Positions 1-44,924 of a stretch of DNA of 44,924 nucleotides are shown one piece after another (within the stretch, counting starts at the first letter, position 1; each line of letters opens with the position of its first letter). Origin of the DNA: a virus; IMG/VR virus record IMGVR_UViG_3300033388_003146, positions 1-44,924 of that record; one strand, given 5' to 3'. The translations under genes and the position numbers were made by a program. The notes under the pieces were generated by a model that did not search any database, had not been told where the DNA came from, and saw nothing but the letters and a program-made list of their open reading frames with translations.

Positions 1-114
1 AGCGATTTTGCTTCGCAAGACGAAGAGCTTGGGTCTGTATATGCAACAGGTAGGCCGAGTGCTACGTCCTCATCCTTCAAAAGAGAAGGCAATTATTATC
101 GACCATGTACGCAA
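1..114. repeat. terminal repeat copy 1 (circular-map overlap)
   Basis: Bases 1-114 are identical to 44811-44924. The repeat lies inside the helicase gene, and joining the two copies restores one uninterrupted reading frame. It is therefore best read as the overlap left when a circular or circularly permuted genome was linearised by assembly. A physical terminal repeat cannot be excluded from sequence alone. Confidence 0.95.
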
Positions 115-493
115 TATTGAAACTCATGGATTGCCTGACGAAGACAGGGAATGGTCTCTGGAGGAAGGATATGTACAACATAGGGCTAAGGGGGCAGAGA
201 AAACCATCGCTACCAAGACTTGCCTTGAGTGTTACCGTATCCACAGGCCAGCCCCTAAGTGTCCGTTTTGTGGAACGATACATCCAATAGCAGACCGTAC
301 CCCTACACAGGAGGAAGGTGTTTTGGAGCAGATAACGGCAGAGAAGCTAAGGCTGCGTAGCGTACAGCGACGAGAGGAGTGGAAATGTAAGACGTATGAG
401 GATTTTCAGCGGTTGGAACGAGAACGTGGATTTAAGCCTGGGTGGGCTAGGATAAGATGGCAAATAAAGCAGAGGAAAAGGAGGATTAAATGA
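2..493 (+). CDS. SF2 DEAD/DEAH-type helicase, C-terminal part
   Basis: This is the 3' portion of the gene that begins at 43912. Read across the repeat, the two pieces form one frame of about 463 residues. This part holds helicase motif VI (QQVGRVLRPH, with the arginine-finger residues), followed by a zinc-ribbon-like CLEC...CPFC pair and a basic C-terminal tail. The layout (RecA-like domains, then a zinc-binding tail) is that of small phage SF2 helicases that unwind DNA in replication or recombination. The stop overlaps the next start in an ATGA junction, suggesting translational coupling. The substrate cannot be told from sequence. Confidence 0.93.
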   Translation, partial: AILLRKTKSLGLYMQQVGRVLRPHPSKEKAIIIDHVRNIETHGLPDEDREWSLEEGYVQHRAKGAEKTIATKTCLECYRIHRPAPKCPFCGTIHPIADRTPTQEEGVLEQITAEKLRLRSVQRREEWKCKTYEDFQRLERERGFKPGWARIRWQIKQRKRRIK

Positions 494-807
494 ACTACGC
501 ATTAGGTAAATGCTTTAGTTGTGGACGTAGTACGGGGCGTGAATCAATAAAATATTGTATTTTTCATGATGCTATGGATTTACAAGGACTATGGACTCAA
601 ACTCCTGCCGAATCACTGAAAGCTATAAAGCGAACGCATGACAGAATAGAACTACAAATACATCAAACAATGAGAGTACCGCAGGGACTTATGGGCAGTG
701 AGTCCACTAGGCAAACTTATCTTGAGCTTCAGATGCAACATAAGGCTAGATGGGCTAGACTAAAGCAAAAACTACAGGAAGGAAAATTGTTCTGGGATAC
801 TAAATGA
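490..807 (+). CDS. hypothetical protein with N-terminal Cys/His zinc site
   Basis: This 105-residue protein is not recognised. Near its N-terminus it has C8-x2-C11 and C23-x2-H26, a plausible single zinc-binding site. The rest is charged and probably helical. It starts in an ATGA overlap with the helicase stop and ends in an ATGA overlap with the VRR-NUC nuclease, so the three are probably co-translated. That context suggests a DNA-metabolism accessory role, which is inference only. Confidence 0.8.
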   Translation: MNYALGKCFSCGRSTGRESIKYCIFHDAMDLQGLWTQTPAESLKAIKRTHDRIELQIHQTMRVPQGLMGSESTRQTYLELQMQHKARWARLKQKLQEGKLFWDTK

Positions 808-1124
808 AATCCGAAGCCAACATAAAAGCCGAAATCCTGCTATGGCTATCCGAGCAGTCAAATATTATAGCTTGGAATAATCCTACGGGATTAGCCAAGT
901 CTATGGATGGTAAGTATCATATACGGTTCGGCTTAGTTGGTTCGCCAGACATACTCGGCGTTATCGGCCCGCCAGGGCGGTTTCTAGGGATAGAAACCAA
1001 AACCCTAAGGGGCAAACAACGTGAATCGCAAAAACGCTTCCAGAAGGCATTTGAGGCGCAAGGAGGGCTATATATGGTGGCTAGAAGTGTGGATGATGTG
1101 AGGGAGGGGTTAGATGAAGCGTAA
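804..1124 (+). CDS. VRR-NUC family nuclease
   Basis: This 106-residue protein has the signature of the VRR-NUC branch of the PD-(D/E)xK nucleases: an early glutamate (E10), GSPDI around D49, then GIETK with E64 and K66, followed by a glutamine-rich helix. Free-standing phage VRR-NUC proteins of this length are usual and are thought to be structure-specific DNA nucleases such as resolvases. It sits between a zinc protein and a small basic protein, just downstream of the helicase, fitting a recombination/replication cassette. All expected catalytic residues are visible. Confidence 0.9.
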   Translation: MKSEANIKAEILLWLSEQSNIIAWNNPTGLAKSMDGKYHIRFGLVGSPDILGVIGPPGRFLGIETKTLRGKQRESQKRFQKAFEAQGGLYMVARSVDDVREGLDEA

Positions 1125-1302
1125 CGGTAACGGTAAGGGTGGTAAGCGAGGCCATTGCGGTCATAATCGAGATTTAATTCAAACCGCCAGAGAATTAAAT
1201 AAACAAGCAGACGAAGACAAGGTAAAGAAAAAAGCCCAGAAGGGTAAGATGGTCGATAATATTAAGGAGTTGTGGTTATTAAAAAGCAACGACGAAAAAT
1301 AG
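1114..1302 (+). CDS. small basic hypothetical protein
   Basis: This 62-residue, lysine-rich protein starts within the last codons of the VRR-NUC gene and overlaps the start of the HNH gene. The first 18 residues are rich in G, N, K and R with a CGHN cluster. No family is recognised. The basic composition and the position between two nuclease genes make nucleic-acid binding plausible but unproven. The upstream GGGAGG at about 1103-1108 is a credible ribosome-binding site. Confidence 0.65.
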   Translation: MKRNGNGKGGKRGHCGHNRDLIQTARELNKQADEDKVKKKAQKGKMVDNIKELWLLKSNDEK

Positions 1303-1580
1303 TCTTCGAGCGTGATAACTGTAGGTGCCTAAAGTGCGGTACTGCTGATAGGCTGACTGTAGACCATATTGTGCCTAAGTACTTAGGTGGTGGCAATCAG
1401 TTAGTCAACCTGCAAACCCTATGTTTCGCTTGTAACGTGGAGAAGGGTGCTACTATTGCTTGCTATGCTGACCGTAGAAAAAGCAAGAGTTATGCTATAA
1501 AATTCAAAGATAGGCTATGGAAGAAGGAAAAAACAAATAAAAAACATGGAGAAAAACATGAACTACAAAACGACAGCTAA
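1272..1580 (+). CDS. HNH endonuclease
   Basis: This 102-residue HNH-family nuclease has zinc-ribbon cysteines C19/C22 and C51/C54, the DHI motif (D31-H32), an N46 in the middle loop and CxxCN at 51-55. It begins with GTG at 1272, the earliest start in frame because a stop lies just upstream. The AAGGAG at 1264-1269 is unusually close to this start. Phage HNH proteins nick or cut DNA and may be homing enzymes or packaging helpers. Here the gene lies at the end of the replication arm, far from the terminase. Confidence 0.88.
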   Translation: MVIKKQRRKIVFERDNCRCLKCGTADRLTVDHIVPKYLGGGNQLVNLQTLCFACNVEKGATIACYADRRKSKSYAIKFKDRLWKKEKTNKKHGEKHELQNDS

Positions 1581-1941
1581 ACATTTTGCGTTATTCCAGA
1601 AAGAATGTGAGAAGTGGATTGAATATTTTGGGTTGAAGGATTGGGATGTCGCTTACCATCACTATATTGGCGAAAATAACGATGACCCTGACAGTCTAGC
1701 TCGCGTTAATTTCACGACAGGAGCTAGGGCGGCAACCATATTTTTAATGAAAGGATGGGGTTGCAAGCCTACTAGCTTACTTGTAAGAAGGTATGCCTTC
1801 CATGAAGTTTGCGAATTAATGTTAGCCGATATTTACGTGTTTGCGAATAGTCGGTATGCCGAAGAGGGCAACCTAGATAGGATAATTCATACAATGGTAC
1901 GTAGACTGGAAAACACCGTATTTAGGGATGTGAAGCCTTGA
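1558..1941 (+). CDS. putative metallopeptidase-like protein (HExxE)
   Basis: This is a 127-residue protein from the ATG at 1558. That start is preferred because GGAG at 1548-1551 is well spaced from it; an in-frame ATG at 1546 is also possible. Residues 82-86 read HEVCE, in a helix followed by aspartate/alanine-rich residues, which resembles a zincin HExxH helix with the second His replaced by Glu. The exact family is not recognised. It is the last gene of the plus-strand arm and is followed at once by a strong terminator. Confidence 0.8.
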   Translation: MNYKTTAKHFALFQKECEKWIEYFGLKDWDVAYHHYIGENNDDPDSLARVNFTTGARAATIFLMKGWGCKPTSLLVRRYAFHEVCELMLADIYVFANSRYAEEGNLDRIIHTMVRRLENTVFRDVKP

Positions 1942-1952
1942 CAGCACTCCAG

Positions 1953-1984
1953 CCCCCAGATGCCCTAACGTCTGGGGGTTTTCT
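1953..1984 (+). terminator. rho-independent terminator, end of plus-strand arm
   Basis: CCCCCAGA at 1953-1960 pairs perfectly with TCTGGGGG at 1971-1978, with a 10-nt loop, followed by TTTTCT. It lies directly after the last plus-strand gene and before the convergent holin stop. No U-tract is seen on the minus-strand side, so it should act mainly on plus-strand transcripts. Confidence 0.9.
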
Positions 1985-2507
1985 ATATCTTATCCTTCAG
2001 TTTATCCAACACTCCTGCAAGCATATTGCTAGATACTGGCGGCACTTCACCTGCTTGCACTCTCTGCTTCTTGCCTCTGTGCCAAGCGGTAATACCGAGC
2101 ACAGCACCAGCTATAGAGAAGTAAGTCGCAAAAGCTCCTATAATCATAGGTAGCTGAGTAAATAGCTTATCAGGGTTAGACCATGCTAGTTTAATTATGG
2201 CAGCCGACAGAACCAATCCAACTACTCCGTACACAGTTCCAGAAATAAACCCCCAGTAAGGTCGCCAACCAGATACATACCACTTATCTGATTTAGCCTC
2301 TGCCTGCATAGTGGCGTTAACAGCTTGCACAATAGAAGCGTCTGCCTTAACCTCATCGGCAACAAACTGTTGCATCTTTAATTTTATGTCAGCTTTCTCG
2401 GCCTCACTCATTGACTTTGGAAGATACTTGTCTACCAAGCCTCCAACCACTCTATTAACCGTATTACCTACTGTACTATTTATGAGGTCGCCTAAAATCG
2501 GTGTCAT
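1983..2507 (-). CDS. holin, 3-TM holin-like family
   Basis: This 174-residue protein has an amphipathic, charged N-terminal half, then a WRPYWG motif and at least two clear hydrophobic segments at about residues 85-106 and 116-140, ending in a basic tail. The WY.SGWRPYWG junction before the membrane segments is typical of the holin family named for three TM segments and gene-transfer-agent release. It would form the inner-membrane lesion that releases the endolysin. It is the last gene of the late arm, directly downstream of the M15 endolysin. Confidence 0.88.
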   Translation of the reverse strand: MTPILGDLINSTVGNTVNRVVGGLVDKYLPKSMSEAEKADIKLKMQQFVADEVKADASIVQAVNATMQAEAKSDKWYVSGWRPYWGFISGTVYGVVGLVLSAAIIKLAWSNPDKLFTQLPMIIGAFATYFSIAGAVLGITAWHRGKKQRVQAGEVPPVSSNMLAGVLDKLKDKI

Positions 2508-2560
2508 CTCACTACCCCCCTAAACCTTTCTTTGTCACTATAAAATCTATCATTGGAAAC

Positions 2561-2995
2561 TTACACCCCATACGGCTTTCTGAGACCGTTAATAATTTCA
2601 AGTGCTTGCATATTTTTTTTCTGCCCCATACGAGGAAGGCTGATGTGTATCCATTCAGCAGACCCTTTCCGCTCTAAAATCGCTTGCCCGAATACTATCT
2701 TACTTTCGTTTACCAACCAATCGAACACCACGCCTAGGTCTGCGTCTATCATTTGTATGTCCGCAGCTTCGCCTCTAAGATGCTGTGAAGTACCCTTGCT
2801 TCCTACGTGCTGATTAAGCAGTAAATTACGATAGCCAGATGTAACCCTTATGCGTCCCCATTCGTTCCTAAGTGGCTGAAGGATAAATTGTGCAAGGTAA
2901 AATAGCTTTACAACCGCCTCGGATGTAGCATGATTATCTATACCTGTACTGGTGGCTGTAAGCTCTTCGATTGTAAAATTCTCTGACAGATTCAT
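2561..2995 (-). CDS. peptidase M15-type endolysin
   Basis: This 144-residue protein has the D-Ala-D-Ala carboxypeptidase/L,D-endopeptidase fold of family M15. The zinc ligands are visible: H72 in SQHLRGEAAD, D79 in the same motif, and H117 in EWIHIS. A SGYR motif (53-56) precedes them. The length is typical for phage M15 lysins. There is no signal peptide, so it needs the neighbouring holin to reach the peptidoglycan. The last gene (1983-2507) and the upstream membrane protein (3039-3350) complete the lysis region. Confidence 0.93.
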   Translation of the reverse strand: MNLSENFTIEELTATSTGIDNHATSEAVVKLFYLAQFILQPLRNEWGRIRVTSGYRNLLLNQHVGSKGTSQHLRGEAADIQMIDADLGVVFDWLVNESKIVFGQAILERKGSAEWIHISLPRMGQKKNMQALEIINGLRKPYGV

Positions 2996-3038
2996 TTATT
3001 ACTCCTTTTGGGATTCGCCGCCGTGTTCCTCTTGGGAC

Positions 3039-3350
3039 TCATTTCTCGCCCCGTTCCCATATAATTTTATCCATTTTTTCTTCAAGATGGTCTACTTTTT
3101 TCTCTACATTGGTTATGGATTTTTGAACAAAATTCAGCTCTATATCCATTGCTTTCATTAACACAAAGCTCGTAGCCGATGCTGTCACTATAGCTGTCAT
3201 TATGGCAATAATTCCAGCTTCCATAATTCGAGTTGTACGAATCTGCACCTTATCCTCTCCTCCGTTAACGCCTTTGACTACCATTAAAAACGGAAGCAAG
3301 GCTAACCAGTTCCAATTAGGGTCTTTCAGTAGTGCCACTAACGCCATCAT
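3039..3350 (-). CDS. membrane protein with C-terminal coiled coil (lysis region)
   Basis: This 103-residue protein has two hydrophobic stretches, about residues 14-28 and 43-66, followed by a heptad-like segment (VEKKVDHLEEKMDKI). It starts in an ATGA overlap with the stop of the 632-residue ejection-type protein upstream and precedes the endolysin. The TM-plus-coiled-coil layout at this place resembles second holins or inner spanin-like proteins, but no specific family is recognised. Confidence 0.8.
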   Translation of the reverse strand: MMALVALLKDPNWNWLALLPFLMVVKGVNGGEDKVQIRTTRIMEAGIIAIMTAIVTASATSFVLMKAMDIELNFVQKSITNVEKKVDHLEEKMDKIIWERGEK

Positions 3351-5245
3351 TGCTTTCTAGCTCCTGTATTACGAGGTGTGAAGCCCATTTCGTTTGGTGT
3401 GCGAGGGTTGCCATTACTTTCCAGATATTTATTTACCTCTTCTGATGAAGTCTGGAGATTATGCTTTATACCTTCCTTAGCCATTAACGCACTTAATCGT
3501 ATCATAAATTTAGTGCTCGCCCCTGCCGCCCTAGGTATTTTTGAACCTTTCAGCATAGCATTGACTATCCTTGGATTGGTCAATGCACGGGATAAAACTC
3601 CAGGCGCAAATAAAATCAATAACGAACCTCCACCAACCGCCTTACCAATACCCTCTTGCCCAAAAGCAACCAAGGGGACTGTACTGGCGAGACTAAGAAC
3701 TGCCCCTGTCTGTGCTATTTGCACACCTAAAGCACCTATTTTGGTGGGTTGTTTTTTTTGCAAGGTAGAGAGCACTCTTGCAGCTTTCCTGAACTCTCCA
3801 AGGTCTTTATTCCCTCTGAATAAAGCATGTAGGTTGCCACGTCCTTTATCAAAGTTCTTTAACTTAGTAAGAATCCTAGCTCCGCTAAGTTCTTTTGTAA
3901 CATCATCTGCCGAAGCTCTCATAACTTGTTCGAGAAATTCATGCTGAATCGCACTCTTGGCTTCTTTTGTTTTTACCAATTTCATTATTTTATTAATAGA
4001 TGATGGTGTTTTTTGACGTAGAAGAACATCCACCGCAGCATCGGGACTTTGCTTAATAACAGTCTTTAGCATTGCATCATTGAATCTACCTTTTCCTGCT
4101 TTATAAAAGCTATTCGCTCGCCTCCATGCCTTAAGTGCATCAGGGGCAAGCTCCTTGCTTGCTTCCTGCATAGCCCCGTCTAGTTCCCCCGATAGTTTCC
4201 TTGCTAAACCCGTAGCCTTCCCCGATACAAGGTCGGTAGTCTGCCTAGTTACCCCAAGTAAATCAGACCTGAGAATCTGAGCATCTTCCCAAGGAACACT
4301 ATTTGGTTTATCAATAATACTCTTCAACAAAGACCTACTTTTGCCTGACGGCAAACCCTTTTTGGTTTGCTTAAGCATAGCTCCTGCTAATATTTTCAGC
4401 CTGTTAATATTCACGCCGCCTGCTACCAATGCCTGCTTACCCGTTAAAGAGTCGAGCCTGAGAGTAGGTGCTGTAAGATTGTCAACCACTTTATATAAAC
4501 CTTTAGCAGCCATTCCAAATGATTCAGTCCCTTCTTCGATAGCATCTTGCATGATACTGCCTAATTGCGACCTACCTACCCCTGTATCGGTAGCAGCAAC
4601 GAAGTTCCTGATAACATTTTCAGCCGTACCTTCTGCGGTTTCCTTTAGTGCCGCCATCCTACCTACGCCAGTAAAAGATTCCTCGGCTACGTTCTCCAAA
4701 ATATCCAACGCCCTGCTTTTTGTGACTTTGGCTACAGGTGGCGTCGCTCCTCGCTTGGCAAGAAACTCTATGGCCTCCCTACCTTCAGGGGTAACAGCTT
4801 TAGATAATGCCCTGCCTTTTACGAATGGCTTTGCTATAGCGGCCAGTCCGAAAGTACCCACCTCGCCCAACATGCCTAGGCCAGTAGTAAGGGCGACCTC
4901 CTTTGCTGACTCCCATGTGGTAGGGGGCTTCTCTTGTAGCGTCCGCCTACCAATCTGCTCAATGGTTTCGCCGAGTCCAGCACCAAGCCCCGCCCCTATC
5001 GCCGTCCCTGCGGCTGCCCCGTAAGGCCCGAATCTTGCACCGACCCTGCCACCGACCTTCGCCCCTTTATATGCACCTACTAACTCAGGGGCTACGGCAG
5101 CAAGCTCTGGCAAAATAGCGCCAGTAGCACGCTCCCTTGGTTGAACCCCACCTGTAGGCTGGTCTGTGCGAGCTATATTAAATTCCTGCTCACGCAAGCG
5201 AAGTAGTTCAAGTTCTGTCCTTGTGCTTACAGCCATATCTGCCAT
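3347..5245 (-). CDS. putative internal virion / DNA ejection protein (632 aa)
   Basis: This large protein has a glycine/alanine-rich segment at about residues 50-95 with repeated GxxxG-like spacing, a form often seen in podovirus ejection proteins thought to insert in the host envelope. The remainder is alpha-helical and alanine/lysine-rich, with a second hydrophobic stretch near the C-terminus. It starts in a TAATG junction with the preceding structural gene and is the last of three consecutive large virion-type genes after the tailspike. No enzymatic motif such as a transglycosylase was found. Confidence 0.72.
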   Translation of the reverse strand: MADMAVSTRTELELLRLREQEFNIARTDQPTGGVQPRERATGAILPELAAVAPELVGAYKGAKVGGRVGARFGPYGAAAGTAIGAGLGAGLGETIEQIGRRTLQEKPPTTWESAKEVALTTGLGMLGEVGTFGLAAIAKPFVKGRALSKAVTPEGREAIEFLAKRGATPPVAKVTKSRALDILENVAEESFTGVGRMAALKETAEGTAENVIRNFVAATDTGVGRSQLGSIMQDAIEEGTESFGMAAKGLYKVVDNLTAPTLRLDSLTGKQALVAGGVNINRLKILAGAMLKQTKKGLPSGKSRSLLKSIIDKPNSVPWEDAQILRSDLLGVTRQTTDLVSGKATGLARKLSGELDGAMQEASKELAPDALKAWRRANSFYKAGKGRFNDAMLKTVIKQSPDAAVDVLLRQKTPSSINKIMKLVKTKEAKSAIQHEFLEQVMRASADDVTKELSGARILTKLKNFDKGRGNLHALFRGNKDLGEFRKAARVLSTLQKKQPTKIGALGVQIAQTGAVLSLASTVPLVAFGQEGIGKAVGGGSLLILFAPGVLSRALTNPRIVNAMLKGSKIPRAAGASTKFMIRLSALMAKEGIKHNLQTSSEEVNKYLESNGNPRTPNEMGFTPRNTGARKQ

Positions 5246-6534
5246 TATTGCCCCCTAGCTTCCAGACGAGCTTTGATTTCTGAGATTTCAGACCGTGCTT
5301 CTTCTTCCGTCATCTCGCTTGTATCTCTTACGGGTGCGACAGCTTGCTGTTCACCCCTTTCTGCCAATGGGTCTCTTAAGTTAATAGCAACATTCGCAGG
5401 ATTAAATCCACGATTCTCAGCAAGTGTACGGAAAGTATCTTCCCTTTGAGTATGCTGTGCATCTTGACGTTTAAACAATCTATCTGACCTATCGGCAAAA
5501 TCTTCTCTTGTATTAGGTGCAAGTCTCTCACCTTCTAATAGGCGATTATATGTTTTTCTTATCCTGTCGGGAACACCCGCTGAATTAGCTGCTGTAGCAA
5601 ATTCGCTTTCTCTTACAACTGAGCCAGGGTCAAGCATTTTCATGTAATTGAAGATAAGTGACAGGTCGCCAGCTGCCGATGGGTCTTGGACTGAAGCCTG
5701 TATACGTGCGTAAGAATCTCTAACCTTGCGGTAATCTTTAGATAACGCAGTAAATTCTTTACGCATATTTGCTTCATCGGTATATTTAGCCCCTGTACCT
5801 TTTTTTGCAATTAAATCTCCCTGCGAACCTGTTTGCTCAAACTTCCTAACAGATTCAGGCGTATATTTAGAGGGGTCTACCTTTGCAAACGCACCCGCCT
5901 TCTCTGGCTTCGCTCCCTCCTTCAGCAACGCCGCACCTGTCGCACCGCCCCTGAGGAGCAATCCTCTCTCAGCACTAGGTGCACCAACGGCTTGCTGCTG
6001 CTCAGCAGTCAATCCTTCGGTAAAACGTGGGTCTTCCTGTAGGGCACGGATGTCGAGAGCTTGTGTGACTCGCCCTGCTTCTGCTTCTTTTTCCAAAGGT
6101 TCAATAACGCCCTTTAAATCTATCTTATCGCCTAATGCAGTAGCTTCAAGGTGAAGCTCTCGCAAAGCAAGCAATTTATCATCTTGACTATAATTAGGAT
6201 TTTGCTGTATTTTCAAAGCTCTCTGAGCAAATTTACTGCCCTCTTCTGGCCATTCAGTTAACTCACCCATCTCTGAACCAGGATTAAATTGATTCCACGA
6301 AGGAGCAAAAGCGTTATACGCTTTTAATCTTATAGCCGAAGGCATATCTTTATCAGCCATGATAGTCATATTATTTTCCATCTGCTTGATGGACATTTTC
6401 TGCTTCTCAGATTCTATCTCTGCAAGACGAGCATCCTGCTTTTCTTTCCGCTCACGCAACATCAGCCCCATAGTCGTGCCGCCCGTGAAGCCCTGTGTGA
6501 ATCCCTTTATCGGGTCTGGATATGCTTGTGCCAT
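5245..6534 (-). CDS. putative DNA ejection / internal virion protein (429 aa)
   Basis: The N-terminal 30 residues are glycine/threonine-rich (GFTQGFTGGTT), followed by a long charged helical region. Residues of about 290-370 carry a segment of the form MLDPGSVVRESEF..A, known from many phage structural/ejection proteins. It lies between the 288-residue protein and the 632-residue ejection candidate and is coupled to the latter (TAATG). The role in the ejectosome is inferred from context and this segment; no catalytic motif is seen. Confidence 0.72.
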   Translation of the reverse strand: MAQAYPDPIKGFTQGFTGGTTMGLMLRERKEKQDARLAEIESEKQKMSIKQMENNMTIMADKDMPSAIRLKAYNAFAPSWNQFNPGSEMGELTEWPEEGSKFAQRALKIQQNPNYSQDDKLLALRELHLEATALGDKIDLKGVIEPLEKEAEAGRVTQALDIRALQEDPRFTEGLTAEQQQAVGAPSAERGLLLRGGATGAALLKEGAKPEKAGAFAKVDPSKYTPESVRKFEQTGSQGDLIAKKGTGAKYTDEANMRKEFTALSKDYRKVRDSYARIQASVQDPSAAGDLSLIFNYMKMLDPGSVVRESEFATAANSAGVPDRIRKTYNRLLEGERLAPNTREDFADRSDRLFKRQDAQHTQREDTFRTLAENRGFNPANVAINLRDPLAERGEQQAVAPVRDTSEMTEEEARSEISEIKARLEARGQ

Positions 6535-6553
6535 AATTATTCTCCTTTAATAT

Positions 6554-7420
6554 TTATCGTAACCCATACCCGCCCCAAGGGGTTAGGTCTCTACCTACGC
6601 CCCCTCCAGCAGCTCCCGCACCTTTAAGACCACTCAAGCCGCCAGTTAAGCCCATGCCTGCGACTGTCCCTGCCGCACCAAATGCATTACTAATAAGTCC
6701 GGCCTTATTAGCGGCACTCTGCTGTGCAGCCTGATTAGCCATCTGCCAACCCATCATGCGCTCACTTTGGTATGGAGCTAATACACCGCCTTGCGCTCCC
6801 AAAAGCTGAAAAGCTGACTGACCAGCCCCTTGCAGGTTAGCCATGCGTCTCTGCTCAATATCGGATATCTGCCCCATACGTGAAGCCATTAAGCCTTCGC
6901 CTGTAGTGAGCTGCCCTCTGCGAGCCTCCTCACGAAGTAGTCCCGCACGTTTCTGAAACTCACCCATTGACTGCTGTCCTGCCGTTGTCCTCTGCCATTC
7001 AGGGCCAAGTCTACGGGCGAGGTCTTCCTGTACTTGCTTTTCCTGCGTGCCTAATTCAGACTCCAATGCAGGGCTGACAGGCAACTCGCCCTTAAGTGCT
7101 GCGAGCTGACGCTCCTCATATAGCCTCTCTATCTCCGTCTGTTCCGTAGGCGATTCTACCAACTCGCCCGTCTGTGGGTCACGAGTAAGACCCATAGATT
7201 TATATAAAAATGGCTGGAACTCTGACTGTTGCTGCCTCTGCTCTCGCAGGATTTCAAGTTGCTCTTGCTCTATCTCTTGCTGAGCTGGCGACTTGGCTGG
7301 AGCTTTCGGTGCAGACACATTAGTGTCGCACATAGCCACATCACCATCGTAAGTATAACTATCTTCCTCGATAACTTCATTGGTAGTCATATCTATTACT
7401 ATCTTGTTATATATCTTCAT
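6554..7420 (-). CDS. virion-associated protein, ejection cluster (288 aa)
   Basis: The N-terminus (MKIYNKIVIDMTTNEVIEED, then a YDG) matches a short beta-rich start seen in many podovirus internal proteins. It is followed by a Pro/Ala linker, a glutamine/glutamate-rich coiled region, and a glycine/alanine-rich C-terminus (residues about 235-288) that could associate with membrane. It lies directly downstream of the GNAT-like gene and upstream of the two larger ejection candidates. The assignment to the ejection complex is by composition and gene order. Confidence 0.72.
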   Translation of the reverse strand: MKIYNKIVIDMTTNEVIEEDSYTYDGDVAMCDTNVSAPKAPAKSPAQQEIEQEQLEILREQRQQQSEFQPFLYKSMGLTRDPQTGELVESPTEQTEIERLYEERQLAALKGELPVSPALESELGTQEKQVQEDLARRLGPEWQRTTAGQQSMGEFQKRAGLLREEARRGQLTTGEGLMASRMGQISDIEQRRMANLQGAGQSAFQLLGAQGGVLAPYQSERMMGWQMANQAAQQSAANKAGLISNAFGAAGTVAGMGLTGGLSGLKGAGAAGGGVGRDLTPWGGYGLR

Positions 7421-7423
7421 ATA

Positions 7424-7816
7424 CTATACCTCCATTATGTAATACTTATAATCGTTGTCTATCGCATAAGGTTCTTGCTTTGTGTAATATTTAACAATTT
7501 TATCTAAATAACCTTTTTTATTTTTACATACATGAATTATAGCTCTTGTATAGCCCTCACCCCTTATTACACCTTTCAGATACTTAGCTAATAATCGAGC
7601 TGTGGATGGCGACCGATACTTCTTATCAACACAGAAATGACTTATGTGTGGCTCTTTATTGTGCATATAATACGAGAACATTCCGATAATACCATAATCG
7701 CATAGCACATAGGTTTGTCCCTCAGGGAAAAACATCTTTTCATGGCTAATGCCTTCGGCTTGGAGAATCCTATAAACATTCTCGCTATCGCATGGCTTAT
7801 ATTTTCGCAGCATCAT
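7424..7816 (-). CDS. GNAT-like acetyltransferase fold protein in virion cluster
   Basis: This 130-residue protein has a GNAT-like pattern: a beta strand carrying HFCVDKKYRS at about residues 59-68, then a helix at the position of the acetyl-CoA pyrophosphate loop (STARLLAKYLKG) and IIHVCKNKK. The canonical QxxGxG/A loop is degenerate. T7-like phages carry a comparable small protein beside their internal virion proteins. The gene starts immediately after the tailspike stop (TAG-ATG-ATG). Catalytic activity is uncertain; it may have a structural or assembly role. Confidence 0.7.
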   Translation of the reverse strand: MMLRKYKPCDSENVYRILQAEGISHEKMFFPEGQTYVLCDYGIIGMFSYYMHNKEPHISHFCVDKKYRSPSTARLLAKYLKGVIRGEGYTRAIIHVCKNKKGYLDKIVKYYTKQEPYAIDNDYKYYIMEV

Positions 7817-9652
7817 CTAAGATATATCAACCTCCCATGTTGTCTGGGTAATGATATCCGCACCATTTGCGCACTCGCCAGTTAGTTTTACCGCCAGGCT
7901 CGCCGTAGAATCATCTGTAGCCGTCTCGTACCCCTGATATGAGGTATTACCATCCCAGAAAGACCATGAGATTCTATGGCTTGTTGTGCCGACACTTAGG
8001 ATCTCGGCTTCTAGTCTCCAGTCGCTTGTTGAGTTAACGCCTGGAAGCAGAGACCAAAAAGTTGCCCCTAAGTATAGCTTGATTGTCTTGACCCCTGCAC
8101 CGCCCGTAATAGTACCTGAAGCGTGAACCTTAATTTTACCATTCACGATTAAAGCCTTGGCAGGAATCGTGCTCGCGTCAAGCGTATCTTCTCCGACGCC
8201 TGTCGTTACCTGGTCTGCACTTCTTCTGGCATATTTTATTGACTCTAGCTGGACAGCACCGTCAGGGTCATCTATAAACGTAGGAGCGGTAGTCAAGACC
8301 CTTGGTAAGTCCGTTTTAATCGGGTATAGTGCTGAATATGTGCCGCCCGTATCTACTTTAACAGCAGCACCTGAAGCGATTATGTCGATATACTGGTTAT
8401 TCTTAAGCGTCACCATCTCTGTAGCTGTTACGCCCGTGAAGTGTATTCCGTTAGTCGCCCCGACATAAGAACCTGCATAGCCATAAAAGGAGCAATCCGT
8501 CACTCTTAATCCATGAATGGCCTCTACAAGCATGACCTCCGTGCCTTCCTGCGTTTCCATGTGGCAAGTGTCGAAAGTAATTCCTCTGGAAATAGTAGCT
8601 CCACCACTAGGGGCTTCAATGACCACAGCTCTCATACCAGCACCACCCTCACCGCCAAAGTAACAGCCAGTAAAGGCAACATTCTCAACAGCTCCGGCAG
8701 AACTCGTACTAGATGCTATCCGCATAGCGATGTCGTCGCCGTCGAAAGCGCCGAACTTGCAACCGCTAAAGTGGAAGACTCCTGTCTGGGCCATATTGCC
8801 GATGATTAATAGGCACTCGCCGTTAGGAATACCATAAACGACTACATTAGACATGAATACATGAGACGGATTTGAGATATTTAGCCCTATTGCCCCTGTC
8901 GTAGAGAAGCCTATTATCTCGACATTCTGCATAGATACATACGAAGTATACCCTGCATCCCCAGAGTCATTGCCGATAAAAATACCACCCTTTGCAGTAG
9001 TGGTGAGACTGCCAGCTACTGTGATGTCCCTATAGCTAAAGTAGCGTGCATTATTGACATTCTTAAATACATAGTTGCCTGACGTTAGGGTATTGCCGTC
9101 CACCTTGGTAGATTGCATACCAGAGCCTACGATATGCACTCCTGAATACATATCTAGCTGACTTGTCACCTTATATGTTCCTGGAGGGAAGTAAACCACA
9201 CCCCCAGTTGCCGTAGCTCCCGTTTCTTGTCCGTAGCTATCTATTGCTGCCTGAATAGCTGCGGTATCGTCCGTTGAGCCGTCACCAATCGCCCCGTGTG
9301 CCTTTACGTCAACCCAAGGGCCTTTGGTTATCAAGTTCAATGTCTTGAATGTCTGAGTATAGTCCTGCACCAGCGTAGTCGGTGGGTCTACATACCATTG
9401 ACTCTGCCCTGTTATCTGCTGTATTGAGTACCTAAGTCGTTCAAGCTCTCCTGCCGTAGAGGTAGCTAGCGACTCCGCCAATCCAGGGTACGGGTCTGCC
9501 GTGCTCCGCATCTGTGCGATATTGGCTGAGTTATCATCCAGACCTGAAGGGGTCATGTTGGTTATTATATTATCGAACTCAGCGTCATCCGCAGGGCCAT
9601 TTATTGTATTTCCAGTAGGTCTCGATGTTAATCTTGAAAAATTGCCACCCAT
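7817..9652 (-). CDS. tailspike with pectate-lyase-type beta-helix
   Basis: This 611-residue protein has an N-terminal head-binding region of about 110 residues, including a coiled segment (ELERLRYSIQQITGQSQ). The classic start of a pectate-lyase-3/tailspike beta-helix follows: VDVKAHGAIGDGSTDDTAAI at about 113-132, then YFPPGTY. Many short beta repeats run to about residue 440, and a beta-sandwich-like C-terminal domain completes it. Such proteins bind and often cleave host surface polysaccharide. The active site cannot be assigned by eye. Confidence 0.92.
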   Translation of the reverse strand: MGGNFSRLTSRPTGNTINGPADDAEFDNIITNMTPSGLDDNSANIAQMRSTADPYPGLAESLATSTAGELERLRYSIQQITGQSQWYVDPPTTLVQDYTQTFKTLNLITKGPWVDVKAHGAIGDGSTDDTAAIQAAIDSYGQETGATATGGVVYFPPGTYKVTSQLDMYSGVHIVGSGMQSTKVDGNTLTSGNYVFKNVNNARYFSYRDITVAGSLTTTAKGGIFIGNDSGDAGYTSYVSMQNVEIIGFSTTGAIGLNISNPSHVFMSNVVVYGIPNGECLLIIGNMAQTGVFHFSGCKFGAFDGDDIAMRIASSTSSAGAVENVAFTGCYFGGEGGAGMRAVVIEAPSGGATISRGITFDTCHMETQEGTEVMLVEAIHGLRVTDCSFYGYAGSYVGATNGIHFTGVTATEMVTLKNNQYIDIIASGAAVKVDTGGTYSALYPIKTDLPRVLTTAPTFIDDPDGAVQLESIKYARRSADQVTTGVGEDTLDASTIPAKALIVNGKIKVHASGTITGGAGVKTIKLYLGATFWSLLPGVNSTSDWRLEAEILSVGTTSHRISWSFWDGNTSYQGYETATDDSTASLAVKLTGECANGADIITQTTWEVDIS

Positions 9653-9661
9653 AACTGCCTC

Positions 9662-11257
9662 CTATACAGGTCTGTTGCCAAGTAATTTATGGTCTTGAAG
9701 AATCTGTGATATAAAGAAATCTTCGTCTACGTTAGAGTTAAATATCTCGTATTGAATCCGCTTACCACGAGTGCCTACATCAAATGGTTTGTCTATCATC
9801 TCGTCGCCACCGTAGGTGTCTGCCCCGTATACTGCTGTTCCATAAGTGCCTCCGACACCCGACAAGTCAATGCTCTGCTGTGTTAACGCTATACCATCAA
9901 CCCATATATTTATATATACGTTGTAAGCCCCTTTCGCCTCGGTCACCAGCCATCCCTGCGAATATTTCTTGCTTATTCTTGGATTATCGAAAGGCATACG
10001 AGCAGTTTTAAAACCAGCATAATAAGCCACACTATCATCATTCTTATTAGCTTCCTCCAACTCCCAAACATACCCTGAATAATCTCCTGTATAAACATAC
10101 TGAGTATGGTGAGTTGCTGGGTCTACCCTGACAATCGCCGAGCACGAAGCATCGAAGCCTGAAGCATTAGTCTGGTTGTCGTGCACAACCCAACCCTCTT
10201 CTGGCCCTTTATCGATATTGTATACAAGGGAGGTGTCTACCGTTGACTGCCCTGCCCTTACCACAAAAAACCTAGCTATTCGCAACTCGGGGTCGTATAC
10301 AGCATGGAACTGATTTATTTTACCTAAATCACAATTATCTCGTATCCACTTATCTATCCATGACGGCTTAGTTATGGATGCCTGTTTGTAGTCGCCGTAA
10401 GACTCTGCTGCTCTCACAGAATAAATATTACCGTCATCCGTCATGCAAAGAAGGTCGTTAGGGGTCTTTACTATAAGCCTCCAATGAGCCGCACCGCCTT
10501 CCCATTGCGCTCCGTCATAACCCCATTTAGATATATCGGTACTAGAGTCATCCATAACATAAGTTTTATTTTTGCCGAAAGCAAAGAGCCTGTCGCCAAA
10601 TTCAGCTATCCCAACTATCCCATACCCATCATTCGTGTTGATATAGAAAGTATTAATCGTTCCTTGAGAGAAATCTAATCCTATACCTGCACTATTAGGC
10701 GTTACATATAGAGTATGAGGATTATTTGGACACCCCGAAGCCCACCCTCGCTCTGAGTTTTTGCGACCATGCACAACTATCTGCTGAGGAAAATTACTAC
10801 CTGTCCAATCAGTAGGAACGGCAGCCATGTCAGACGTTGAGCCAGCAGAGCCATCCCAAGTCTGCGGTATATTTGCACCGTTGCAAACGTACAGAGTATC
10901 AGCATATACCTGAAAGTGAAAATACTTCGCTGCCGTAAGGCCAGTCTTCAGGCTTGTCGTAGAGTTTTTCCATATCGCCCCTGCTGCCGTACCAACCATA
11001 ACAAAATCGGTAGCATCTACAAGCCTAAAGTCAAAGATACCCATCAGCTGAGAAGAGCCATATCCGATAGTGCCGTTAACCTTGTCCGTGCCGCCACGCT
11101 TACCACGACCGTTATCGAAGATATTGATATTCCTAGCCAATACCATCGACTCAGGGGGTATTTGGTCAATGTTTGGGTTTGCCGTAAGACCACCCTTAGC
11201 ACACGGGACTCTATATGTCTGGCCTACATAGCTCATGTATCCTTCCTTTTTAGCCAA
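9662..11257 (-). CDS. tail nozzle / tail tubular protein B-like
   Basis: This 531-residue, beta-rich protein opens with a segment typical of podovirus nozzle and stabilisation proteins (KGGLTANPNIDQIPPESM, then LARNINIFD.GRGKRGG). Repeated aromatic/glycine strands of a propeller-like body follow. It sits between fibre-type proteins and the tailspike, where the distal tail tube component is expected. The start overlaps the end of the 72-residue gene by 25 nt. The exact family is inferred from the N-terminal pattern and gene order. Confidence 0.78.
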   Translation of the reverse strand: MAKKEGYMSYVGQTYRVPCAKGGLTANPNIDQIPPESMVLARNINIFDNGRGKRGGTDKVNGTIGYGSSQLMGIFDFRLVDATDFVMVGTAAGAIWKNSTTSLKTGLTAAKYFHFQVYADTLYVCNGANIPQTWDGSAGSTSDMAAVPTDWTGSNFPQQIVVHGRKNSERGWASGCPNNPHTLYVTPNSAGIGLDFSQGTINTFYINTNDGYGIVGIAEFGDRLFAFGKNKTYVMDDSSTDISKWGYDGAQWEGGAAHWRLIVKTPNDLLCMTDDGNIYSVRAAESYGDYKQASITKPSWIDKWIRDNCDLGKINQFHAVYDPELRIARFFVVRAGQSTVDTSLVYNIDKGPEEGWVVHDNQTNASGFDASCSAIVRVDPATHHTQYVYTGDYSGYVWELEEANKNDDSVAYYAGFKTARMPFDNPRISKKYSQGWLVTEAKGAYNVYINIWVDGIALTQQSIDLSGVGGTYGTAVYGADTYGGDEMIDKPFDVGTRGKRIQYEIFNSNVDEDFFISQILQDHKLLGNRPV

Positions 11258-11451
11258 TCACCTGACGGTGGATTTTTCTTAAGCCAAGTACCTGTCGATT
11301 CGTTCTTACCCGACCAATCGCCATCGGCGGCGTTTTTATTAAGCCAGAGGATGGGTGCTATAATCTCTCCTATGCTATATCCTCTTGTCACCACGTCGTT
11401 GACGCTACCCCATGAACCGTATCCTCTTGTTACTACACTACTAATACTCAT
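11233..11451 (-). CDS. small repetitive virion-region protein
   Basis: This 72-residue protein consists of two imperfect repeat types: VVTRGYG/VVTRGYS in the first half and a short motif with GDWSGKN / GTWLKKN / GDWLKRK in the second. Proteins of this style are frequent near fibre genes of phages. It starts in a TAATG junction with the large fibre gene and overlaps the nozzle gene by 25 nt, so it is probably co-translated with both. The function is unknown. Confidence 0.75.
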   Translation of the reverse strand: MSISSVVTRGYGSWGSVNDVVTRGYSIGEIIAPILWLNKNAADGDWSGKNESTGTWLKKNPPSGDWLKRKDT

Positions 11452-13550
11452 TATGTCGCCCTGTTAAGTGCTGTAGGTGTCGTACCATCGTCAAGCGTGA
11501 AAGTCATTGCTGTCGTTGAGCCGTCTAATTTCTTAACCGTCAACGTAGTCCCAGATATCGCAAATTCAGTCAGCATGCCCCATATCTGATACAAAGCTTG
11601 TTCTGGCGTAGCTTCTGCACCGTCCGCTGCGTAACTCTCGGTCATCGTCCCAGATGTAAAGAATCCAGTCGCCGTCAACCAGTTACCTTGATTTGTCTGT
11701 AGCTCATTGGTGTCTGCCACAATAGCTGCCAACTGAGTGGAGTTACTATCCATCTCTTGCCTATTTTCTACAGCTGTTGGTGCAGTTCCAGCAGCATCAG
11801 GGACGGTTGTGTTTGCACCGTAATCTGAGTTAGCCGTATCTGCCTCTGCATTTACTTCTGCCTTCATTGCTGTAGACATGCCACCAAGGTCGGTAAGACC
11901 TGCTCCTGCCGTACCTATTTCTGCTGTGTCCGCAAGCGTATCTGCTATGCCCTGCGTATTGTCATCAGCTATTATAGTTACCCCTCCCGTGTTAGTGACT
12001 TGCCACATACCCCTTTGGTTGACTGTACCGCTACAGGATAAGGCATATACAATCTGACCTTTTCCTGAGATACTAAATAAATCTGTTCCAGCATTATTAA
12101 GATTCCGCAACTCGAAGCCATTTTCCCAGCCACCTACTGAGAAGTTTACATTCGCTATCGCAGCCCCTGTATCAAATTCTGGAGTGTTTGCTCCAGCAAT
12201 ACCAGAACGAGAGTGCGCTATATGGTAATCTCCTGCTTCTCCAAATGTAACTGTCCCGCTAAAATCACAATGTATTGCGTGGAATTGAGGAAGGGTGCAA
12301 GTGCCAATCTCACAATGGGCAAAATCTATCGGGTCGGCAGACGCGGTTGCTGTCCCTGTCACATCAGCTCCAGTAAAATGTGAACCGCTTAGATTCTGCC
12401 CTCCAAGCACCACATGCCAATGCTCACCATGCCAAAATTCATCCGTGTGCGATGTTGCAAAAGTTAGAGAACTTTCCAGGGCTACTTTTACATTATAAAG
12501 ATTCCGAGAGGCCAACAATGTATTCACGGCGGCCTCAGTCGATACGGGATTCCCCGGCACTCCGTCAAGATTAGTAGTTCCAGTGTTATTTGCACTACTA
12601 TCAAAATAAACCGCATCCAATGCACTGACACCTTCTTGGCTAAATGCTATAAATATCTGGTCGGTTTTTAATGTAGCGGAGGTAAGCCCTGAGACTTTAT
12701 ATGGGCGAACTCTAACTTTGCCAAAGTCTGCGCCCTTACCCACCATAGGTACAAACATATCAAAGGAATTAACTGCGTTAGAAGTTGAGTTAGAACCCTG
12801 AATGCTACCTATCTGAACCCACGCTGTTGCATCCCAATCGTAACCATACATCCCAAGGTCATCATTATTTCCTGTTAAATATCCCGTATGCTGCACAGAA
12901 CTTGGGATACCAGCTCCTATAAGAAATTCATAATAACCATCAAAAGTACCTCCACTATCTGTAAGCTCGTGATAATTGCCATCAAGAGCCTCGGTTGCCG
13001 CGTATGTATTAGTCTCTGACCCTATTGTGGTGCTTGTGAAGGAAGAAGCAGACTTATTAGTTGCAGAACCGACATTGGTGATATTTGATAATTGTGCCTG
13101 TGTGCCGGGGAAGGTGTCGCCTGTAAGCCCTGTGCCGTCGTACTGTGATTCAAGATTCGTCTCTGCTGTAGCAGTAAGCCTTAGTAACCCCCTATTATCT
13201 ATTGAGAATGTAGCGACTAGAGGGCTCACGGTTGCGCCGTCAAGTGTGATGCTGTCAATCACCACCCAGTATTCATTATTAGCTGCATAGAACCCTGCGT
13301 CCGTATCATCAGACGTATCTATAGAGATACCATGTACACCTGTAATACCGTCAAAATCAATACCGTCAGTATCCAGCAAAGTAAACCCAGAAGTGGAAGA
13401 CCTTTGAGTCGTGCCACCATTCTTATAGACTTTAATATCAGCGAGAGCCAGCCCCGTTATAGTTATCGAAGCACTGGGGTCGTCGCTACTAAAAGTATGG
13501 AAGGGAATGTATAAAGTTTTCCCCGTGGGAAAATCACCAAAGTTAATCAT
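11451..13550 (-). CDS. putative tail fibre / receptor-binding protein (699 aa)
   Basis: This 699-residue protein is rich in Thr, Ser, Gly, Ala and Asp. The first about 120 residues form a compact beta domain (GKTLYIPFHTFSSDDPSASI, later VYKNGG) common to phage fibre and baseplate-associated proteins. A jelly-roll-like region at about 140-330 and a low-complexity beta-rich middle follow. The C-terminal segment carries a helical register (VNAEADTANSDYG, then TNELQTNQGNW) and ends with TLTVKKLDGSTTAMTF-type strands. This is a fibre-like architecture; the receptor is unknown. Confidence 0.75.
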   Translation of the reverse strand: MINFGDFPTGKTLYIPFHTFSSDDPSASITITGLALADIKVYKNGGTTQRSSTSGFTLLDTDGIDFDGITGVHGISIDTSDDTDAGFYAANNEYWVVIDSITLDGATVSPLVATFSIDNRGLLRLTATAETNLESQYDGTGLTGDTFPGTQAQLSNITNVGSATNKSASSFTSTTIGSETNTYAATEALDGNYHELTDSGGTFDGYYEFLIGAGIPSSVQHTGYLTGNNDDLGMYGYDWDATAWVQIGSIQGSNSTSNAVNSFDMFVPMVGKGADFGKVRVRPYKVSGLTSATLKTDQIFIAFSQEGVSALDAVYFDSSANNTGTTNLDGVPGNPVSTEAAVNTLLASRNLYNVKVALESSLTFATSHTDEFWHGEHWHVVLGGQNLSGSHFTGADVTGTATASADPIDFAHCEIGTCTLPQFHAIHCDFSGTVTFGEAGDYHIAHSRSGIAGANTPEFDTGAAIANVNFSVGGWENGFELRNLNNAGTDLFSISGKGQIVYALSCSGTVNQRGMWQVTNTGGVTIIADDNTQGIADTLADTAEIGTAGAGLTDLGGMSTAMKAEVNAEADTANSDYGANTTVPDAAGTAPTAVENRQEMDSNSTQLAAIVADTNELQTNQGNWLTATGFFTSGTMTESYAADGAEATPEQALYQIWGMLTEFAISGTTLTVKKLDGSTTAMTFTLDDGTTPTALNRAT

Positions 13551-14114
13551 TTAAAATCTGCCTCCCATCGGCCCTTTCATCGGGCCGTTAAATGCTGCAA
13601 AAGGTGTGTGTGCCACCGCCGTATTATAATCTACACTTATATACGTCTGTGTACATCTTACTGATTCCGCACCACTCGTTAAGTTATTCCTCACTCGCCA
13701 CTGCTCAAGAGGATTGCCCCCCGTACCCTCAACATCTGCCTCCGTCCACGCTGCTGCCGTTGCAGGGTTAGTAAGCCACTCCTCTGTGTAGTCAGTATAG
13801 GTATCGGTTAAGTTATTATATGAACCAGCGTATGGCGTTATGCCGACATATATCTCCGCCCTGCCTTGCGTGGAGTTGCCCGTTAAATGTCGCATCCGAT
13901 ATGTTACGACTACCTTATTAATAGAGGTCGAGGTTATCGCAAAATCAGCGTATGTTAAAATCTGTAATGCAAACATACCCGTAACATATATGTAAGTAGT
14001 ATCGTCATCAGGCGCACCGACAGCATCGTCTACGAGCTCCCAACGAGTAGAACCGCTCGACAAGCTCCATGTAGCGTTGCCGTCTCCTGTTGGTACTCTA
14101 TCCTGTGTAGCCAT
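13551..14114 (-). CDS. virion structural protein, beta-sandwich-like (187 aa)
   Basis: The sequence begins with a DRVPTGDGNATWSLSSGSTR motif followed by VDDAVGAPDDDTTYIY, a combination seen in structural proteins of many environmental phages. The body is predicted beta-rich, and the C-terminus is Gly/Pro/Met-rich (NGPMKGPMGGRF). It overlaps the 103-residue gene upstream by 17 nt and abuts the fibre gene. It is probably a fibre-associated or decoration-type protein, which is inference from context. Confidence 0.72.
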   Translation of the reverse strand: MATQDRVPTGDGNATWSLSSGSTRWELVDDAVGAPDDDTTYIYVTGMFALQILTYADFAITSTSINKVVVTYRMRHLTGNSTQGRAEIYVGITPYAGSYNNLTDTYTDYTEEWLTNPATAAAWTEADVEGTGGNPLEQWRVRNNLTSGAESVRCTQTYISVDYNTAVAHTPFAAFNGPMKGPMGGRF

Positions 14115-14409
14115 CTAATACCGCCTGTGATACATGGATATCTAAATTGCAACGTCTTCTCTTTGAGACTCCATAATCAGATAAAGCCACTTTTGCCTGT
14201 GCAAAAACCCTGTTAAGCTCCCCGTTGAACTTCGCCGTATCTTGTGGGCGTACAGGTTTTTGAGTCTCTACGGGGAAGTCTCCTACGAGCATGAACCAGT
14301 TAGTGCCGACACCGTCAACCCAGAGGCGAGCCTTTACAACTATGTCTTCAAGGTCAAAACCTAATGCGCCGTCTGCTTCAACCGTAGCTTCTTTGATTAT
14401 GTAGTTCAT
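14098..14409 (-). CDS. hypothetical protein between adaptor and structural genes
   Basis: This 103-residue protein is not recognised. It has beta-strand-like alternating sequence in the first half (FDLEDIVVKARLWVDGVGTN) and a basic helix with KRRR near residue 85. It starts in a TAATG junction with a 16-codon reading frame that is itself joined to the adaptor stop, and overlaps the next structural gene. Position suggests a virion or assembly role. Confidence 0.7.
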   Translation of the reverse strand: MNYIIKEATVEADGALGFDLEDIVVKARLWVDGVGTNWFMLVGDFPVETQKPVRPQDTAKFNGELNRVFAQAKVALSDYGVSKRRRCNLDIHVSQAVLDGYTG

Positions 14410-14459
14410 TAGAATTTACCTGCCGTGCCTTTAATGGTTATTTTAGCCAGTGCAAACAT
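14409..14459 (-). CDS. candidate 16-aa coupling ORF between adaptor and next gene
   Basis: The reading frame MFALAKITIKGTAGKF starts at the base directly after the adaptor TAG stop and ends with TAA whose last A is the first base of the next ATG. It exactly fills the gap of about 50 nt between two coupled genes. It may encode a micropeptide or serve only to carry ribosomes across. No ribosome-binding site of its own is evident. Confidence 0.4.
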   Translation of the reverse strand: MFALAKITIKGTAGKF

Positions 14460-15356
14460 CTAATAATCCACCACTTGCTGCTGTAGGTTGCTTATATCCA
14501 TACCGTACTGTTCTCTTAGGATTAGACCTTGAAGTAGTTGGTTATATAGATTGATTGCCTGTGCTGCCCTATTGTCATCATCTTTCTGCAACTGCTTTGC
14601 GTAAACACCCTGAACCCATACGTTACGCCATCTCTGATAAAGGGTTACCATGAGGGTGCTCGCCAAATCGACAGTCATAAGGTTTGCATAGTAACGTGCC
14701 TGAACGCCATAAATTGTGCCATCGCTCTTATGTGGCACAGGATACAATATAAACTCACCATAGTCAGCATCTCCTATCGGAGTAAAACGAGTAGGTAATC
14801 CCCTCGTCATGGGATTACTAAGGTTGTCGTAATCCCATAGAGGCAGAACGGTCAGGGGGTAATTTGTGCCAATAACCATATAGCCACTACCTACAGCAGG
14901 GGCAGTATTAAAGTTAGGTACAACTATCGCCTCTTTCGTGGAATCATTATAGGTCGTGCATTGCGACATACTGGCCTTGCCTGTTCCTGATGTAATCAGG
15001 GTACTCTTACCTAGGATGTCCGACTCGCCAAGCGACTCATTGGCGGCTAACGTAACCGACCCTAACGCACCCCCCTGAGCCGTGCCTGTCACGCTGCCGT
15101 CAAGCAATACAATAGACAAGTCAGAAGAATAATCTGTAGGGTATGAGTATCTACTCTGTCCATTAACGGACACCATCACAGAGGTAGTATGAAGTGATTT
15201 TAACTTTTTTGCCAAAGTCCATATATCGTTCTTAATCTCTTCCATAAGCTCGTCCTGAGCATTGGTCAGTTGCGTAGGCGTAGGGTAGGTGTACCCTGCC
15301 TTCTTAAGAGCTTCCGTTGTTAGCGTAATCAGCGTAGGTGCAGTAGGTGCAGCCAT
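14460..15356 (-). CDS. head-tail adaptor, SU10-type
   Basis: This 298-residue protein begins with a helical region (LITLTTEALKKAGYTYPTPT, then QDELMEEIKNDIW) and has YSYPTDYSSDLSI and later YGEFILYPVP, features of the SU10-like/podovirus adaptor family that forms a ring between portal and nozzle. The C-terminal helices (LYNQLLQGLILREQYG) would insert at the portal. It lies downstream of capsid and glycosyltransferase genes. Family assignment is by visible pattern, length and order. Confidence 0.83.
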   Translation of the reverse strand: MAAPTAPTLITLTTEALKKAGYTYPTPTQLTNAQDELMEEIKNDIWTLAKKLKSLHTTSVMVSVNGQSRYSYPTDYSSDLSIVLLDGSVTGTAQGGALGSVTLAANESLGESDILGKSTLITSGTGKASMSQCTTYNDSTKEAIVVPNFNTAPAVGSGYMVIGTNYPLTVLPLWDYDNLSNPMTRGLPTRFTPIGDADYGEFILYPVPHKSDGTIYGVQARYYANLMTVDLASTLMVTLYQRWRNVWVQGVYAKQLQKDDDNRAAQAINLYNQLLQGLILREQYGMDISNLQQQVVDY

Positions 15357-17386
15357 TACATAACCTCTCTATAAGCATTTTGCCATACAGGATACTTAGT
15401 GTTAATATCATAATCTCTTTCTACTATCCTGCGAGCTTCCCCTGCCATCTTAGCAGCCAAAATAGTGTCTTCGACCAGAAGACTAATACCTTGCAGCCAC
15501 CCATCAGGGTCATTATTCTCGATATATACGCCATTATTATTATCTGCGATATCCGTGTACGGAGGTACAAAGGAGCAAACCGTAGGGACTTCTAAGGCAG
15601 AATATTCGAGCCATTTATTGAAGTTCTTATATTTAGAATGTTGGTTATCCGCACTTGGCAAAAGTCCTATATCTAAATTCAGAGAAGCCATTTTATAAGG
15701 CAGAGCATCTATGGATACCCAGGGATGTCGCTCCACACGGTCTTCAGGAATACCCTTTAGCGTTGGATGATAACCAAGTAAAACCAGCTTCATCATAGGG
15801 TATTTCGCAAGCAAATCTGGTATGACTTGCTTTAGCATCCCGACATCTTCCATTGAAGCCCAAGAGCCATGCCATCCAACCCGTATCTCCTGATTACGTT
15901 CAAAGGGAAACTTCTTCCATACATCCAAATCTAAGCAAGTTGGTACGACCCTAACATTGTCATTATATCGAGAGTAGACATCTTTCAGGTTCTCTGTAGC
16001 AACCGTTACCATGTCTGCCATACCAAGACTAACCTCAACATTCTCAACATATACATTATTCATAGCTAAATCTATGTTCTTTCCATTAATCCACATAGGT
16101 ACACCATCTACATCTATCGCCTGAGTGCCTAACCTCTGGTAACGTGGAGACAAAGGCGATGGGTCAAAAACATTCTCATCAAAATCTAAAATAATTTTCT
16201 TGCCGAAATCCTTCAGTTTATAGGCAGTATCCAGTAACTTCGTTTCGCCCAATGTCGGGAAAATAAAGAGGTCAGAAGTGAGAGAGTTAGCTATTTTATC
16301 AGACCCTTCCCCCCTAATGACCTTCTTAACGGTATAGCCACTCTGACTCTGTATCTTTGCTAAGGGCGACATAATCCTATAGTAGCTACTCTGGTCTTTC
16401 TCTCTGAGAAAGTAAGTAATCTTGGGCTTGTCCTTATTAATTACTTTTTGCTTCTTTGGCCTTGCTATCTCTTTCTTAATCGCTTTGGTTATCAATTTTC
16501 TAGTATTGAGTAATAACTTTCCACCATCTCGCCTTACTATGTCAGCACGTTTTGTGCGATTAACCTCAGGATTGCCTATTGCATCCAAGACAGCGTCTTC
16601 CATGTTTTCTAATTTAACTAAGTCTCCTGCATGATGTATCCACTTCTTGTTCTCCATGTCGCCAGCCACAAAGTGCCCATATATCTTCACGACAGGTATA
16701 TCCATCGCATAAGCAAATAATTCAAAAGTACCTTCTACCTGCGAGACTACACATGAAGCCTTACTTAGCAACTTAAAGGTTTTCTTAGCTTGCCCCTCCT
16801 CCTGACGATTAGTTATATAATTCTCACCACCCTTAAAATGCTCTAAGCTGTGTTCGCCATCAAGAAGTTTCACTATAGGCTTAATACCCTTTATATTACA
16901 TAGACCTTTCCATATCTCTTGTGATTCAGTCTTATTGCGCTTATTCACACTCTCCAGAGATTCGATATGTATAGGTGCAAACACGACTGTCTTGCCGTCT
17001 GGCTTATACTTCACTCTCTCATCTAGTTGAGCCGAGCCGACTTGTATAACCTGCTCAGGTTTCCACCCTCCTTGCTTCGCCATCTCTATATCATCGTCAC
17101 CCCAAGCAAACAAGAAATCTCCTATGGGGTCTTTGCCATTAAAGGCATAATCGCTCATAGCGAAACGTCCATGTTGCATAATAAATGACGGGATACCGTA
17201 TTCTCTCGCAGTCTTACATATCTCTGCATTGACTTTATTGACATCATGCGCAAGCAAGACAGCATCGGCATAAAGAATATCTATCAGACCTATAATATCG
17301 AAATACTTCGATAAATCGGGTATGACATCGTTAGCGTTCAGGACTGCTAGTTTGGGTTTCTGTATCGGTTTGCGCTTGCGCTTCAT
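15356..17386 (-). CDS. double glycosyltransferase (GT-B + GT4-like fusion)
   Basis: This 676-residue protein has two parts joined at a lysine-rich linker (about 300-320). The N-terminal part resembles the GT-B fold of capsule/CDP-glycerol-type transferases (YGIPSFIMQHGRF at 63-75, FAWGDDD near 97). The C-terminal part resembles GT4 transferases: VGWHGSW at about 518, then LVLLGYHP, and a LEYSALEVPTV acidic helix corresponding to the sugar-nucleotide site. It is embedded between the small post-capsid gene and the adaptor, coupled to both, so it is expressed with virion genes. It may glycosylate capsid or tail, or modify the host surface; substrate unknown. Confidence 0.85.
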   Translation of the reverse strand: MKRKRKPIQKPKLAVLNANDVIPDLSKYFDIIGLIDILYADAVLLAHDVNKVNAEICKTAREYGIPSFIMQHGRFAMSDYAFNGKDPIGDFLFAWGDDDIEMAKQGGWKPEQVIQVGSAQLDERVKYKPDGKTVVFAPIHIESLESVNKRNKTESQEIWKGLCNIKGIKPIVKLLDGEHSLEHFKGGENYITNRQEEGQAKKTFKLLSKASCVVSQVEGTFELFAYAMDIPVVKIYGHFVAGDMENKKWIHHAGDLVKLENMEDAVLDAIGNPEVNRTKRADIVRRDGGKLLLNTRKLITKAIKKEIARPKKQKVINKDKPKITYFLREKDQSSYYRIMSPLAKIQSQSGYTVKKVIRGEGSDKIANSLTSDLFIFPTLGETKLLDTAYKLKDFGKKIILDFDENVFDPSPLSPRYQRLGTQAIDVDGVPMWINGKNIDLAMNNVYVENVEVSLGMADMVTVATENLKDVYSRYNDNVRVVPTCLDLDVWKKFPFERNQEIRVGWHGSWASMEDVGMLKQVIPDLLAKYPMMKLVLLGYHPTLKGIPEDRVERHPWVSIDALPYKMASLNLDIGLLPSADNQHSKYKNFNKWLEYSALEVPTVCSFVPPYTDIADNNNGVYIENNDPDGWLQGISLLVEDTILAAKMAGEARRIVERDYDINTKYPVWQNAYREVM

Positions 17387-17679
17387 ATATCCCTCGTAGA
17401 AGTCCTGTAGCCTCTGCCTTCATCTGACTTTAGCCATTTACGGAAAGCCTTTTTATCGTAAGCAAACTCAGGATGTTCAACTAATACCGCACCAGGTATC
17501 GTTGCTATCTTCTCCATCTCGCGACCATGACTATGTGCACTACCTACTGCCAGGCGTTGTTTCTGTGCATACTCCAAGACAGCGGTAACATCTTCGACAT
17601 GCTGGAAGCGAATCAACTCGCCGACATTCTCCATGCCGACCAAGCCAGTCTGCATTTTTTTAGGTGTGCTTATTATCAT
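17383..17679 (-). CDS. conserved small protein after major capsid gene
   Basis: This 98-residue protein has a pattern (QTGLVGMENVGELIRFQHVED, then MEKIATIPGAVLVE, ending with a basic helix and RTS) met between capsid and adaptor genes of podoviruses. Its function is not established. It ends in an ATGA overlap with the glycosyltransferase. A hairpin lies between it and the capsid stop, which could lower its expression relative to capsid. Confidence 0.75.
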   Translation of the reverse strand: MIISTPKKMQTGLVGMENVGELIRFQHVEDVTAVLEYAQKQRLAVGSAHSHGREMEKIATIPGAVLVEHPEFAYDKKAFRKWLKSDEGRGYRTSTRDI

Positions 17680-17692
17680 CTTACTCCTATTA

Positions 17693-17727
17693 GGGAGGGG
17701 AAATACGTCGCCGTACCCGCCCCTCCC
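17693..17727 (-). promoter_or_regulatory. strong hairpin between capsid gene and next gene
   Basis: On the minus strand GGGAGGGG (17720-17727) pairs perfectly with CCCCTCCC (17693-17700). The loop contains a nested 4-bp stem TACG/CGTA. No U-tract follows, so it is not a standard terminator. It is better read as an mRNA-stabilising or attenuating structure at the 3' end of the capsid message. Confidence 0.65.
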
Positions 17728-17761
17728 GTTAGGGTTTATTTGCTAGTTTCGCAATCCTATC

Positions 17762-18682
17762 TTAAGCAATGGTCAGATTACTTATCTTACCCGAACCTTT
17801 CTCCTGCAATGATTCAAGCGTAAGTTCTGCTGTCATTAGGAAATTACGACTATCGCCTGTCAGCGCAAGCTCCTTTGGTACGACAGGGCGTAGCCATGCC
17901 TTATTCCAGAGGTTCATGTCTCCAAGTACGATTATCCTCGAAGCAATCGTATCGTTAATCTGACGATGTTTCATGATTTTTACGTCACCAAATGACGAGT
18001 AGTACACATCGACTGAGCTTACGAGTTTCTTTTCATCAGCTTGTATATTTCTCGTATTGGTGCTGAATCCATCGATTATCCTCTTCTGGAACGTACCGCA
18101 CAGTACATACTGTGGGTCTCCACCATCAGCCCAAACGTCCTGAAGACAATCGTTAAGTCTACCTTCAGAAAGTGCAGCAGATGCTCCAGCACTACCGACA
18201 CCGCCACCATTTGTACAGTTGGTGGTAATCCAACCATCCATACCCTTCATTGTCCTGGCCGTAGCACTATTACCAGCACTTTCTGTGGTATTGATGACAA
18301 GGGCATATTCGATGTCCTTAGCGATAGCTTTGGTCTTCAACATCTGCTGATAATCGACCTCACTACCACGACCAGCAGAATTAACTGCGTCATTCGTGTT
18401 GGTTATCCGCCATGACTTGCTAAGTATCTGTGTATAGTTATTTTCTTTGACTGTTGGCGTAATTGCCGTAGCCGTAGCGTCATCGCCCTCGACCTGCGCA
18501 TTAGCACCAGCCGTATCGAGCACATCCGTCTGCCATTCATGTAATGTCTGCATCGAACGTTTATTACCCGTATGCGAAGTGACAAAGTTCTCTATAGGAT
18601 CGATATTGGTAATTACATCTATTAAATCCTCTCTGATTCCCTCTGTAGTAAAGGTTGTATATGTATTAGTTGGTACTGCCAT
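17762..18682 (-). CDS. major capsid protein, SU10-type HK97 fold
   Basis: This 306-residue protein belongs by pattern to the SU10-like major capsid family. It has NTYTTFTTEGIREDLIDVIT near the N-terminus, IDPIENFVTS, an E-loop-like region (HEWQTDVLDT with charged/Ala segments), and a beta-rich C-terminal half with YYSSFGDVKIMKHR and later VVPKELALTGDSR. It follows the scaffold-like gene and is followed by a strong hairpin. This is the usual order portal, scaffold, capsid. Confidence 0.92.
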   Translation of the reverse strand: MAVPTNTYTTFTTEGIREDLIDVITNIDPIENFVTSHTGNKRSMQTLHEWQTDVLDTAGANAQVEGDDATATAITPTVKENNYTQILSKSWRITNTNDAVNSAGRGSEVDYQQMLKTKAIAKDIEYALVINTTESAGNSATARTMKGMDGWITTNCTNGGGVGSAGASAALSEGRLNDCLQDVWADGGDPQYVLCGTFQKRIIDGFSTNTRNIQADEKKLVSSVDVYYSSFGDVKIMKHRQINDTIASRIIVLGDMNLWNKAWLRPVVPKELALTGDSRNFLMTAELTLESLQEKGSGKISNLTIA

Positions 18683-18691
18683 GAGACCTCC

Positions 18692-19624
18692 TTATCCGAC
18701 TCCCATTGCACCTTTCAATCGAGTGACTTCCAACCAATCTGCTCTCGACTGAGTTTCACAGGCTTTTTTGAAAGCGGCATTATATGTAGCCGAAGAATTA
18801 TCAGCTTTCGATGCTACACCACTACTTTGTTCCACTGCCACATTCGGGGCTTTACGTACTTCAACAGGTCTCGGCGTAGGAACTACCGACTTAGCTGCCA
18901 TCAGTTCCTTATTCTTCATGTCAAGAAAGATATTCTCATACCCTACCTGAGTATCCATCAAAGCCTGTTGTTCAGGTGGAAGACTCATAATATGCTCTTC
19001 GATTTTAGGTAGATGCGCTTTAAAATCGTCATAACCCTTGCTCGCCATCGTTTGAGCCATCCTATCTACGTTATTCTGATACTGAACTGGCTGTAAAACC
19101 GAAGCCATTTGCTCCATTTGAGCCTTCATACCCTGCAATTCCTGATTCTGAGCAGTTACAGCAGGAGCGACAAACTCCTTGTAATAGTCATCGTCAATCT
19201 CCATAGGTGTAGGTGGGGTAAGCAATGGTGCTGGCTTGGTTTCTACAGTCTTTGCCTCTTCAGCAATACGTTGCCCTTTCTGTGTTAAGTAGGTGTCTGT
19301 CTGATAACTCCTGACTAATTGTTCATAAGTTACATCCATATCCTTACCGTTAACTGTCAGCTTCACCATCTTTTTAGCGAGGTCTGCATTATTCAGGTAC
19401 TCGCTATCCGCATCGGTAGGTGCTGCTTCTATAGTTTCGGTTTGCTCTGGCACTGTCTCAGTCGTTTCTTCCTGTACTGGTGGAGCAGCAGGGGTTCCCT
19501 GTGGCTCGTCAGACATAGCGAAGTCATTACCGAATAATGACTCAGAGATACTTAGTGACGCTTCGGTCACACTATTGGGAATCGCATCCTTTTCAGGTGT
19601 AGATTCTAGGTTTTCGTTCTTCAC
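18692..19624 (-). CDS. putative scaffolding protein
   Basis: This 310-residue acidic protein has a Glu/Thr/Pro-rich N-terminal third, a short ordered segment (LTVNGKDMDVTYEQLVRSYQ at about 88-107), and then a helical/coiled region (QNQELQGMKAQMEQMASVLQ). The composition, length and position immediately upstream of the capsid gene are those of phage scaffolds, which direct capsid assembly and then leave. It starts in an ATGA overlap with the upstream gene. Confidence 0.8.
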   Translation of the reverse strand: MKNENLESTPEKDAIPNSVTEASLSISESLFGNDFAMSDEPQGTPAAPPVQEETTETVPEQTETIEAAPTDADSEYLNNADLAKKMVKLTVNGKDMDVTYEQLVRSYQTDTYLTQKGQRIAEEAKTVETKPAPLLTPPTPMEIDDDYYKEFVAPAVTAQNQELQGMKAQMEQMASVLQPVQYQNNVDRMAQTMASKGYDDFKAHLPKIEEHIMSLPPEQQALMDTQVGYENIFLDMKNKELMAAKSVVPTPRPVEVRKAPNVAVEQSSGVASKADNSSATYNAAFKKACETQSRADWLEVTRLKGAMGVG

Positions 19625-19923
19625 TCATCCTCCTGGGTAGAGTTTATAATACTATCCGCAGCCAACCTGCCTTCCTCTATCTTTATCTGAATCTCCTGAC
19701 GAATTTGGTCGATAACCTTGCTCATCATTTGCGTTTGTATAACCTCTGCCTGCATGACAGGATTAACCTGCTTGAAAGTCTCAAATGCCTTCTTCTCTAA
19801 TGGCGTAAGAATGTATGTCTCCAAGACCTCAAGACCGCCAGAACCATTTACGAAGGCTTGCATAGCGTCACCTATATGCGACACCTTCTCCAGCCTTACT
19901 AATTCCTCGTTACCCCACTCCAT
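19621..19923 (-). CDS. small protein between portal and scaffold
   Basis: The ATG at 19923 is chosen because GGAAGG lies about five bases upstream; an in-frame GTG at 19929 also exists. This gives about 100 residues, mostly helical and acidic, with no recognised family. It overlaps the portal stop by 14 nt and ends in an ATGA overlap with the scaffold gene. Location suggests a head-assembly accessory. Confidence 0.72.
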   Translation of the reverse strand: MEWGNEELVRLEKVSHIGDAMQAFVNGSGGLEVLETYILTPLEKKAFETFKQVNPVMQAEVIQTQMMSKVIDQIRQEIQIKIEEGRLAADSIINSTQEDE

Positions 19924-21742
19924 AAGCACCTTCCGTTGGTTCTGGATTCATACTAATTACATCTCCCTGCCCTTCCTGACTCGCAATACCCTGAACGCCC
20001 CCACCTTCCTCCTGCGGAGGCTGCTGTGCAGCAGTCATAAATCTTTCGACATCCTTGTCGCCAATGATTTTCAGCATCTCGTGGTAAATAGCCATCTGAT
20101 TCACGAAGTGTACGTTCTCTGGCTGCACCACACCTGCTTGAAGCATCTGCACCGTCGATTGATTGACAATCGAAGCCCTATCGGAAAGCATCATATATTT
20201 ATTCAACTGCATCTGCTTATTGATTCCGAGATTTACCTTCAGGTCAAAATCGCCCTGAATTATCTCCATCGGAGGATTGCTATCATCTATCCATTCAAAG
20301 CCAAGCACTCGGCCTGTTACCAATTTTATAAACTCATCTGTCTCATAATTCTGCTCGAGTTTAAGCAGTAAGGAAAATGCTGGCACAAAAGCAGTCTGCG
20401 AGAGGTTTTTAATAACCTGAGATATCTTTTTATTAGCATTTGCAATATGAGCCGTCACGCCTGTCGCCGTCTCATCACCTGACGATGGCATACCCATCAT
20501 ATTGGGCGGTATAGACGTTGCCTCGTAGTAGTCCCTGTCGGTAATCGCTTGTTCCTGAGCCGACCCTGCCGTAGCGTCATGTACCTCCAGCTCCCTCACG
20601 CTCTGTTGGCTTACATCGTCACCTAGAACCACGCCACCAATCTTACGATTGACCAAGCCCATTAAATCAAGGTTTGCATGCCGAGACACAAGCAATGGCT
20701 TACGTAAAGCCAAAGCAACTGCCTCTCTGCGTTGGTTACGCAGAGCATTTGTTTCCTGCTGTAAGCCTTCTACCGTTTCTGGTAAACTCTTGCCGTACAT
20801 CTGATGCGGTTCAGGGAAAGCCTGTCCAACAACGAAAGGCGGCCTATTATAGTCCTCGCCCTCAACCTTATAGGGTAAATCGTTCTCTTCAAGGTCTTTC
20901 AGTAGCACAGATGGGCCACCTTCATCGCCAGCCATCAAATATGAGCAACTTTCCAGCAATCCGTCATTATTTACATCCAATAACGTCCACATCTCATAAA
21001 CATACGTCTCTCGCAACGCACTCTCGTCATCCGCATTAACGTTACTAAATGGCGAAGACTGCCCTTCTGCCCTTTGCTGCTTTATTGGATTAGACGTGCT
21101 AACTTCAGACTGAATAGTAGGTATTTCGCCTAAGTTCTTATAATTATTACGCTTTAAGTAGTCCATTGAGCGTCTAATACGGTGCGTGATTGGATATTTC
21201 CAATAATCTTTCCACGTAGCAGAGCTATCGAAGAATATATCTTCGTAAGGAGTACACTCAATAACAGGAACGTAGCTTTCAACGTCACCTTTATCGTTAG
21301 AAGTGATTTTAGGGTAGACCTTAAAGATACCAATACCATTCTTAAGTGCATCAAGGCTTAATTCAAATGCTTCGCTATAAAAATCTATAGGATGGCTATT
21401 TAAACGGTAGTTCAGAAGAGTTTTTACCGCCATACGAGTATTTTCTGGTAGGTTCTTCCAAGCAGAAACGTCTACAATCTCTTCAGGGTCGAAGAAAAAC
21501 GTCTCCATAACGTCTACCAACATCCGCTGTACGTGAGAATACGTCTTCGGTATGAATAACTTGCCCTGACCACGCAGGACATTGGATTGCTTACCCTTAT
21601 TTGGTGGGAACTTGGAGTTATACAGGTCGTTGTCCTTCGTCCAACGCTCAATCCTGTCATCAGTACGCCAAACAGTAGACCTCTGGAACTGGTCTTGTGC
21701 GTGTGAGGTCAGAAACTCTTCATCGTATTTTTTCTTTGCCAT
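19910..21742 (-). CDS. portal protein, P22-like family
   Basis: This 610-residue protein has the portal pattern of podoviruses: an N-terminal helical wing region, a long stem/wing segment with YVYEMWTLLDVNNDGLLESC and PFVVGQAFPEPHQMYGKSLP, the ETVEGLQQETNALRNQRREA helix, and a Gln/Asn/Gly-rich C-terminal tail. The portal forms the dodecameric DNA channel and docks TerL during packaging. It follows TerL by gene order and precedes the scaffold-type genes. Confidence 0.93.
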   Translation of the reverse strand: MAKKKYDEEFLTSHAQDQFQRSTVWRTDDRIERWTKDNDLYNSKFPPNKGKQSNVLRGQGKLFIPKTYSHVQRMLVDVMETFFFDPEEIVDVSAWKNLPENTRMAVKTLLNYRLNSHPIDFYSEAFELSLDALKNGIGIFKVYPKITSNDKGDVESYVPVIECTPYEDIFFDSSATWKDYWKYPITHRIRRSMDYLKRNNYKNLGEIPTIQSEVSTSNPIKQQRAEGQSSPFSNVNADDESALRETYVYEMWTLLDVNNDGLLESCSYLMAGDEGGPSVLLKDLEENDLPYKVEGEDYNRPPFVVGQAFPEPHQMYGKSLPETVEGLQQETNALRNQRREAVALALRKPLLVSRHANLDLMGLVNRKIGGVVLGDDVSQQSVRELEVHDATAGSAQEQAITDRDYYEATSIPPNMMGMPSSGDETATGVTAHIANANKKISQVIKNLSQTAFVPAFSLLLKLEQNYETDEFIKLVTGRVLGFEWIDDSNPPMEIIQGDFDLKVNLGINKQMQLNKYMMLSDRASIVNQSTVQMLQAGVVQPENVHFVNQMAIYHEMLKIIGDKDVERFMTAAQQPPQEEGGGVQGIASQEGQGDVISMNPEPTEGAYGVG

Positions 21743-21774
21743 GATATTTTATCCAGACAGCAGGTAGAGTGCTG

Positions 21775-22062
21775 TTATAGTCTTTCTATTGTTTTGCCTT
21801 CGTCGTTTAACAGAAAAGCAGGGCCATCAAAGCAGACCCAGTTAATCTCTCTTGAATTAAAAAATCCACCTCTACATTTAAACCCGATAAACCTACCATT
21901 TTTATCACCTTGACTGAAGGCTTTTTGCTTTGAAAAGTCATGCGCCACCTCAACATCCATTCCCTTTACAACACCTTTACCTTGAATAGTAAGCTCATCT
22001 ATGTTATCCCAATAATGCCAGTCACTATGTTCAGTATGATGGCTCATTAACTTCAAAATCAT
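21775..22062 (-). CDS. hypothetical protein upstream of portal
   Basis: This 95-residue protein has a beta-rich middle (GKGVVKGMDVEVAHDF, then GRFIGFKCRGGFFNSREINW) and ends FLLNDEGKTIERL. No family is recognised. It starts just after a strong minus-strand terminator and has GGAG a few bases before its ATG. It must therefore be transcribed by read-through or from a promoter not found here. Confidence 0.72.
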   Translation of the reverse strand: MILKLMSHHTEHSDWHYWDNIDELTIQGKGVVKGMDVEVAHDFSKQKAFSQGDKNGRFIGFKCRGGFFNSREINWVCFDGPAFLLNDEGKTIERL

Positions 22063-22103
22063 ATCTATCTCCTATCTACCTGTTTGTATCTACCTACTGT
22101 CTG

Positions 22104-22150
22104 AAAACAAAAAAAGGCAACCATAGCCGTTAAGCCATAATTGCCTTTGT
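22104..22150 (-). terminator. rho-independent terminator after tRNA-Pro region
   Basis: On the minus strand AAAGGCAA (about 22140-22147) pairs with TTGCCTTT (about 22112-22120), and the stem is followed by a run of T residues (plus-strand A run at 22108-22116). It lies downstream of TerL, the small membrane gene and tRNA-Pro, and upstream of the portal block. It may separate packaging from head transcripts. Confidence 0.82.
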
Positions 22151-22173
22151 CCTTGCGTATTCTAAGGGGTAAG

Positions 22174-22269
22174 CTACTTATTTCTGTCTAAAATCTCGTG
22201 CAGCTTCCTTTCTAATGCTTTGAAGGTCTTTAAAATCTCTATAATTGCCCTTTTATCTTCTTCTGTCAT
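22174..22269 (-). CDS. candidate 31-aa helical peptide
   Basis: This is a short reading frame starting MTEEDKRAIIEILKTFKALE and ending DRNK. It is a plausible amphipathic helix; further in-frame ATGs lie upstream at 22278 and 22284. No clear ribosome-binding site is seen, which lowers confidence. It lies between tRNA-Pro and the terminator. Confidence 0.4.
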   Translation of the reverse strand: MTEEDKRAIIEILKTFKALERKLHEILDRNK

Positions 22270-22311
22270 TATAACCATTACCATAGTTTAAGGTTGGTGT
22301 CAAGGGGAAAT

Positions 22312-22388
22312 TGGTCTCGGTAGAAGGATTCGAACCTCCGATAATCTGCTCCCAAAGCAGATGGCTTACCTGACTGGCCTATACCGAG
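22312..22388 (-). tRNA. tRNA-Pro (TGG)
   Basis: A full cloverleaf is visible on the minus strand: 7-bp acceptor CTCGGTA/TACCGAG, anticodon stem TCTGC/GCAGA around loop TTTGGGA (anticodon TGG), T arm with TTCGAAT, discriminator A and encoded CCA. It lies between the small membrane gene and a terminator. It probably supplements host proline decoding during late expression. Confidence 0.95.
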
Positions 22389-22398
22389 ATATCCGCCG

Positions 22399-22509
22399 TT
22401 AATACCTATGCGCCTCGCCTGTGAAACCCTTACGCATCAATTTATACATCCACATCCCTATTACAGGCCCGATTATTGCTCCTAAAATGTATGCTATGAT
22501 TATACTCAT
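22399..22509 (-). CDS. 36-aa single-TM membrane protein
   Basis: The frame starts MSIIIAYILGAIIGPVIGMW and ends in a basic tail (KLMRKGFTGEAHRY), giving one membrane-spanning helix with a cytoplasmic positive tail. A strong AGGAGG lies a few bases before the ATG. The gene is directly downstream of TerL and upstream of tRNA-Pro. No family is recognised; a lysis or membrane role cannot be told apart. Confidence 0.7.
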   Translation of the reverse strand: MSIIIAYILGAIIGPVIGMWMYKLMRKGFTGEAHRY

Positions 22510-22525
22510 TTAATCCTCCTTTTAT

Positions 22526-24346
22526 CTACCATAACGCTGCCTCATCAAAAAACTCTGGCTCTGGAGCACTCTGCACCAAGGGATACCATGAGACAGGGAA
22601 TTGCGTTACATATCGCAACGAAGCGTGAAGGTGGTGCTTGCCTTCCTTGATTCTATCTTTCGGCCCTTGGCTGTCCTCGTTGGCATACGTATCTCTCTCA
22701 AGCGTCCTGAAGGAATTTATCAGCACCTTGTTCTCTGGCCTATCGACTATATATATTCTTGGTGGCGAGGCTCTAAGGCGTTTTTTAATATCGTCAACAC
22801 CTGCCTTAATCGAGCCCTCGAATTTATCACTTGTCCGAAGTCCTGGTATTGCATTTTTACCTCTCGAAAGCTCCCTGAATATATTCCTACCGCCAAACGC
22901 AGTAATCGTGCTATTGGAACTCTTGTCAGCGACAGACCACCCCATTCTATAGCCACTTTCTCGCACAATCCTGTGAAAATCCTCCTTCACTTCTTCGGTG
23001 TCTGCGTCTCGTGAGTAGCATCTGTCAACATACATGATACCCTCTCTGTCCACCAATACAAACACCCCTGCTGTCGCAGTAACCAAGTGAGGGTCGAAGC
23101 CCGCAATACACAAATAATCCTGCTTACCGCTCGGAGAAAGGTCATCAATAAATGGAGGCATGACGTGATGCTTTGCGAATAGGCCACTATATACCAAACC
23201 AGAGAGAGAGATGGCTTCGCCCAAAAGACGCATTTTCATTTCTTCATAAGATGAAACCTTCACATACTCATCCATTATTTTTGCCTGAGTATCTAGGTTA
23301 ATGTGCGAATTTGTTACTGTCGTTAATTTAAATAATGTAGAATCTTTTATCTCTGTCTCGTTACCTGTCTGCTCGTCTTCAAAAATGCCATCGTGAAAAA
23401 GTTCTGTCGCCCACGTCAAACCCTCAGTCGGAGTCCAGTCAATCTCAATATCCAATGCCTCCGCAGTACCAAAACGCATTAGCGTTTCTTTCCACTTCGC
23501 CTTCGCAGGCTCTTCATCAAACTTCGCCCAATCCAAGTCACCACCCTGCGCACTTTTTACGTCCTGTTGATTAGTTAGAAATTCTACCTGCGAGCAAGGC
23601 TTGCCCTTACGATACAAAGTTAAAATATCAAATTCTTTAGAATAACTTTCTTCCCAAATTCCCTTCTTCAAATACTCACGGGGTATCCACTTCTTCCAAG
23701 CATCCAGCACCACCCTATGCAACTGTTTGTTATCAACAGCAGTTACTCGTCCTTTAATAAATTTACGATTTGCCCTCTCAATTACGTCTGCAAATATATC
23801 CTTATACTGCTCCATACTTTTAGGCAACTCACCCGTACTTTTAATAATCCCATCTATCGTTCCGCAAACAGTCTTACTACTTCTGTTACCGCCACTCACT
23901 CCCTTAATACCACTCCTGCAAAGCAAAGCGTCTAACTGACTGTCTACAAACGTAGGTATATCCTCTTCCTTCAGATACCTCGCAAGCAACGCCCGCCTCT
24001 CTGGTGTGATGTCTCCCGTATTCGGCTCGAAAAACCAAAACGGGTCACTATCAATAACCTCAGTCAGACTCGCCTCGGCGACCCTCAGCTTCTCCTCAAG
24101 CAAAGCAAGCCTCTCGGCCCTCTGCTTCGGCGTTAACTTCGCTCGCTCCGTCTCCGTTAGCTTCTCCGCAGAGACAGCGTGATTCTTCCTGGCACGAGGC
24201 TTCTTATCTGGGCCACGTTTACCATTGCCACGCTTACGGGGCTTGAGAGGCTTGTCAACGCCACCCTTCGGCGAGTCTGACCCGACCTGAGAGCCATCTA
24301 TGCCCGACTTCGCACCACCTATCTCGCCCTCCTGCCTATCTCCCAT
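22526..24346 (-). CDS. terL: terminase large subunit
   Basis: This 606-residue protein has a basic low-complexity N-terminal extension (residues 1-58). The ATPase follows: Walker A-type GGNRSSKT at 152-159 and a Walker B-type KFDEEP with D277, E278 and E279. The nuclease domain begins at IAGFDPH (414-420), the first metal-binding Asp of the RNase H-like fold. It translocates DNA into the prohead and cuts it. The long basic extension is unusual and may bind DNA. It overlaps the upstream small gene by 28 nt. Confidence 0.95.
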   Translation of the reverse strand: MGDRQEGEIGGAKSGIDGSQVGSDSPKGGVDKPLKPRKRGNGKRGPDKKPRARKNHAVSAEKLTETERAKLTPKQRAERLALLEEKLRVAEASLTEVIDSDPFWFFEPNTGDITPERRALLARYLKEEDIPTFVDSQLDALLCRSGIKGVSGGNRSSKTVCGTIDGIIKSTGELPKSMEQYKDIFADVIERANRKFIKGRVTAVDNKQLHRVVLDAWKKWIPREYLKKGIWEESYSKEFDILTLYRKGKPCSQVEFLTNQQDVKSAQGGDLDWAKFDEEPAKAKWKETLMRFGTAEALDIEIDWTPTEGLTWATELFHDGIFEDEQTGNETEIKDSTLFKLTTVTNSHINLDTQAKIMDEYVKVSSYEEMKMRLLGEAISLSGLVYSGLFAKHHVMPPFIDDLSPSGKQDYLCIAGFDPHLVTATAGVFVLVDREGIMYVDRCYSRDADTEEVKEDFHRIVRESGYRMGWSVADKSSNSTITAFGGRNIFRELSRGKNAIPGLRTSDKFEGSIKAGVDDIKKRLRASPPRIYIVDRPENKVLINSFRTLERDTYANEDSQGPKDRIKEGKHHLHASLRYVTQFPVSWYPLVQSAPEPEFFDEAALW

Positions 24347-24630
24347 AGTACCTCCTCACGCTCCGTCTCCGTTAGTTCCATTAACTCCTCAACCAAGCCC
24401 GTTAGCAAACCGTCATCGCCAATACCCTCACACTCCTCGGCAACCCTGAATAGCACCCGCTCCACGGTAGTGAGCGAACGAAGCCATGCATTACAGCCAC
24501 CCTGCCTTCCTTGCTCCTTAGCAACCACGCTCTCGGGCCATCCCGAAGGGATAAAGGCGTCTTTAATGGGGCGGTCAACCACAGCCACCACAACCCCTAT
24601 ACTCTCCGATTTATCGAGGTATGCTGTCAT
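24319..24630 (-). CDS. hypothetical protein upstream of TerL
   Basis: This 103-residue protein begins with a strand-rich segment (IGVVVAVVDRPIKDAFIPSG) and continues with a Cys at residue 46 and an acidic helical C-terminus (LVEELMELTETEREEVLWEI). It overlaps TerL by 28 nt and the upstream zinc protein by 4 nt. Its position makes a packaging role possible, but no small-terminase signature is visible. Confidence 0.7.
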   Translation of the reverse strand: MTAYLDKSESIGVVVAVVDRPIKDAFIPSGWPESVVAKEQGRQGGCNAWLRSLTTVERVLFRVAEECEGIGDDGLLTGLVEELMELTETEREEVLWEIGRRAR

Positions 24631-24980
24631 AATGCTTCCCCAAACCTATCCCTTACTGAACCCATCTTCCATGCCCGTAAAGTATTATCCATGACTTGTC
24701 TCATATTACGCAATTCCATACCAAACCTTTCCCTGTAAAAATCTCCACAAGGATAGCACACAAAACGCTCCTCATCCAACTGGTACGCCTCCAACTCAAA
24801 CGGAGCTAATACCAAACCGCATATCTTACAATATGCGGAACACGGGCCGTATTCTGCTCGGCAACCTCCCCCTAAAAGTCTCCTAGTAATCAGACCAGAC
24901 CCTTCAGCTATTCTTTCATTCGTTTCCTTATTTAGCCTTGCCATCCCCTCTACCACTTCTGTCGCAGTCATATCTCGCAT
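24627..24980 (-). CDS. zinc-ribbon hypothetical protein
   Basis: This 117-residue protein has CKIC at about 51-54 and CYPC at about 75-78, a spaced pair of CxxC motifs typical of a zinc ribbon. The surrounding residues are helical and charged. It lies between the short acidic gene and the pre-TerL gene, overlapping the latter. No known family is recognised; DNA or protein binding is plausible. Confidence 0.72.
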   Translation of the reverse strand: MRDMTATEVVEGMARLNKETNERIAEGSGLITRRLLGGGCRAEYGPCSAYCKICGLVLAPFELEAYQLDEERFVCYPCGDFYRERFGMELRNMRQVMDNTLRAWKMGSVRDRFGEAL

Positions 24981-24986
24981 ACCCTC

Positions 24987-25181
24987 CTATCCAGCCTCCT
25001 CACCACAGGAGCACCCCTGATAATGTTTAGGTGCTTCCGTGCTACTAATAACTTGAGCCAACGCCGACTGAAGTAAACCTAACGCCTCAATCTGATTAAT
25101 CCCCTCACTATGAATTTTTGTAGATAAATTGCCTTTTCCGCCAACTATAGATACCTTGATGCTTCTCTCTTCGCTATCCAT
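24987..25181 (-). CDS. small hypothetical protein at origin-side end of late arm
   Basis: The ATG at 25181 is preferred because GGGAGG ends four bases upstream, giving 64 residues; a longer frame from GTG at 25250 lacks such a site. The protein has a beta-rich start (RSIKVSIVGGKGNLSTKI) and ends with a CSC motif. No family is recognised. It is the first gene after the DnaA-box block. Confidence 0.62.
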   Translation of the reverse strand: MDSEERSIKVSIVGGKGNLSTKIHSEGINQIEALGLLQSALAQVISSTEAPKHYQGCSCGEEAG

Positions 25182-25409
25182 TATGCCTCCCGTCGGGGAA
25201 TACCCCTTTTTATTTTTTTCCTCCAGAGAATGGGTAGTAACTTTACTCACTCAGGGTATACCATCTCCCCCCTCCCCTACCCCCGACTTATCAACAGCTT
25301 ATCAACACCTACCTGTGCATATCCTGTGGATAACCTACCTAACCATGCGTAATCGCTATGCTTTGCCTGTGGATAACTATTGTGACGATACTTCATACTC
25401 ACTATGAGG

Positions 25410-25446
25410 TAATGGCTGCAAGTCCTTGATTGTAGACGCCTTTATC
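25410..25446 (+). repeat. iteron-like direct repeat, copy 1
   Basis: This 37-bp unit matches the copy at 25504-25540 at 29 of 37 positions, most differences being transitions. Both copies end with the shared sequence ACGCCTTTATC. They lie among the DnaA boxes and may be iterons or a remnant of duplication. Confidence 0.7.
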
Positions 25447-25503
25447 TCTACCTATAGACTATCACCTTGCGATACCGCATAATACCTCATGTATTCTATT
25501 AAG

Positions 25504-25540
25504 TAATAGCTGTAAATACCTAATTATAAACGCCTTTATC
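25504..25540 (+). repeat. iteron-like direct repeat, copy 2
   Basis: This is the second copy of the 37-bp unit at 25410-25446. It is the more A/T-rich of the pair and overlaps the AT-rich stretch. A consensus DnaA box follows at 25572. Confidence 0.7.
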
Positions 25541-25624
25541 CTTAAGATTTACCTATGCACACTATCAAGAGTTATCCACACCGCTACATATAGTGGGTCT
25601 ACGCACAATGACATAAGCCAGCAC

Positions 25625-25668
25625 ATAGCTCAGCACGACAATAGTGACCGCAAAGCATAGTGAGCTAT
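25625..25668. repeat. 8-bp inverted repeat beside HTH gene
   Basis: ATAGCTCA at 25625-25632 and TGAGCTAT at 25661-25668 are perfect inverted copies separated by 28 nt. The pair lies just downstream of the HTH gene stop. It could be a binding site for that protein, a hairpin, or chance. Confidence 0.45.
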
Positions 25669-25689
25669 ACATCCACCACAAAACGTCCA

Positions 25690-26148
25690 TTACTCGCCAT
25701 CCTCGCCCCTTAGAGCGTCCATTTCTGCCTTGATTGTATCGATTGTTTCATTGACATGCTCGACCGTACTCTTAGCCGATATATTCTGCGTTGACTGCCC
25801 TCTTTCCAGGCGTTCTTTGTCGTAGATTATTGCACCTGCTACAACTCGTTGATGAGGTGACATATCGTTTATATCGTCATCGGTGATAGAATTAAGCATC
25901 CTACGCCCTAAACTCGTAAAACTATCCGCCCTATGCTTCTTATACCTCTTAAGTCCTGGCACGTCCGCTTTCAAACGCCTACGACAAACCGTTTCCCTTG
26001 TAATGCCTAGGAGTTTACCAATTTCAGGGTCGGTGAGTCCTTGTGCGTGATATTCCAGTATGTCTTCTATAGGTATGCCTTTAGGTCTAGTATCAACCTT
26101 TGGCTTTTCGGTAGGCTCAATGATATCGGTGACAGCATTGCTTTCCAT
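25690..26148 (-). CDS. HTH DNA-binding protein, candidate small terminase
   Basis: This 152-residue protein has a clear helix-turn-helix at about residues 28-60 (ILEYHAQGLTDPEIGKLLGI followed by TRETVCRRR). A C-terminal helical region (VAGAIIYDKERLERGQST) resembles phage small-terminase and related HTH proteins. It is the first gene of the late arm, upstream of TerL but separated from it by three small genes and the DnaA-box block. It may be TerS, a late-gene regulator or an origin-binding protein. Two promoter candidates precede it. Confidence 0.78.
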   Translation of the reverse strand: MESNAVTDIIEPTEKPKVDTRPKGIPIEDILEYHAQGLTDPEIGKLLGITRETVCRRRLKADVPGLKRYKKHRADSFTSLGRRMLNSITDDDINDMSPHQRVVAGAIIYDKERLERGQSTQNISAKSTVEHVNETIDTIKAEMDALRGEDGE

Positions 26149-26158
26149 AATACCTCAA

Positions 26159-26187
26159 ACTATACACTACAAGTATTAATATGTCAA
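26159..26187 (-). promoter_or_regulatory. sigma70-type promoter, late arm
   Basis: On the minus strand TTGACA (26182-26187) and TATAGT (26159-26164) are separated by 17 nt. The predicted start is only a few bases before the ATG at 26148, so a transcript from it would be nearly leaderless. A second -10-like TATAAT at 26192-26197 would give a longer leader that includes the GAGG before the ATG. Confidence 0.8.
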
Positions 26188-26234
26188 TGGAATTATATGC
26201 TTGCAAAATAGTTTAAAATACTTTAAATTAGTAC

Positions 26235-26264
26235 TTGACAGGATAGTATGGGTTGGTGTATAGT
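26235..26264 (+). promoter_or_regulatory. sigma70-type promoter, early arm
   Basis: TTGACA (26235-26240) and TATAGT (26259-26264) with an 18-nt spacer lie 36 bases before the first plus-strand gene. It is divergent from the late-arm promoter about 50 bp away, and the intergenic DNA is A/T-rich. Confidence 0.85.
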
Positions 26265-26299
26265 TTATTTAACATAACAATACAGGGAGGGTAAACGAG

Positions 26300-26461
26300 A
26301 TGAGTAACGAAAAACAATGGTGTCAGAAGCACGGAAGGTTTGAGGATAACGAAGTGAGGCAGGTCGAGGTTTCAGATAGTTATTGTAATGGTTATATTAT
26401 CACGTGCCTTGATGGTGAATATGAGTATGAGACAGAGGGCTGTACAGTCACACCAGTATAA
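26300..26461 (+). CDS. first early protein, small Cys/His-containing
   Basis: This 53-residue protein starts MSNEKQWCQKHGRFEDNEVR. It has C8-x2-H11 near the N-terminus and further cysteines at 29, 36 and 48, so a small zinc site is possible. GGGAGG stands upstream of the ATG, and the gene is the first one after the early promoter. First genes of early operons often act against host functions, but none is indicated here. Confidence 0.78.
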   Translation: MSNEKQWCQKHGRFEDNEVRQVEVSDSYCNGYIITCLDGEYEYETEGCTVTPV

Positions 26462-26486
26462 TTAACCACTAAACGGGAGTAAACCG

Positions 26487-26807
26487 ATGGACACAGTAAC
26501 CGCAGACCTAAGTAATTACGGCTCAAGAGAGAGAAGGCTATTAGTAGAGCTATTGACAGCATGGAATGAGCAAGGACTGCCAGAAGACTTTGACATGGAC
26601 GAAGTAGTGCCGATGTTTAATCAAGATAGTGGCTATGTATTTTTAACTAACTCTAACTTTGAGGTTGCCATGATGAATGGTGACGACTTAGAATTTTGGT
26701 ATTCTTGCCCACAATGCGGACATGAAGGTTTCAAAGAAGACATGGAGCATAACGAGGACGACGCAGACTGCGCGGAATATCTTAAAGAGATAGGCTGCCA
26801 CGCATAA
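26487..26807 (+). CDS. early hypothetical protein with zinc ribbon
   Basis: This 106-residue acidic protein has a CPQCGHEGF motif at about 74-82 and further Cys residues near the C-terminus (ADCAEYLKEIGCH), giving four possible zinc ligands. The N-terminal half is helical. Its family is not identified. It lies in the first early operon, with GGGAG before the ATG. Confidence 0.78.
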   Translation: MDTVTADLSNYGSRERRLLVELLTAWNEQGLPEDFDMDEVVPMFNQDSGYVFLTNSNFEVAMMNGDDLEFWYSCPQCGHEGFKEDMEHNEDDADCAEYLKEIGCHA

Positions 26808-26928
26808 CGCCCTATAAGCAACGCAGACCGATTAGCCATAGACTGGGGCATATAGGTAGATAAAAACCCCTTGACGGGCTTCTGAGAGGCTCTGAGGGGT
26901 AAAATAAGACACCAAGCAGGAGGACGAG

Positions 26929-27174
26929 ATGACCAAAACTGAATTAAAATATAAAGTCATAGACACAGGTAGTTCTTTCTTTGACCGCTCAAGCATGAAG
27001 TTTTTCGGCGATACAATGGCAAATTACGGTTGCCGTGATGGTGACAAGATAGATACCTATTCAGAAAAAGGGATTAAAGTCTGGGAATTATATAGACGGC
27101 ACGCAGTAAAGCACGGCCTTAACGATTCGGCATACTTTCGTAAAGATAATTTTCAGCGAGTAATAGCTAAATAA
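26929..27174 (+). CDS. early conserved-type hypothetical protein
   Basis: This 81-residue protein has a compact beta/alpha pattern (KVIDTGSSFFDRSSMKFFGD, then TMANYGCRDG) and a basic helix (WELYRRHAVKHG). The phrase DTMANYGCRD recalls small proteins in other phages, but no function is known. GCAGGAGG precedes the ATG. The preceding gap contains a GC-rich potential hairpin at 26866-26900. Confidence 0.75.
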   Translation: MTKTELKYKVIDTGSSFFDRSSMKFFGDTMANYGCRDGDKIDTYSEKGIKVWELYRRHAVKHGLNDSAYFRKDNFQRVIAK

Positions 27175-27252
27175 ATCAAAGCTAAATCAAAGACTGTTGC
27201 TTAAGTAGTTGATATTTAAAGATACTCATATTGATTTAAGGGGAATAATATA

Positions 27253-27393
27253 ATGCCACTAACCATACGAAGAGATAAATACGGCAATATACTGTCGTTG
27301 ACCGACGACACGCTTTGCCTGGATTGTTGCGACTGCCCAGAGTGTCAGGCGTTGGATTCCGAGAGCACGGACGATGACTGGTATTTATTATAA
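27253..27393 (+). CDS. 46-aa Cys-rich acidic protein
   Basis: The frame begins MPLTIRRDKYGNILSLTDD and contains a dense cysteine cluster (CLDCCDCPEC) followed by an acidic tail ending DDDWYLL. The cluster could bind one or two metal ions. GGGG lies upstream at 27240-27243. It is the last gene before a gap of about 450 bp. Confidence 0.68.
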   Translation: MPLTIRRDKYGNILSLTDDTLCLDCCDCPECQALDSESTDDDWYLL

Positions 27394-27845
27394 ACGAAAG
27401 ACCCGTCCTAACGGACAAAGACGTATACAAGGGTTCTGGTTGATGGCTCATCGGTTCGCTAACGCTCAATAAAGGCATACGAAACCCTATACAACATCTT
27501 TAAAAGAGGACTACACAGCTCCACTAAACGGAAAGGGAATCTAGCCTGTAGAATAGTCACATAGTAATAGATACAGGAAAAAAATAAATACCCAAGGTAA
27601 AAAACTTTTTTATGAAAATCCCCTTATGGTATATGTATTTCAGAAAAGGTATATATATAATAGGGGTAAAAAGCTAATAAAATTAAGGGTTGTAAATATA
27701 GGGTTGAAAATAAAAAAATATGGGATAATCGAAAAAGGGGAAAAAGGGCAAAAAAAGGTATTATGGGGTACAAAGGTATTGACAATAAGCCACCCATCGG
27801 GTATAGTTAGGGTAACTACAACCTAAAGGGGGTTTAAAAGGTAAA
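27394..27845. other. AT- and purine-rich intergenic region with promoter
   Basis: I see no convincing gene. At 27423-27492 a 10-bp stem with a 3-nt bulge closes about 50 nt. From about 27560 to 27780 the plus strand is strongly A/G-rich with recurrent AGGG and AAGGGG. A sigma70-type promoter lies near the end (27779-27807). An open frame at 27626-27826 is discounted because it is lysine-rich and has no ribosome-binding site. Confidence 0.6.
27779..27807 (+). promoter_or_regulatory. sigma70-type promoter for RHH/zinc operon
   Basis: TTGACA (27779-27784), a 17-nt spacer and TATAGT (27802-27807) precede the ATG at 27846 by about 40 bases. The hexamers are identical to those of the two promoters at 26.15-26.26 kb, suggesting a shared host sigma factor. 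Confidence 0.85.
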
Positions 27846-28379
27846 ATGGGCAAGAAAATGATACCTACATACTTAAAAGAGGAAACGTGGCAAACTTTTA
27901 AAGAGCTATGTGAGAGTGAGGATACGACGATGGCGGCTTATATGCGACACTTTATTGCGTCGGCTGTAGCTGAATATCGAAGAGAGCAGGGCAAGCAAAA
28001 TATTGTGGACGGTCGCCAGCAAATTGAGCAATCCAAAGAGGCACGACAAGAGCAACGCAAGGCCGACAAGGTAGCTGCTCAGGTGGAAGCAGACAGGCCG
28101 AAAACTCCGAAAGAGCTAAATCCTCACCTGTGGCATAACTGGGAATGTTTCGAGTGCGACAATATAATGTCGGTACACCACAAAGAGCCAGACCCTGCTA
28201 ACTGCGATAAGTGCGATGCAAAGGGTATGCGGTATGTCAATAAGAGGGCCAGAGAGGAAGGCGGTATCCCCGATACTACGTATAAATGTAAGGCTAACTG
28301 CGGCTTCACAGAGCTGGTTATTGACAGCGAACAGCACCGCTGGTGTCCGCTGTGCGGAGAGGTGACGACATGGGCGTAG
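27846..28379 (+). CDS. RHH-like protein fused to zinc ribbons
   Basis: This 177-residue protein begins with a ribbon-helix-helix-like segment (PTYLKEETWQTFKELCESED, then TTMAAYMRHFIASAV; residues about 7-45). A Gln/Lys/Arg-rich helical linker and a C-terminal half with four CxxC-type pairs (CFEC, CDKC, CKANC, CPLC) follow. The RHH domain would bind DNA as a dimer; the zinc part may bind nucleic acid or protein. It is the first gene after its own promoter and is a good candidate regulator of the operon. Confidence 0.78.
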   Translation: MGKKMIPTYLKEETWQTFKELCESEDTTMAAYMRHFIASAVAEYRREQGKQNIVDGRQQIEQSKEARQEQRKADKVAAQVEADRPKTPKELNPHLWHNWECFECDNIMSVHHKEPDPANCDKCDAKGMRYVNKRAREEGGIPDTTYKCKANCGFTELVIDSEQHRWCPLCGEVTTWA

Positions 28380-28570
28380 GTGGGAATGGGATGAAGAAGA
28401 CAGTAGCTTGGGCGATAGTAAGGAAGAAGGGTGCGGTCATAACATCGGAGAATGAAAGGTTTAATACTTTCTCTGATGAAGAGGCGGCACTAAGGTTTTT
28501 TGATGGTTTCGCAGCAACGTGGAAGAAGACCTACCACGTCATCAAGGTCACAATAGAGGAGGCTGGATAA
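28370..28570 (+). CDS. small hypothetical protein
   Basis: The ATG at 28370 overlaps the end of the RHH/zinc gene, with GGAGAGG upstream; an in-frame ATG follows at 28391. From 28370 it is 66 residues with a basic start (KKTVAWAIVRKKGAVITSEN) and an aromatic helix (ALRFFDGFAATWKK). No family is recognised. It ends in a TAATG junction with the next gene. Confidence 0.72.
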   Translation: MGVGGNGMKKTVAWAIVRKKGAVITSENERFNTFSDEEAALRFFDGFAATWKKTYHVIKVTIEEAG

Positions 28571-29034
28571 TGGAAGCTACAGGAGACGAAGCCCCTACAG
28601 ACCCGACCGACGACCACTGGAAGTGCGATTGCACGGACGATTATGTTCACCACAGAGACCAGTTTATGTGCTCTTCGTGTGGAGTTACTGTAGACGATAA
28701 CCCCGCATGCGCAACTTTTGAAGAAGTTGAGAAGTGGAAGCAAGATTTGCATCAAGAGCGGCTAGAAAGTCGAACCATGACCTACACGATAAGAAAGTTG
28801 GAGTGGGAAAGAGATAAGGAAGAAGACGAGAATTATTATTACGCACACCCTTCTGGAGGCCTTAGTCGATGGTATGAGGTCTACCTGCACTTTCAGAGTG
28901 AGGTCGACAGCGTTTGGCAAATGTATTATGACAACAACAGAGAGGGTCTTTATCACACCCTCGAAGCCGCCAAGCAAGCAGCCCAATCTCATTGGGAGAG
29001 TAGACTAAAGGAAGCGTTAGAGGAGACAACATGA
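28570..29034 (+). CDS. hypothetical protein with N-terminal zinc ribbon
   Basis: The start at 28570 is chosen for its TAATG coupling and upstream GAGGAGG. The 154-residue protein has a CDCTDDYVHH...CSSC region at about 20-40 forming a possible zinc ribbon. A long charged helical part follows (KQDLHQERLESRTMTYTIRK), then an aromatic domain with WYEVYLHFQ. Its function is unknown. It is co-transcribed with many similar small zinc proteins. Confidence 0.75.
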   Translation: MEATGDEAPTDPTDDHWKCDCTDDYVHHRDQFMCSSCGVTVDDNPACATFEEVEKWKQDLHQERLESRTMTYTIRKLEWERDKEEDENYYYAHPSGGLSRWYEVYLHFQSEVDSVWQMYYDNNREGLYHTLEAAKQAAQSHWESRLKEALEETT

Positions 29035-29384
29035 GTAGAGAGATAGCAATGGACATAGACAAGCGAGCGGAGCCAGTATTGGTCGGAACAGTTCTGGAGC
29101 GAGACAGGCTAACGGACGAATTGCGAGAGAGAGAGGGTTACAAGGCTATGCTGCAAGCCATACAGGGCAACCTCGCGACCCTGGAGGCTGATTTAAGGGT
29201 AGCACTCGGCAACGTGGGATACAAGAAAGCATGGCGAGGTATAGAGGGGCAGATACTTCGAGCCGATAGGCGCATTAAAGACATTAAACGGCAGATACGG
29301 TGGAACGATGGGGCGGTGGATGGTTACGAGCCGATATGCTCAGGATGTCGAGAGAATTGGTTTGAGGAGGTTAGTGGTGGTTAG
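29031..29384 (+). CDS. coiled-coil hypothetical protein
   Basis: This 117-residue protein is mostly alpha-helical with Leu/Arg/Glu heptads (LERDRLTDELREREGYKAML and LATLEADLRVAL), then RADRRIKDIKRQIRW and a C-terminal CSGC pair. It starts in an ATGA overlap and its end overlaps the following zinc gene. A scaffold-type or DNA-associated role is possible; none is recognised. Confidence 0.72.
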   Translation: MSREIAMDIDKRAEPVLVGTVLERDRLTDELREREGYKAMLQAIQGNLATLEADLRVALGNVGYKKAWRGIEGQILRADRRIKDIKRQIRWNDGAVDGYEPICSGCRENWFEEVSGG

Positions 29385-29514
29385 ACGATGCGGATGGTGT
29401 AAGGCAATACTAGGGGAGAAAGAACCCCTTAAAGACAAGAGAGAGACGACGGGGATATGCGAAGCGTGTAAGGAACGGTGCTTTGGTAGCGGACACGTAA
29501 AGGAGGGAGTGTGA
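29377..29514 (+). CDS. 45-aa zinc-finger protein
   Basis: GTG at 29377 is chosen because GAGGAGG (29364-29370) lies six bases upstream. The protein has CGWC near the start and CEAC about 20 residues on, a minimal treble-clef or zinc-ribbon arrangement. It overlaps the end of the coiled-coil gene and is joined to the next gene by TGATG. Confidence 0.68.
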   Translation: MVRRCGWCKAILGEKEPLKDKRETTGICEACKERCFGSGHVKEGV

Positions 29515-29681
29515 TGGGTAACATGAGTTATTGCAGATTCCAGAATACGCTACCAGACTTAGAAGACTGTTTTGATAATCTACACGAAACAGAAGATTTG
29601 AGTGAGGAAGAGTCGAAGGCGAGAAAAAGGTTAATTTTACTATGCCGTGATATTGTCGGCGAAACCGAAGACGAAGAATAG
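29514..29681 (+). CDS. 55-aa conserved-type phage protein (MSYCRFQNT)
   Basis: The protein starts MGNMSYCRFQNTLPDLEDC and continues with an acidic helix and SKARKRLILLCRDIV. The MSYCRF.NT..DL.DC pattern with a following KARK.L helix is widespread in phage genomes, with no assigned function. It starts in a TGATG junction with strong AGGAGGG upstream. Confidence that it is real is high for its size. Confidence 0.82.
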   Translation: MGNMSYCRFQNTLPDLEDCFDNLHETEDLSEEESKARKRLILLCRDIVGETEDEE

Positions 29682-29695
29682 GGAGGGAGTGTAAA

Positions 29696-29947
29696 ATGAA
29701 TGTACAGTTTGCTACGTGCGAGAGAAAAAGAGCTTTAGGATATATCAAGAAGGTCTATCCTTCAAAAACTATTACAGACGCACCAGATTCCGCAGGGCCA
29801 TTACTTGACTTTGTAGAGAAGGACATAGTCCGAATTCAAGACCCCATGATGTATGGCAATAGGATAGAGGTTGTTCCGGGCAATAATTGGGAAGAGGATG
29901 CAAGTATGCGAGCCAATGTTGTAGAAGCCTGTAAAATACTGGATTAA
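29696..29947 (+). CDS. hypothetical protein (83 aa)
   Basis: This small mixed alpha/beta protein (MNVQFATCERKRALGYIKKV, then PLLDFVEKDIVRIQD) contains two cysteines but no zinc pair. GGGAGGG stands before the ATG. No family is recognised. It lies within the run of small early genes. Confidence 0.72.
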   Translation: MNVQFATCERKRALGYIKKVYPSKTITDAPDSAGPLLDFVEKDIVRIQDPMMYGNRIEVVPGNNWEEDASMRANVVEACKILD

Positions 29948-29959
29948 TGGTGAACTCTA

Positions 29960-30196
29960 ATGGATAAAATCACCTCCGAGAAGACCCGTATCGAGCTGAC
30001 CAAAGACTGGTCTAGAGACATGCAACGGCTAGGTATGCTTGAGTACCGCAGAGATAAGTATATTATAGACAAGGTGGGACTCTCAGAGACCTTTGGGGCG
30101 AAGATATATAAAGAGGGTATGCTAGGGTTGGCAGGTAAGGTAAAGCAGCTCACGCGGACAATCACAGAGACTGAGAAGCTAATGGAGGGGATGTAA
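29960..30196 (+). CDS. helical hypothetical protein (78 aa)
   Basis: It is strongly helical and charged (MDKITSEKTRIELTKDWSRD...) with a basic C-terminal helix. No family is recognised. It shares its last base with the first base of the next ATG (TAATG) and is therefore coupled to it. The gap from the upstream gene is 12 nt. Confidence 0.7.
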   Translation: MDKITSEKTRIELTKDWSRDMQRLGMLEYRRDKYIIDKVGLSETFGAKIYKEGMLGLAGKVKQLTRTITETEKLMEGM

Positions 30197-30609
30197 TGGA
30201 TAAGAAGTATGCAATACACGTACCACACCAGTTACTGAGTGAAGCGGTGCAGAAGTATTTGTTTGAAAATGGGTATGAGTGGTACACAGGCGCAACAGTT
30301 AAAGAGGTATGCGGAGAAAACGTCTACCTAACTCTAGATGGTGGGGGTTCTATAGTCTTCTCTGATAAAGCAGACTTTCTGGACGAAGACTACACCATTC
30401 TCACCGTTGACGAGTTCTTTAAGCGTGAGGCGGAGAAGGAAGAAGGAGTATTAAAAATGCTTAATAGTGAGGTAAGAGCGATTCCTGGAGGTTTTTCCAT
30501 TAACCCTATATGCGATATTGCAGAAGATATACCGCCAATGTTTAGAATTACTTGGCTAGAATACGACCGCATCGGCACACTCAAGCCGAAGGGAGGTAGT
30601 GATGGGTAA
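30196..30609 (+). CDS. hypothetical protein (137 aa)
   Basis: This mixed alpha/beta protein starts MDKKYAIHVPHQLLSEAVQK. It has GYEWYTGATVKEV, then LTLDGGGSIVFSDKADFLDE and VDEFF. The first 80 residues resemble small phage domains of unknown role; no catalytic motif is visible. It is coupled to the preceding gene and overlaps the next. Confidence 0.75.
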   Translation: MDKKYAIHVPHQLLSEAVQKYLFENGYEWYTGATVKEVCGENVYLTLDGGGSIVFSDKADFLDEDYTILTVDEFFKREAEKEEGVLKMLNSEVRAIPGGFSINPICDIAEDIPPMFRITWLEYDRIGTLKPKGGSDG

Positions 30610-30883
30610 GCATACGGATACGCCTTGGGGAGCTACTAGAAAAGGAGACGACGACAAAGAAGGTTATATAATTATGAGTCCACCGAGAATAGGAATACAT
30701 TTAGCTTTAACTCATAACGGTAGCCGTTCAGTCGCCAAAGCCAACGCCGAGTTCATCGTCAAGGCTTGTAATAACCACGCGCAACTGGTTAGGATGCTAG
30801 AAAGAGCCTTGCCTTATCTACAGAATACACCATTTATACATGCACAGGTGGAAGACACACTTAAGCAAGCGGAGGTGGAGTGA
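30602..30883 (+). CDS. conserved-type phage protein (NAEFIVKACN)
   Basis: The ATG at 30602 follows GGGAGG at 30591-30596; a GTG lies directly before it. The 93-residue protein begins GKHTDTPWGATRKGDDDKEG and has the helix ANAEFIVKACNNHAQLVRML, a pattern common in small phage proteins of unknown function. The stop overlaps the next start. Confidence 0.8.
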   Translation: MGKHTDTPWGATRKGDDDKEGYIIMSPPRIGIHLALTHNGSRSVAKANAEFIVKACNNHAQLVRMLERALPYLQNTPFIHAQVEDTLKQAEVE

Positions 30884-31221
30884 TGAAACCAACACTCACA
30901 TGGGCTAAACGCACCCTGAAAGCAGTTGAGGAGTTGATAGGGCAGTATAAGGACGGGACGCATGATGGGGGCACAGCTCGCTGCCCTTTGTGTATAATCG
31001 CAAGATTTGATAAATATGGTCGTGTGAATTGTAAAAAATGTCCTTGGGTTATATTTAAAGGATATACGTGTATGGAAATACCTAATGAAGAAAAAAGTAA
31101 TTATGGGTACAGCAATTATAGATATTACAGCTATTATCCCGTCCCACTACGCCTACGTCGTCTCTACGGATGGCGGTTACGTCTACAAAACATGATACGA
31201 AAGTTCGAGGAGGCCGCATAA
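30883..31221 (+). CDS. zinc-ribbon protein with tyrosine-rich tail
   Basis: This 112-residue protein has CPLC at about 34-37 and CKKC at about 50-53, a zinc ribbon. A tyrosine-rich stretch (NYGYSNYRYYSYYPV) and a basic C-terminus follow. No family is recognised. It is joined upstream by TGATG and downstream by TAATG. Confidence 0.75.
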   Translation: MKPTLTWAKRTLKAVEELIGQYKDGTHDGGTARCPLCIIARFDKYGRVNCKKCPWVIFKGYTCMEIPNEEKSNYGYSNYRYYSYYPVPLRLRRLYGWRLRLQNMIRKFEEAA

Positions 31222-31535
31222 TGTTAGATTATATGTCTTTGGATGATAACGACAGTCGGGAGGTACGGGTAGTTAAAGTGCGCCCTGACTTTGGAAAGCG
31301 TCAGATTAAAGACCCTAAAGATTTAGTGGTAGGCAGGACATATCGAGTTGTACAACGACGAATCGGAGGGCGTAAGTTTACCCTTACAAGAGCACCATAC
31401 CAACGCCCAGATGACGGCAAGTGGATGATAGACACAGACTATGATTGTATGTCTGGTTATCTTTCCGACAACGGCGTAGTCCCTTACGATAACGGCTATT
31501 GGAACTCAACGAATCATATACTGGAGACCTCATAA
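31221..31535 (+). CDS. hypothetical beta-rich protein (104 aa)
   Basis: The start at 31221 is chosen for TAATG coupling and GAGGAGG upstream. The protein has a basic beta-rich region (VVGRTYRVVQRRIGGRKFTL) followed by an acidic, tyrosine/aspartate-containing part. Its function is not recognised. The stop is joined to a 26-codon membrane peptide gene. Confidence 0.72.
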   Translation: MLDYMSLDDNDSREVRVVKVRPDFGKRQIKDPKDLVVGRTYRVVQRRIGGRKFTLTRAPYQRPDDGKWMIDTDYDCMSGYLSDNGVVPYDNGYWNSTNHILETS

Positions 31536-31615
31536 TGCTACACGGAATTATCTTATACACTACGATTATCCTGTTCCTTGTTGCTTTCTGGTACGGGGTG
31601 TGGAGGTTGATATGA
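31535..31615 (+). CDS. 26-aa single-TM peptide
   Basis: The peptide MLHGIILYTTIILFLVAFWY then GVWRLI is almost entirely a membrane helix. Its start overlaps the previous stop (TAATG) and its stop overlaps the next start (ATGA), so it is translated only as part of a coupled chain. Being too short for ordinary gene calling, it would normally be missed. Confidence 0.62.
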   Translation: MLHGIILYTTIILFLVAFWYGVWRLI

Positions 31616-31944
31616 GTATTGGCGGAATAAGCGGAAGTGTAAGCGGTAGCGTATGTAGCACCGAGCCAGAGGAAGTTGTCATCCGTCCCAGTTCCTACAG
31701 GTGGAGACTATTAGACTCTATTTATTTTAAAAATATCTGTGTTCTAAAGATAAAATATAAAGGCTGTACTAACTTCGAGGGTGTAAAGATTATGGTTATG
31801 CGAGATGTGGAGCAGATACCGCTAGTTCTCGACCCTCACTTTCTTGAAGAGTCTAGCAATCTCTTGGCTCGCTTTCGTCCGACTGAAGAGGGATGGTTGG
31901 ATGCACTAAATTATGCAGTACGCAAGGATAAGGAGGCCACATGA
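31612..31944 (+). CDS. hypothetical protein (110 aa)
   Basis: From ATG 31612 the protein begins MSIGGISGSVSGSVCSTEPE, a glycine/serine-rich start, then a basic beta region (YRWRLLDSIYFKNICVLKIK) and an acidic helix. An in-frame GTG at 31600 is less likely because it lacks coupling. No family is recognised. Confidence 0.7.
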   Translation: MSIGGISGSVSGSVCSTEPEEVVIRPSSYRWRLLDSIYFKNICVLKIKYKGCTNFEGVKIMVMRDVEQIPLVLDPHFLEESSNLLARFRPTEEGWLDALNYAVRKDKEAT

Positions 31945-32126
31945 GTAAACAGCACTACTGCGATATATGCGATATAGAGTGTGACGCAGAGCACAAGTCG
32001 TTCCATGAGCTGCCGTTGACAAAGAAAAAGAAACGCATGGGATCAATTGAGTTCGCTGTCTACTCTATAGTGGTTATGTCTATTGTATTGGGTGTTGCTA
32101 TATGGTATGGAGGTTTTTGGAGATGA
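31941..32126 (+). CDS. zinc-knuckle membrane protein (61 aa)
   Basis: The N-terminus has CDICDIEC with nearby histidines, a possible zinc knuckle. A lysine cluster (TKKKKRMG) and a single hydrophobic helix (AVYSIVVMSIVLGVAIWY) complete it. It would sit in the inner membrane with a cytoplasmic zinc part. It is coupled to both neighbours by overlaps. Confidence 0.72.
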   Translation: MSKQHYCDICDIECDAEHKSFHELPLTKKKKRMGSIEFAVYSIVVMSIVLGVAIWYGGFWR

Positions 32127-32725
32127 AAGAGCGACCAATATTAATGAACGGCGAGATGGTGAGGGCTGTCTTGGAAGGGCGTAAGACGCAGACGAGAAGG
32201 GTTGTAAAACATATACCTATGCTTGGTGGGCCCATAGGATGGTGTGCTGCGGCCCGAGCTCAGGAGCCGGGTTGGGTTAGCATTGTTGGCGATTATCGTC
32301 GATTCTGCCCCATCGGCAAGGTCGGCGACCGTCTATGGGTAAGAGAGACGTTTATAGACTTAATTAAAACACCTATACTTGGTGCTGGTGTAGAAAAATA
32401 CAAAGGCCTGAGTGTTTGCTACAGGGCAGATAATCATCTTGATAAAACAATGGAAGTTTCCGGTAAATGGACACCCTCTATTCACATGCCCCGTTGGGTT
32501 TCTCGCATCAACCTTGAGATTACAGATATCAGGGTAGAGAGGGTGCAGGAGATAAGTGCAAAAGATGCTGTTGCTGAAGGTGTTGATGGGGATATCCCAT
32601 ATCCTGGCGGCCCTAGTTATTATTATCGTAATTTTTGGAACCTTTGGGACTCCATCTACACCAAGCGCGGCCTCGGTTGGGACAAGAACCCTTTCTGCTG
32701 GGTAGTGGAGTTTAAAAGGATATGA
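32123..32725 (+). CDS. ASCH-type domain protein
   Basis: This 200-residue protein starts MKERPILMNGEMVRAVLEGR with KTQTRRVV next, the characteristic beginning of ASCH-like phage proteins, in which a small RNA- or nucleotide-binding barrel is proposed. Further matches are VGDRLWVRETF (about 72-82) and the C-terminal region with NPFCWVVEFKRI. Start 32123 is preferred because of the ATGA overlap. The biological role in phages is unsettled. Confidence 0.85.
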   Translation: MKERPILMNGEMVRAVLEGRKTQTRRVVKHIPMLGGPIGWCAAARAQEPGWVSIVGDYRRFCPIGKVGDRLWVRETFIDLIKTPILGAGVEKYKGLSVCYRADNHLDKTMEVSGKWTPSIHMPRWVSRINLEITDIRVERVQEISAKDAVAEGVDGDIPYPGGPSYYYRNFWNLWDSIYTKRGLGWDKNPFCWVVEFKRI

Positions 32726-32952
32726 AAATGAGCGAGAAAAAACAGCAAGAACTATATGACGCAATAGCCGAGCCTGTTATGGGCTTGAGGATAAAATGCC
32801 AAAGGCTCAACTTGCCACCCGATGTGGACGGCATGCTTTATCAACTTGTTTTCGATATCCACAATAAGCAGAAAGAGGTGTTGAATCTACCACCACACGA
32901 AACCACACCAGACGAAAAAGAAGAGTTGCAGGGAGGGGGCAATGCGAATTAA
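32722..32952 (+). CDS. hypothetical helical protein (76 aa)
   Basis: This is an acidic helical protein (MKMSEKKQQELYDAIAEPVM) with no recognised motif. It overlaps the ASCH-type gene and the following zinc-ribbon gene, showing tight packing. A second in-frame ATG at 32728 is an alternative start. Confidence 0.7.
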   Translation: MKMSEKKQQELYDAIAEPVMGLRIKCQRLNLPPDVDGMLYQLVFDIHNKQKEVLNLPPHETTPDEKEELQGGGNAN

Positions 32953-33094
32953 ATGCAGTCAATGTGGCAAGGCAGTTTCTACGGAAGTTCCTGAAGGTAC
33001 AGTCGTCAGGGCTTGGGTCGAATGTCCTGAATGTATGAAGCCAAATGAAGAATTATATGGAAAGGTCGGAGGCGACAATGGCAACGGTGCATAA
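32942..33094 (+). CDS. 50-aa zinc-ribbon protein
   Basis: The protein starts MRIKCSQCGKAVSTEVPEGT and has CxxC at 5-8 and CPEC at 28-31. It is a complete zinc ribbon; the VVRAWVECPEC pattern is frequent in small phage proteins. GGAGGG lies upstream. Its end overlaps the next gene by 17 nt. Confidence 0.78.
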   Translation: MRIKCSQCGKAVSTEVPEGTVVRAWVECPECMKPNEELYGKVGGDNGNGA

Positions 33095-33272
33095 GGCGAA
33101 GAAAGATAAATACAAGGTCGGGAGAATCAGGCGATGTTACTGTAGCGCATCATATTCTATAGTGCAGTTTCCCAGAGGCTGTCCCTTGAGGCATGATTTT
33201 TGGGTTACGCAGTACAGCGACGACGACGCTAGGCGCATACCACATGACGTAATGGTTGAGGATATAACCTAA
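33078..33272 (+). CDS. basic hypothetical protein (64 aa)
   Basis: ATG 33078 follows CGGAGG. The protein has a lysine/arginine-rich start (VHKAKKDKYKVGRIRR) then CYCSASYSIVQFPRGCPLRH, in which three Cys and one His could form a zinc site. No family is recognised. It joins the next gene in TAATG. Confidence 0.72.
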   Translation: MATVHKAKKDKYKVGRIRRCYCSASYSIVQFPRGCPLRHDFWVTQYSDDDARRIPHDVMVEDIT

Positions 33273-33529
33273 TGTCACACGAACGCTCAGGCCACTGCCT
33301 TAACTGCAATGCATCCGTAGAGGGTCAAAGTGAATGCGATAGGTGCTCAAGCTACGACCCTTCCTGTAGCAACTGTGATGACAAGGGATACACGGAAACC
33401 CCTAGGCCTTGTGAACTCTGCAAGGGTAGTGGTAGGTCAACAGCGTTTAAGGGTGAGGCTTGCGAGAATTGCAACGGGTATGAAGACCCTGATGACACTA
33501 TAAAAACAGACTGCGATTGTGGTCAATAA
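33272..33529 (+). CDS. DnaJ-like zinc-finger protein (85 aa)
   Basis: It contains repeated CxxC motifs (CLNC, CDRC, CSNC, CELC, CENC and a final CDC). The stretch CSNCDDKGYTE...CELCKGSGRS resembles the CxxCxGxG zinc centre of DnaJ. It lacks a J domain, so it is not a full chaperone and may bind proteins or RNA. It is coupled upstream by TAATG. Confidence 0.78.
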   Translation: MSHERSGHCLNCNASVEGQSECDRCSSYDPSCSNCDDKGYTETPRPCELCKGSGRSTAFKGEACENCNGYEDPDDTIKTDCDCGQ

Positions 33530-33543
33530 ACGGAGGGAAGAGG

Positions 33544-33744
33544 ATGCTAGAATTACCAGAACATTTAAAGCCAACGAGAGAGTTTAAATCTAAGAAAAGA
33601 ACTCAATTAAGGGAAGCCGTAAAAGCCTTACGGGAATGTCGCTTAGGTTGTGCGTTCATGCCGTCAGGAAGAGAAGTAGTAAGGGCTTTAAAGTTAACAG
33701 AGGATGCTATTGAAAAGTGCTCTGTTAAAAATTGGGGTAGATAA
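33544..33744 (+). CDS. hypothetical protein (66 aa)
   Basis: This is a basic helical protein (MLELPEHLKPTREFKSKKRT) with two cysteines and no known motif. GGAGGGAAGAGG stands before the ATG. It is the last protein gene before the block of structured RNA elements and tRNA-Met. Confidence 0.7.
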   Translation: MLELPEHLKPTREFKSKKRTQLREAVKALRECRLGCAFMPSGREVVRALKLTEDAIEKCSVKNWGR

Positions 33745-33750
33745 CCAAAC

Positions 33751-33995
33751 AGACGGCGTGGCGGAAAGAGACGCATTTAAGGTGTGAGACTAGCTGATGA
33801 AGCCGTATACGGCGGTCATCTTCAAGAGCCACAGGGGTCGGTAGTGTACTGCTAAGGATACGCTGCCACCTCAGCCTTAAAGTATCAGAAGGTGCATCTT
33901 TTGATTTGCAGGTCGAACATAAAGGACTATACGAGTAAAAGCGTAATTGCTGCGTTCCGTAAGGATTCGTATCTCGTCAAACCCTGCCGCCGTCT
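33751..33995 (+). ncRNA. tRNA-like structured RNA element 1
   Basis: AGACGGCG (33751-33758) pairs with CGCCGTCT (33988-33995). U8-like TG and a D-arm-like GCG/CGC follow. A long arm then replaces the anticodon arm: TTTAAGG and GAG at 33776-33788 pair with CTC and CCTTAAA at 33870-33881. An 8-bp variable-arm-like hairpin lies at 33884-33905. GCAGG (33908-33912) pairs with CCTGC (33983-33987) directly next to the acceptor stem and encloses about 70 nt starting TCGAAC. No CCA is encoded. The termini match element 2. Whether it is an intron-bearing tRNA, a tRNA mimic or another RNA is unknown. Confidence 0.6.
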
Positions 33996-34001
33996 AATTT
34001 T

Positions 34002-34062
34002 TACCACAGTAAATCCCCCGCATAGACGGGTGTGTGGTAGTGGGGTGGGAGACTGCCCCACT
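34002..34062 (+). other. hairpins between the two tRNA-like elements
   Basis: TACCACA (34002-34008) pairs with TGTGGTA (34033-34039) around an inner CCCG/CGGG stem. Next, GTGGGG (34040-34045) pairs with CCCCAC (34056-34061). Neither is followed by a U-tract. They may be processing signals or part of a larger fold. Confidence 0.55.
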
Positions 34063-34071
34063 AAATACAAC

Positions 34072-34197
34072 AGACGGCGTGGCGGAAAAGTAGAACGCAA
34101 TTATCTAAGTCGTGACTGTGAATCTTGTTCGTACAAGATATAGACTCAGGTGGTGTAGGGCCACGATACTGTAGGGTGCAAATCCCTGCCGCCGTCT
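34072..34197 (+). ncRNA. tRNA-like structured RNA element 2
   Basis: The 8-bp end stem AGACGGCG/CGCCGTCT (34072-34079, 34190-34197) matches element 1. It continues with TG, a D-arm-like GCG/CGC (34082-34098) and an expanded arm CTAAGTC/GACTCAG (34105-34111, 34143-34149, one mismatch), topped by ATCTTG/CAAGAT (34122-34139). A short GTGG/CCAC arm (34150-34164) and a T-arm-like GTAGG/CCTGC with loop core TGCAAAT follow. No CCA is encoded and both elements are followed by TAATTTT. The D-arm resembles tRNA-Leu (GTGGCGGAA...ACGC), but no normal anticodon loop is present. Confidence 0.6.
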
Positions 34198-34206
34198 AAT
34201 TTTAAA

Positions 34207-34281
34207 GGGTCTGTAGTTTAATGGCAAAACACTTTGCTCATAACAAAGGTGCTGTTGGTTCGAATCCAGCCAGACCCACCA
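34207..34281 (+). tRNA. tRNA-Met (CAT)
   Basis: The cloverleaf is complete: acceptor GGGTCTG/CAGACCC, anticodon stem CTTTG/CAAAG around CTCATAA (anticodon CAT), T arm with TTCGAAT, and encoded ACCA. An isoleucine tRNA with modified CAT anticodon is a formal alternative. It lies just before the helicase-like gene. Confidence 0.95.
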
Positions 34282-34300
34282 TATTTTTAAAGGAGCTATA

Positions 34301-35911
34301 ATGGGCGATGTATCCCCAGACATATTCTATAAACTGCTTGGCTATAATGGTGAAACCTTCCTTGTGTGGTCGGTTAGGGCGAAGCAAGTGATTGAGCTAA
34401 CGGCGAAAGAGCTTAGTATCCATGCCAACCTGATGCGTTTTGCTTCCAAGACATATTGGGAGAAAGAATACCCCAATAAATCCGCTACAGATTGGGAGGG
34501 CATTACGAGTGAAATTATTGAACTGTCCTATGCTATTGGAGTGTTTAATCCGCTAAATATCAGGGGGCGTGGCGTATGGCTTGATGAAGGCAGAACCGTC
34601 CTACATCTAGGGCAAGTCCTTGTCGTTGACGATGTGAGGTATGAGATAGGGGGATTTGACACTAATTATATTTACGAAGCCCATCCAACGTTGGATTTAT
34701 ATCAATCCGACAAGGTAGCTACAACGTCAGAGGCCAAGCAGTTCCTTGCTATATGCCAGTCACTTAAATGGGAGCGACCTATAAACGCCTATCTCTTTGC
34801 AGGATGGTGCATGATAGCACCGATATGCGGAGCACTCCAATGGCGACCGCATATATGGCTAACTGGTGAGCAAGGGTCGGGCAAGACGTGGGTAATGGAC
34901 AATGTAGCCAGGAGAATGACGGGCGACATAGCTCTATACACACAGGGCAATACCACCGAGGCAGGGCTTAGGCAGTCTCTCCAGAGGGATGCTCGTCCAG
35001 TCCTTTTGGACGAGGCCGAAGGCAGGGATTCTTTCGCAGAGAGGAAAGTGAAGGGCATACTGGAGCTTGCTAGGCAAGCAAGCTCAGAGTCAGGGGGGCA
35101 GATAGTTAAAGGTACGTCAGGGGGCAAGGCTCAGGTGTACAGTATCCAGAGCTGCTTTATGTTTGCCTCTATCTCGATAGGGATAGAGGAAACGGCAGAT
35201 GCAAGTAGGATTTCGGTACTATCGCTAGTAAAGGCTAACGGGGCAAGTAAGGCAGAAGACCTTAGTAACTTCAAGGAGCTAGAAGAAAGGGTCAGCAAGA
35301 CTTTAACGCCAGAGTATGCGATGAAGCTGCGAGGCAGGGCTATAAAGCTACTAACTATTATCAGACACAATGCCACGATATTCGCAGATGCGATAGCCTT
35401 GCATTTACCTGGCGGACGTAGAACGGGCGACCAGCTAGGGACGCTCCTGGCAGGGGCTTACGCTTTACACCGCAACAATCAATTAACACTCAAGGAAGCA
35501 GAGGCATGGATACTGAAGAGAGATTGGTCGGAGCATACGCCAGAGGACTGCGAGAAAGACGAGAGGTTGTTACTGAAGCATTTAATGGAAACTCCCTTGC
35601 GGTTTGACGGCATAAATGAATTAAGTATAGGTGAGCTAATAGAGAGGTATTGCAGCGACGAGACTACGACTGTTATGGAAAATATTAAGCTAACCTTGCG
35701 TCGCATAGGTATGGATATAGACCTAGAAAAAGAGGTCGTCTGTATTAGCTGCAATCATTCAGCAATAAAGAAGATTCTTAATAATACTAGATGGCATAGT
35801 AACTGGGGGCGTATATTGGAGAGGATACCTAAAACGAAGATTGTCCCTCAGTACCATTTCGGAGTTGGTTCTAAGAGTAAAATGGTAGAGATACCTATAC
35901 AGGAGGTGTGA
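34301..35911 (+). CDS. P-loop ATPase, DUF927-like phage replicative helicase candidate
   Basis: This 536-residue protein has an N-terminal region without clear motifs, then a RecA/AAA-like ATPase with Walker A GEQGSGKT (189-196) and Walker B PVLLDEAE with D237 and E238. The sequence IWLTGEQGSGKTWVMDNVAR is typical of DUF927-type phage/plasmid helicases, which act near origins. The C-terminal third is helical. No primase Toprim motif is visible. GGAGC precedes the ATG. With no phage polymerase found, it may load or assist the host replisome. Confidence 0.82.
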   Translation: MGDVSPDIFYKLLGYNGETFLVWSVRAKQVIELTAKELSIHANLMRFASKTYWEKEYPNKSATDWEGITSEIIELSYAIGVFNPLNIRGRGVWLDEGRTVLHLGQVLVVDDVRYEIGGFDTNYIYEAHPTLDLYQSDKVATTSEAKQFLAICQSLKWERPINAYLFAGWCMIAPICGALQWRPHIWLTGEQGSGKTWVMDNVARRMTGDIALYTQGNTTEAGLRQSLQRDARPVLLDEAEGRDSFAERKVKGILELARQASSESGGQIVKGTSGGKAQVYSIQSCFMFASISIGIEETADASRISVLSLVKANGASKAEDLSNFKELEERVSKTLTPEYAMKLRGRAIKLLTIIRHNATIFADAIALHLPGGRRTGDQLGTLLAGAYALHRNNQLTLKEAEAWILKRDWSEHTPEDCEKDERLLLKHLMETPLRFDGINELSIGELIERYCSDETTTVMENIKLTLRRIGMDIDLEKEVVCISCNHSAIKKILNNTRWHSNWGRILERIPKTKIVPQYHFGVGSKSKMVEIPIQEV

Positions 35912-35914
35912 GGG

Positions 35915-36619
35915 ATGGAATTAGAATGTGTAAAATGTCATAGACCTGCGCCCCTAGCTATAGGGGCTGCCATACTGTGTGTTTGTGGTGGGAATATAGG
36001 CATAAAAAAGGAGGCTAAGATGTTTGAAGACGCGAAGGTAGGGGATAGGGTATGGAGTATAGTGTATGGGTGGGGGAAGATTAAACAGGCAGATGTTGAC
36101 ATTGTTGGACCTGATTTTAAGTTAGAGGTTGAGTTTTTAAATAGTAGAGACCGTAATGAAAGCCATATTTATATAGTTTATACCTTGGAGGGCAAAAATG
36201 GTCTCTCTGATAAATACCCCACTCTCTTTTGGGACGAAGTAAAAATAACCCCACCACCCAAACCTAAGAAAGAGGTGGAGGTTGATATTTATATGAATAT
36301 TTATAAAGGAGATTTAGGTATTATTGACGGATATAAAATCTGGGGGTATAAATCAAAAGCTGAAGCGGATAGAAGTGCTGGCGGCACGCGTCTCGGCGAA
36401 GCTATCCACATAAAGCACAAGTATAGGGAAGGAAAAATGAAAAGAGACATTCTAAACCGAGACCAAGAGATTGCACGGCTAGATAAAGAAAATCAACGCC
36501 TCGGCTCAAACTTACAAGAAATATTCAACCTGCTCATGCAATGGAAGCATAGGGATTGCAGTTGCGAAGGATGTAAGGCGATAGAGGCGTTTCGGGTGAG
36601 GAATGGGGGTATGGAATGA
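35915..36619 (+). CDS. zinc-ribbon plus coiled-coil hypothetical protein
   Basis: This 234-residue protein opens with a zinc-ribbon-like CVKC...CVC and has a compact beta domain with KVGDRVWSIVYGWGKIKQ (about 42-59), a motif frequent in phage proteins of unknown function. It ends with a coiled coil (RDQEIARLDKENQRLGSNLQ) and a CSCEGC cluster. It lies between the helicase-like ATPase and the YqaJ exonuclease, overlapping the latter. Confidence 0.75.
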   Translation: MELECVKCHRPAPLAIGAAILCVCGGNIGIKKEAKMFEDAKVGDRVWSIVYGWGKIKQADVDIVGPDFKLEVEFLNSRDRNESHIYIVYTLEGKNGLSDKYPTLFWDEVKITPPPKPKKEVEVDIYMNIYKGDLGIIDGYKIWGYKSKAEADRSAGGTRLGEAIHIKHKYREGKMKRDILNRDQEIARLDKENQRLGSNLQEIFNLLMQWKHRDCSCEGCKAIEAFRVRNGGME

Positions 36620-37449
36620 AAATCCCAATAGCTAAGCTATCCCGTACCGAATGGCTCGCCCTCAGAAAAACAGGTATCGGTGCTTCCGATATGGGAGCTG
36701 TATGTGGGCTAAATCAGTATCGTACACCTTTGGAGGTGTATCTGGAGAAAACCGACCAGCTAACGGTCGAGCAGAACGATGCAATGCTTTTAGGGCAGTT
36801 AATTGAGCCTGTGATTGCGACGTTTTACACCCATAAAACAGGCACGAGAGTACGTAAATCCTCATTCTCGTACCGCATGGATGGCCATTCGTTTATGCTT
36901 TGCAATATTGACCGCCTTATTGGTCGAGACGGGCTACTGGAATGTAAGAGGGCTAGTGTGTTTACGAAAGATAGGTGGGGCGAGACAGGTACGGATGAAG
37001 TGCCCGAGGAATACTTGGTGCAGGTACAGCATGAGCTTGCCTGTACGGGACGTAAATGGTGTGACCTAGCCGTACTATTCAGCGACAACGAATTTCGCGT
37101 ATATCGCCTCTCACGAGACGAGGAGCTGATAAAGCTAATCATCGATAAGGGTAGGCGTTTTTGGGATTGCGTGACCACCATGACTCCACCAGACCCATCG
37201 ACAGAGAAAGATGTACTGCTCCTACATCCAGAGGATGACGGTATGAACCTAGAAGCCACGTCACCTATCTTAACAGAATATATGCTATGGGAGAGAGCAA
37301 AGCTAAAAATCAAACGGTGGGAGGGGACAAAAAGTGATGCAGCTTTTAAAATGAAGGAATTTATGGGTGACGCATCGGAGTTATGGTATGAGACGGAGAA
37401 GCTGGTGACGTGGAAAACTAATAAGAAAGGGACGAGGGTGTTCAAGTGA
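36616..37449 (+). CDS. YqaJ-type exonuclease (lambda Exo-like)
   Basis: This 277-residue protein has the YqaJ viral recombinase signature: IGASDMGAVCG at 21-31, NIDR with D99, LECK with E109 and K111, and the LVQVQHE helix (134-140). These are the PD-(D/E)xK active-site elements of lambda-exonuclease-type enzymes. It would resect 5' strands of double-stranded ends to give 3' single strands for the RecT protein encoded nearby. It starts in an ATGA overlap and ends in a GTGA overlap. Confidence 0.93.
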   Translation: MKIPIAKLSRTEWLALRKTGIGASDMGAVCGLNQYRTPLEVYLEKTDQLTVEQNDAMLLGQLIEPVIATFYTHKTGTRVRKSSFSYRMDGHSFMLCNIDRLIGRDGLLECKRASVFTKDRWGETGTDEVPEEYLVQVQHELACTGRKWCDLAVLFSDNEFRVYRLSRDEELIKLIIDKGRRFWDCVTTMTPPDPSTEKDVLLLHPEDDGMNLEATSPILTEYMLWERAKLKIKRWEGTKSDAAFKMKEFMGDASELWYETEKLVTWKTNKKGTRVFK

Positions 37450-37637
37450 ACTTAGTTGGCGATGGGTATATCGGTTTAAACGACTTAGAAGAGGCTCACC
37501 ATAGGGGCTATAAGATTATAGTTCTTGCTGATAATTCTGTTCTCATACTAAAAACCTACGAAGAAGAAAGAGAATTCATGTGTATTATGGGACTGTCAGT
37601 AGTACCTACTGTGCGAGAATTAATGGAGGGTGTTTAA
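37446..37637 (+). CDS. small hypothetical protein between exonuclease and YopX
   Basis: Start GTG at 37446 overlaps the exonuclease stop, giving 63 residues. It contains a beta strand region (GYKIIVLADNSVLILKTYEE) and an acidic tail. No family is recognised. It lies within the recombination cassette and may be an accessory of it. Confidence 0.7.
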   Translation: MNLVGDGYIGLNDLEEAHHRGYKIIVLADNSVLILKTYEEEREFMCIMGLSVVPTVRELMEGV

Positions 37638-37997
37638 GTGAAGAATCGAGAGATAAAGTTTAGAGCATGGGATAAATTTGAAAAGAAAATGATACAGCCA
37701 CATGACGGCGATTTTATACGTTGGCACGCTATGTCTAATTGGAAAGACTGTCTTGAACTCATGCAATACACAGGCCTCAAGGATAAGAACGGTAGGGAGA
37801 TTTACGAGGGGGATGTAATAAAATGGGACGAGCAGGAATGGGGTGCACCATACAGAGAGCTTGTGGAGTGGGATTATTGTTTATTTGATATGAGAAATAA
37901 CGATTGGAACGAATGGTGCGAAGTCATCGGCGACATATATTCTAACCCAGAATTACTAACGGAGGAACACAATGACAAGCAAAGCGATAGAACGTAA
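37638..37997 (+). CDS. YopX-like protein
   Basis: This 119-residue protein begins MKNREIKFRAWDKFEKKMIQ and continues with LMQYTGLKDKNGREIYEGDV, the defining pattern of the YopX family, a small beta-barrel protein common in phages with unknown role. The GTG start is directly after the previous stop. The end overlaps the RecT gene. Confidence 0.93.
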   Translation: MKNREIKFRAWDKFEKKMIQPHDGDFIRWHAMSNWKDCLELMQYTGLKDKNGREIYEGDVIKWDEQEWGAPYRELVEWDYCLFDMRNNDWNEWCEVIGDIYSNPELLTEEHNDKQSDRT

Positions 37998-38802
37998 GCA
38001 GTCAATCAAAAGTAAGTTACAGGAATATTCGCCAGAGATAGCAATGGCTCTGCCGAAGGGCATGGATGCAGACAGGATGAGACGTATTGTTATGACGGAG
38101 GTGTCAAAAAACCCCAAGCTGCTTGAGTGTACTGTCGAGTCGCTATTCGGTGCGATTATCCAGTCGGCACAGCTAGGATTAGAGCCTGGTGTGCTTGGTG
38201 AGGCGTATTTTGTTCCTTATGGTAACAAGGTACAATTCATACCTGGGTATAAGGGGCTTATGGCGTTAGCCAGAAGAAGTGGCGAGGTGAAGAGTATCAG
38301 GGCGTATGCAATAAAAGAGAACGATAATTTCTCTTACGGTTATGGCGATTCACCTTATATCAACCATACCCCTGCCGAGAAAGAAAGGGGTGCGACTATA
38401 GGAGCATACGCTGTGGCTATAATGGAGAATACGCTCAAAGAATTTGAAGTGATGTTTAAAGAAGATATCGAAGATATCCGTAAGCGGTCTAAGTCTTCAG
38501 GGAATGGCCCTTGGAAGACGGATTATGACGAGATGTGCAAGAAAACAGTCGTTAAAAAGCTCATTAAATATCTCCCTGTATCCACCGAGGCAAAGCAAGC
38601 TGTAGCTTTTGTGGAGTTGGCAGATGCAGGACAGAGCCAGCAGAACGAATTGCTTGTAGCACCAAACACAGCGATAGAGGCAGCAATAGTAGTTGAGGAG
38701 GGGGCTACAAAAACAGAGACAGTAAAAGCGAAGCTAACGGCAAGTGTGCCGGAGGTAGAAGCAGAGGTAGGGGTAGAGGGCGATGCAATGGAGGGGTTTT
38801 AG
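37972..38802 (+). CDS. recT: RecT-family single-strand annealing protein
   Basis: This 276-residue protein has the RecT signature: MRRIVMTEVSKNPKLLECTV at about 36-55, AQLGLEPGVLGEAYFVPYGN, and FIPGYKGLMALARRSGEVKS. It would anneal single strands produced by the YqaJ exonuclease. The C-terminal tail is acidic and alanine/valine-rich. It overlaps the YopX gene by 26 nt. Together with SSB and Exo it forms a complete phage recombination set. Confidence 0.95.
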   Translation: MTSKAIERKQSIKSKLQEYSPEIAMALPKGMDADRMRRIVMTEVSKNPKLLECTVESLFGAIIQSAQLGLEPGVLGEAYFVPYGNKVQFIPGYKGLMALARRSGEVKSIRAYAIKENDNFSYGYGDSPYINHTPAEKERGATIGAYAVAIMENTLKEFEVMFKEDIEDIRKRSKSSGNGPWKTDYDEMCKKTVVKKLIKYLPVSTEAKQAVAFVELADAGQSQQNELLVAPNTAIEAAIVVEEGATKTETVKAKLTASVPEVEAEVGVEGDAMEGF

Positions 38803-39081
38803 ATGGGCGTATCAATAGAAGCGGTAGGCTTTAAGCCTGCTGACGAAAAGTGGCATAAAATGAAATTAATATGGGAAACTTGCGAGGAATCTGATGTGGT
38901 AGTACCTTCAGAAGTTCTGACATTTTTTAATCATGAAGCCCCTGAAGATAAGCCAGGAATGGAAGTTGATTTGGGTGATTCATGTAAAGAATATGAACAT
39001 GAATATCGAGAAGGGTATGAAATAGATGTGACCAAGCTACCCAAAGGGGTAAGGTTCATAAGAGTGTATAATAGTTATTAA
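38803..39081 (+). CDS. hypothetical protein after RecT
   Basis: This 92-residue protein has the beginning MGVSIEAVGFKPADEKWHKM and the end VTKLPKGVRFIRVYNSY, a pattern frequent in phage proteins of unknown function. It is acidic, with no zinc or catalytic motif. It begins directly after the RecT stop. Confidence 0.75.
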   Translation: MGVSIEAVGFKPADEKWHKMKLIWETCEESDVVVPSEVLTFFNHEAPEDKPGMEVDLGDSCKEYEHEYREGYEIDVTKLPKGVRFIRVYNSY

Positions 39082-39101
39082 CTAAAACAGGAGGAAACCG
39101 A

Positions 39102-39410
39102 ATGACTAAAGACTTTCTAACAATAGCAACACGAATGATGGATGCGATGCCAGAGGATACTGAGCAGGTAATACGCAGGAAGAATATGTCGTCTCTTGCG
39201 AGGCTATTGGGTGTAACGCCACAGGCACTCTCGAATTACAAGAAGCGTGGCGAGATGCCTAGTACGTTGATTCTGAAGTTCGCAGAGCGGACAGGTACTA
39301 GCGTTGATGAGTTGGTGAAGGGGCATACAGTCGAATGTATATCCAATTTAGTAGACGGAGATACAGGCGTAAGAAAACCTTGTGACTGCAAGGGAGTCTC
39401 CAATGTCTGA
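39102..39410 (+). CDS. CI/XRE-type HTH DNA-binding protein
   Basis: This 102-residue protein carries a phage CI-repressor-type HTH at about residues 30-68 (SSLARLLGVTPQALSNYKKR followed by GEMPSTLILKFAERTGTSVD). There is no C-terminal peptidase domain, so if it is a repressor it is not the self-cleaving kind. It lies in the middle of the early operon with GGAGG before its ATG. It may regulate replication or late genes. No integrase was found, so lysogeny is not implied. Confidence 0.85.
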   Translation: MTKDFLTIATRMMDAMPEDTEQVIRRKNMSSLARLLGVTPQALSNYKKRGEMPSTLILKFAERTGTSVDELVKGHTVECISNLVDGDTGVRKPCDCKGVSNV

Positions 39411-39570
39411 TATATCAATGTGTGCAAACGGAGAAGGCTGCTCGGTGAGGAATAATTGCTATAGATATAAGGCAAAGCCCTGCAGGGAGCAATCGTGGGC
39501 AGATTTTAATAACAATAAAGGGGCTGATTGCGAGAGATATTGGCCAATGGAGGTAACAACAAATGTCTAA
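39403..39570 (+). CDS. Cys-rich hypothetical protein (55 aa)
   Basis: The start at 39403 overlaps the HTH gene, with GGGAG upstream. The protein begins MSDISMCANGEGCSVRNNCY and contains six cysteines in the order C..C..C..C, a possible metal site. This form is met in other phages without assigned function. It overlaps the SSB start by eight bases. Confidence 0.75.
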   Translation: MSDISMCANGEGCSVRNNCYRYKAKPCREQSWADFNNNKGADCERYWPMEVTTNV

Positions 39571-39946
39571 CGGACTAAACAAATGTTTTTTCATAGGTAA
39601 TCTTACAAGAGACGTAGAAGTAAGATATGCAGCATCAGGTGCAGCAATCGCTAATTTTTCCATTGCTTGCAATGAGAGTTGGAAGGACAAGGATGGTAAT
39701 AAGCAGGAAAAGGTGGAGTTTGTCAGGGTGGTCGTCTTCATCAGTAAGTTAGCTGAGATATGCGAGAAGTATCTTGCCAAAGGCAAGCAGGTATTCGTTG
39801 AAGGCAAGATGCAGACCAGCTCATGGGAGAAGGATGGCGAGAAAAGATACTCAACTGAAATCGTAGCCAGCAATATGCAGATGCTTGGCGGTAAGGGGCA
39901 AGAGACGGCAGAGCCGTCAGGGGACGAGGATGTGCCACCGTTCTAA
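39563..39946 (+). CDS. ssb: single-stranded DNA-binding protein
   Basis: This 127-residue protein has the OB-fold of bacterial SSB: NKCFFIGNLTRDVEVRY at the start, FSIACNESWKD, VEFVRVVVF and KGKQVFVEGKMQT. The C-terminus is acidic and ends DEDVPPF, close to the host SSB tip that recruits replication and repair proteins. That retained tail supports direct contact with host enzymes. Directly downstream is tRNA-Gln. Confidence 0.95.
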   Translation: MSNGLNKCFFIGNLTRDVEVRYAASGAAIANFSIACNESWKDKDGNKQEKVEFVRVVVFISKLAEICEKYLAKGKQVFVEGKMQTSSWEKDGEKRYSTEIVASNMQMLGGKGQETAEPSGDEDVPPF

Positions 39947-39954
39947 ATTGTAAT

Positions 39955-40029
39955 TACAGGGTCGTTTAACAGGCAAGACTCCAGATTTTGATTCTGGCAA
40001 TCTAGGTTCGATTCCTAGCCCTGTAGCCA
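39955..40029 (+). tRNA. tRNA-Gln (TTG)
   Basis: Complete cloverleaf: acceptor TACAGGG/CCCTGTA, anticodon stem CCAGA/TCTGG around TTTTGAT (anticodon TTG), T arm CTAGG/CCTAG with TTCGATT, discriminator G and encoded CCA. It sits between SSB and a zinc-finger gene. Confidence 0.95.
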
Positions 40030-40044
40030 ATGAGGGGGAGACTA

Positions 40045-40227
40045 ATGAAGCTAGAAGAAGTGATTGAGAAGGTTGAAAGAGAAAGATTAATAACTCATAC
40101 TAATGATGAGCATTCTAAGGTTGTGGCTACCGCTGTGCGAGAGGCAGGGTATAAAAAGATACTACCATGTCCTAGTTGTGGTGAGGCAGATTGGATAAGG
40201 GCTCATAAAAGAGAGTGTGAGCTATGA
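40045..40227 (+). CDS. small zinc-finger protein (60 aa)
   Basis: ATG 40045 is chosen because GGGGGAG stands before it; an in-frame ATG at 40030 overlaps the tRNA CCA end. The protein is helical at the N-terminus and has CPSC...H...C near its C-terminus, a compact CCHC-like site. It is coupled to the next mini-gene by ATGA. Confidence 0.7.
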   Translation: MKLEEVIEKVERERLITHTNDEHSKVVATAVREAGYKKILPCPSCGEADWIRAHKRECEL

Positions 40228-40274
40228 ACATCGAAGTCAAACTTGAAGACAAGGGGAGTTGTGAGGGGTTATGA
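40224..40274 (+). CDS. candidate 16-aa coupling ORF
   Basis: The frame MNIEVKLEDKGSCEGL is bounded by an ATGA overlap at each side, with the zinc-finger gene upstream and the metallophosphoesterase downstream. It may be the remnant of a longer zinc peptide or serve only to pass ribosomes on. A GGGGAG lies inside it before the next start. Confidence 0.45.
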   Translation: MNIEVKLEDKGSCEGL

Positions 40275-40777
40275 ATTACTGGATAATAGCAGATACTCAT
40301 TTTGGCCACGATAAAATAGCTGAATGTTTCGGCAGGCCAAAGGATTTTGAAATTAAGATATTCAAAGCCTTAAATATAGTAAGGCCACAAGACGTACTTA
40401 TCCACTTAGGTGATTTTTGTATTGGTAAGGACGCTTATTGGCACGATCTATTTATGGACAAATGTCCTGCTAATATAAAATGGTTTGTAAAGGGAAACCA
40501 CGACCGTAAAAGTGTCTCATGGTATCTTGGCAGAGGGTGGGACTGTGTAACTGAGCGATTGCAATTAACCGTATTCGGTAAGACTATTTTATTCTCTCAT
40601 AAACCCTTATCATCTGGAGATTACGATATAAATATACATGGACATCTTCATACAAACGGTCAGCACCACCACCCTGAATTAGATGATTTTGTAGATAAGC
40701 ATAATATATTGATAGCAATAGAGGGTGAGTATAAACCTGTAAGTTTAAGAAGGATAGTGGAGGGGAGAAAACCATGA
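40271..40777 (+). CDS. metallophosphoesterase
   Basis: This 168-residue calcineurin-like phosphoesterase has all core motifs: DTH (D8, H10), GDF (D48), GNHD (75-78), H110 and GHLH (124-127). These bind two metal ions. Phage enzymes of this size act on phosphodiesters of unknown identity. It overlaps the following gene by 4 nt. The substrate cannot be predicted. Confidence 0.94.
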   Translation: MNYWIIADTHFGHDKIAECFGRPKDFEIKIFKALNIVRPQDVLIHLGDFCIGKDAYWHDLFMDKCPANIKWFVKGNHDRKSVSWYLGRGWDCVTERLQLTVFGKTILFSHKPLSSGDYDINIHGHLHTNGQHHHPELDDFVDKHNILIAIEGEYKPVSLRRIVEGRKP

Positions 40778-41172
40778 CCAACACACAGACACAGCAAGCA
40801 GTATTTGAATTGGTGAAGAGGGAAGGGGAGTCAGACCATCCAGTAGGAAGTCTTCAGTCAAGGAAAGGTTTTATGCGTCTTGGGTGCATTCCCTGCGATA
40901 AGGAGATTCCTATAGATAAAGAGGATGCCGCCGAATTTAGAAAAGAGCACCCCACTTTTCCCGACCTCACCACCCCTGACGGAGCTTTCTGGCTGATGGC
41001 TAGGTTGCCTGAGTGGGATAGGTTTGAGGAGTTTTGTGTTGATTGGACGATGGGTAATTATAGACCTACTCGCTATGGGATTGTAATTCATCTTCTCACT
41101 TGGCTAGGCTCAGACCCCTCAGCACTATTCAAGGCTATATGTGAATTTGAGGGGCTGGAGGTGGAAGGGTGA
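40774..41172 (+). CDS. conserved-type hypothetical protein (132 aa)
   Basis: This mixed alpha/beta protein has CIPCDKEIPIDKEDAAEFRK and, near the C-terminus, FCVDWTMGNYRPTRYGIVIH, a pattern seen in phage proteins of unknown function. No catalytic motif is visible. It is coupled upstream by ATGA and downstream by GTGA. Confidence 0.75.
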   Translation: MTNTQTQQAVFELVKREGESDHPVGSLQSRKGFMRLGCIPCDKEIPIDKEDAAEFRKEHPTFPDLTTPDGAFWLMARLPEWDRFEEFCVDWTMGNYRPTRYGIVIHLLTWLGSDPSALFKAICEFEGLEVEG

Positions 41173-41318
41173 TACATAAAATACTATGCTTTTTTGGTAG
41201 ACATAATTTTGAGCATGACAGCTATCTTGATGTGCCACTTATACCAACGAGGATTGTACAATGTAAGTGGTGTATGACAATTAGATTGTCGGGTAGGAGC
41301 GTTTATTATGGAGACTAA
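41169..41318 (+). CDS. 49-aa Cys/His protein
   Basis: GTG at 41169 overlaps the previous stop. The protein starts MIHKILCFFGRHNFEHDSYL and has CKWC near residue 32, so C7, H12, C32 and C35 could bind zinc. The CFFGRH...CKWC form is common among tiny phage proteins. It overlaps the next gene by 11 nt. Confidence 0.65.
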   Translation: MIHKILCFFGRHNFEHDSYLDVPLIPTRIVQCKWCMTIRLSGRSVYYGD

Positions 41319-41730
41319 TCGAGACAAAGAGATAAACCGGATATTGCATGAGATGATGGGGTTGTGTTGGTGTGATAAGCTAACAGAGCTTAAACGAGAA
41401 CCACACGAGAGTTTTACGAAATATGTTTGCTCAGAATGTAACAGACGGCTACGGGTTCGTTGGTCTAAAGTGGCCACTAGTTCTGACGAAGAACTTGTCG
41501 TAGCGGACAACCCCACCTACCTCGAACACGGTAAGCACTGGGGGAATCTGTTGAACTGGTCTGGTAATCAGTCTTGGTATGAAGATTTTAGAATTAAATT
41601 ATGGCAAAAGCACTTTAGGACGAATAAGCTAATACACACAGAAACAGGGATACCTTTCTGGCCCATTAATAACCCACGCTCACTAGCAGAGAGTCTTGTG
41701 GAATATAGGGAGGGATTGAAGGATGGATAG
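41308..41730 (+). CDS. hypothetical protein with zinc ribbon (140 aa)
   Basis: This protein has a helical start, CWC near 20-22 and CSEC near 41-44, forming a zinc ribbon. A tryptophan-rich region (WGNLLNWSGNQSWYEDF) and a basic helix follow. No family is recognised. It overlaps both neighbours. Confidence 0.75.
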   Translation: METNRDKEINRILHEMMGLCWCDKLTELKREPHESFTKYVCSECNRRLRVRWSKVATSSDEELVVADNPTYLEHGKHWGNLLNWSGNQSWYEDFRIKLWQKHFRTNKLIHTETGIPFWPINNPRSLAESLVEYREGLKDG

Positions 41731-41911
41731 TAAGGATGGAATTGTATTGTTCATAATAATTGTGGTATGCGTGGCACTGGGTATTGTACTTGGGGTTATT
41801 GTAGGCGCAAAATTGCAAACAGAGCATTGTAAGAAAGTATCAATCCAACACGGCATCGCCCAATACCACCCACAGACGGGTGAGTTTGAGTGGTTAAAGG
41901 AGGGGAGATGA
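41723..41911 (+). CDS. single-TM protein (62 aa)
   Basis: Residues of about 7-28 form a strong membrane helix (IVLFIIIVVCVALGIVLGVI), followed by a hydrophilic C-terminal tail of about 34 residues. It is probably an inner-membrane protein with the tail outside. It is coupled to both neighbours. No family is recognised. Confidence 0.75.
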   Translation: MDSKDGIVLFIIIVVCVALGIVLGVIVGAKLQTEHCKKVSIQHGIAQYHPQTGEFEWLKEGR

Positions 41912-42081
41912 AAGTAGAGATAAATAAGGAAGGAAGATTGTTGATATCAGCAGAAAACGAACTTGAGCAGTACGCTTTAGAGGTCTGGTGCAATGCTAAT
42001 ATAAAAGATTGCAAGATAGATTTGGAGCACATAGCTATAACATGGGGCGACGAGGAGAAAACCAATGACGATATTGAGTAA
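41908..42081 (+). CDS. hypothetical protein (57 aa)
   Basis: ATG 41908 follows GGAGGGGAG and overlaps the previous stop. The protein is acidic with a beta-like start (KVEINKEGRLLISAENELEQ) and contains two cysteines. No family is recognised. Confidence 0.7.
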   Translation: MKVEINKEGRLLISAENELEQYALEVWCNANIKDCKIDLEHIAITWGDEEKTNDDIE

Positions 42082-42445
42082 GGAAGAGAGTGAACGACTT
42101 AAGCAAGATGAATTAAATACTTTAGAAGTGAATTGTTGCAACGAATGTATTGATGGCGCCAAAGATATCCTTAACCTCATCGACACCATCGACCATCTGC
42201 GTGAGAAGGTGAGGGAGTTGGAAGGTAAGATACCCTGCTTACGCTTTAGCTCGGAACTTAATGGCGGCGAAATGGATATAAATTGCGATTGCCCCTCCTG
42301 CGAAGCCGTTGAAGAGCCAGAGGTTGTGCTAGGTGTACGTAAAGCAAATGACGATGCTCACATGCAGAAATATTGTACTTGTATAGAGCCAGATTGTGAG
42401 TGCGCGGAGATGTCCCTGTTAAAAGGAAAACCCAATGACCGATGA
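42065..42445 (+). CDS. Cys-rich helical hypothetical protein (126 aa)
   Basis: An N-terminal helix with CCNEC is followed by a coiled region (LIDTIDHLREKVRELEGKI) and two further Cys clusters (CDCPSC, CTCIEPDCEC). It may bind zinc and dimerise. No family is recognised. It overlaps genes on either side. Confidence 0.72.
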   Translation: MTILSKEESERLKQDELNTLEVNCCNECIDGAKDILNLIDTIDHLREKVRELEGKIPCLRFSSELNGGEMDINCDCPSCEAVEEPEVVLGVRKANDDAHMQKYCTCIEPDCECAEMSLLKGKPNDR

Positions 42446-42593
42446 CATCCTAACCCTAGCCCTCGGAGACCTCAAGCCCTGCCCTCGTTGTGGTACAGGT
42501 AAGGTAATGAGGGTAGCCAAGGGTGTGTGTAGACCCTGTAACGAGCAGGGAATAGAAGAAGTACAGGAGGGAGCATACGATGAAGAGTGTTGA
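42435..42593 (+). CDS. 52-aa zinc-ribbon protein
   Basis: The protein starts MTDDILTLALGDLKPCPRCG and has CPRC and CRPC about 16 residues apart, a standard zinc ribbon. The acidic C-terminus ends DEEC. Its start overlaps the previous gene and its end overlaps the next one. Confidence 0.72.
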   Translation: MTDDILTLALGDLKPCPRCGTGKVMRVAKGVCRPCNEQGIEEVQEGAYDEEC

Positions 42594-42726
42594 GGAGTTG
42601 GATGTGACGTCAGTATTTATTCGGGGAGTAATGTATCTTATGTACACGGATGAATTGGAAGCGTATCTAAAAGTAAGGTGTAGTAAAAGCGTTACGATAC
42701 CTGTCGACGCAATCAAGGAGGCTTGA
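42580..42726 (+). CDS. 48-aa hypothetical protein
   Basis: The protein starts MKSVEELDVTSVFIRGVMYL and ends VTIPVDAIKEA. CAGGAGGG before the ATG gives good translational support. No motif is recognised. It overlaps the zinc-ribbon gene by 14 nt. Confidence 0.65.
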   Translation: MKSVEELDVTSVFIRGVMYLMYTDELEAYLKVRCSKSVTIPVDAIKEA

Positions 42727-42728
42727 GG

Positions 42729-42947
42729 ATGAAGGTGAGGGGAGAAGTATTTAGTAAAGGAGATTCTTATTATTCAGTATTATTTATTAATGAGGCTACA
42801 TTAATAGGTCACTTTAAAGATAGAGATGATGACAGTCGTTTACTTTCTGATAGGGAATTTATATTTTCTTCTACCCACGCCGAAGCCAAAGCAGCAGCCG
42901 AGGCCTTCGCTGAGAAGCACAATATGACGATAGAGTGGGAGGAGTGA
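42729..42947 (+). CDS. hypothetical protein (72 aa)
   Basis: ATG 42729 is chosen because AAGGAGG at 42716-42722 is well spaced; a TTG at 42723 is less likely. The protein has a beta-rich first half and an alanine/glutamate-rich helix (HAEAKAAAEAFAEKHN). Its function is unknown. Confidence 0.72.
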   Translation: MKVRGEVFSKGDSYYSVLFINEATLIGHFKDRDDDSRLLSDREFIFSSTHAEAKAAAEAFAEKHNMTIEWEE

Positions 42948-42948
42948 T

Positions 42949-43293
42949 ATGCAGAAGAAAAAAGATACTACTGATAAGGACGATGAGAAAAAAATCCGTA
43001 AGAGTAAACGTACTAAGTGTGTTGCCACTCCTAGCTTTAAGATAGGTGACAGAGTGGTATTAAAGTCCAGCTATGGCAATGATGGTAAATACTTATTAAT
43101 ACTTGTAATGGATGTTGTGCCGGCGTATAGACGAGACAGATTTAAGTACTACGGAAGAATTTTGCAAGTAAACCATCTCAACCGCCAATATATGATTAAT
43201 CATTTAGCTGATTTTTCTAATGGTTATCTTGGGTCTTATAGTATCGCAAACGTACCAGAAGATAGTGTTAAATGGCTAAAGGAGACCCCATGA
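42949..43293 (+). CDS. basic hypothetical protein (114 aa)
   Basis: A Lys/Asp-rich N-terminal tail is followed by a small beta-barrel-like domain (FKIGDRVVLKSSYGNDGKYL). The domain has an SH3-like look, possibly nucleic-acid binding. It starts just after the previous stop and overlaps the next gene. Confidence 0.72.
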   Translation: MQKKKDTTDKDDEKKIRKSKRTKCVATPSFKIGDRVVLKSSYGNDGKYLLILVMDVVPAYRRDRFKYYGRILQVNHLNRQYMINHLADFSNGYLGSYSIANVPEDSVKWLKETP

Positions 43294-43577
43294 AGAGACT
43301 GTGGACGTGGCTAAACGAGCCTCGCAAGACGACCCACCTAGCCGTATTGGTATGGCTCATGGCTTTCACGATACTGGCCTATCATAATAGCACGCTCATC
43401 TCTCTAGAAAACTGTGCTTATCTGTCTGGCAAGCAGACCGTCGCCTCGCACGCAGCTGAAATATCGAGACTACACGACCGTAACGACCGTAACCTGACCG
43501 AGCTAATAATAGCTAGAGAGAAGATTAAATTATGGGAGAGCATAACAATGTACGATTTTGTGGAGGTGGAAAAATAA
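43290..43577 (+). CDS. membrane-anchored coiled-coil protein (95 aa)
   Basis: ATG 43290 overlaps the previous stop, with GGAG upstream. A basic start (KRLWTWLNEPRKTT) is followed by a single TM helix (about 22-38) and a helical tail (ISRLHDRNDRNLTELIIARE). The shape recalls inner spanins, but the position in the early arm and lack of an embedded partner argue against that. The function is unknown. Confidence 0.72.
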   Translation: MKRLWTWLNEPRKTTHLAVLVWLMAFTILAYHNSTLISLENCAYLSGKQTVASHAAEISRLHDRNDRNLTELIIAREKIKLWESITMYDFVEVEK

Positions 43578-43915
43578 TGGATATATTTGGCGATGAAGAA
43601 AGCTACACCGACCGTACCGTCCACGAGGCTTGTGGTAAACCTGATGCGACCTGTAAGTGCCCGTCCAATTCCTTGCTCCCGCCCCTCGCCCTAGCTGAGG
43701 TGCAGAAAGTCCTTGAGTTCGGCGCGAAGAAATATAGTCCGCATGGGTGGAAGACGGAGAATACAACGGAAGGGGATATGGCAGCTCTTAAACGTCACCT
43801 AGCTTCCTATGATGATAAGGAACGGTATGACCATGAGACTACCTTGCACGCCCTGTCTCATCTTGTGGCTAGGGCGTTATTTGTAATTGAGAGAGACTTA
43901 GGGGGGGACAAATGA
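43577..43915 (+). CDS. DUF5664-type (dATP/dGTP diphosphohydrolase-like) protein
   Basis: This 112-residue protein has LAEVQKVLEFGAKKYSPHGW, then MAALKRHLASY, and ends with HALSHLVARALFVIE. This is the helical pattern of the DUF5664 family, often annotated as a dATP/dGTP pyrophosphohydrolase-like domain. It may adjust nucleotide pools. It is coupled upstream by TAATG and downstream by ATGA to the SF2 helicase. Confidence 0.85.
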   Translation: MDIFGDEESYTDRTVHEACGKPDATCKCPSNSLLPPLALAEVQKVLEFGAKKYSPHGWKTENTTEGDMAALKRHLASYDDKERYDHETTLHALSHLVARALFVIERDLGGDK

Positions 43916-44924
43916 AACCACGCCCCTACCAGCAAACTGCAATAGACGAGATACGGCTGGCCTATACTCAGGCTTTTCAGTCACCTATCTATGTTGCCCC
44001 TACGGGTAGTGGCAAGACGTTTACTTTTTCCTATATATCCAAAAATGCTTCGCAGAAAGGAAATAATATCTGCATTATTGTCCATCGGCGTGAGTTATTG
44101 CTCCAGACTTCCAATGCTTTGGATAATATGCGTGTGCCACACGGTTTAATCTCCGCTGGCTTCACGAGTAGCAGACAGCAGAAAGTACAGATTGCAAGTG
44201 TGCAATCATTGGCTCGTAGGCTTTGGCAATACCCTGAAGACCATTTCGATTTATTGATTTTCGACGAAGCGCATCATGGCCTAGCTAAGACGTGGGGTAA
44301 AATAATAGGCCATTTTTCTAAGGCTAGATTCTTAGGTGTTACGGCAACACCTGTACGTCTGGACGGCAAGGGACTGAAGGGTATTTTTGATAAAATGATT
44401 GTCGGTGCAGGAATTAAGGAACTTACCGCACAAGGATATCTTGCCCCTTATGTAGCCTATGCTCCCAATATTGGCGTGGACGTTGAAGGCGTACATATCC
44501 GTATGGGTGACTACAGTAAGAAAGAATTGGTGACGAAAACAGATAAACCTACAATAACTGGCTGTGCAGTTAAGCATTATCGTAAATTAGCCCATAAGCT
44601 CCCTGCGATTGCTTTCTGCGTAACTATCGAACACGCAGAGCACGTTGCTCAGGCTTTCCGTGACGGTGGGTATAGGTCAGAGGTCATTCATGGCAAGCTC
44701 ACGTCCTTAGAGCGTAGTCAGATGATTGAGGGCTTGGCTAGTGGAGACATAGATGTGCTTACCAGTTGCGAGTTGATATCTGAGGGCGTGGATATCCCCG
44801 TCGTAACTGTAGCGATTTTGCTTCGCAAGACGAAGAGCTTGGGTCTGTATATGCAACAGGTAGGCCGAGTGCTACGTCCTCATCCTTCAAAAGAGAAGGC
44901 AATTATTATCGACCATGTACGCAA
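43912..44924 (+). CDS. SF2 DEAD/DEAH-type helicase, N-terminal part
   Basis: This is the 5' portion of the gene completed at 2-493. Motif I APTGSGKT (29-36), motif II DEAH (118-121) and motif III TATP (144-147) are visible, along with the start of the second RecA-like domain (VEGVHIRMGDYSKKEL, later ICVTIEHAEH-like strands and ISEGVDIPVV). The whole protein is about 463 residues. It would unwind DNA using ATP in replication or recombination. It begins in an ATGA overlap with the DUF5664-type gene. Confidence 0.94.
   Translation, partial: MKPRPYQQTAIDEIRLAYTQAFQSPIYVAPTGSGKTFTFSYISKNASQKGNNICIIVHRRELLLQTSNALDNMRVPHGLISAGFTSSRQQKVQIASVQSLARRLWQYPEDHFDLLIFDEAHHGLAKTWGKIIGHFSKARFLGVTATPVRLDGKGLKGIFDKMIVGAGIKELTAQGYLAPYVAYAPNIGVDVEGVHIRMGDYSKKELVTKTDKPTITGCAVKHYRKLAHKLPAIAFCVTIEHAEHVAQAFRDGGYRSEVIHGKLTSLERSQMIEGLASGDIDVLTSCELISEGVDIPVVTVAILLRKTKSLGLYMQQVGRVLRPHPSKEKAIIIDHVR
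44811..44924. repeat. terminal repeat copy 2 (circular-map overlap)
   Basis: This is identical to bases 1-114. It lies within the helicase frame, which continues unbroken if 44810 is joined to base 1. Confidence 0.95.

Follow-up and report, generated by a model that had tools for sequence, protein, structure and literature searches.

A DnaA-box cluster between the probable small and the large terminase genes of an uncultured podovirus-type phage: a candidate module for capturing host DnaA

The cluster of DnaA boxes described here lies in an uncultured podovirus-type genome of 44,924 bp (the window, i.e. the whole stretch of DNA that was analysed), the record ends of which overlap by 114 bp, making it effectively circular with a length of ~44.8 kb. 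These arbitrary ends apparently split an SF2-type helicase gene (43.9 kb to the end, and 1-493). The whole feature is contained in a ~507-bp block between the gene of an HTH protein and the operon of the large terminase subunit (TerL), and the gene-free location given in the initial annotation was confirmed (Table 1). The left edge of the block was set by the start of a leftward gene, read from the sequence as an ATG at 25182 preceded by GGGAGG. In the map of open reading frames leftward genes start from 26.15 kb and rightward genes from ~26.3 kb.

Only distant named relatives were found for the TerL of the window and for its SU10-type portal protein. The HTH gene is probably the small terminase gene (TerS), judging from its position, the gene architecture and weak profile matches in single relatives. 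A search of solved structures with the HTH protein returned generic HTH matches only, and a scan of viral contigs with the HTH gene yielded no confirmed relative. The AlphaFold model of the protein was of low confidence (pLDDT 62.5, pTM 0.30) and was left out of the fold search. The window had no nucleotide-level match among sequenced phages, and no prophage relatives were detected by TerL in GTDB genomes. An Rfam search of the window returned three tRNAs (tRNA-Pro at 22312, tRNA-Met at 34207 and tRNA-Gln at 39955) and nothing else.

Table 1. Features of the terminase region of the window (positions refer to the 44,924-bp stretch)
Feature	Position	Strand	Basis or remark
TerL, large terminase subunit	22526..24346	-	protein comparison
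Gene-free block flanked by the TerL operon and the HTH (probable TerS) gene	25183..25689	.
Conserved 14-mer TAAAGTTACTACCC, followed 20 nt later by AAAAAGGGG	25232..25245	-	in the window, L007, G004 and L080
G-rich tract	25265..25285	-	sequence comparison
DnaA box TTATCAACA, 1 mismatch	25288..25296	+	motif search
DnaA box TTATCAACA, 1 mismatch	25299..25307	+	motif search; head-to-tail, 11 bp after box 25288
Weak DnaA-like site ATATGCACA	25314..25322	-	TTWTNCACA type; head-to-tail, 11 bp from box 25325
Exact DnaA box TTATCCACA	25325..25333	-	motif search
Exact DnaA box TTATCCACA	25368..25376	-	within 15-nt inverted arm 25368-25382
Imperfect direct repeat, copy 1	25388..25446	+	59 bp, 73% to copy 2
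16-mer AATCAAGGACTTGCAG	25416..25431	-	exact match in the same interval of L080, remaining interval divergent
AT-rich segment between the box groups	25479..25528	.	78% AT; only candidate unwinding element
Imperfect direct repeat, copy 2	25482..25540	+	59 bp
Weak DnaA-like site CTATGCACA	25553..25561	+	TTWTNCACA type
Exact DnaA box TTATCCACA	25572..25580	+	motif search
HTH protein, probable small terminase subunit (TerS)	25690..26148	-	gene always upstream of TerL in relatives

The whole genome has three exact TTATCCACA sites, all of them in one 0.5-kb block, the expectation under an order-2 Markov model being 0.345 per genome. None of 200 simulated genomes contained five near-matches or three exact boxes within 300 bp, and only three of the ~35,400 9-mers occur in three copies within 300 bp, two of these three being the DnaA box. 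The initial annotation had noted three exact boxes in both orientations, two one-mismatch boxes 11 bp apart (start to start) and a density far above chance, all of which proved correct. Other details had to be amended. The initial annotation did not mention the minus-strand G-rich tract or the conserved 14-mer near the left edge of the block. The imperfect direct repeat is present, but it extends over 59 bp, not 37, and the inverted pair (25368-25382 / 25566-25580) is 15 nt long with 93% identity instead of 8 bp. The AT-rich stretch is real and belongs to the top 0.4% of 50-bp windows, however seven other places in the genome equal or exceed it. The term 'iteron-like' is apt for the two head-to-tail box pairs with 11-bp spacing (2-bp gap) only, since the 59-bp repeat does not form an array. 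The 11-bp head-to-tail spacing is known for DnaA assembly in the oriC of E. coli.

The lineage of the window phage was sampled through eight viral contigs with related TerL proteins and a ninth, L080, recovered through the conserved TAAAGTTACTACCC element. In one of them, L007 (TerL ~53%), seven exact boxes with spacings of 11/11/32/22/32/11 occupy 128 bp (144-271) in the gap that separates TerL from the gene before it; after the array come a G-rich tract and TAAAGTTACTACCC-N20-AAAAAGGGG, exactly as on the minus strand of the window. The initial annotation had named conservation of the boxes in related phages as a check, and its outcome was mixed: L007 has a syntenic array, but no exact box was found in the 45 kb of the relatives G001 and G004. 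The TAAAGTTACTACCC-N20-AAAA(A)GGGG span is located at 25203-25245 (-) in the window, 316-358 in L007, 42002-42044 in G004 and 10249-10290 (-) in L080, and every carrier has it immediately ahead of the gene that opens the TerL operon. G001 has only the core TAAAGTTACT, which abuts the stop codon of the HTH gene and leaves no space for boxes. A G-rich tract precedes the conserved element also in L007, G004 and G001, and a G/C-rich version of it in L080. The element is a candidate cos/packaging site or leader element. G004 and L080 have kept it, with the DnaA boxes replaced by other short repeats, which in G004 are AGTTAT units at 10-bp steps. In L080 several TTGACG repeats stand in the interval 10290-10570 where the boxes would be, as if for another DNA-binding protein. 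The box block is a fixed-position but optional module within this lineage, and its optional presence fits an accessory. Several contigs with a related TerL stop close upstream of that gene, a hint that the DNA has a physical terminus at this place.

The usual practice is to annotate the DnaA boxes of phages genome by genome, as a putative origin. Three tandem GGTTATCCACA units were present in 28 viral contigs, and in 14 of these the array was less than 500 bp from a contig end (2.9 expected). TerL or TerS adjoins the array in G010, G017, G020, L011, L018, L028, L031 and L007, in a wider sample that was partly chosen by the array pattern. Two further TerL families were fetched, apart from the query phages, regardless of boxes. 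In the 80 loci of the G010 family 76 of the 86 exact boxes lay 1-2 kb upstream of TerL (1 in the reversed-pattern control), and in the 37 loci of the G017 family 42 of 43 were just past TerL (3 in the control), so that in these two unrelated families together 118 of 129 exact boxes fall at one place beside TerL. A three-box cluster was found in 12/80 and 4/37 loci, respectively, counts that include many loci not spanning the spot. With 300 permutations of the 9-mer, clusters appeared in at most one locus, versus 16 for the real box. We propose 'terminase-adjacent DnaA-box arrays' as a class; the arrays of the window and of L007 are at the position that defines it. A literature search for DnaA boxes together with cos sites and terminase found, with incomplete coverage, no paper, and one for DnaA boxes with direct terminal repeats, likewise incomplete, found only one, a single-genome Ori-Finder prediction.

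Arrays were also seen at or near the genome ends of T7-like, SP6-like and T5-like phages with their own replication machinery, and array phages frequently encode their own PolA. In the T7-like phage A7 each of the two terminal-repeat copies contains the boxes, in P483 the array lies between TerL and the early genes, and in BF23 (T5-like) the array at ~5.4 kb is inside the annotated 9.7-kb left terminal repeat. In the Arthrobacter cos phage Seahorse the final 92 bp hold three boxes and, as in the window, a G-rich tract comes after them; judged by position, the array of BillyTP is, similarly to that of Seahorse, in the final 75-95 bp of the record, and Vibrio phage BD1 has boxes close to both record ends. 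The exceptions, with arrays away from an annotated terminase, are Lactococcus AM1, Limnohabitans DC31 and the G022/G023 contigs. In the latter (L058 and L060, respectively), which belong to phages with their own PolA, four tandem boxes lie ~0.2 kb from the gene of a 776-aa DNA primase, and an origin role is more plausible there. In a microvirus-like contig, L014, five tandem exact boxes (1597-1650) precede a replication-initiation gene by ~85 bp; no terminase was found in this contig.

Taking all readings of this kind together, the cluster is very probably a binding module for host DnaA. Host DnaA as the intended ligand, already proposed in the initial annotation, appears well supported by the exact consensus, the 11-bp phasing, the seven-box array of L007 and the enrichment beside TerL elsewhere. 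The interpretation we favour, to which we assign a probability of roughly 0.47, is that the module, which sits between the probable TerS and TerL in intergenic DNA of the packaging end, serves to capture or titrate DnaA rather than being the equivalent of oriC. Judging from synteny and from the relatives, the block would be at a physical end of the virion DNA of the window phage. Host DnaA would bind cooperatively as soon as that end becomes available, and the phage DNA copies made later would each bind DnaA too. The host initiator would thereby be captured and titrated in a datA-like sink, which could hinder new initiations on the host chromosome and keep DnaA on the phage DNA. This interpretation draws support from the non-chance nature of the cluster, the syntenic array of L007, the arrays beside TerL or at the termini of unrelated phages and the presence of their own PolA in array phages. 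Many unrelated phages have similar arrays next to their packaging genes or at the ends of their genomes, so capture is more likely than a simple copy of a host origin.

Several observations count against the capture interpretation. A pure sink would need neither a fixed position nor 11-bp phasing nor an AT-rich segment nearby. Five to seven sites per genome would make a small sink before the copy number rises. Termini often contain the largest non-coding stretches, thus the position of the arrays may merely reflect the available room, and in some array phages (G022, L014) the neighbouring genes encode a primase or a replication initiator and not a terminase. In its broadest form, which we put forward as a tentative possibility, unrelated tailed phages would have convergently placed tandem arrays of host DnaA boxes at their packaging ends (in terminal repeats, cos ends or terS-terL gaps), the initiator would be seized by the leading DNA as it enters the cell, and the array of the window would be partly decayed or rearranged. 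In T7-like, T5-like and cos phages and in uncultured podovirus families the boxes are fixed next to terminase genes or at the ends of the genome, which suggests a shared phage interaction with the bacterial master initiator.

A serious rival is an oriC-like phage origin, at which host DnaA would melt the AT-rich DNA separating the box groups and load host DnaB for bidirectional theta replication. It has to be considered because the window phage lacks a recognisable polymerase or initiator: neither PolA nor a DnaA-like initiator was recognised in it (nor was a phage-encoded DnaA C-terminal domain among 19 records). Among its own proteins are SSB, a primase/helicase-like ATPase, RecT and YqaJ, and it probably depends on the replisome of its host. 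The 78% AT content between the boxes would suit such an origin, and so would the V-shaped cumulative skew, with a minimum near 26.0 kb and a maximum near 1.9 kb, roughly opposite at about half a genome. In the GC-skew check recommended in the initial annotation the minimum itself (25,996) lay outside the boxes, inside the HTH gene beside the gene-strand switch, and in the box-less G001 the skew turns at the same HTH gene. An array lies less than 1 kb from the skew minimum in G010, G021, G011 and the window, but across 11 array contigs the closeness reached only P = 0.06 compared to intergenic positions. The BUS (box, GC cluster, DnaA-trios) is absent, no run of three trios being detected within 45 nt of any box. 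The proposal that the cluster is a host-type replication origin was not demonstrated: the boxes do not contain the skew minimum, the cluster is missing from G001 and G004, and like arrays are found at the ends of phages that have a replisome of their own. We consider an oriC-like origin less likely than capture, yet a fair possibility.

The remaining explanations seem much less probable. The repeats could be terminase-recognition (cosB- or pac-like) sites for the HTH protein of the phage which only resemble DnaA boxes; their position between the probable TerS and TerL, the presence of different short repeats in the same interval of L080 (TTGACG) and G004 (AGTTAT) and the nearby conserved TAAAGTTACTACCC element would agree with this. 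We find it improbable nevertheless, as the identical TTATCCACA is found beside unrelated terminases whose sole common partner is host DnaA, and also in the microvirus-like L014. Alternatively, DnaA might act on the terminase operon as a transcription factor or a roadblock, which would be consistent with the window and L007, where the boxes immediately precede the leader of the TerL operon; other families, however, have their arrays past TerL or within terminal repeats, which leaves this role with a slim chance. Chance clustering is statistically refuted by the simulations, the syntenic array of L007 and the family-wide enrichment, and its likelihood is negligible.

It is instructive to compare the cluster with known DnaA-binding loci. 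With bacterial oriC (E. coli, B. subtilis) it shares the 9-mer, the 2-bp gaps and the AT-rich DNA nearby, but it lacks the unit of GC cluster plus DnaA-trios and the oriC genes, and its boxes are in mixed orientation. DnaA boxes are also part of extrachromosomal replicons such as phage P1 oriR and the iteron plasmids; in contrast to these, no RepA-type initiator gene was found in the window, and no 19-22-bp iterons accompany its boxes. Similarly to a datA-type titration locus, it is a cluster of high-affinity boxes with no evident unwinding mechanism, but unlike datA it is phage-borne and located at a packaging locus, and titration is only proposed here. The injection-stop signal of T5 contains DnaA boxes (PMC13250531). 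T5 and its relatives resemble the window phage in having tandem DnaA boxes in non-coding DNA, which in BF23 is part of the left terminal repeat. They are, however, large siphoviruses with long terminal repeats and two-step DNA transfer, whereas the window phage is of podovirus type, has no known terminal repeat and carries its boxes between TerS and TerL.

Follow-up and report, generated by a model that had tools for sequence, protein, structure and literature searches.

A family of tRNA-like RNAs with variable inserts in phages, traced from two tandem elements of one phage genome

Phage T4 makes two stable RNAs, species 1 and species 2 (rnaC and rnaD, 139 and 119 nt), which are conserved in many T-even phages and which lie in tandem next to a phage tRNA gene, as do the two elements described here, named E1 and E2. 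In its predicted fold, species 1 combines a canonical T-arm and a long hairpin in the variable arm with an enlarged and irregular arm at the anticodon position, and it encodes no CCA. It differs from the family to which E2 belongs in its U55 (TTCGAAT) and in the poor quality of its end stem; the covariance model of that family (R1, see below) matched neither rnaC nor rnaD, the similarity being one of layout alone. Of known RNAs, T4 species 1 is the nearest analogue of the family, without being a member of it.

Among ordinary tRNAs, the class II tRNA-Leu shares with the family the type of D-arm, U8/A14, A15, G18G19 and a long arm before the T-stem; however, the family has no anticodon arm, its T-stem is of 6 rather than 5 bp, position 55 is mostly G, the acceptor sequence is free and A73 is not fixed. 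Leucylation as a general function, suggested by the Leu-type D-arm and by A15-U48, was rejected because position 73 varies and CCA is rarely encoded. tmRNA also combines tRNA-like ends with other RNA in place of the anticodon arm, and no tmRNA match was found to E1 or E2 (ARAGORN, and Rfam including a permissive scan) or to the family loci (Rfam). As a separate observation, in two uncultivated phage contigs (L055 4498-4803 and L092 4080-4385) a tmRNA, a tRNA-Ser and a tRNA-Met lie just downstream of a primase relative, and T4 rnaC bears an apparent likeness to the phage tmRNA in L055.

Other systems share single features. In the cell-wall tRNA-Gly of staphylococci, GUGC replaces GTPsiC. This is a specialised tRNA kept from translation (PMC4810233); unlike the family members, it retains an anticodon arm and accepts glycine. 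In the tRNA-like structures of plant viruses (TYMV), viral RNA forms a tRNA elbow anew, with a different topology elsewhere (PMC4810234), but these structures belong to the genome of an RNA virus, are aminoacylated and are unrelated in sequence. ROOL and GOLLD are likewise large non-coding RNAs of phages and prophages, far larger than the family elements, with another fold and without tRNA-like ends; in two loci (L104 483-1038 and L139 667-1248), a ROOL RNA lies upstream of a family element at a distance of no more than about 500 nt (0.5 kb).

The family elements were compared with Rfam 15 at gathering scores, and in the loci tested no Rfam family matched. A keyword search of titles and abstracts found no description of the family, and a search of the open-access literature with the family motifs returned one unrelated paper only; an earlier description, especially in subscription journals, may exist.

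The two elements in the window

The window, that is the whole stretch of 44,924 nt that was analysed (IMG/VR record IMGVR_UViG_3300033388_003146), carries a 114-bp exact direct terminal repeat (1-114 and 44811-44924), and the record is therefore a complete, circularly permuted phage genome. The region of interest contains the following features.

33752-33994, + strand: E1, tRNA-like RNA, derived copy, 243 nt (same ends as E2, acceptor pairing, weak model match)
34002-34061, + strand: two strong hairpins in the spacer between E1 and E2 (spacer fold -29.6 kcal/mol)
34073-34196, + strand: E2, 124 nt, full member of the family of phage tRNA-like RNAs (covariance model R1; fold z = -2.7)
34207-34281, + strand: ordinary tRNA with a CAU anticodon and encoded CCA (ARAGORN, Rfam), starting 10 nt downstream of E2

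E1 and E2 have identical 5' ends over 17 nt (AGACGGCGTGGCGGAAA) and identical 3' ends over 19 nt (CCTGCCGCCGTCTAATTTT), as a sequence-only reading had noticed, and these shared ends pair and close each element. That reading had placed the limits at 33751-33995 and 34072-34197 with an 8-bp end stem; the fold of E2 does show 8 bp, but the family alignment gives a 7-bp acceptor, the eighth A-U pair being incidental, and the limits are refined accordingly to those given above. ARAGORN and Rfam at gathering scores found three ordinary tRNAs and neither E1 nor E2; CCA is encoded in all three tRNAs and in neither element, again as first noted. A permissive Rfam scan over E2 gave weak sub-threshold matches only, and its mascRNA-like, psbNH and plant-virus TLS candidates were rejected, all being weak and below gathering scores. 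A simple descriptor combining acceptor, U8, D-stem and T-arm had just three matches in the window, namely E2 and two of the real tRNAs, where 0.09 matches per window are expected by chance. The spacer hairpins at 34002-34061 could be processing signals or another small RNA.

In the unconstrained minimum free energy fold of E2 (-42.4 kcal/mol, z = -2.7), the 8-bp end stem encloses a D-stem of 3 bp and a T-stem of 6 bp, the latter closing a loop of 7 nt. The tRNA-Leu-like D-arm and the replacement of the anticodon arm, both proposed earlier, are seen in this fold and in the family alignment. Its parts are:

34073-34079, + strand: acceptor 5' strand GACGGCG, pairing with 34190-34196 (mean probability 0.97, E2 folded alone)
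34082-34098, + strand: D-arm GCG-GAAAAGTAGAA-CGC, tRNA-Leu type (fold; family consensus GCGGAATAGGTAGACGC)
34099-34168, + strand: variable insert in place of the anticodon and variable arms (interior unalignable in the family; hairpins in the fold)
34170, + strand: conserved U that precedes the T-stem and corresponds to tRNA position 48 (T in 169 of 175 unfiltered and 144 of 144 filtered elements)
34171-34189, + strand: T-arm with 6-bp GTAGGG/CCCTGC and loop TGCAAAT, G55 (fold, descriptor, covariance model)
34190-34196, + strand: acceptor 3' strand CGCCGTC, with no CCA after it (sequence; pairing probability)

E1 has the same frame with two large additions, and its fold has z = -3.3:

33752-33758, + strand: acceptor 5' strand, pairing with 33988-33994
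33776-33882, + strand: large extra arm, a TTTAAGG...CCTTAAA three-way structure at the anticodon-arm position (fold)
33884-33905, + strand: P2 stem ATCAGAAG/CTTTTGAT, with the same end point as in the family, one nt ahead of the conserved U
33908-33987, + strand: T-arm GCAGG/CCTGC; loop of 70 nt, of which about 64 nt are an insertion (sequence; fold)

Six of the seven pairs of the E1 end stem have a probability of at least 0.96 and the seventh about 0.38, whether E1 is folded alone or within the transcript up to E2. The T loop of about 70 nt in E1, described in the sequence-only reading, is borne out by both sequence and fold. In silico, the full transcript gains about 5 kcal/mol from a single composite fold joining the 5' end of E1 to the 3' end of E2; this fold was judged unlikely during transcription because E1 folds on itself first. 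We also considered a mobile element with terminal inverted repeats on account of the shared ends, a reading dropped because these ends are tRNA acceptor, D- and T-arm and because no target duplication was seen.

Relatives were not found at the level of the locus: the 17-nt shared 5' end had four matches in IMG/VR, none with such an element downstream, and kin identified through the primase, capsid, RecT and portal proteins were distant and without the elements, with no syntenic homologue. Concerning the host, the relatives of the capsid, primase, terminase and RecT suggest different groups of bacteria. The primase/helicase gene at 34301-35911 covers only the C-terminal half of its PHROG (profile 414-944 of 968); the relative in a Bordetella phage is a single CHC2 primase of full length, and the N-terminal half was looked for in this phage and not found. 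A helicase gene spans the genome join.

The family and its conserved structure

The unusual T-arm of E2 (GGGUGCAAAUCCC) was the lead to a family in phages and prophages. In a loose BLAST of the elements, Lactobacillus phage LP65 matched over 22 nt of this T-arm, and the site proved to be a tRNA cluster with unannotated tRNA-like elements of the E2 layout, consisting in order of the acceptor GTGCTTG, a tRNA-Leu-type D-arm, an unrelated middle, the T-arm, one extra paired C and the acceptor. BLAST with the LP65 stretch returned similar elements, with conserved ends and different middles, from several groups of phages infecting Lactobacillus and Listeria. Scanning IMG/VR for the conserved D-arm start followed at variable distance by GGTGCAAATCC gave at least 119 stretches with at least 120 elements, and a stricter pattern applied to records with one genome per species gave 74 stretches, most of them from Bacillota and a few from metagenome-assembled genomes belonging to other phyla; collection by pattern favours members near the pattern. 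Members are also present in Bacillus and Enterococcus phages, namely phi3T, SBSphiJ, BSP14 and Enterococcus phage phiSHEF16; the acceptor ends predicted for the SBSphiJ element place it at 43156-43281 of record LT960608. Most elements of the Lactobacillus and Listeria phages are unannotated, and in certain records a 'hypothetical protein' has been placed across some of them. A record labelled 'Hujiaoplasma phage zrk29-2' (OP650937, UNVERIFIED; L107) has GTGCTTG ends and the interior of Lactobacillus-type contigs, and its host label may be wrong.

The common layout runs from a 7-bp acceptor through UG, a D-arm of the tRNA-Leu type and an insert of about 30-170 nt to a U and a 6-bp T-stem with the loop UGCAAAU; acceptor and T-stem add up to a helix of 13 bp. 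As the search patterns ignored acceptor positions 1-6 and the outer T-stem, pairing at these positions could be examined. Among the unique matches listed, the six free acceptor positions are all paired in 133 of 175 (76%), compared with 3.8% after permutation of the partners, and the four outer T-stem positions are all paired in 155 of 175. In an alignment of 63 rows, both sides change in 12 of the 16 pairs (272 cells), and the covariation score is 0.745 against 0.190 for shuffled and at most 0.140 for slid controls; as these rows were preselected for full pairing, the acceptor test on the 175 elements is the unbiased one. RNAalifold, unaided, recovered the same three helices. Compensatory changes, which the sequence-only reading had set as its test, are indeed present across relatives in other phages.

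Bases outside the search pattern are also conserved, with G18 in 142, G19 in 141 and U48 in all of the 144 filtered elements. Together with U8, A14, A15 (with U48), U54, C56 and A58, they are predicted to build the tRNA elbow. Position 55 is mostly G, since a strict scan for U55 gave 9 loci against at least 67 with G55. A further stem, P2, usually carried by the insert, ends at a fixed place one nt before U48 and reaches at least 7 bp in 32% of elements against 4% of shuffled ones. CCA occurs within five nt of the acceptor in 4 of 189 elements, and the discriminator (position 73) varies, being A in 58%. As judged from these comparisons, a predicted tRNA-like body is shown to be under strong structural selection and to carry a variable arm.

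Covariance model R1 was built on 63 members, none of them from the window. E2 matches it with 51.2 bits (E = 2.9e-11); in whole bacterial genomes, matches of ordinary tRNA length score at most 38.7 bits and members mostly 50-85. E2 has the acceptor and T-arm of the family as well as U48 and a P2 stem, here of 4 bp only (TATC/GATA, by eye), and its D-loop holds a single G, the second of G18G19 being missing, as in a few other members (L180, L227). E2 is a member of the family that lacks one D-loop G. E1 scores 12.6 bits, over its 5' part only, and as a whole it is unmatched because of its length and its interrupted T-loop. It has the family acceptor, U48 and, at the place predicted from the family, a P2 stem of 8 bp; its 5-bp T-stem and interrupted loop depart from the family T-arm, and its D-loop is shortened and lacks the tandem G18G19. 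We treat E1 as a putative derived paralogue of E2, with the same ends, U48 and P2, but with an interrupted T-loop and the extra three-way arm. In summary, the option of a new phage RNA family is strongly supported by the many relatives, the compensatory changes and the absence of an Rfam match to elements of the scanned loci.

Placement and modularity

The elements are intergenic, 165 of 177 overlapping no open reading frame above 150 aa. In several temperate phages the element is flanked on one side by a late activator, either of RinA/ArpU type or a sigma factor, and on the other by HNH or terminase genes; in other phages elements lie among tRNA genes. In Listeria phage LP-101 (L109 1222-1647), the element stands between the Rfam RNAs rli62 and mcrA in one leader beside an HNH gene, making this leader a string of non-coding RNAs. 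In phage phiJL-1 (L108 1507-1614), four bases separate the element from the end of the linear genome record, which may indicate a link with the cos end.

Interiors were unrelated in 300 of 340 pairs of elements having the same acceptor, and, conversely, loci L113 and L137 have a common interior while 5 of 7 acceptor positions differ. Interiors and acceptors thus recombine independently. Certain acceptors recur within a host genus, namely GATGTGG in Paenibacillus, GTGCTTG in lactobacilli and TGGCAGG in Leuconostoc (genome loci L232-L305), which may reflect either a reader specific to the host or exchange between phages that share a host.

Proposed role

As the tRNA body is copied and the decoding arm replaced by a variable insert, the family probably consists of stable non-coding RNAs, in phages of many bacteria, with a role other than protein synthesis. 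For E1 and E2, we consider it reasonably likely that they are non-translating, tRNA-scaffolded small RNAs which are processed by the host and whose variable arm is the working part. The element would be transcribed together with the neighbouring genes and tRNAs; RNase P of the host would trim its 5' end, and RNase Z or exonucleases would trim the CCA-less 3' end. The tRNA elbow is a recognition element for RNase P, RNase Z and the CCA enzyme (PMC4810234). A long life of the RNA is expected from its likeness to tRNA, and exclusion from translation from the absent anticodon, the 13-bp acceptor/T helix and the usual loss of U55; given the few members with U55, exclusion by G55 would not be strict. 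The tRNA body would then act as a stable scaffold, and the fast-changing arm would most likely bind or titrate a host factor or RNA; what points to a function of this arm is its variability and the P2 stem. E1, as a diverged copy with an interrupted T-loop, may have lost part of the activity.

An alternative that we find unlikely, though more probable than the other rivals, is that the tRNA-like body itself is active, as a decoy titrating a host protein that binds the elbow or the acceptor (an enzyme of tRNA processing or modification, a synthetase, or a defence protein directed at tRNA), with the insert serving as bulk that keeps the RNA off the ribosome. The almost invariant elbow bases and free interior would fit, as would the acceptors recurring in Paenibacillus (GATGTGG) and lactobacilli (GTGCTTG), but a decoy needs neither a P2 stem at one fixed place nor inserts above 100 nt. 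Among the targets, a synthetase is disfavoured by the unfixed position 73 and the rarity of encoded CCA, and an anticodon nuclease by the missing anticodon arm. Less probable still, the elements could be punctuation, at which RNase P and RNase Z cut a long leader or polycistronic transcript to release a functionless RNA. Several temperate-phage copies do lie in a leader running from a RinA/ArpU-like activator to HNH or terminase genes, and others lie among tRNA genes; for 38 of 177 elements the distance to a tRNA gene is no more than 1 kb. For this purpose, however, a minimal tRNA-like element would suffice, and neither large structured inserts nor the tandem of E1 and E2 would be needed.

Decay of tRNA genes into pseudogenes is very improbable: the interrupted T-loop of E1 and the lost D-loop G of E2 could be read in this way, but the arms are intact in most members and the strong compensatory evolution contradicts such a reading for the family. 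Finally, intron-bearing tRNA-Leu genes, another option of the sequence-only reading, are hardly credible, since despite the Leu-type D-arm and an E2 reading that ARAGORN can be forced to give in intron mode at a lowered threshold, its intron modes at default scores find nothing, none of 1860 single interior deletions of E2 yields a recognised tRNA, and the family has another structure in place of the anticodon arm throughout, no common intron boundary, a 13-bp helix, mostly G55 and no Rfam intron match in the loci scanned.

Returning to tRNA-scaffolded RNAs with a working variable arm, we propose more tentatively, and with somewhat less than even confidence, that they form a large new class of RNA in which the tRNA elbow serves as a scaffold for processing and stability and presents a hypervariable arm, arms and acceptors are swapped like cassettes, and the products act as diversified effectors against host machinery or defences. 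If this is true, a sizeable class of RNA genes is unannotated in many phage genomes, including those of the well-studied phi3T and SBSphiJ, and the covariance model supplied here would allow such genes to be annotated. It would also provide a family context for the unexplained stable RNAs of T4, and tractable systems in which to study the role of viral tRNA mimics in bacteria.
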